Shown: positions 1 through 25,560 of the stretch, in pieces | Layout of the letters: the number at the start of each line of letters is the position of its first letter | Position numbering within the stretch: the stretch's first letter is position 1 | IMG/VR virus record: IMGVR_UViG_3300029319_000449 | Location: 1 to 25,560 of that record | DNA length: 25,560 nt | Strand: one strand, 5' to 3' | Source: a virus | Position numbers and translations under genes: made by a program | The notes under the pieces: generated by a model | Database searches by the model: none | Told to the model about the DNA's origin: nothing | Seen by the model: only the letters and a program-made list of their open reading frames with translations

Positions 1-120
1 CTCGGCTGCCGAAGGCCGCGCCCTCTTGTCGTGCCATTGGATCTCCCCATCCCTAACGCTGAACTGCGCCGCTGGGACCAAAGAATGGATGGCGCGGGCC
101 AGAGTGAAATTATCGGTCAT
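1..120 (-). CDS. Small phage protein next to the tail fiber gene, 3' end outside window
   Basis: The minus strand encodes an open frame beginning MTDNFTLARAIHSL that runs off the left edge after 40 residues. Its ATG overlaps the stop codon of the upstream fiber-like gene in an ATGA arrangement, which suggests translational coupling and supports the start. I recognise the general look of short proteins that follow tail-fiber genes in alphaproteobacterial phages, but I assign no function. It could be a fiber-assembly helper or an unrelated late gene; the missing C-terminus prevents a better call. Confidence 0.6.
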   Translation of the reverse strand, partial: MTDNFTLARAIHSLVPAAQFSVRDGEIQWHDKRARPSAAE

Positions 121-1124
121 GGACGAAGCTCCCGTGCATAGATAGTGGCTGTAGAGATGGCGCCATAGAAAGTTAGCTGCACCGTGGGGTCGTTAACCGC
201 TCCCCACGCCTGGAATTGACGCGGGGTAAGGCTGTTAACTGTGAACCTCCCCTCCATATGAACGAAAGCGGTTGTCGTAGCCGTAGCCGAACTGCCCGAC
301 ACAAGACTCCGGCCAATGCGATAGACTGGCGTGATATCTACCGAATCTGTTGTGTTTCTGATTTTCAGAATCCCGAATCTGGACGTTGGGGTTCCGGATA
401 CGCCATCTACCCCCGCGTATGGAATTATCGCGATGACCTCAATAATGCTGTCGCTGTATTTTGGAGTGATGATAACGGACAGGCCGAAATTCACCGATGT
501 TGTGCTTGTGGTGCTTGGAGAGGTCGTCAGGGTAGCCGAAACCTCCTGAACGCAAATTCTCTTTGCATTGGCAAAGCGGGCATCAGAGGGCCAGTAATTC
601 ACCAGCCGCCAATTTCCCGATCCTTCCGAGACGAATTCGGCCACGTCGCCGGCAGCGGTTGTGATGTTCACGCCCCCGAGAATGAGGCTTGTGGCGTTAT
701 GGGTGAGGGTGACGGACGCATCGAACTGCAATCGTATGATTGCCCCGGCCTGCAACGATGACAGTGCCGTAACTGGGCCAGAAGTCCCTGTCACGTCAAA
801 ATAGTTGCCGTCAGAGGGGATGGTGAGCGTGGCACCGCTGGCAATGTCACTGCCCTTGTACCAGAGGTGCTGCATCTTTCCCGAGGAAGCATTGAAGGCT
901 CCCGTAACGATCCAGTTCGTCCCGTCATAAACCTTCTCGATCCATGGCGTGGCGCTGTCATCGATCCACTTCGTCCCGGCCACGGCATAGGTCGGTGCAG
1001 TGCTGCCCTTGTGCCCAGACAAAATGGCGTCAAAGCTGTCGTCAGCCCGACTTGCAAACGTTGTGGGCGGTACAGCCCCACCGCTGTTATCGCGCGGGAC
1101 GCCCCAGGTTGTAGGTTGGCTCAT
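117..1124 (-). CDS. Tail fiber-like structural protein (335 aa)
   Basis: This 335-residue protein directly follows the large tail-tip gene and overlaps its end (ATG at 1124, upstream stop at 1121), the usual place for a distal fiber or receptor-contact protein. The N-terminal third contains GTKWID and YDGTNWI motifs, typical of phage proteins that begin with a short attachment module and a 'product description' repeat. The middle (about residues 95-180) is rich in Thr, Ser, Gly and Val and looks like beta-structure (SDGNYFDVTGTSG, LILGGVNITT). No catalytic motif, coiled coil or chaperone cleavage site is seen. Receptor contact is inferred from position and composition; a non-fiber structural role is possible. 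Confidence 0.65.
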   Translation of the reverse strand: MSQPTTWGVPRDNSGGAVPPTTFASRADDSFDAILSGHKGSTAPTYAVAGTKWIDDSATPWIEKVYDGTNWIVTGAFNASSGKMQHLWYKGSDIASGATLTIPSDGNYFDVTGTSGPVTALSSLQAGAIIRLQFDASVTLTHNATSLILGGVNITTAAGDVAEFVSEGSGNWRLVNYWPSDARFANAKRICVQEVSATLTTSPSTTSTTSVNFGLSVIITPKYSDSIIEVIAIIPYAGVDGVSGTPTSRFGILKIRNTTDSVDITPVYRIGRSLVSGSSATATTTAFVHMEGRFTVNSLTPRQFQAWGAVNDPTVQLTFYGAISTATIYARELRP

Positions 1125-4100
1125 GTTTCAATACTCCCATAGCCCACGGCTTGGTAATCGAACGATCGATCCACCATTGCGCCTGCACTGTTGAAAAAGG
1201 TCACGGTTGCGCCCGTCACAGACTTCCCGGTCACGGTCCAATAATCGCCCTGCAGCATGTCCTGGCCCGTGACATTAAGGGCCTTGAGTGACTTGAATGC
1301 TGGGCTGAACGCGATCGTCACGCCGGAAGCGGTCGATTGAATGTCTTCGCCCGCAACTATCCTATCTGGCATATCGACAGTGAAAACCGCGCTTGTCAGC
1401 AGAGGCGAAACCGAGGGCGTTATGCTCTCCAGTCGGACCCTGAATTCGAAAGCCCGCGCCGTATAATCGGAGATGCGAAGGTCTTCCCATTCCGACCAGG
1501 ACGGGGTGCCGGATGGGTCGTCGTCGGTATATCTGACCTGCGCTCGTGCCGCCCACCCGTCAGGGGAATCGAGGAATATATCCTCCCCGTCAAAGAAGTC
1601 GTCCCCATCAAAGAAGTCGACGCCGAACTCGACGCCGCCGACCGACAGCGCTGCCGTAAGATGACTGGTGTAAACCGAACCAAGGTCTATCTCCGTGGCA
1701 AGGCTGTAGTACCCGACTGGCTGTCGCGCCGCAGGAAATACGACGCCCTGATCGAAGAAATCGTCCGGGGCGAAGAAATCAGCAGTCGATTGCAGCACAA
1801 CACCGTTGGCACCCTCGTCAAAATACGTGCCTGTGTATGTGCCGCCAAAATCGGGGTCGTCGGTTGCTGTCTCAACAGCGTTCAGCCGATCAATTGGCTC
1901 TGTTCTGGCGACGATAGACGTGGCGCCGGTGCTAAAGACATTTCGCCATGACCTTGCTTTGATCAGATATGTGCCTTTGGCATACGGCGCGACATAGCTG
2001 GTGCCATTGAGTCCTGATACCAACGGCGTTGCCGACTGCCAGGTAGCACCCGTCACAGCGGGCGAGAACCGAATCTCATAGTCCTTAACGATGCTGTCGC
2101 TTGTGCCGGACCACGTCATAATGATGTTGGCCCCCGCAATGTCGGCGCGGAACGTCTCTACATCTCCGGGCACCCGGTAAGGGCCGACGATATCGAATGG
2201 GGCAGTGCGCCACGTCGATACGGCGCTGGAATAGACCGTTTGCACCCGGAGCTGGTAAGATCCCGCCTCCAATTGGAGAATGGTGTAGGCAGTGTCGGCA
2301 ACAGAAACGGCCGGCAGCCATTCCTCATCCTCGACATTTTTCCATTGAAGGTTGTAACTAACCGGAGCGCCTAGTGCAGGCGGCTGCCATGACACCTCAG
2401 CACCCGAAAACAGCATCACGCCGTCCTGCAGATAGCTCAGTTCCGTCGCAATCAGATCGCTCGGTGGCTGGTTGAACAGATCGACGGGCTCAGTAATCTG
2501 GCTATCAAAAGCAGGGATAGTGCCCTGATCTGCCTGATAGATCGCCGGAGCGTCATCAACCAGGGTCAGCCGTGCGGCGAAGTCAGCCGTTGGCGCAATT
2601 GCCTTGACGCGCAGGACGACGCTTTCGCTCCCCGTCACGCCGAACATATAGAGCGCGCCGACCTCTGGGGCTGTGCCGCCGGCTACAAGTTCGATCACCG
2701 AATTGGTTCCGGCGTCTGTCACTACGCTGCGCAGCACAGATGTACCGTCGCCCTGACGGAAGCGGATGACATAATCGCCATCAACTTCCATGGTCACGTC
2801 ACCATCAAGCGTGATCGTATCGCCAGAGACCGCCTTAACACGGCCAAAGCCAAGCCCCCATTTGGGAACGTCATGCGTCACCCGAACCCGGTCGCCGCGT
2901 GTGCAAACCAGATGCTCGAAATCCGTGCTCAGATTGTAGGTCTCGCGCCGCAGCCTAAGCTGGGCGATGTGATACCGGCCGAACTTCCAGATCAGGTCCG
3001 GGTCGGTGACGCCGGGGAACTCAAGCCCCTCAAAGCGGGTGGCGTTGGTTTCGTCATAGCCGTCGTCGTAAACGACCCGCTCGTCCTGCAGATAGTTGTT
3101 CTGCTCATTGACAAACCGCACCCGGAAGGCATGGGGCATGTCGATATAAGCACGCTGGCCCTGAAAGCCCGAGGAATTGGCGGGCGTGAAGTGCTGAACA
3201 ACAACGGCGTCAGGATCATCCCAGACCACGGACCATTTGCCGTCAACAAATGTGGGCACAGCCCGGCCGGCGGCGCAGATGGCCTTGAGCGTATCCCAGA
3301 CCGACCCCGAAAAGTCCCGCACCTGGTTGAAGGCGTAGCCCTGCGCGGTGCAGAACTCGTGCCAGTCGGCCAGTTGATCTAGGTCGATCTGACCAATGGC
3401 CACAGGGCGCTTGTTGGCCGAGCAGGTCAGCGCATGCCGGAACAGATCGGCCGGGTTGTTGCTGGGCTGGTCATCAACCCATGCAGACCCGCTCCATGAT
3501 GTCACGCGCGATGTCACGAGGCCGTTGAAAGTCTCGATGTTGCCCGACAGTTGCGCCGTCGCCCTGATGCGAATAGCGGTCAGCGCCAGAGGCACATCGG
3601 CATTGATCGGGTTTTCGTTACGAATGCCGCGCAGCGCGGACCAGACAACGTCCTCGGAGACCTGATCCTCCCCGCTATAGAGCGCAGAGGGGCGATCAAC
3701 GCGAACGTCATACTGCCCGCGCTCCACTTCCAGCCTGTAGGACTTGCGGATAGCGGTTTCGTCTGATCCCTTGAGCGTTACTTGCTGAAACTGGGTATAG
3801 CTTCCAGAACCTGCGGGCCTGTAGAGCAGCACAATCGTCACCGAACGGCTGATGCGCTTGCCGTCAGATTTGCGGTAGCGATAGAGCCCGCGCGGCGCCT
3901 GCAGATCGACAATGATCTCATCAATGTCAGGCGCGGTCGTGCGAACGTATTCGCTCTCGCCCTCAAGCGTGACGCTCAGGTCCTCCTGAAACACCTGCGC
4001 TGGAAAAAGCGTCGGCTCGCCGTCGCCCTCATACCCGTTGAAGGTCTGGGTCGTAACCTCATCAAATTCCGAGATCGAGGTTTCCCCGATCTTGAGATCG

Positions 4101-4708
4101 GAAATGGCCAAGGGCCCGTGCCCCCAACAGAACACGGCGCGCAAATACTGGTCATTGCCGCGCAGTTCGGTGTAGGGGCTAGCCGCATAGGACGGCGAAA
4201 CCCGATGGGTACCCAGTATGACCGGCACCGCGCCCCAGGGGCTTGTCTGGTTCCGTGCCCCGCCGATCGAATAGGTTGCCGATGCAGTGTCCCGCTCGAG
4301 ACTTGGCTTGGCCGGGGGGAACAACAGATTGGCGAGCAGTTGCAGTCCGGCGCCGATGGCCAGGTTCACCAGTGCAGTCCCGACCACGCCCAGCGACCCA
4401 ATCGCCGCGCTCAGCGAGGCTATGGCAGCCGTGATCGGGTCTTGCGGCACGCCGACCAGTTCAACGGTTTCGAGCGGGCACACGCTATCCCATCGGTCGA
4501 TCGGCACATCTTGACCGTCGGCCCGAACCGCACAGGGCAGTGTCCCGCTCCAATGCGCCGCGACGATCTCTGCAATGGTGTCGCCGGCCAGTGCCGTCGC
4601 AATTTCCTTGCGAGCATTGAAGGGATGGGGCGCAATCGTGACCTGAACCGTCTCGCCAGAGAGGAGGCGCGCGCGTTCAGCCGGCACAATGTTGACTTCG
4701 TGCTTCAC
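1121..4708 (-). CDS. Tail tip / host-specificity protein (lambda gpJ-like, TipJ family), 1195 aa
   Basis: This is the longest gene in the window. It lies after the NlpC/P60 gene, where gpJ sits in lambda-like tails. Residues 1-90 look like a small beta-rich domain, followed by a strongly hydrophobic stretch at about 92-130; this resembles lambda gpI joined to gpJ. The body carries the TipJ-type layout, with ILGTHRVSPSYAASPYTE and, further on, AVFCWGHGPLAISDLKIG. Two fibronectin type III-like segments lie at roughly residues 745-935 (SYNLQWKN; YEIRFSPA). Near residues 976-988 and 1030-1042 are short acidic-aromatic repeats of the DFFDG type. The protein should form the central tail hub/fiber and decide receptor binding. 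The start is supported by the overlap with the upstream stop at 4705. Confidence 0.88.
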   Translation of the reverse strand: MKHEVNIVPAERARLLSGETVQVTIAPHPFNARKEIATALAGDTIAEIVAAHWSGTLPCAVRADGQDVPIDRWDSVCPLETVELVGVPQDPITAAIASLSAAIGSLGVVGTALVNLAIGAGLQLLANLLFPPAKPSLERDTASATYSIGGARNQTSPWGAVPVILGTHRVSPSYAASPYTELRGNDQYLRAVFCWGHGPLAISDLKIGETSISEFDEVTTQTFNGYEGDGEPTLFPAQVFQEDLSVTLEGESEYVRTTAPDIDEIIVDLQAPRGLYRYRKSDGKRISRSVTIVLLYRPAGSGSYTQFQQVTLKGSDETAIRKSYRLEVERGQYDVRVDRPSALYSGEDQVSEDVVWSALRGIRNENPINADVPLALTAIRIRATAQLSGNIETFNGLVTSRVTSWSGSAWVDDQPSNNPADLFRHALTCSANKRPVAIGQIDLDQLADWHEFCTAQGYAFNQVRDFSGSVWDTLKAICAAGRAVPTFVDGKWSVVWDDPDAVVVQHFTPANSSGFQGQRAYIDMPHAFRVRFVNEQNNYLQDERVVYDDGYDETNATRFEGLEFPGVTDPDLIWKFGRYHIAQLRLRRETYNLSTDFEHLVCTRGDRVRVTHDVPKWGLGFGRVKAVSGDTITLDGDVTMEVDGDYVIRFRQGDGTSVLRSVVTDAGTNSVIELVAGGTAPEVGALYMFGVTGSESVVLRVKAIAPTADFAARLTLVDDAPAIYQADQGTIPAFDSQITEPVDLFNQPPSDLIATELSYLQDGVMLFSGAEVSWQPPALGAPVSYNLQWKNVEDEEWLPAVSVADTAYTILQLEAGSYQLRVQTVYSSAVSTWRTAPFDIVGPYRVPGDVETFRADIAGANIIMTWSGTSDSIVKDYEIRFSPAVTGATWQSATPLVSGLNGTSYVAPYAKGTYLIKARSWRNVFSTGATSIVARTEPIDRLNAVETATDDPDFGGTYTGTYFDEGANGVVLQSTADFFAPDDFFDQGVVFPAARQPVGYYSLATEIDLGSVYTSHLTAALSVGGVEFGVDFFDGDDFFDGEDIFLDSPDGWAARAQVRYTDDDPSGTPSWSEWEDLRISDYTARAFEFRVRLESITPSVSPLLTSAVFTVDMPDRIVAGEDIQSTASGVTIAFSPAFKSLKALNVTGQDMLQGDYWTVTGKSVTGATVTFFNSAGAMVDRSFDYQAVGYGSIET

Positions 4709-5097
4709 GCTTCCACCTTCGGACGGAAATAGCCTTCGATACGATTGCTCAGCGAGGCGGTGATTGGCGCCATCACAGACAGCCCGTCTCGCTTTTCGAT
4801 GTGCAGGATGCGCCGACCCGGAGCGGCGATGCCGACATGACAGGGCAGCTTGCCCCGCCTGATCAACACAACTGCCCCAGGAGCGGCTTTAGCGGGCAGC
4901 CAGCCATCAACCCCCACTGAGAACAGTTCCGCCGTTTCTGATCTATCCTCGGCGTTGGAATACGCCTCCGCGAAGGACCGGATCGATGTGCCTAGCTCAT
5001 GGGCGTAGAAAAGCCACACCAGCCCATAGCAATCGACGCCATCAAATCCGCGCCCGCCGCTTTTCCACGGCAGTCCGACATAACGATCAAAGTCCAT
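4705..5097 (-). CDS. NlpC/P60-family cysteine peptidase, tail tip (lambda gpK C-terminal-like), 130 aa
   Basis: The 130-residue protein fits the minimal NlpC/P60 fold. The candidate catalytic residues are C23 in the motif DGVDCYGLV, H87 in CHVGIA and H99 in ILHIEK. In phage tails this family acts as a peptidoglycan endopeptidase or assembly factor at the tail tip and corresponds to part of lambda gpK. Here it stands alone, without the JAMM domain of gpK. It follows the DUF1833-like gene and overlaps the start of the gpJ-like gene by four bases. The motifs are seen directly; the role in local cell-wall cutting during DNA entry is family knowledge. Confidence 0.88.
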   Translation of the reverse strand: MDFDRYVGLPWKSGGRGFDGVDCYGLVWLFYAHELGTSIRSFAEAYSNAEDRSETAELFSVGVDGWLPAKAAPGAVVLIRRGKLPCHVGIAAPGRRILHIEKRDGLSVMAPITASLSNRIEGYFRPKVEA

Positions 5098-5100
5098 GGC

Positions 5101-5604
5101 TCAGAACAGGCCGGGGAACATGCTCGGGACAAACGAGGTGCCAGGGAATGGCTCGCTGGCCAGCGAATCCACTTCCAGAGAAAACCGCACCACTTCGGCG
5201 TCGTAATCCGCGCTGCCTGTCAGCATGGCGGGAAACTCGATCTCTACAGTATCCGGGTCCGACGCCAGAACGATCTCGATCGCAACGCTGGCCGGCGCGG
5301 TAATGGAGCGGACCATTGTGATCAGCGACTGGTCAACGTTGTCGACCTCAAGCGCCACTTGGGGCGGTGCGTCGTCCGTTTCGCCAGACAGCACGACGCT
5401 GATCGGCACGAACTGGTAAACCTCGCCCCGGCTCGTGGTGCCATAACTCAAGGGGTCGGCCGATAGTCTCTCGGTGGCGTCGGTGGACAATCTGACCGGC
5501 TCGGCCAGATCGTCGTGCGTGATCGTGAGTAGCGCAACGATAACCTCGTCGGTCTGGGCGGCATAAAGCGCTCGCCGGAAGGTTTCCGAGACTGTTCGGC
5601 TCAC
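5101..5604 (-). CDS. DUF1833-family tail protein (lambda gpL-like position), 167 aa
   Basis: The protein starts MSRTVSETFRRALYAAQTDE and continues with TITHDDLAEPVRLSTD, which matches my memory of the DUF1833 family of minor tail proteins. These sit between the tape measure and the NlpC/P60 gene. The ATG overlaps the stop of the 117-aa tail gene (ATGA type). The sequence is mostly beta-like and acidic, has no Cys cluster, and ends in a hydrophobic SMFPGLF tail. By position it is the counterpart of lambda gpL, part of the tail-tip baseplate. It differs from gpL in having no visible iron-sulfur cysteines. Confidence 0.8.
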   Translation of the reverse strand: MSRTVSETFRRALYAAQTDEVIVALLTITHDDLAEPVRLSTDATERLSADPLSYGTTSRGEVYQFVPISVVLSGETDDAPPQVALEVDNVDQSLITMVRSITAPASVAIEIVLASDPDTVEIEFPAMLTGSADYDAEVVRFSLEVDSLASEPFPGTSFVPSMFPGLF

Positions 5605-5954
5605 GGCAAGACCTCGAGAGTGATCTGGTAGAAGTAATTCAGGCCGCGAACATCGGAAATCTGTGGCAGCTCATTGCCGAACTGGACCAGAAGATCATCG
5701 CCGGCGAAGGGATCGGGGAAATTGAACGGCAGAACCCCGCCGCCGGTCGTGGCGCTCACGAACGTCAGCAGGTCTGCGCGTTGGTCCTCATCGAGGGTCA
5801 TGCGGCCCGAAATGAAATAGGGCTGCAGAGAACCACGGCGCCGAACCTTTGGCACGCCCACATCGACCTGCGACCGCAGGCGATTGTCGGGCATGCTCTC
5901 CCTGTACCCCTCCTGCTCGAATTGCTGGGGTAGAGTTGCTGGCCAATCAACCAT
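5601..5954 (-). CDS. Minor tail protein, lambda gpM-like position (117 aa)
   Basis: This short protein begins MVDWPATLPQQFEQEGY and contains the motif VDVGVPKVRRRG. That form (two prolines near the start, then a conserved KxRRR) is common in small minor tail proteins placed after the tape measure. Length and position match lambda gpM, which sits in the tail-tip ring. It begins three bases after the tape measure stop and overlaps the following DUF1833 gene. No enzymatic motif is present. The role as a distal tail ring component is inferred from synteny and the recognisable N-terminus. Confidence 0.75.
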   Translation of the reverse strand: MVDWPATLPQQFEQEGYRESMPDNRLRSQVDVGVPKVRRRGSLQPYFISGRMTLDEDQRADLLTFVSATTGGGVLPFNFPDPFAGDDLLVQFGNELPQISDVRGLNYFYQITLEVLP

Positions 5955-5957
5955 GGG

Positions 5958-8594
5958 TCACCGCGATGCAAGACGGCCATTGAGGCCATAGCGTTGTTGG
6001 AGCGCCCTGCTCGTTTCAGAGCCGGGCGATGCGATCTTGCGGGCCACGATTTGGTCCAGCGTGACATCAAGCGATTGTGCGCTGCCGTCCTGCACCTTCG
6101 CCTGGGCAACTTCCTTGCCGCTGTCATCCACAAAACGAACAGTGAGGACGCTTCCGCTCCCCGCGCCGTTGCCGTTGGCCGCCACGCCGAGCCGCCCGTC
6201 TGGCCCGCGCCTCAAAGGCATGATCGCCTCCGGCCCGGCCTCACCCATCAGACCGATACCGTTGGCGAATGGGAAAAACGTGGGACTGGAAACAACTTGT
6301 CCAGAATAAGCGGACAGTCCGGGGCTATTGTACACATTTCCAAATGCGTTTGGCACGAACAGACCAGAAAGAAACCCTCCGATTCCGCCCGACGTGCCGC
6401 CGCCGAACAGCGCCGTAAAGGCTTGGTTGATCAGAAGCTGGCCCAGCGAACTGATAAGGTCTCGGATCGCATCTCCCGCACTCTTGGACCCGTTGATGAT
6501 CCCGGTGAACATGTTCGAGAAACCAGACGCGAGAGTATCGTTGATAGACTGTGCAAGCTCTTGCTGCTGTTGCAACATGCGGGACCGTTCTTCGGCCACG
6601 GCATAGGCGTCCGCCAGGGCATTGATTTCCCCGATCAACTCGTCGGTCACCGGAATACCGGCTTCCTGCGCGCCTTTGAGCAGGTCCATCGCCGTGTTGA
6701 AACGCGCAGCGGCTGTCTCTGACAGGCCGAAAGCCTGTTGCTGGCGCTCCAATGCCTCGATGTTGTCACGAACCGCCTGTGTGGCTTGCTCGTAGGCGTT
6801 AAGCTGGGCCTCTGCCCCGCCGCCTCCTCCAAGCGCCCCCAGACTTCCACCAACGCCGGGAACCCGGGGTGTAACGGACGATGACCCGCCGCGACCTCCA
6901 CGTTGGCCCGGTGATCCCGGCACATTCGGTTCGGGCGTGCCGTTCATCGCCAGATCCCAATAGTGGGCCGAATATCCGAACTCACGCTCTGCGGATGCGC
7001 GGGCGCGATCGGCCTCACTCAGCTGCAGATTGCCCGGTGATGCGATCGCCCCATAGGTCTCTGGAGCCCGGCCGGTGATGGCCGACATCATGTTCTCAAA
7101 GCCAACGAGTATATTGCCCCAAGCCGTGCGGAAAGCTGCCTCAACACTATAGGCAACACCGCGCAGGGCCCGATCCATTGCCGTCGCGCCGTTCTTGATG
7201 CTCTCGATGGCGCGGTTCGCTGTGCGTCCCGCCGCCTGCATGGCACTGCCGAATCCGCCGGCGCGGTCGATGGCCTCCCAAAGCTGATAGACCAGTTCGC
7301 CGAGAACCACGACAAGGGCGCCTAGCCCGGTTCGGATCAACGCTGCACGGGTTGCGACCAGTGCTGACACAAAGCCCCAGGTGGCAGCCGCAGCCGCTGC
7401 GATCGCACCACGGAAGGCAATGGCCCCAGCTACCGCGGCAACGCCTAGATATGAGACAAGGCGCTCCATATTGGCGGCCAGAATGTCCGCTGCTCCGGCC
7501 AGCAGTTCCAAAGCCGGAACCATGACGGACAGCAACACTTGCCCAGCGCCCAAGGCATGATCGCCAAAGCGGGCCATGACGACATTGAGGCGCTGATCGA
7601 GCGATTCCGAAACCCGGTTGAACGCTTCGTCCGCCGCCCCTGCCCGTTCCTCCATATCACCGAGGATGTCGTTGAACTTCTCGCCGCCCTGTCCCGCAAG
7701 CGAGAATACCGCCCGCAGGGCCTCGGTCGATCCGAACAGCATGGCAAGCGCTTCCTGGCTGCCCCCGGTCGCCTCGACCAGATATTCCATGAACCCGGCA
7801 AGGCCCATGGTCTGTGCCGCCGTGGCGCTGAACTCGATGCCAAGCTCTTTGGCCAGATCGACGGCCTGAGAGGAAGGCTTGAGCAACTGCGTCATGATGC
7901 CCGAAAGGCCCGTGACGGCCATCTCGGTCGACTGCCCCTGTGTGGTCAGCGCGGCCGTAGCGGCGACGATCTCATCAAAGCTCAGACCCACAGCCGTGGC
8001 CTGGGGGATAACCCGGCCCAGCGTGCTCGCCAGCTCGTCAATCGTGGTCTTGCCTGCCCTCATGCCGACGAACAGCGTATCGGCCGCGTCCGAAGCCGTG
8101 AGGCCACTGGCGGCATAGGCATTCGTTGCCGTGGTCAGGATATCGACCGCAACCGTGACCTGAGTGATGCCACCAATGGCGGTGCGGTTCGCGACCTCAA
8201 GCAATTCCGTTGCCTGTGCCGCATCCCCTGCCCCGGCAGAGATGGCCTGATAGAAGGCTTGAGCCTGTGACGCCGCCGTGGTGCCAAACTCTCGAGACAT
8301 GCGCCGCGAGGCTTCCGCGATGGCGTCGATCTCGCCTTCCACCACGGGGAGGAGCGTCGAGACTTCGGCCAATGCGGCATCGAACGCACGAGCCTCGCGG
8401 ATCATGGTGTTGAACGAGAACGTGACGGCGGCCAAAGCCGCGAACTGTGCCGCCATCCGACCGATGGTTTTGGCCACGCGGTCAGCGGTGCGATCCGTGC
8501 GGACGGCCTGACGCTCAAAGTCGTCAAGCCTTTTGCCCGCAACAGGAACGCTGTCGCTGCGAATTTCGAGCCCTAGTACCGCGAGATCGGCCAT
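5958..8594 (-). CDS. Phage tail tape measure protein (TP901-type core), 878 aa
   Basis: The protein sets tail length and is thought to leave the tail before DNA ejection. The N-terminal half holds the TP901/PhageMin_Tail core: DILTTATNAYAASGLTA, GMRAGKTTIDELASTLGRV and LSFDEIVAATAALTTQG. Around the middle are Ala-rich hydrophobic helices (AVAGAIAFRGAIAAAAAAT and a second GLGALVVVLGEL) that could span a membrane. A Gly/Pro/Ser-rich linker follows, then helical sequence, and the C-terminus has GEAGPEAIMPL, a very common tape-measure ending. At about 1.5 Å per residue the expected tail length is near 130 nm. The start follows the chaperone T stop by seven bases. Confidence 0.93.
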   Translation of the reverse strand: MADLAVLGLEIRSDSVPVAGKRLDDFERQAVRTDRTADRVAKTIGRMAAQFAALAAVTFSFNTMIREARAFDAALAEVSTLLPVVEGEIDAIAEASRRMSREFGTTAASQAQAFYQAISAGAGDAAQATELLEVANRTAIGGITQVTVAVDILTTATNAYAASGLTASDAADTLFVGMRAGKTTIDELASTLGRVIPQATAVGLSFDEIVAATAALTTQGQSTEMAVTGLSGIMTQLLKPSSQAVDLAKELGIEFSATAAQTMGLAGFMEYLVEATGGSQEALAMLFGSTEALRAVFSLAGQGGEKFNDILGDMEERAGAADEAFNRVSESLDQRLNVVMARFGDHALGAGQVLLSVMVPALELLAGAADILAANMERLVSYLGVAAVAGAIAFRGAIAAAAAATWGFVSALVATRAALIRTGLGALVVVLGELVYQLWEAIDRAGGFGSAMQAAGRTANRAIESIKNGATAMDRALRGVAYSVEAAFRTAWGNILVGFENMMSAITGRAPETYGAIASPGNLQLSEADRARASAEREFGYSAHYWDLAMNGTPEPNVPGSPGQRGGRGGSSSVTPRVPGVGGSLGALGGGGGAEAQLNAYEQATQAVRDNIEALERQQQAFGLSETAAARFNTAMDLLKGAQEAGIPVTDELIGEINALADAYAVAEERSRMLQQQQELAQSINDTLASGFSNMFTGIINGSKSAGDAIRDLISSLGQLLINQAFTALFGGGTSGGIGGFLSGLFVPNAFGNVYNSPGLSAYSGQVVSSPTFFPFANGIGLMGEAGPEAIMPLRRGPDGRLGVAANGNGAGSGSVLTVRFVDDSGKEVAQAKVQDGSAQSLDVTLDQIVARKIASPGSETSRALQQRYGLNGRLASR

Positions 8595-8601
8595 GTGATG
8601 C

Positions 8602-8829
8602 TCACTCCTTGGGCTTCTGCTTCGCCGCTTCGGTCATGAACGCATCATCCATGCGTTCGATGGCTTCGATCTCCCACGGCTCGGGATCTTCGCCACACAG
8701 GCGCGCCCATGCCGCAATGGCCTCGTACCCAATCGGGGAGAAGCCAAAGCCTGTGGATGCGCGTCTGTTGGAAAGGCGCCAGAACCAGTCCAGCAAATAA
8801 CCGTGGGAGATGGGTTCGGGCTCGTCCAC
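8602..8829 (-). CDS. Tail assembly chaperone, downstream (T-like) part; probably made as a -1 frameshift extension
   Basis: The 75 residues from a GTG at 8829 contain LLDWFWRLSNRRASTGFG, SPIGYEAIAAWARLCG and PWEIEAIERMDDAF, the pattern expected for the second tail chaperone reading frame of siphophages. Independent starting at GTG is possible. However, the same frame stays open upstream without a stop to 8979, crossing the end of the preceding chaperone gene (stop at 8931-8933). Codons from 8943 onward give a sensible sequence (YQALTESLVACIAFRVEYD). This is the lambda G/G-T arrangement, so the main product is probably a fused protein of about 262 aa made by -1 frameshifting. Confidence 0.8.
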   Translation of the reverse strand: MDEPEPISHGYLLDWFWRLSNRRASTGFGFSPIGYEAIAAWARLCGEDPEPWEIEAIERMDDAFMTEAAKQKPKE

Positions 8830-8930
8830 GACCTGACCGGCCGCTTCGAGGTGCTGACGGGTGGTCGCCCCGCCCTGCCTTACCGTGTCGTATTCAACCC
8901 GGAAGGCAATGCAGGCGACAAGGGATTCCG

Positions 8931-8979
8931 TCAGCGCTTGGTAAAACGGTCCAGATCGTCCGCGGCCTCCCCGACCTGC
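8931..8979 (-). promoter_or_regulatory. Probable -1 programmed frameshift window for the tail chaperones
   Basis: In the -1 frame a TGA lies at 8980-8982, and the zero-frame stop is at 8931-8933. Any slip joining the two chaperone frames must therefore fall in this 49-base window. The best site I can see is the run TTTT (8946-8943, minus strand): a P-site TTT can re-pair perfectly one base back, giving CGT TTT TAC. It is not a classical X-XXY-YYZ heptamer. A GGGGAGG run at 8972-8966 is a weaker candidate. Confidence 0.55.
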
Positions 8980-9389
8980 TCAAACAGCGTGGGGTGCTTG
9001 TGATACAGGGCGGCGGCATTTTCGGGCGTGCAGTCCGGGCCACTCATGCCCTCTGGGAAGCGCCAGGAGATCGTAGCAGCCACGAGATCGTCCATCCGCA
9101 GTTCATAGAGCAGATCGGCGGTTTCGCCCGTGTAGCGGTCTCCCTGCGTGGCCAGAGCGCGCCGCGCCTTGCGGTTGGTCGCCTCGGGCTTGGCCTGACC
9201 GATACCAGACTTGAGATAGAAGTCCTTGAGCCGGGCCTGTGTCTTCTTGCGCTTGGTGCTGTCAGGGCCAGCGAGGCAGATAAACATGCCGGTCTTTTGC
9301 CCGGCATCATTGATCACCTCGAACTCGGATCCCTTCTCCTGGCTCTCGATCGAAACGAAGTTGGTATCGAAATCGAATGTCTTGGTCAT
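8931..9389 (-). CDS. Tail assembly chaperone (lambda gpG-like), 152 aa
   Basis: This gene lies between the tail tube and the tape measure, the fixed place of the gpG-type chaperone that coats the tape measure during tail assembly. The protein is soluble-looking and rather acidic toward its end, with ELRMDDLVAATISWRFPEG and the terminal DDLDRFTKR. The ATG has an AGGT-type ribosome site seven bases upstream. The second frame overlaps its last 16 codons, so a fraction of ribosomes is expected to slip into the T frame before the stop. The chaperone call rests mainly on synteny plus this overlapping-frame signature. Confidence 0.82.
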   Translation of the reverse strand: MTKTFDFDTNFVSIESQEKGSEFEVINDAGQKTGMFICLAGPDSTKRKKTQARLKDFYLKSGIGQAKPEATNRKARRALATQGDRYTGETADLLYELRMDDLVAATISWRFPEGMSGPDCTPENAAALYHKHPTLFEQVGEAADDLDRFTKR

Positions 9390-9400
9390 GATCTTACCTA

Positions 9401-9453
9401 TCGGGTTGTCGGGATGTCGGGTGGGCCGCCCTGCCCCGACGACAGAGCGGCCC
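9401..9453. repeat. Tandem 8-mers and a 7-bp hairpin between tail tube and chaperone genes
   Basis: Three adjacent 8-base copies of the form TCGGG(T/A)(T/G)G occupy 9401-9424. They run into an inverted repeat GGGCCGC/GCGGCCC (9423-9429 and 9447-9453) with a 17-base loop. No T-run follows on the minus strand, so it does not look like an intrinsic terminator. It could slow transcription or protect the end of the tail tube mRNA, which would fit the large excess of tube over chaperone needed in tail assembly. That role is inference. Confidence 0.35.
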
Positions 9454-9471
9454 TATCGCGCGCGAATGCGG

Positions 9472-10383
9472 TTAGGCGGCAGGCGTGCGGGTCAGGGTGA
9501 GAGTGGTGCTGTCGGCTGTCGAATACAGGGCTTCAAATGGCATCGACACCAGCAAGCCCTCGTCAGCCTCGGTGATGCTCGAACCGGTGTACTTCAAGCG
9601 AGGCAGCGCCATTGCCAGGTCGCCGCCGTTGATGCCTTCAAAGGTGACCGCAAGCGCGCTTTCTGTCTCGTCCAGAAACTTGTTGATCAGCGCTTCAGTC
9701 TCAAAGAACGCGGTCACTGTGCCGGTCGCGGCAAACATGCCGGAGTTGACGCCCGGGGCCGTGTCGGAGCCAATCACATACGGCAGGGCCCCGTTGTTGG
9801 TGATGCTCAATTCAAGGGCGGTGATATTGGCCGATGCCCCCCCCTCGGTAATGGTGCCGGTAAAGCCGTCGAAAGGCTCATTGCCCGGTGTCGCCGTCGA
9901 GGTGGTGGCAACGGTTGCGCTGGCGGGCGTCATGCCGCCCAGCCCGAGAACGCCGAAGTTGCCGGTAATCATGCCGTTTGGCTGGGCCGACAGCGAGAAG
10001 GTGTTCATCATACAGCCGGTAAAGGGCTGGAACTCCGAAATATCGGGGAACCGGCGCTCGAGCGTGAAGAACTTTTGCGTCGTGCCCACCTTGAGGACGT
10101 TCGTTGCCCATGTGCCGTGCATCAGGCTTTCGAACAGGGCATCGAAGTCACCATAAGCAAGCTCGATCGGGATTTCGCCTTCCGACCGGCGCGTGCCATG
10201 GCGAACGGTGTTGCTCTGACGATTGGAGTTGATGCGGCTGGACCTGTTGACGTCCTTGGCCACATTGAGCGTCGGAATGCCCGCGATGGGGATTTCGATC
10301 AGCGTCGGGGTTGCGGGAGTCGTCCCGGGGGTGACCTCGGCGACGTAATAGAGCGACTGGCGCGAACGAAGTGCCTGGGCCAT
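9472..10383 (-). CDS. Major tail tube protein (303 aa)
   Basis: The start has SRQSLYYVAEVTPGTTPATP, typical of siphophage tail tube proteins of the Phage_tube type, followed by SRINSNRQSNTVRHGTRRSEGEIPIEL and FDALFESLMHGTW, a characteristic segment of that family. The remainder is Gly/Thr/Val-rich beta sequence. It should polymerise as hexameric rings around the tape measure to form the tail tube. The position between the tail terminator and the chaperones is standard. The ATG has a GGGAG ribosome site and follows the stop of the 61-aa gene by three bases. At 303 residues it is longer than a minimal tube protein, which leaves room for an extra surface domain. Confidence 0.88.
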   Translation of the reverse strand: MAQALRSRQSLYYVAEVTPGTTPATPTLIEIPIAGIPTLNVAKDVNRSSRINSNRQSNTVRHGTRRSEGEIPIELAYGDFDALFESLMHGTWATNVLKVGTTQKFFTLERRFPDISEFQPFTGCMMNTFSLSAQPNGMITGNFGVLGLGGMTPASATVATTSTATPGNEPFDGFTGTITEGGASANITALELSITNNGALPYVIGSDTAPGVNSGMFAATGTVTAFFETEALINKFLDETESALAVTFEGINGGDLAMALPRLKYTGSSITEADEGLLVSMPFEALYSTADSTTLTLTRTPAA

Positions 10384-10386
10384 GGG

Positions 10387-10572
10387 TTATTCTCCCTTCT
10401 TGCCGGAAGGCGCCGGCGTTGCGGGTTTGGCTCGTTTGCCGCGTCCGCTGGTTTCGTGATAATCGGCCGCCTTCTCGGAGGAGACCTCGTATTCCTGGCC
10501 CTCGTCCTTCCAGACAAAGCCCTTCTCAAGCGCCAAGCGAAACCGCTTGGACGCGACCATTTTGATGCTCAT
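10387..10572 (-). CDS. Small basic protein between tail terminator and tail tube (61 aa)
   Basis: The 61-residue protein begins MSIKMVASKRFRLALEKGFVWKDEGQEYEV and ends with a Lys/Pro-rich low-complexity tail (GRGKRAKPATPAPSGKKGE). The N-terminal half looks folded and the tail disordered. Its tight spacing to the tail tube gene (three bases) argues that it is real and co-translated. I do not recognise a named family. A minor tail component or an assembly factor acting with the tube protein is plausible from position only. Confidence 0.65.
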   Translation of the reverse strand: MSIKMVASKRFRLALEKGFVWKDEGQEYEVSSEKAADYHETSGRGKRAKPATPAPSGKKGE

Positions 10573-10594
10573 GTGATCTGCCTCGATTGGCGGG

Positions 10595-11023
10595 TTACGA
10601 TGGGTTGGCAGCGTCTGCCTGATACGGCACGCGAACCGGGATCACGTACCAAGTGTTATCCTCGGTGAAGGCCGGCAGCCTAAGAGGCGGGCGGACAACG
10701 CGAACGTTGATGCCCTCATGGGTCATGACCGTTCCGCGCTTGAAGTGCGCCGCTATGGCTCCCGCAACGTCGGCAGGGCCGATGGCCCCGAGATTGACAG
10801 GCCACGCCACAGAGACCTGAAACAGGCCCACGTACCGGTTCTTGCCCGCGTCGCCGAGCGTCACCGTGCGAGGGTCATTCCAAAGGTTATCGACCCGCAG
10901 ATGCTGGCCGGTTGGCGTCATGTTGACGTTGGGCCACGCGATCTGATGGGTTGGCGTCAGGGTCAGTGTCGCCAGTCGCCCAAAGAGCGCACTGTCGATT
11001 TTCGTTTCGATCGTGTCGCTCAT
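10595..11023 (-). CDS. Tail terminator / tail completion protein (DUF4128-like), 142 aa
   Basis: I start the protein at ATG 11023 (MSDTIETKIDSALFGRL) because GAGGA lies about ten bases upstream; a TTG at 11041 would add six unconvincing residues. The layout fits DUF4128-type tail terminators: an N-terminal helix, then LRVDNLWNDPRTVTLG, a GLFQVSVAWPVNLG strand pair and a final strand with WYVIPVRVPYQ. Such proteins cap the completed tail tube and join it to the head. Its place just before the small protein and tail tube genes is the usual one. Confidence 0.75.
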   Translation of the reverse strand: MSDTIETKIDSALFGRLATLTLTPTHQIAWPNVNMTPTGQHLRVDNLWNDPRTVTLGDAGKNRYVGLFQVSVAWPVNLGAIGPADVAGAIAAHFKRGTVMTHEGINVRVVRPPLRLPAFTEDNTWYVIPVRVPYQADAANPS

Positions 11024-11040
11024 GGGGTAAACAGTCCTCA

Positions 11041-11217
11041 ATGCCAGATAAGCCGCCCCTCACAGATGAGCAGATCGAAGCCCGCCTTGGCGTGGCACTC
11101 GATGACATCGGTTATGACAGTGAAGGCGAAACGGAGCTTGGGCAGAACAGCCTTAAGGCCGCGAGGCAGGTTCTGCTCGCGCTCAAGATGTCCCTGCTCA
11201 AAAAGATGGACGGCTAG
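11041..11217 (+). CDS. Opposite-strand small protein inside the late operon (58 aa)
   Basis: This is the only convincing plus-strand gene. It fits almost exactly into the gap between two minus-strand neck/tail genes. The ATG at 11041 gives MPDKPPLTDEQIEARLGV, then acidic IGYDSEGETELGQ and a basic amphipathic C-terminal helix (AARQVLLALKMSLLKK). Third codon positions are mostly G or C, as in the real genes here. Its TAG at 11215-11217 interlocks with the convergent stop of the gp10-like gene in the palindrome CTAG. The ribosome site is weak (GGGG about 13 bases upstream). No function is recognised; an independently expressed accessory gene is one possibility. Confidence 0.55.
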   Translation: MPDKPPLTDEQIEARLGVALDDIGYDSEGETELGQNSLKAARQVLLALKMSLLKKMDG

Positions 11218-11636
11218 GGTATGCGAGCCTTTGCCTCTGCCACCACGTCATTAACGATCTGGGGCCATTGCTGAGCAGCAAGGCCGACCATTCCGACCGG
11301 TGACCGCCCATTTGCCCCAACCTCGACGTAGTAGGCGTACGAGGCCACAAACCCCATGTAGATTGTCTGCCCCAGAGATGCGCCCGCAATCACCAGGGCG
11401 ATTTCTGATGCAGGGTCCGCATATGCCCCGCCCGGCGAAGGCCGTGCATTGCGATCGATGACCGGCATTGCCGCTGTTGACGCCATGAAGCTGGCTCGCA
11501 AAAATCCGGTATCCACCGGCGTCCGGTCTTTGACCTCAAGCCCAACTCGCTGCGCTGCCTCTTTGGTCACCATCTCCATTCGCTTTTCGCTCTTGGCGAC
11601 GAATGCCGAGACCTGGGCAGAGAATGTGCTGGCCAT
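11214..11636 (-). CDS. HK97 gp10-like head-tail / tail completion protein (140 aa)
   Basis: The protein has the gp10-family pattern: an N-terminal helix (FVAKSEKRMEMVTKEAAQRVGLEVKDRTPVDTGFLRASF) with the hallmark TPVDTGFLR motif, and later MGFVASYAYYVEVGA. Members of this family sit at the head-tail junction or help finish the tail. I choose the ATG at 11636, which overlaps the upstream stop in TGATG; a GTG one codon earlier is possible. The gene lies between the gpF-like minor head gene and the tail terminator, consistent with a connector role. Confidence 0.82.
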   Translation of the reverse strand: MASTFSAQVSAFVAKSEKRMEMVTKEAAQRVGLEVKDRTPVDTGFLRASFMASTAAMPVIDRNARPSPGGAYADPASEIALVIAGASLGQTIYMGFVASYAYYVEVGANGRSPVGMVGLAAQQWPQIVNDVVAEAKARIP

Positions 11637-12670
11637 CACTCAATCCCGGCGAGGAAGTCGATCACGTGGTCATAGCTGCAGCGACAGTTCACGACCTCGG
11701 ACGCGGACGCCCCTGCCTCATGGGGGTAGCGGAGTCCATTCGAGAACCGATCGTCGAGCCCTACCCGCTCCCCATTGACGCCACGATGACTGTCCCTCGT
11801 GCGGCTGTCATTGGTGGCCTGCCATACCTTCTTGACCTGGGTGGCCTGAATGGCCCCGGTATCGATGGCCTGCCGAAATGCTTCCTCTTTTGACCGGGCC
11901 AGAGCGCCGAGTGTTTCGGTGCGGGCGATTGTCTCGCCACGCAATGCCAAAAGCCTGTCGCTATATCGGCCTGTGATGCGTTGCACGACATCGGCCGGGA
12001 GCGCCTTGCCCTCTGCAATGGCCTTTCGAACCGTTGCATCGAACCGACGATCCCGCCGGGTGAGGTTCAGATATTCCCGCATGGCCGCTGGGTCGCCAGA
12101 AGTAAGCGCTGATCGGGCTTTGTCCACTGCCTGCGCCTGTGGCTGCGACAGCCCTATAACGCCGCCCACACGGCTATTTGTGGCCCTCGTGGTGCGCCCT
12201 ATGATGTCGAGCGCCGTTGAGCGAGGGTTGCGCCCCTCAATCAGCCCCGTTTCCAGCACCGACAGGATGGCCTGGCGCTGATCGTCAATGATGCGCGTGA
12301 CCAGTTGGGCCGAATGCTCGCGAAGGTATGCCTCAGCCCTTGGCGCCCTCGTATCGAACCGGATCACGACATTGCCGCCTGACGGATCGCGCAGCGTGGG
12401 CAAGCCTGCGACCGTTGCCGCCCCGCCTGCCCCGAAAGCACCCGTCAGAGCCGTTTCAAGAGCCCTGTAGGCCGCTGGATCGAGATGCACGGCTTCTATG
12501 GCGCCCTGAATGTTCCCCCGCTCCAGAGCTTCGATAATGCGCCCAAGCTCTGCCCGGTTAGCGATGTCTGCCACAGCCGCGAGGAACGCGTCACGGACGC
12601 GAGGCTCCCATTCATTGGCCAAGACTTCAAACTGGCGCCGAAGCTGGGCGCGGGTCGGGCGGCGGGCCAT
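11636..12670 (-). CDS. Phage minor head protein / head morphogenesis protein (Mu gpF, SPP1 gp7-like), 344 aa
   Basis: The C-terminal part has the recognisable Mu gpF/SPP1 gp7 signature: ALARSKEEAFRQAID, then KKVWQATNDSRTRDSHRGVNGERV, and finally NCRCSYDHV. The Cys/His residues resemble the conserved core of this family. The rest is mainly helical and rich in Arg and Ala. These proteins are minor capsid components needed for head maturation and DNA delivery. In many phages the gene lies next to the portal; here it is placed after the neck genes, six genes downstream of the portal. Confidence 0.86.
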   Translation of the reverse strand: MARRPTRAQLRRQFEVLANEWEPRVRDAFLAAVADIANRAELGRIIEALERGNIQGAIEAVHLDPAAYRALETALTGAFGAGGAATVAGLPTLRDPSGGNVVIRFDTRAPRAEAYLREHSAQLVTRIIDDQRQAILSVLETGLIEGRNPRSTALDIIGRTTRATNSRVGGVIGLSQPQAQAVDKARSALTSGDPAAMREYLNLTRRDRRFDATVRKAIAEGKALPADVVQRITGRYSDRLLALRGETIARTETLGALARSKEEAFRQAIDTGAIQATQVKKVWQATNDSRTRDSHRGVNGERVGLDDRFSNGLRYPHEAGASASEVVNCRCSYDHVIDFLAGIE

Positions 12671-12671
12671 A

Positions 12672-13097
12672 TCAGGAAACCAGAGTTAGATCATACAAAA
12701 CCGCGACACCGGCGGGGCTCAATGGCTTCACGGTGTCGATCTCTTTCCAAGCCACATTCGCATCCCCTGCGGCCGTTACCTGCGCAGAGGTCATTCCAAG
12801 CACAATGCGATCATCGTCATGGGGCACGACACCGGCGGCGCCCGAGATGGTCACGGTCCGCTTGGTCTGGCCGATCAGCGTGCCGTTGATGTCCCGCAGT
12901 TCCGTGTCGCTTATCAGCACCACGACCTGATGATAGGTGATCGTGTCTGTGACAGGCACCCATGGCTCATCGGGATCAACCACCCCCGGCACGACCTTGC
13001 GTATGACGGCGGGGTGGCCGTTGGGCTCGGAGGTGTCGCCGATCGATTGCAGGGCGGCCTCAACTTCGGCGGCGACGGCGTTCCAGTCTTCACTCAT
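12672..13097 (-). CDS. Putative head closure / neck protein (141 aa)
   Basis: The protein is mostly beta-like, with YHQVVVLISDTELRDING, LIGQTKRTVTISGAAGVV and HDDDRIVLGMTS, and ends VLYDLTLVS. Small beta-barrel proteins of this size just after the head-tail connector usually form the head closure or neck ring. I recognise the motif set from similar phage clusters but cannot attach a named family with certainty. It lies two bases from the gpF-like gene and three bases from the connector gene, so all three are probably translated together. Confidence 0.65.
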   Translation of the reverse strand: MSEDWNAVAAEVEAALQSIGDTSEPNGHPAVIRKVVPGVVDPDEPWVPVTDTITYHQVVVLISDTELRDINGTLIGQTKRTVTISGAAGVVPHDDDRIVLGMTSAQVTAAGDANVAWKEIDTVKPLSPAGVAVLYDLTLVS

Positions 13098-13099
13098 GG

Positions 13100-13579
13100 T
13101 CAGACCACCAGAATTGCGGGCAGATCCTCAATCGTCAGGATCGGGTACAGAATGCCCTCGATTGCGGTTGAGATCGGCACCATCGCGCGAGAACCATCAG
13201 CCTTGCCGACAACCTCCCATTTTATGCCTTTGACCTCAGTGAGCACCTTTTGCGTTCCGGGCGTGTATGTCGTGGCCAGCATGCCGGGCGAACCTGCCTC
13301 AAGATATGCCGCATGATATGTGGCATTGATCACGCGCTGAGGCACAGTGTCAGATGCCAAGGCGTTGCCATAGCGATCGGCTGCACCAGTACGGGGCCAT
13401 TCCCGCTCCTGCGCGGCCCCGCCAGTGGGTGATCCGGGGAAGCGGGAGGCATAGGTGCCATCGATGTAAACACTGCCACGCTCAAGAAGCACAGCGGCGT
13501 CAGGGGAGCCCGTAGGCAGCGTGTATCCGTTCGCGGAGAGCCAGGCAGTCAATCCGGCTTCGTCGCCATATCCGGCCAT
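13100..13579 (-). CDS. Head-tail connector protein (DnaT-like family, PF20557-type), 159 aa
   Basis: The sequence matches the phage 'DnaT-like' head-tail connector layout: an N-terminal LTAWLSANGYTLP, then ERGSVYIDGTYASRFPGSP, EREWPRTGA and RVINATYHAAYLE. Despite the database name, members of this group in late operons are adaptor proteins that bind under the portal and receive the neck. The second half has a conserved-looking LTEVKGIKWEVVG segment. Its place after the capsid genes fits the adaptor role. I consider a DNA-replication function unlikely in this setting. Confidence 0.78.
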   Translation of the reverse strand: MAGYGDEAGLTAWLSANGYTLPTGSPDAAVLLERGSVYIDGTYASRFPGSPTGGAAQEREWPRTGAADRYGNALASDTVPQRVINATYHAAYLEAGSPGMLATTYTPGTQKVLTEVKGIKWEVVGKADGSRAMVPISTAIEGILYPILTIEDLPAILVV

Positions 13580-13630
13580 TTGGACCTCCGTGAAAGGATA
13601 AGGGGCGCAGTCTCCCGCGCCCCGTGGTGA

Positions 13631-13963
13631 TTAAGCTTCGGCTTTGGCCTTGAGAGCCGCGACGATCTCATCTTTGGTGGCAGGCGTGGCATCGCCCAGA
13701 ACCTTCGTTGCCGCTGCTTTGAACGTCATGAAGTTGCCATCGGCAAGCTCCAGAACTTCGGCAGGCGTTTTGGGCTGATCGTCGTCCTTCTTGGGCGCGG
13801 CCTTCGCCTTGCCCTCGCCCAGCGTCAGGAACTTGAGCCGCTTGGCCTGTTTGAGGCCAGTCTCAGACAGTTCCAGATCGCGGGTTTCACCGGGGCGGAC
13901 ATATGCCGTCCCGGACTTGGTGTTCACGCCCTGGAGCGCCTTGGAGTTGTTCGTGACCTTCAT
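13631..13963 (-). CDS. Small head accessory protein following the major capsid gene (110 aa)
   Basis: Three parts are visible. Residues 1-50 look beta-rich (VNTKSGTAYVRPGETRDLELSETG); the middle is a Lys/Pro/Ala/Asp linker (KAKAAPKKDDDQPKTP); the C-terminal 30 residues look like a small helical module (DATPATKDEIVAALKAKAEA) of the HeH/SAP-like kind. The gene starts 15 bases after the major capsid stop. A decoration or head-completion protein is likely from position. The C-terminal module could bind DNA or another capsid protein, but this is only inference. Confidence 0.6.
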   Translation of the reverse strand: MKVTNNSKALQGVNTKSGTAYVRPGETRDLELSETGLKQAKRLKFLTLGEGKAKAAPKKDDDQPKTPAEVLELADGNFMTFKAAATKVLGDATPATKDEIVAALKAKAEA

Positions 13964-13977
13964 GGATCATCTCTCCC

Positions 13978-14952
13978 TTATGCCGGGACGTTGGTGATTT
14001 CGTCCGCATAGCCGACCGCGCCGGGCAAACGAATTTCCGTGCCGCCGGTACGGGCGATGATGCCGGTCTCAAAGCCCATGATGGACTTCTGACGCGGCTG
14101 CAGGACCGTGCGGGGCATGGGGAGGTGGAAGCGCAGGACTTCCGGGTCACGACGATAGGCGATCATGCGACCGCCACCGTCCTGAGATGCAGTGGCCAGC
14201 TCACGCAGCGGGGCAATATCCAAGGGCTGGTTGGTCTCAGCCGTATAGATGTTGTTGGCCCGCAGGAGCGCGAGGATGGTCATGGCGCCGTCGCCCGAAC
14301 CGATACGCGTGCTGGAGATATAGCGGAACGCCGCGGGAGGCAGGCGCAGGGTGTCGGCCCATTCCACTTCCTCGGTGTTCTCGCGAATGCTGCCGAGCAG
14401 GTTATTCACGTCCCGGATGATCTGGTCCGGCGTTTTGGCCGGCCAGAACGTCACAGAACCCGTGCCGTCCGCAGCAACGTCAACGCGCGAAACGCTGGCG
14501 TTGTTGATGAGACCGGTCCAGCCCTTAGCAGTGGCGCCCACCATGGCGACAGAGTTGAGCAGGCGCTCAACCTTGTCGGCGGCCGACATGGCCTTGGTAT
14601 CGTTCAGGTTGATGCCGTAAAGGTTGGCCTGATTAATTTCCTCGAGGTTCCACTCCCAGCCCGAACCGATCATCGCGAAGTCGTGCGATGCCTGATCACG
14701 GGTGACCTGGTTGAAGGGCATGTCGGTGCCAGCGCCGGAGAGGAACTTGGCCTCACCTGCAGCATCGACGGTGAAGAAGGTCGTTCCGATCGCCCAGGGC
14801 TGTCCCTCGGTCACAACAGGGACGTGGGCCCCATAGTTGAACGTCGGATAGCGCCGCTGGTAGATGCGGGTCTCGATAGTGCGCCCCTGCGCGATCACGA
14901 AGGGGAGAGCAGCCTGCGCGTCAGCGAAGGGCTGCTGGATCATCTGGTTCAT
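13978..14952 (-). CDS. Major capsid protein (DUF2184-type), 324 aa
   Basis: The protein begins MNQMIQQPFADAQAALPFV and shows segments typical of DUF2184 major capsid proteins: RRYPTFNYGAHVPV, WNLEEINQANLYGINL and GWTGLINNASVSRVDV. The C-terminal half has the HK97-type end (RMIAYRRDPEVLRFHLPMP, then TGGTEIRLPGAVGYADEI). It has no obvious propeptide, which agrees with a separate scaffold supplied by the DUF2213 gene. The ATG has an AAAGGA ribosome site. It lies between the cement protein and the small accessory head protein. Confidence 0.9.
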   Translation of the reverse strand: MNQMIQQPFADAQAALPFVIAQGRTIETRIYQRRYPTFNYGAHVPVVTEGQPWAIGTTFFTVDAAGEAKFLSGAGTDMPFNQVTRDQASHDFAMIGSGWEWNLEEINQANLYGINLNDTKAMSAADKVERLLNSVAMVGATAKGWTGLINNASVSRVDVAADGTGSVTFWPAKTPDQIIRDVNNLLGSIRENTEEVEWADTLRLPPAAFRYISSTRIGSGDGAMTILALLRANNIYTAETNQPLDIAPLRELATASQDGGGRMIAYRRDPEVLRFHLPMPRTVLQPRQKSIMGFETGIIARTGGTEIRLPGAVGYADEITNVPA

Positions 14953-14977
14953 TGGTCAGTGTCCTTTCGTGAACCGG

Positions 14978-15448
14978 CTATGCCTGATGGCGCAGGCCAA
15001 GGCTGATCTGGACGATACCACCGTCCACTGCGCCTTCCTCGAAGAAGGCATCGGGGATGGCGGGGTTGGGCGTAACGTCCGCAATGTTGGAATACCGGCC
15101 AGTGGCGGCCACGTAGTACACCGGATCGCCAGCAGCGACGGTTGCTCCAGCCGTCACGTACATCGCGCCCTGCGTCATGAACGCCCCGGTGAAGTACTGT
15201 GGATACGCGTCGGGATTGTCCGCATCGGGCGGGACGGCAGGATTGAGCACGGCAATTCCGAGGAAATCACCCGTGCTGAGAATGGCCACGCCATGATCGG
15301 CAGTGCCACGCTGAGCCGGAGCGCCGAACGCGATACCGGCAGCAGTCTCAACCTCGCGGCTGACCTTGTTGCACTTCTCTTCGGAAGCGATCTGGCCCGG
15401 CAAACCCTTCGCGGGAGCCGTGCCGTATGTGGTCTGGTAAGTCGCCAT
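14978..15448 (-). CDS. Capsid structural cement protein (Gp24/DUF2190-like), 156 aa
   Basis: The protein starts MATYQTTYGTAPAKGLPGQIA and contains AGIAFGAPAQRG, GVAILSTGDFLGIAVLNP and ATVAAGDPVYYV, the repetitive beta-sandwich pattern of the Gp24/DUF2190 cement proteins. Members bind the outside or inside of the capsid lattice and stabilise it after expansion. The GGGAG ribosome site lies in a good position before the ATG. The order protease-cement-capsid is common in phages with a DUF2213 protease and DUF2184 capsid. Confidence 0.85.
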   Translation of the reverse strand: MATYQTTYGTAPAKGLPGQIASEEKCNKVSREVETAAGIAFGAPAQRGTADHGVAILSTGDFLGIAVLNPAVPPDADNPDAYPQYFTGAFMTQGAMYVTAGATVAAGDPVYYVAATGRYSNIADVTPNPAIPDAFFEEGAVDGGIVQISLGLRHQA

Positions 15449-15461
15449 CTCAGCGTCTCCC

Positions 15462-16628
15462 TTAATTCGCCACGGCGGGACGATGCGCGGACTGCAAGTC
15501 CTCGATCATCTTCGCGCGGGCATCGGTTACGGTCGTGTCGCCGTCACCGGTCGGGGTAATCCCGTCCTTGACGGCATTGGCGAAAGGGTCGGCGGACTTC
15601 ACGTCCTTGGCGATGGCCTTAAACATACCGGCGATCATGTCGTCGGAAGCGTCCTTGACCATTTCGTCACCAAGCTTGGCAGCAACGGCGGCCTTGCGCA
15701 GGTCGGCGTCAGACTTGCCCTTGGGGTCGATCTTGGCGTCGATGGCCTTGACCACGGTTACGAGCGCAGCGCGGTCGGCAACCATATTGTCGAGATCTTC
15801 GGGTTTCGGCGCCGAGTCCTGGGCCTTCTTGAGGTCGGCTTTCAGGGTGCCGATTTCCTCATCTTTGGCCTTGATGACAGCATCCTTGTCGGCAATCGCC
15901 GTCTGATGTGCCGTTGCGGTTTCGGTGGCCTTTGTGGCCGCATCAGCGATCTGCTTCTGCAGCTTGTCGATGGCTTGGGCGCCCTGATCGGTGGTCTGCA
16001 CCGACAAGCCGTCCACGACCACGGTACGAAGTGCATCACTCACGGTGATTGTCTCCTTGGTGGGTGAAGGGATCGGGGCAGCGCCCCAGGAATTCGCACC
16101 GTCACCGATGCGAAGCTCGTGCCCGCCGCGTGCCTGATCGACAATCGCGACGTGGTTCATCTTGAAATCGCCCATGATGGCGTCGTAGGGCTCTCCAGAG
16201 GGCGTCACACCGTCCTCAAAGCGCAGCTTGGCGGCATAGCCCATGGATAGCTCGCGAGTGCCGTCTTCGACCTCCTGAATGGCCTTGGCATCACGCAGGA
16301 GAAGCGGCACGCGGACGAACTCGCCATCGCGCAGCACGTCCTCGCCTGCCTCGCCAACAGCCAAGTCTTTCCAGTTGTCCGGGCTTACGCCTCCTTTGGG
16401 GTGCCCCATGGTGATCGGCACGCCGGCATAGGAGGCTATGGCGTCCTTCTTGAACACCTCTTGCTCGGGCCGATAGACGCGGATGATCTGCTTGTCTGTG
16501 ATGCCGATCTCGGAGCCGAGGTAAAGCTGCACATTACCGGCCTTGGCCACCCGAGCGGACACAACAGCGCCCTGCCCGGTCCGGCGCAGTGAAGCGCCGT
16601 CCAGGATCATCGTATCGGTGAATTGCAT
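15462..16628 (-). CDS. DUF2213 head maturation protease with C-terminal scaffold-like region (388 aa)
   Basis: The N-terminal part (about residues 1-180) is the DUF2213 domain: YRPEQEVFKKDAIASYAGVP, GHPKGGVSPDNWKDL, ELSMGYAAKL and KMNHVAIVDQARGGHE. The last segment resembles the conserved NHVAxV strand of prohead proteases. From about residue 205 to 295 the protein is Ala/Lys/Asp/Glu-rich with long helices (TDQGAQAIDKLQKQIADAAT, IKAKDEEIGTLKADLKKAQD), a probable coiled coil that would serve as an internal scaffold. The gene begins three bases after the portal stop. The protease activity is family knowledge; the scaffold role is inferred from composition. Confidence 0.84.
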   Translation of the reverse strand: MQFTDTMILDGASLRRTGQGAVVSARVAKAGNVQLYLGSEIGITDKQIIRVYRPEQEVFKKDAIASYAGVPITMGHPKGGVSPDNWKDLAVGEAGEDVLRDGEFVRVPLLLRDAKAIQEVEDGTRELSMGYAAKLRFEDGVTPSGEPYDAIMGDFKMNHVAIVDQARGGHELRIGDGANSWGAAPIPSPTKETITVSDALRTVVVDGLSVQTTDQGAQAIDKLQKQIADAATKATETATAHQTAIADKDAVIKAKDEEIGTLKADLKKAQDSAPKPEDLDNMVADRAALVTVVKAIDAKIDPKGKSDADLRKAAVAAKLGDEMVKDASDDMIAGMFKAIAKDVKSADPFANAVKDGITPTGDGDTTVTDARAKMIEDLQSAHRPAVAN

Positions 16629-16630
16629 GA

Positions 16631-18463
16631 TCAGTCCTCCCGGACCTCTTCAAAGATTTCGGGACCAAGGATGATACGGCCCCGATAGGGCTCGACCTTG
16701 TCTAGATCGACATTGCCGCCCACCTGAATGGAGATATGCGGCTGATAGTCCGGCCAATCCCACGAGGCACCGGATTCCACGATCTGCTCATGGCGCCACA
16801 CAAGCTCCCATGCCGTCATCAGCAGGGCCTTGTAATCACCAGTGGGGCCCAGCGCTTCCATCTGGCGCGGCCCGCCTGCGGGTATCTCCAGCCGGTCGGC
16901 GTAGGACGTGCCCACAGTGAACCAATCAACAGGCGTTGTGCTGTAGGCGATGGTGACATGCAGATCGGGAACGATGTCCGTGAAGCCCTGCGACTTCGCC
17001 CAACGGATGATCTCGGCTTTGTTGATCACATCCCGGCGCACATAGAGCGTGCGAGGACGGGCGTCATTCGCCTCCAGAGTTGCATCCGGATCAGCCGGTG
17101 GAGGCAGAGCGTTGGTTTCGTCGTCGCTATCGTCTTCCTCCTGCTCACCAAGCGTGCCATAGACCTTGATCGCGGCCTCTAGGCCGGAAAGCGACCCGTC
17201 CTCCACCAGTTCATTGACCAGGGCATCGGACAGCGCCTCGATGGGCATAAGAGCGGGAGACATGCCGCCTGTACCAGCGATGGTGCGGGCAGCGTCGGCC
17301 TTCATCTTGAAGGTTTCCGCCTTTTCCTTTTCGCTCAGGGTGTAGAGCGGTGCCCAGCGGGAATAGATCGCCTCATCACGCTTGCCGAGAGCCGACCGGA
17401 TGATCACCTCATCAAGCCGGTGCATGGCGGGCGTCAGTTCGGTGCGCTGCCGGGCCGTGATGTTGTCGTAATAGTTCTTGAGCGCGTGCTCCCCATTGTT
17501 GCCCAGCCCCGATGGGGCCTGCATCAACAGGCGGGTGACAGGCACGTCAGCGGCACCGGATGCGACCTGCAGAAATGATTGCATCAGGTCGGGAAGCTGG
17601 GCAAAGCTGATCTGCTTTTGCTCCCACTTCTCACCCTGGGCCGTGTCGCCGTTGGCCCCATTGCCTTCAAGCAGCACCATGTTGAACATTGACTTGATCG
17701 TGTTCGCATAAGTGAAACGATCGGTCAGTGCTGTTGTGGTCGCGCTGTTCTGCAGGATCTTGGACAGGCCCGGCACATATATGACGTCGGTCTTCGCCTC
17801 GGGGATCAATGCTGCGATGTGCTGTTGCACCGATGTGGCATTACGTACCGCGTCATAGACCGTTTGGAGGATCGAGTCCCCCCAGCCGCTCAAGTCCTGA
17901 TAGCGATCATCGAGTATCGGAGCGCCGATGAACCGCACGACGCGAGACGGATGGACCTTGACCGTGGAGCCATTTCTGCCCTGCACGGTGTAATATTCAG
18001 GCTCTCCGAAGAACTCGCTTGTGACGTCGCGACTGATCGGCCCCGGCGTGATCTCGTGACGATGCAACAGGTGCAGATAGGAAAGATCGCCCTGCTTCAC
18101 CCGATCGAGCATAAGCTCCTCCTCGGGGACGGCGTTCTTCATGCCGATATAGATGGCAGACCCGCCCAGCAGGCGGGCCTTCTGCAGCGCTAGTGTCACC
18201 TTTGGCTGGATATTGATTTCCGGCGCCTTCTCCACCTTCTCGATGAGGGTGATCTGGTCTTTTTCGGCCTGCCATTCGCGCCACTCGCGCGTCATGTCGT
18301 GGGGCACGATGTCCACGATTTTGCGGGCCAGCCAATCCGACCGGTGCATGGCGTTAAGCTCGGCATCGCTCAGCACGTTCATGACGAACGATTGGCTGAC
18401 GGATTTGTCCTTGGACGTTCCGAGGCCCGTAACCAGGCTTTTCAGGGTGTCCAAGATCATCAT
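16631..18463 (-). CDS. Portal protein (DUF1073/PF06381 type) fused to an Acb1-like 2H phosphoesterase domain, 610 aa
   Basis: Residues 1-430 form a DUF1073-type portal, with LARKIVDIVPHDMTREWREW near the start and LMQAPSGLGNNGEHALKNYY later. After an acidic linker (EEDDSDDETN) a second domain runs from about residue 469 to 610. It begins RPRTLYVRRDVINKAEII and carries two H-x-T/S motifs: H502-V-T504 and H576-I-S578. This is the layout of phage T4 Acb1, the anti-CBASS enzyme that cleaves cyclic oligonucleotide signals. The portal should form the dodecameric DNA entry ring; the added domain may degrade CBASS messengers. Both catalytic pairs appear intact. The start overlaps the terminase stop. 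Confidence 0.88.
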   Translation of the reverse strand: MMILDTLKSLVTGLGTSKDKSVSQSFVMNVLSDAELNAMHRSDWLARKIVDIVPHDMTREWREWQAEKDQITLIEKVEKAPEINIQPKVTLALQKARLLGGSAIYIGMKNAVPEEELMLDRVKQGDLSYLHLLHRHEITPGPISRDVTSEFFGEPEYYTVQGRNGSTVKVHPSRVVRFIGAPILDDRYQDLSGWGDSILQTVYDAVRNATSVQQHIAALIPEAKTDVIYVPGLSKILQNSATTTALTDRFTYANTIKSMFNMVLLEGNGANGDTAQGEKWEQKQISFAQLPDLMQSFLQVASGAADVPVTRLLMQAPSGLGNNGEHALKNYYDNITARQRTELTPAMHRLDEVIIRSALGKRDEAIYSRWAPLYTLSEKEKAETFKMKADAARTIAGTGGMSPALMPIEALSDALVNELVEDGSLSGLEAAIKVYGTLGEQEEDDSDDETNALPPPADPDATLEANDARPRTLYVRRDVINKAEIIRWAKSQGFTDIVPDLHVTIAYSTTPVDWFTVGTSYADRLEIPAGGPRQMEALGPTGDYKALLMTAWELVWRHEQIVESGASWDWPDYQPHISIQVGGNVDLDKVEPYRGRIILGPEIFEEVRED

Positions 18464-19809
18464 CAGGTCACAACTCCAAGCATTCCGTATTCAAAGGTTT
18501 CGCCAAGCATCAATTCAGTGAGCGCCCAGACCAGAGCGTCGGCCCTATCCGGGGAACCATCGCCCACGTATCCAGCCGTTGTGAAATTACAAAGCTGGTC
18601 CTCAAGGTCGGCAAAGTCCCCGATATGGTGGACCCTGCCTTGCTCATAGAGGGCGCTGATAGGCTCGGCGCGTACCGCCTTGCCCCTGCTTGCCACCACT
18701 TCCTTGAAAGCCGCGTTCTTGTCGGCAGTGGCCACGGTGAACCTCACCATGTCGCCGCCGTAGTTGCGTTCGCCCACGATACGGTTGGCGCCGAACCTGT
18801 GATAAAGATCAACGGCCCGCCTGCCCCACCCTTCCGGGCTCATCTGGCAAGTGCCGTCATGGATCACATAGCCCTGGCCATCGACGCCCAGACCCGCCAC
18901 AATGATGCCGATATCGTCGCCGGCACCATCGCCGCGCGTGCCGCTCGGATCGACCGAAACCACAATGCGCTGCATTTCCGGCATCTGATCATCAGAGATG
19001 CGCAGGCTGTCGAGACCGGGCATGTTCTTGCCATCGGGTGCCTTGCGGTCCTCAAGTGACCACAGCGCCCCATTGACCTCGCTGGCCCATTCTCCTGCCT
19101 CGAACCGCAACCGCTTGGCCGCAGACATCGAGGCGAGAACGTCGAAATATTCCTCTGGCAGATTGTCGGCGTTGTCGGACGGGTTGACCCGCATCTCGAC
19201 GTAGTCATCAGGCTTGGCCAGCGCCTCTTTTGTCCCCGGCTTCATCTTGGCCCGGAACATCTGGTAGGACCAATGGAGCTTGGACGGCGGATTGCAGTCG
19301 AAGTAAGCCTTGAGCGCCAGGTATTGCCTACCCGTCTGCTTGGCTATCTCCGCTGCCAGTGGCACCTTTTGCGCCAAGCGGGACATGGCCGTTTCGACCG
19401 ATGCCCATGGTATCTGGCTGCTCTCGTTGAAATAGAGCGTGGCGTATTCTTGCCCGAGGATCTTCTCGACCCGCTCCTTATCGTCCAGCCCGGCAATCCA
19501 TACCTGCGACCCGTTGGGCAACTCGACAAAGAAGTCGGTCTTATCGAACCGCACCCGAAGGCTCGGAAAGCACAGTTGCAATACTTTGGGCAGCGTGTCC
19601 GACCACACCGATGTCTTGGCGTGGTTGAACCGAAACCGGAATATGACATGGCGCGAGCCCGGCGCATTGATCGCCCGCTGGACAATCGCCCGGATGAGCA
19701 CAAAGGTCTTTCCCGACCGCGACCCGCCCCGCAACATGATATTGCGAGCGGGGCTGGCCAGGAGCCGGTTAGCCTCCCGTTGCTTCTCCGTGAGCTTTAC
19801 TGGTGCCAT
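18463..19809 (-). CDS. terL: Terminase large subunit (448 aa)
   Basis: This is the ATP-driven DNA packaging motor with a headful or site nuclease. Walker A is GGSRSGKT at residues 28-35, and Walker B with the catalytic Glu is TLYFNE at 124-129. The C-terminal RNase H-like nuclease begins around RIVVSVDPSGTRGDGAGDD (about residue 285), has a further GERNYGGDM segment, and ends with DRADALVWAL, which supplies the last acidic residues. It lies after the small terminase gene (3-base gap) and overlaps the portal start. All expected motifs are present, so it should be active. Confidence 0.95.
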   Translation of the reverse strand: MAPVKLTEKQREANRLLASPARNIMLRGGSRSGKTFVLIRAIVQRAINAPGSRHVIFRFRFNHAKTSVWSDTLPKVLQLCFPSLRVRFDKTDFFVELPNGSQVWIAGLDDKERVEKILGQEYATLYFNESSQIPWASVETAMSRLAQKVPLAAEIAKQTGRQYLALKAYFDCNPPSKLHWSYQMFRAKMKPGTKEALAKPDDYVEMRVNPSDNADNLPEEYFDVLASMSAAKRLRFEAGEWASEVNGALWSLEDRKAPDGKNMPGLDSLRISDDQMPEMQRIVVSVDPSGTRGDGAGDDIGIIVAGLGVDGQGYVIHDGTCQMSPEGWGRRAVDLYHRFGANRIVGERNYGGDMVRFTVATADKNAAFKEVVASRGKAVRAEPISALYEQGRVHHIGDFADLEDQLCNFTTAGYVGDGSPDRADALVWALTELMLGETFEYGMLGVVT

Positions 19810-19812
19810 GCG

Positions 19813-20160
19813 TCACAGTTCGGCGTCCTCTGGCGTGATGGTCAGGTTGACGCTGCCGGTGTGTTCCGTTGCAACGCGGTCCTTGTATTTGTCCGGGCGC
19901 CGAGCCTTGAGCATGAAGATCAACAGCGTGTCACTGCCAGCCTTTGCCCGCTTGACCGCTTCGTCCTCAAGCTCATCGGTCCCAGCCTCTACAGCGTCGT
20001 CCCAAGCGTCACGGAAGGCCGTGTCGGCTTCGCGCCACTCATATGCCGTCGAGCGCCCTACCCCCGCTGTGTGGCAAGCGCTGGCCACGGAAGCGCCCTG
20101 TCGGAGAGCGTCGAGAAGGTCGGCCTCCTTTTTAGGGGTCCGTTTTGTCCGGTTTGCCAT
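19813..20160 (-). CDS. terS: Terminase small subunit (115 aa)
   Basis: I start at ATG 20160 (MANRTKRTPKKEADLLDALR); an upstream in-frame extension reads as low-complexity shadow sequence over the previous gene. The protein has a helix-turn-helix (ASVASACHTAGVGRSTAYEW) followed by acidic helices (DAWDDAVEAGTDELEDEAVKRA) and the LIFMLKARRPDKYKDR segment that is highly characteristic of small terminases of this type. It should recognise the packaging site and load the large subunit. It lies directly upstream of terL. Confidence 0.9.
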   Translation of the reverse strand: MANRTKRTPKKEADLLDALRQGASVASACHTAGVGRSTAYEWREADTAFRDAWDDAVEAGTDELEDEAVKRAKAGSDTLLIFMLKARRPDKYKDRVATEHTGSVNLTITPEDAEL

Positions 20161-20182
20161 AGGTCTGCTTTGGGTTGGTGGG

Positions 20183-20368
20183 TTAGCGGATTTCGAAGCC
20201 GGCCGGGTTGGCCTTGATCCATTCACGCTGCGCCTGCACATCGGTTGGGATGCCGCGCCGCTTGGCACGCTGAGCTAGGTTCCTGCGTTCCTTGGCCGCC
20301 TGCTCTTGGGCTGCTTTGCTCTCGGCAAGATGCTTGCGGATGCTTTCAGCAGAATGCAGCACAGCCAT
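20183..20368 (-). CDS. Small charged helical protein upstream of the small terminase (61 aa)
   Basis: The protein begins MAVLHSAESIRKHLAESKAA and has a long Lys/Arg/Glu/Ala helix (EQAAKERRNLAQRAKRRG), ending QREWIKANPAGFEIR. The AGGAGAG ribosome site six bases before the ATG is among the best in the window. It is 22 bases from the small terminase start. I do not recognise a family. A DNA-binding or packaging accessory role is possible from its charge and position only. Confidence 0.65.
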   Translation of the reverse strand: MAVLHSAESIRKHLAESKAAQEQAAKERRNLAQRAKRRGIPTDVQAQREWIKANPAGFEIR

Positions 20369-20401
20369 TACCGCTCTCCTGTGTGTGAATGATTGAGGCG
20401 G

Positions 20402-20533
20402 TCAGCCGTCGAACTCGACCAGATGCATGTTCTGGGCCAAAAGCTCACGGCCCTTGTCGGTGATCGTCAGCGTCGTCCGATCGAAGTAGTCGGGCTGTGA
20501 ACCGAAACGCTGGCACGACATTGGCGATGACAC
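20402..20533 (-). CDS. Small hypothetical protein (43 aa)
   Basis: The frame starts best at a GTG (20533), which has AAGGA nine bases upstream; the alternative ATG at 20521 has no ribosome site. The peptide ends with a helix-like TLTITDKGRELLAQNMHLVE followed by FDG, which resembles the last helix and tail of a winged-helix domain. It is too short to be a full DNA-binding domain, so it may be a fragment or a minimal phage protein. It lies 33 bases upstream of the 61-aa gene on the same strand. Confidence 0.5.
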   Translation of the reverse strand: MSSPMSCQRFGSQPDYFDRTTLTITDKGRELLAQNMHLVEFDG

Positions 20534-20760
20534 TTGTCGAGTTCCTTGGGGCGGAGCCCCTGGACGAAGACGAAGCCAACGAATTGAATTGAGGCGAGCC
20601 GGATTATGACGTTGCCCGCTCTAGCACGCGTGGCGGGATCGTACCGACCGCAGCTGACATCTGCTCAATGGCACTGTGCCTGTGCCGCCGCCTCAAACTC
20701 TAAATCGTACCTCAACCCTTTGTTTCGCAATAGATTTGCGCCACAAATGGCAGCATATCG

Positions 20761-20778
20761 CCCGATATCAAATCGGGG
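20761..20778. repeat. 6-bp hairpin overlapping the frameshift point
   Basis: The plus strand reads CCCGAT, five bases (ATCAA), then ATCGGG, a perfect 6-bp stem. Its right arm contains the run of four G (20775-20778) where the two frames of the small gene meet. A stem at this place might favour slippage or might be coincidence of the coding sequence. Confidence 0.4.
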
Positions 20779-20864
20779 TAGGAATTGGTGCCGGGCTTCC
20801 GCCGCTCCGGCTGGCTACCTGCTTGTCGAGTTCGTGCATATTTTGCACCAACTGGAGAAACAGG

Positions 20865-20888
20865 CCGACCCGCGATGAGGCGGGCCGG
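20865..20888. repeat. 9-bp G/C-rich hairpin
   Basis: On the minus-strand RNA CCGGCCCGC pairs with GCGGGUCGG across a 6-base loop, with one G-U wobble. No U tract follows, so a terminator is unlikely. It lies in the first codons of the frameshifted small gene and could affect its translation. Confidence 0.4.
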
Positions 20889-20908
20889 TTGATCTTCAAT
20901 CTAAGCTG

Positions 20909-21016
20909 TCAGGCGATGGTACTTCGAAGGCTGGGCGGGGCGCAGGTGGATCGGTCGGGCGGGTCTTTCACATCGGCCAAGAGGCAAAGGGCTGCGGTAT
21001 GCGTGGAGGTGCGCAT
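20909..21016 (-). CDS. Possible 35-aa small gene
   Basis: The ATG at 21016 has a good AAAGGAAG ribosome site six bases upstream. The frame reads MRTSTHTAALCLLADVKDPP and ends LRSTIA. Third codon positions are clearly enriched in G and C, as in real genes here, which the other frames of this stretch do not show as strongly. The peptide is short and Pro/Thr-rich, and I recognise nothing in it. Its stop lies ten bases before the TTG of the frameshifted small gene. It may be a real small protein or only a leader. Confidence 0.38.
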   Translation of the reverse strand: MRTSTHTAALCLLADVKDPPDRSTCAPPSLRSTIA

Positions 21017-21104
21017 GGGGCTTCCTTTCGATGTGGGGGATTGGCCGACAGTTCATCCAGCGTACCTGGAATGACGCCTTTATCGCGTGATTTGCGCAGG
21101 ATTG

Positions 21105-21131
21105 TCGAACGACCTTTGTGTCACCGTTCGA
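21105..21131. repeat. Perfect 7-bp inverted repeat, possible operator
   Basis: TCGAACG (21105-21111) and CGTTCGA (21125-21131) are perfect inverted copies separated by 13 bases. The centre-to-centre distance of 20 bases is about two helical turns, which suits a dimeric DNA-binding protein. It lies just downstream of the secreted-protein stop and upstream of the small genes and packaging operon. No T-run follows on the minus strand, so an intrinsic terminator is less likely. Confidence 0.4.
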
Positions 21132-21140
21132 TATTTGCGA

Positions 21141-21482
21141 TCATCGGCCTTGGGAGGCGAACAAGTCGTAGGTATCGTGCACTGCCTGGTATAGAGGGGT
21201 CGACGGTGATGACCGGCAGGCAATCTTTATCTCGCCCAATATTCCGGCCATATCAGTCGAGTGCCCTGTGCCAGGCGTCGCTGACATAGTATTCCGCGCC
21301 GTCCAGTACCCGAGAGCCCATTGACCGCCCGTAAACTCGTGGTCCGGCGTCGAAAGCCAAGTGCCGCAGCTCGACATACCCACGCCCGCTGCCCAAACGT
21401 TACCTTGAGCAAGGACGGTGTTTGGAGCGGCCAGCAAGAGGATGGCTATCGCCACAATAGCATTGCGCGCCGTCCTTACCAC
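21141..21482 (-). CDS. Secreted or periplasmic accessory protein with signal peptide (113 aa)
   Basis: I start at a GTG (21482) that overlaps the stop of the DUF6362-like gene and has AGGATGGGAG seven bases upstream. The N-terminus is a clear signal peptide: Arg at 3 and 6, hydrophobic core AIVAIAILLLAA, and a likely cut after VLA (residue 25). The mature part has SCGTW (C39), GGQWALGYW and KIACRSSP (C89), so one disulfide is likely. This layout recalls small periplasmic proteins of the Rap1a/Tai type with SCGxW and a second Cys, but the match is by eye only. In a phage it may act in the host envelope. Confidence 0.72.
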   Translation of the reverse strand: MVRTARNAIVAIAILLLAAPNTVLAQGNVWAAGVGMSSCGTWLSTPDHEFTGGQWALGYWTARNTMSATPGTGHSTDMAGILGEIKIACRSSPSTPLYQAVHDTYDLFASQGR

Positions 21483-21961
21483 ACCAATACTCCCATCCTG
21501 TTCAACTGGGTTGCGATTGTGGCCGCCGCAAAGTCCCTGTGCAAGCGAAACGTGGTTTCTGGCATACCGAGCCACCCCGCCACTGTTCTCCCGCTGTGCC
21601 GCTTCGCCTGAGCCTTCACGGCCACAATCAGAATGCGCCTGTGCTCCGGGTATGCCTTTACCGCTCCGTTGAGCCATGGCGGCATGCCATCCCTGCCCAG
21701 CAATACCGTTTCCATGCGGCTGATCTGGATCGCGTTGGGTTTGATGACGGCCTTCATCCGGCCCTGCTGGATGTTGCCGGCCAAGCGCTGCTCTGCGATG
21801 TCGATCGGCTCCAGCATGTATTCCGGCCATGCGGCCTTGATGCGCTTGTGACCGGGGCGGCTCTCTACGGCATGGAGGACGCGGAAGGCATCGGCAAGGG
21901 CCATGCGGACCGAGCGGGCATCCCATGCCTTTGCCTTGGGACGGTCGAGGGTGGTGTGCAT
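21476..21961 (-). CDS. DUF6362-like helix-turn-helix protein (161 aa)
   Basis: The protein begins MHTTLDRPKAKAWDARSVRM and contains the motif DAFRVLHAVESRPGHKRIKAAWPEY, which I associate with the DUF6362 family of alphaproteobacterial phages. The C-terminal part (GRTVAGWLGMPETTFRLHRD) looks like a helix-turn-helix with a recognition helix. It has been seen near replication and packaging genes, so a regulatory role, for example control of late genes, is plausible but unproven. Its end overlaps the start of the secreted-protein gene, so the two are probably translated together. Confidence 0.72.
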   Translation of the reverse strand: MHTTLDRPKAKAWDARSVRMALADAFRVLHAVESRPGHKRIKAAWPEYMLEPIDIAEQRLAGNIQQGRMKAVIKPNAIQISRMETVLLGRDGMPPWLNGAVKAYPEHRRILIVAVKAQAKRHSGRTVAGWLGMPETTFRLHRDFAAATIATQLNRMGVLVW

Positions 21962-21968
21962 ATGTGGC

Positions 21969-22196
21969 CTATTTCCTCAATGATTTGAGCGCCGCCAAGC
22001 GCGTTTCCAATTCTTCGATCTCAGCCTCGATCGGGTCTGACGCTGCCTTGAAGCAATCGCCGTCGTGATGGCAGAAACCATCTTGAGCGCAGTATCCGCC
22101 GCCGTGCTGGCATTTCGTCATCGCATTGGCGAATCGCTCGTGGTCGAGGTCCGTGCTTCCTTCTGGCGAGAGCCATTTTTCGTACGCCCTACCCAT
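21969..22196 (-). CDS. Cys/His-rich small protein, possible zinc-binding (75 aa)
   Basis: I use the ATG at 22196; a TTG at 22202 would add two residues. Four Cys and several His are clustered in about 20 residues (KCQHGGGYCAQDGFCHHDGD followed by CF), then a coiled-coil-like acidic C-terminus (DPIEAEIEELETRLAALKSL). Such a pattern suggests a small metal-binding knuckle with a dimerisation helix. The start overlaps the end of the preceding gene. I know no named family; the protein could bind nucleic acid or a host protein. Confidence 0.65.
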   Translation of the reverse strand: MGRAYEKWLSPEGSTDLDHERFANAMTKCQHGGGYCAQDGFCHHDGDCFKAASDPIEAEIEELETRLAALKSLRK

Positions 22197-22581
22197 CGAC
22201 AATCGCCTTGTACAAACCGTCCTGCGCGACCTGCACCAGTATCCGCCGGCAAAGCTCCGGCATGCTCATTTCCCGCTTCATCGCCTCATCTGCCAGCATG
22301 GTCCGGTGCTTGGCCGATAGCGGCACCCTGACCCTGCCGTGGGTGTGCTGCTCTCCATCGAGCCTGTAGCCCCAGAAGTTGACCATGTGCGCGATGGTGT
22401 TTGCCGTGTCCTGCTCGCCAAGGGCTTTTTCGATGGCGGGGGCAGATAGGCCGTGACCGGTGTAGAGGCCAATCCAAAAGGCTTTCCGGTTGCCCCACCG
22501 TTCCGTGAACAGCGGATGCCCGAGCCTTTCCGGCTCTCCGCCGAACATGTGAAGCTGTTCCTCAGAAGGGCGGTTCGTCAT
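22189..22581 (-). CDS. Two-part DNA-binding-like protein: GcrA-like HTH plus ribbon-helix-helix-like C-terminus (130 aa)
   Basis: The ATG at 22581 overlaps the end of the primase gene (stop at 22562). Residues 40-75 (WIGLYTGHGLSAPAIEKALG, then IAHMVNFWGYRL) follow the order of the GcrA helix-turn-helix, where a GLS motif leads to a recognition helix and a final GxxL. Residues 85-125 (RVRVPLSAKHRTMLADEAMK, then MPELCRRILVQVA) follow the strand-helix-helix pattern of ribbon-helix-helix proteins. Together they suggest a phage transcription regulator. Both domain calls are made by eye and are moderate. Confidence 0.62.
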   Translation of the reverse strand: MTNRPSEEQLHMFGGEPERLGHPLFTERWGNRKAFWIGLYTGHGLSAPAIEKALGEQDTANTIAHMVNFWGYRLDGEQHTHGRVRVPLSAKHRTMLADEAMKREMSMPELCRRILVQVAQDGLYKAIVDG

Positions 22582-24916
22582 GCCCGATCTCCGCAAGTTC
22601 GCGTTTCACATCGTCAGGGAGCGATGGAGGTGGCTCCGGGTCATCCTGCGGCAGATACGATGCCGTCTGCCGGTCCTTCCCGAGCGACCATACGATTCCG
22701 ACGTCGTTGTCCTTGCCGAGATAGCCCGCGTTCAGCAGGGCCGCCTCTGCGGCCGCCATGGACTTCCTAAGTTCCTCGTCGCGCGCCTCAGCGTCGTCCT
22801 CTGGCGATTTAAATGGCCATCTACGGCGCACGTAGTCACGCCAGTCGCCATAGGCCACGCAAAGCTGTATCTGGGGCCCAACGCGAACATTGGGCGGCAT
22901 TTGCTTGCCGGCATCGGAGAGTGCGTCATTGAGGGCGTCCATGAGGATGCGCTGGAACTGTGAGGTGATCTTACTCCGGCTTTTGCTTTGCCGCGGTCGC
23001 TTTGTGGAAACACACACGCACGTGCTGACCGGCTTGCCCTTTCGGTTCAACCCGAGATCCACTATCTCGAGCGCCATGCTCCATTTGATGTCATCGAGGC
23101 CGTTCTTGTTTTTCGTCAGGGTCAATTGCCGGATCGGGCGCCCCTCTTGGTCGCAAACCTTTACCGGGTCTTCGCCCCTGCGCTCAGGAACGGTCATTAC
23201 CTGCTTGATCTCGATGACGTTTGAGACGTTGGCCTCGATCGATGTGTGGCCGCGAACACGGTTGCCGGTGGCGTTCATGTGATGCACCAGGCAGATCGTT
23301 GCCCCTGTGCTTTCTTTCAGGCGATTGATGCGGGCCAAGACCTTGCCGACCTCGGCGCCGTCGATCTCATTGAGCCCTTCCGTGGCAACCGACCATGTGT
23401 CGATGATGATCAATTCGACTGGCATGCGGTAGTGATCGCTGATCTGGGCGACGGCCTCGATCATCTTCGTCACGGCATCGTCGGACATCAGCGAGAACTC
23501 GCGGTCCATGATGACGTAAGGAATGTCTTCGTCCGGGCTGATGCCATTGTATCGGCGATAGCCCTCGGCCCTCATGCGGACGCCAGCGCCATCCTCTACG
23601 GCAATGTGGATCACGATGCCCCGGCGCGTCTCTCTGCCAGCGTAAGGCAGCCCCTGGGCCACCTTCATTCCCATGTCGAGCGCGGCGAAGGTCTTGCCCG
23701 CGCCCTTGGCCCCTGCAAACACCAGCACGCCATTGTGCTCGATCAGTTCCTCGATCATCCACTCGTATTCGATAGGCTCGCCCGCAATGGACTTGAACGG
23801 GCGGCATCCGAACGCCTCGGGCAGCTTTGATCGCCAGTCCGGCAACCCCACGATAATTTTTTCCAGCTCATTTGTGGTGCCGCCAAACTTCTCAACCCAA
23901 TCGGTGATGTCGCCCTTTTCGGGGAAGCCATCGATGATCTTGGCGAAGTCGAGCACCCGGATTCGGCGGGCAATGCCTTTCAGCGATCGGGCGATCTTTT
24001 CGGAACGAGCCCCGGCCACGTCATTGTCCAGCGCAATGATGACATCGGCGCCCTTGAAGCAAGCCGCGTGCGTGTCATTCCAATGCTTGGAGCCAGAACT
24101 GTTCGTGGTGCCCGTGAAGCCAAGGGCCTCGACTGTCTCTGCGTCCTTTTCGCCTTCGGTGATGATAACGGGCCGCCCTTCGGCAATCGCGATCTCAACC
24201 TGGGGATGGCGATAGATCGTATGCTCGACAGCATCGAACCAACGGGTTTGATGGTCGGGCCACTTGTCGGCCTTGTCCCTGTCCCATGGCGACCAGTCCT
24301 TGCCGGGCGCGGGGCGAATGTATTCGCCTTCCCGTAGGCCCCACACCTTCGACCCATCGGGCATACCGGAAGGACGGCGCTGCCGAAAATCCTTCCATGT
24401 GCCCTTGCCGTCCTTGGTGCGCGCCCAAGATCCATCCGGCATCCTGATCTGGATGCGGCAGACCTCGTAAAGCAACTCGCCGTCGTTGTCGGTGTAGGGA
24501 TAGACCTTCACCATTTCTTTCTTCTCGCGCACAGCGGAAGGCTGTGGCGGCGTTTTCTCCGCTCTGGGGTGTTCCGGTGCCCGCGCCGGTCCTTTGGCGA
24601 TCTCGACGCCCTCTGGCAGCGGTATGCCGGCAAGTTCGGCGACGGTCTGCACCGCCTCGGGGAACGTCATCCCCTGGCTTTCGATCAGGAACGCGAAATG
24701 GTCACCTGACACGCCGCACCCAAAGCAATGGTATGACTGCTTGTCGTCCGTGGCATGGAAGCTGGCCGTGCTCTCGCCATGGAAGGGGCAGCACGCCCAC
24801 TGATCGCCCTCGCGGCCCTTGCCCGCCTCATAGGTCACGTATTCGCCGACAAGGCGCGTGATGGGGAGAGCGGAGCGCAGTTCGTCGAGATAGGCTTCGG
24901 AGAAACGCTCAGCCAT
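22562..24916 (-). CDS. Primase-helicase: CHC2 zinc finger, TOPRIM and RecA-like ATPase (784 aa)
   Basis: The start is ATG 24916 with a strong GGAGGAGG site; longer upstream reading is shadow sequence. Domains in order: zinc finger with C43, H46, C64, C67 (CPFH and CFGC); TOPRIM with E254 in ITEGEKD and the DxD at 297-299 (ALDND); RecA/RepA-like ATPase with Walker A GAKGAGKT at 402-409, Walker B in LIIIDTWS and a following VHHMNATG motif; and a basic C-terminal region. It should make RNA primers and unwind DNA at the phage fork, like T7 gp4 but with a RepA-type motor. It follows the DnaA-like and two small genes in one coupled operon. Confidence 0.93.
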   Translation of the reverse strand: MAERFSEAYLDELRSALPITRLVGEYVTYEAGKGREGDQWACCPFHGESTASFHATDDKQSYHCFGCGVSGDHFAFLIESQGMTFPEAVQTVAELAGIPLPEGVEIAKGPARAPEHPRAEKTPPQPSAVREKKEMVKVYPYTDNDGELLYEVCRIQIRMPDGSWARTKDGKGTWKDFRQRRPSGMPDGSKVWGLREGEYIRPAPGKDWSPWDRDKADKWPDHQTRWFDAVEHTIYRHPQVEIAIAEGRPVIITEGEKDAETVEALGFTGTTNSSGSKHWNDTHAACFKGADVIIALDNDVAGARSEKIARSLKGIARRIRVLDFAKIIDGFPEKGDITDWVEKFGGTTNELEKIIVGLPDWRSKLPEAFGCRPFKSIAGEPIEYEWMIEELIEHNGVLVFAGAKGAGKTFAALDMGMKVAQGLPYAGRETRRGIVIHIAVEDGAGVRMRAEGYRRYNGISPDEDIPYVIMDREFSLMSDDAVTKMIEAVAQISDHYRMPVELIIIDTWSVATEGLNEIDGAEVGKVLARINRLKESTGATICLVHHMNATGNRVRGHTSIEANVSNVIEIKQVMTVPERRGEDPVKVCDQEGRPIRQLTLTKNKNGLDDIKWSMALEIVDLGLNRKGKPVSTCVCVSTKRPRQSKSRSKITSQFQRILMDALNDALSDAGKQMPPNVRVGPQIQLCVAYGDWRDYVRRRWPFKSPEDDAEARDEELRKSMAAAEAALLNAGYLGKDNDVGIVWSLGKDRQTASYLPQDDPEPPPSLPDDVKRELAEIGHDEPPF

Positions 24917-25127
24917 TGGCCGCCCTCCTCCGGCCCTGTAGGCCGTCTTCGATCTTCTGGGCCTCATAATCGGCAAGGATGGCCTTGAACGTGCGCAGCA
25001 AGGCGCTGGCCGCCTCCTGGCTCTTGAAGTCGCCGTGGCGCTCCTGAAACCACACCGCGTCCTCACAGGACTGGATATGTCGGCGCAAGGCTCTCACCTT
25101 CCAATGTGTGGGTATTTCATTGCTCAC
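24909..25127 (-). CDS. Small helical protein preceding the primase (72 aa)
   Basis: The frame begins at a GTG (25127) inside a GTGA overlap with the stop of the upstream small gene, giving MSNEIPTHWKVRALRRHIQS. It continues with QERHGDFKSQEAASALLRTF and a C-terminal Arg-rich end. Its stop lies past the primase ATG, so the two genes overlap by eight bases. The sequence is mostly helix and moderately basic. I do not recognise a family; a replication accessory is possible from position. Confidence 0.62.
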   Translation of the reverse strand: MSNEIPTHWKVRALRRHIQSCEDAVWFQERHGDFKSQEAASALLRTFKAILADYEAQKIEDGLQGRRRAANG

Positions 25128-25309
25128 GCCGTTGCCTCGACAGAATGGCGGTCGATAAACGAGAGGGTTTCGCGCAGGTCTTCGACCTCTTGCTCCAGCA
25201 CGGGATCGGGGCGATGGCGGCAATGCTCGTCCATCTGGCGTTCGATGCGGTGAATGGCGCGGCGGATGGCGCGCTTCATGTCGCGGGGCTTTGTCTCGAT
25301 CTCGATCAT
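25124..25309 (-). CDS. Small charged helical protein (61 aa)
   Basis: The protein reads MIEIETKPRDMKRAIRRAIH and then RIERQMDEHCRHRPDPVLEQ with EVEDLRETLSFIDRH, a pattern of two charged helices with a central His/Arg-rich turn. The ATG overlaps the stop of the DnaA-like gene in ATGA, and its own stop overlaps the next start. It thus belongs to a tightly coupled set. No known family is evident. Confidence 0.65.
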   Translation of the reverse strand: MIEIETKPRDMKRAIRRAIHRIERQMDEHCRHRPDPVLEQEVEDLRETLSFIDRHSVEATA

Positions 25310-25560
25310 GCGAACCGTGCCTCAATCGTGGGGCCATTCTTGCGCAGGTTGTGGAGAACCGTCGTGTGATCCCGGCCAAAGCGCTTGCCGATCGCCGAAA
25401 TGGTCATGTCGGTGTAGCGGTGCATCAACCACATGGCCTCGGCCCGAGCCCTAACGGTCGGGACGTAGCGGTCAGGGCTGAGCAGGTCTTTCTCGGTCAG
25501 TCCGTGCCGTCCAGCGGTTGATGCGACAATCTCCCGCCATTTGATACTGTAGGGGCGGTT
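25306..25560 (-). CDS. DnaA domain IV-like protein, 5' end outside window
   Basis: The visible 84 residues have the Bac_DnaA_C layout: ARAEAMWLMHRYTDMTISAI, then GKRFGRDHTTVLHNLRK, which matches the DnaA-box-binding helix-turn-helix (host consensus GRDHTTVLHA). No domain III ATPase motif is seen in the visible part. The N-terminus begins outside the window, so its full length is unknown. Small phage proteins with only domain IV occur in alphaproteobacterial phages and may bind DnaA boxes in a phage origin or compete with host DnaA. It heads the replication operon seen here. Confidence 0.82.
   Translation of the reverse strand, partial: NRPYSIKWREIVASTAGRHGLTEKDLLSPDRYVPTVRARAEAMWLMHRYTDMTISAIGKRFGRDHTTVLHNLRKNGPTIEARFA

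Follow-up and report, generated by a model that had tools for sequence, protein, structure and literature searches.

A phage portal protein with a C-terminal Acb1-family domain: a probable CBASS-messenger phosphodiesterase carried on the head assembly

Introduction

Why should a phage portal protein end in a domain resembling the anti-CBASS enzyme Acb1, is this domain an authentic part of the protein, and what could it be for? The question is raised by a single gene in a 25.6-kb virus record (25,560 nucleotides, hereafter the window), read in the first-pass annotation as a portal with a C-terminal Acb1-type 2H domain, the novelty of which was seen in a possible dual role. The idea of such a role is older than the name of the enzyme, as the proposal of 2017 predates the naming of Acb1. 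2H domains fused to portal and MuF proteins were described in 2017 with the suggestion that they are packaged and then injected to destroy nucleotides of the host defence (PMC5512222), and packaged, injected, nucleotide-destroying portal/MuF-2H fusions were proposed again in 2022 (PMC9503650). Thus the architecture and the intact catalytic tetrad of the initial reading stand, whereas the priority of the dual role belongs to these publications. Literature search yielded no study in which DUF1073 and Acb1 are linked by name, and the novelty of the portal-Acb1 finding as such is modest. Less attention seems to have been paid to the clustering of Acb1 fusions at the portal-protease junction, in view of a report (Richmond-Buccola 2024, cited in PMC12409349) that the prohead protease is sensed by CBASS.

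Gene and domain organization

The open reading frame is a real gene, and its strand, missing from the first-pass annotation, is minus (18463-16631); the plus-strand reading of 16631-18463 was rejected, containing stops throughout and no gene. The features of the protein and of the neighboring genes are the following.

16631..18463, minus strand: portal-Acb1 fusion protein, 610 aa plus stop
17288..18361, minus strand: Phage_portal_3 (PF06381), residues 35-392 (Pfam E 8.9e-100; best fold match 8hds)
17054..17158, minus strand: acidic low-confidence linker, residues 436-470 (sequence and predicted model)
16634..17053, minus strand: Acb1 (PF23474) 2H phosphoesterase domain, residues 471-610 (Pfam E 2.4e-30; Z 16.2 to 7T26)
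17042..17044, minus strand: Tyr474, equivalent to Y12 of T4 Acb1, base stacking (alignment; role from PMC9117128)
16952..16960, minus strand: first HxT motif, H502-V-T504, equivalent to T4 H44/T46 (alignment)
16730..16738, minus strand: second HxT/S motif, H576-I-S578, equivalent to T4 H113/T115 (alignment)
18463..19809, minus strand: terminase large subunit, preceding gene (Pfam and PHROG profiles)
15462..16628, minus strand: DUF2213 head maturation protease, next gene (PF09979 E 8e-50; PHROG_530)
13978..14952, minus strand: major capsid protein, same head operon as portal (PF09950 E 2e-70)

According to Pfam and PHROG profiles, the genes around the portal follow in the order small terminase, large terminase, portal, DUF2213 protease, cement and major capsid protein, and the PF06381 portal sits in the expected terL-portal-protease-cement-capsid operon of the window. 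The portal family PHROG_146 is aligned over residues 3-606 of the fusion, implying that many members of this family share the C-terminal domain. Origin of the fusion as an assembly artefact was rejected, the identical gene being present on a second contig (L001), and is further ruled out by more than 260 portal-fused copies (counted without deduplication) among loci from phages, viral contigs and prophages.

The two parts of the protein are recognised by separate profiles, PF06381 over residues 35-392 (E 8.9e-100) and PF23474 over residues 471-610 (E 2.4e-30), in full agreement with the portal plus C-terminal Acb1 domain initially described. The second match extends over positions 1-140 of the 144 in the profile and scores 105.6 bits against a curated cut-off of 27. 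The name Acb1 for this domain is that of Pfam itself. Structure prediction for the domain alone, built from 19 phage sequences, gave a model with pLDDT 89.7, for which the nearest solved structure is Acb1 of phage FBB1 (7T26; Foldseek E 2e-7). Their superposition extends over 130 residues with Z 16.2 and rmsd 2.1 Å; second to Acb1 in the fold comparison is E. coli LigT (Z about 10.8). Profile score and predicted fold together reject a chance match of motifs, and the outcome which would have spoken against the first-pass annotation, a fold other than that of a 2H phosphoesterase, is not what was found. Assignment of residues 471-610 to the Acb1 family is strong. For the portal part the best fold match is the Pam3 portal (8HDS, Z 28.2), which ranks first for the full-length model as well. 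The linker between them (residues 436-470) is acidic, as had been noticed, with 12 D/E versus 1 K/R, and in the full-length predicted model residues 438-468 have pLDDT mostly below 50.

Production of free Acb1 from an internal start was considered and rejected, since no in-frame ATG, GTG or TTG was found at residues 426-474 of the fusion; the earliest in-frame starts of the Acb1 part, both GTG, belong to residues 475 and 479, within the first strand of the domain. Judged from the reading frame, the full domain is unlikely to be made as a separate product. At the distal end of the gene, the likely ribosome site of the DUF2213 protease gene, GGGAGGA, lies inside the last Acb1 codons (window 16631-16650), at the position where other Acb1 copies run on to the lid Trp.

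Active site and nucleotide contacts

The residues singled out initially, H502/T504 and H576/S578, align with H44, T46, H113 and T115, the catalytic residues of T4 Acb1, in which the nucleotide is contacted by Y12, W74, F107, W147 and E141 (PMC9117128). The geometry of the two catalytic pairs in the model would follow from the superposition on 7T26. As for the contacts, the window copy has Tyr474 in place of Y12, Trp at F107 and Glu at E141, while the residue at W74 is not Trp and the protein stops short of the lid Trp W147. These contacts are not family-wide, as W74 occurs in 3 and W147 in 6 of the nine stand-alone Acb1 sequences; the lid residue is present in 92 of 127 non-redundant fused domains. 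Devoid of both W147 and W74, the window copy may differ in its affinity or substrate range.

In the same 127 domains, H44, T46 and T/S115 are found without exception, H113 in 126 and Y12 in 125, the replacement of Thr by Ser in the second motif (HxS, as in the window) being shared by 25. The single tetrad exception, with the second His changed to Asn (KPNVT), belongs to a NUDIX, Acb1 and XkdF-protease protein (L252:3314-6475 and L261:814-3432); this Acb1 copy, placed beside a second nucleotide enzyme, is probably dead. Preservation of the tetrad after transfer to many partners argues for selected catalysis.

Presence, exchange and fusion partners of the Acb1 domain

Among the ten nearest portals (60-74% identity, counting the window twin L001), four have no Acb1 and end in the linker, namely L006, L007, L009 and L352, with identities of 60-71%. 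Stand-alone Acb1 was not found within the records of three portal-only relatives, all of them fragments. In Acb1-less L006, a DUF4160 gene (6422-6784, opposite strand) is located between portal and protease. Similarity to the window is distributed unequally over the two parts of the fusion: L002, L003 and L010 are 73-74% identical in the portal part and 59-61% in Acb1, and L102, L178 and their kin are 47-49% identical in the portal part and 76-82% in Acb1. Common history of the portal and Acb1 trees was rejected both ways by the AU test (p 2.3e-6 and 6.4e-5), these p-values being somewhat optimistic because the groups were picked after the identities were known. On the strength of such alignments and trees, the Acb1 domain is a swappable module, this detail being new here.

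C-terminal Acb1 is borne by portals of the families PF06381, PF06074 (Mu) and PF04860 (HK97), and N-terminal Acb1 by head proteases of the families DUF2213, Peptidase_S78 and XkdF. Partner changes on the Acb1 tree of 92 domains number 17, the least possible being 10; for the HK97-portal label at least three changes are forced by well-supported branches, which could represent one gain and two losses in a tree with many weak inner branches. The stand-alone enzymes of T4 type form a separate, distant branch. In L266, L267, L283 and L327 a MuF domain follows Acb1. Fusions with ADP-ribosyltransferases comprise L274:2282-5563, with ADPrib_exo_Tox after portal-Acb1, and L276:3251-4657, with ART-PolyVal after Acb1, and in L239:3827-4888 Acb1 shares one open frame with a Gp49-like toxin domain (PHROG_3445). 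Very long open frames of 839-2361 aa with Acb1, in which Pfam recognises no head-protein domain, occur in L271, L286, L303 and L329, some of their length possibly being read-through of an adjacent open frame.

Some labels in this family are misleading. Two proteins of about 150-200 aa called ‘prohead protease’, from Roseobacter phage DSS3P8 (L088:3989-4441) and Edwardsiella phage ZHS (L089:2116-2715), were rejected as protease fusions, being stand-alone Acb1; true protease fusions exist in other loci. T4-type gp57B is labelled ‘RNA ligase’. In random class-wide genome searches PF23474 was above the cut-off solely in genomes used as the search start, which gives no frequency. At the level of sequence, portal-Acb1 fusion is common and ordinary for portals of such kind.

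Possible function and alternative explanations

The reading that we prefer, and consider probable, is that of a portal with a flexibly linked Acb1 2H phosphodiesterase hydrolysing CBASS messengers and carried on the head assembly. The portal, dodecameric in solved relatives, would bear at its C-terminus an enzyme that probably cuts cyclic di- and tri-nucleotides, the products of CBASS-type cyclases, at their 3'-5' bond, owing to which the cell would not abort the infection. Being one polypeptide with the portal expressed from the head operon, the enzyme would be placed on head-assembly complexes and, as portal C-termini point to the head interior, probably within the head, and could act in the producing cell (as tethered or excess free portal) or after delivery to the next one. 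Catalysis, substrate and virion place of the domain, as well as its action in the producing or in the next cell, are what we infer. As regards hosts, a PF18144 cyclase gene scores above the cut-off in 13 of the 50 fused-Acb1 genomes versus 40 of 493 genomes of the two matching orders (Fisher p 4e-4); this comparison is uncorrected for genome size, completeness and kinship, the window as a virus record contributes no host to it, and the link is suggestive only. An active fused domain would make counter-defence an integral feature of an essential assembly part, produced whenever heads are. Presence or absence of the domain in close relatives along with domain swapping supplies natural test pairs.

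Tentatively, the enzyme may instead be an injected effector, packaged on the inner face of the portal, freed by the head protease, ejected with DNA and protecting the phage from the first minutes. This is the polyvalent-protein or MuF-effector hypothesis published for portal/MuF-2H fusions (PMC5512222, PMC9503650), and the Acb1 domain is indeed fused to a head protein, its C-terminal slot is shared with enzymes of polyvalent type (InPase, the ADP-ribosyltransferases of L274 and L276, and MuF in the four loci listed above) and the protease gene adjoins that of portal-Acb1. The Acb1 end is also missing from the virion model of Pam3, where 442 of the 621 portal residues are modelled and the aligned part stops before Acb1, and residues 529-765 of the Pa193 portal, related to the Pbunavirus type, are without cryo-EM density (PMC11042391). 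For Pam3 we rely on the modelled length of 442 out of 621 and not on the mere absence of 8hds from the Foldseek list for the domain alone. The missing ends of both portals fit a loose tether or removal alike, so that a floppy tether explains the absent density too, and 12 portal copies per head amount to a low dose. Besides, portals ordinarily remain attached to the capsid, so that injection would have to be preceded by release. As an alternative to injection, a role during assembly, with the domain co-expressed or tethered, is equally plausible.

Such tethering could have a particular meaning if head-assembly proteins are what triggers CBASS, in which case the enzyme on portal or protease would destroy the messenger where it arises, within the producing cell. 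We hold this, too, only tentatively. In its favor, sensing of the prohead protease by CBASS has been reported (Richmond-Buccola 2024, cited in PMC12409349), phages can evade CBASS through mutations of the capsid (PMC10419184), Acb1 resides on the portal beside the protease gene or, in three protease families, on the protease itself, and the lack of in-frame starts at 426-474 makes separate translation of the whole domain unlikely. Yet gene order alone would also yield fusions of neighbors, and T4 Acb1 functions as a free protein. Greater doubt attaches to the generalization that tailed phages repeatedly attach Acb1 to the CBASS-triggering head proteins, portal and prohead protease, thereby making and holding the inhibitor at the alarm and not free or injected. 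Protease fusions pose a clean question, whether the enzyme must adjoin the CBASS trigger.

It is improbable that the domain is a 2H enzyme of RNA-end or 2'-5' RNA processing (LigT/Usb1-like) with no role in cyclic messenger turnover. Fold and tetrad are common to 2H enzymes, the PHROGs label for the family of this domain is ‘RNA ligase’ and an RNase is among the options given in PMC5512222; however, the fold is nearer to Acb1 than to LigT (Z 16.2 and 10.8), equivalents of Tyr12 and E141 are retained, and no RNA ligase gene was identified among the window genes scanned. Hardly credible is a dead structural appendage helping head assembly only, for which the loss of the second His in one fused copy (L252/L261, KPNVT) might speak, as the other 126 copies all keep the tetrad and the portal genes of near relatives are intact without the domain.

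Comparison with known systems

The portal-linked messenger phosphodiesterase preferred here shares with T4 gp57B and Acb1 of Erwinia phage FBB1 (7T26, 7T27; PF23474) the 2H fold, the HxT...HxT/S tetrad, Tyr12, Glu141 and an aromatic residue at F107 (Trp in the window), and differs from them in being fused to a portal, in the HxS form of the second motif, and in the absence of W74 and the lid Trp147. The portal of Pseudanabaena phage Pam3 (8HDS, 621 aa) resembles the window protein in the two-part architecture along the full length (E 1.5e-118; portal Z 28.2), but is only about 37% identical to it by structural alignment and has its own end with a lid-type GDWR sequence, its Acb1 region being present in the sequence and absent from the deposited structure. 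Portal/MuF-2H fusions described earlier have the architecture and the proposed function of the window protein, whereas in the parts of those papers considered Acb1 is unnamed, and domain swapping and 2H-protease fusions are not mentioned (PMC5512222, PMC9503650). Finally, portals of Pbunavirus type (Pseudomonas phage PAO1_Ab27; L263:1808-4105) and that of Luteibacter phage Pluto (L264:1766-4207) likewise combine a PF06381 portal with a C-terminal enzyme, which in their case is the inorganic pyrophosphatase InPase (PF18823) in place of Acb1, implying that the C-terminal place of the portal holds several enzymes.
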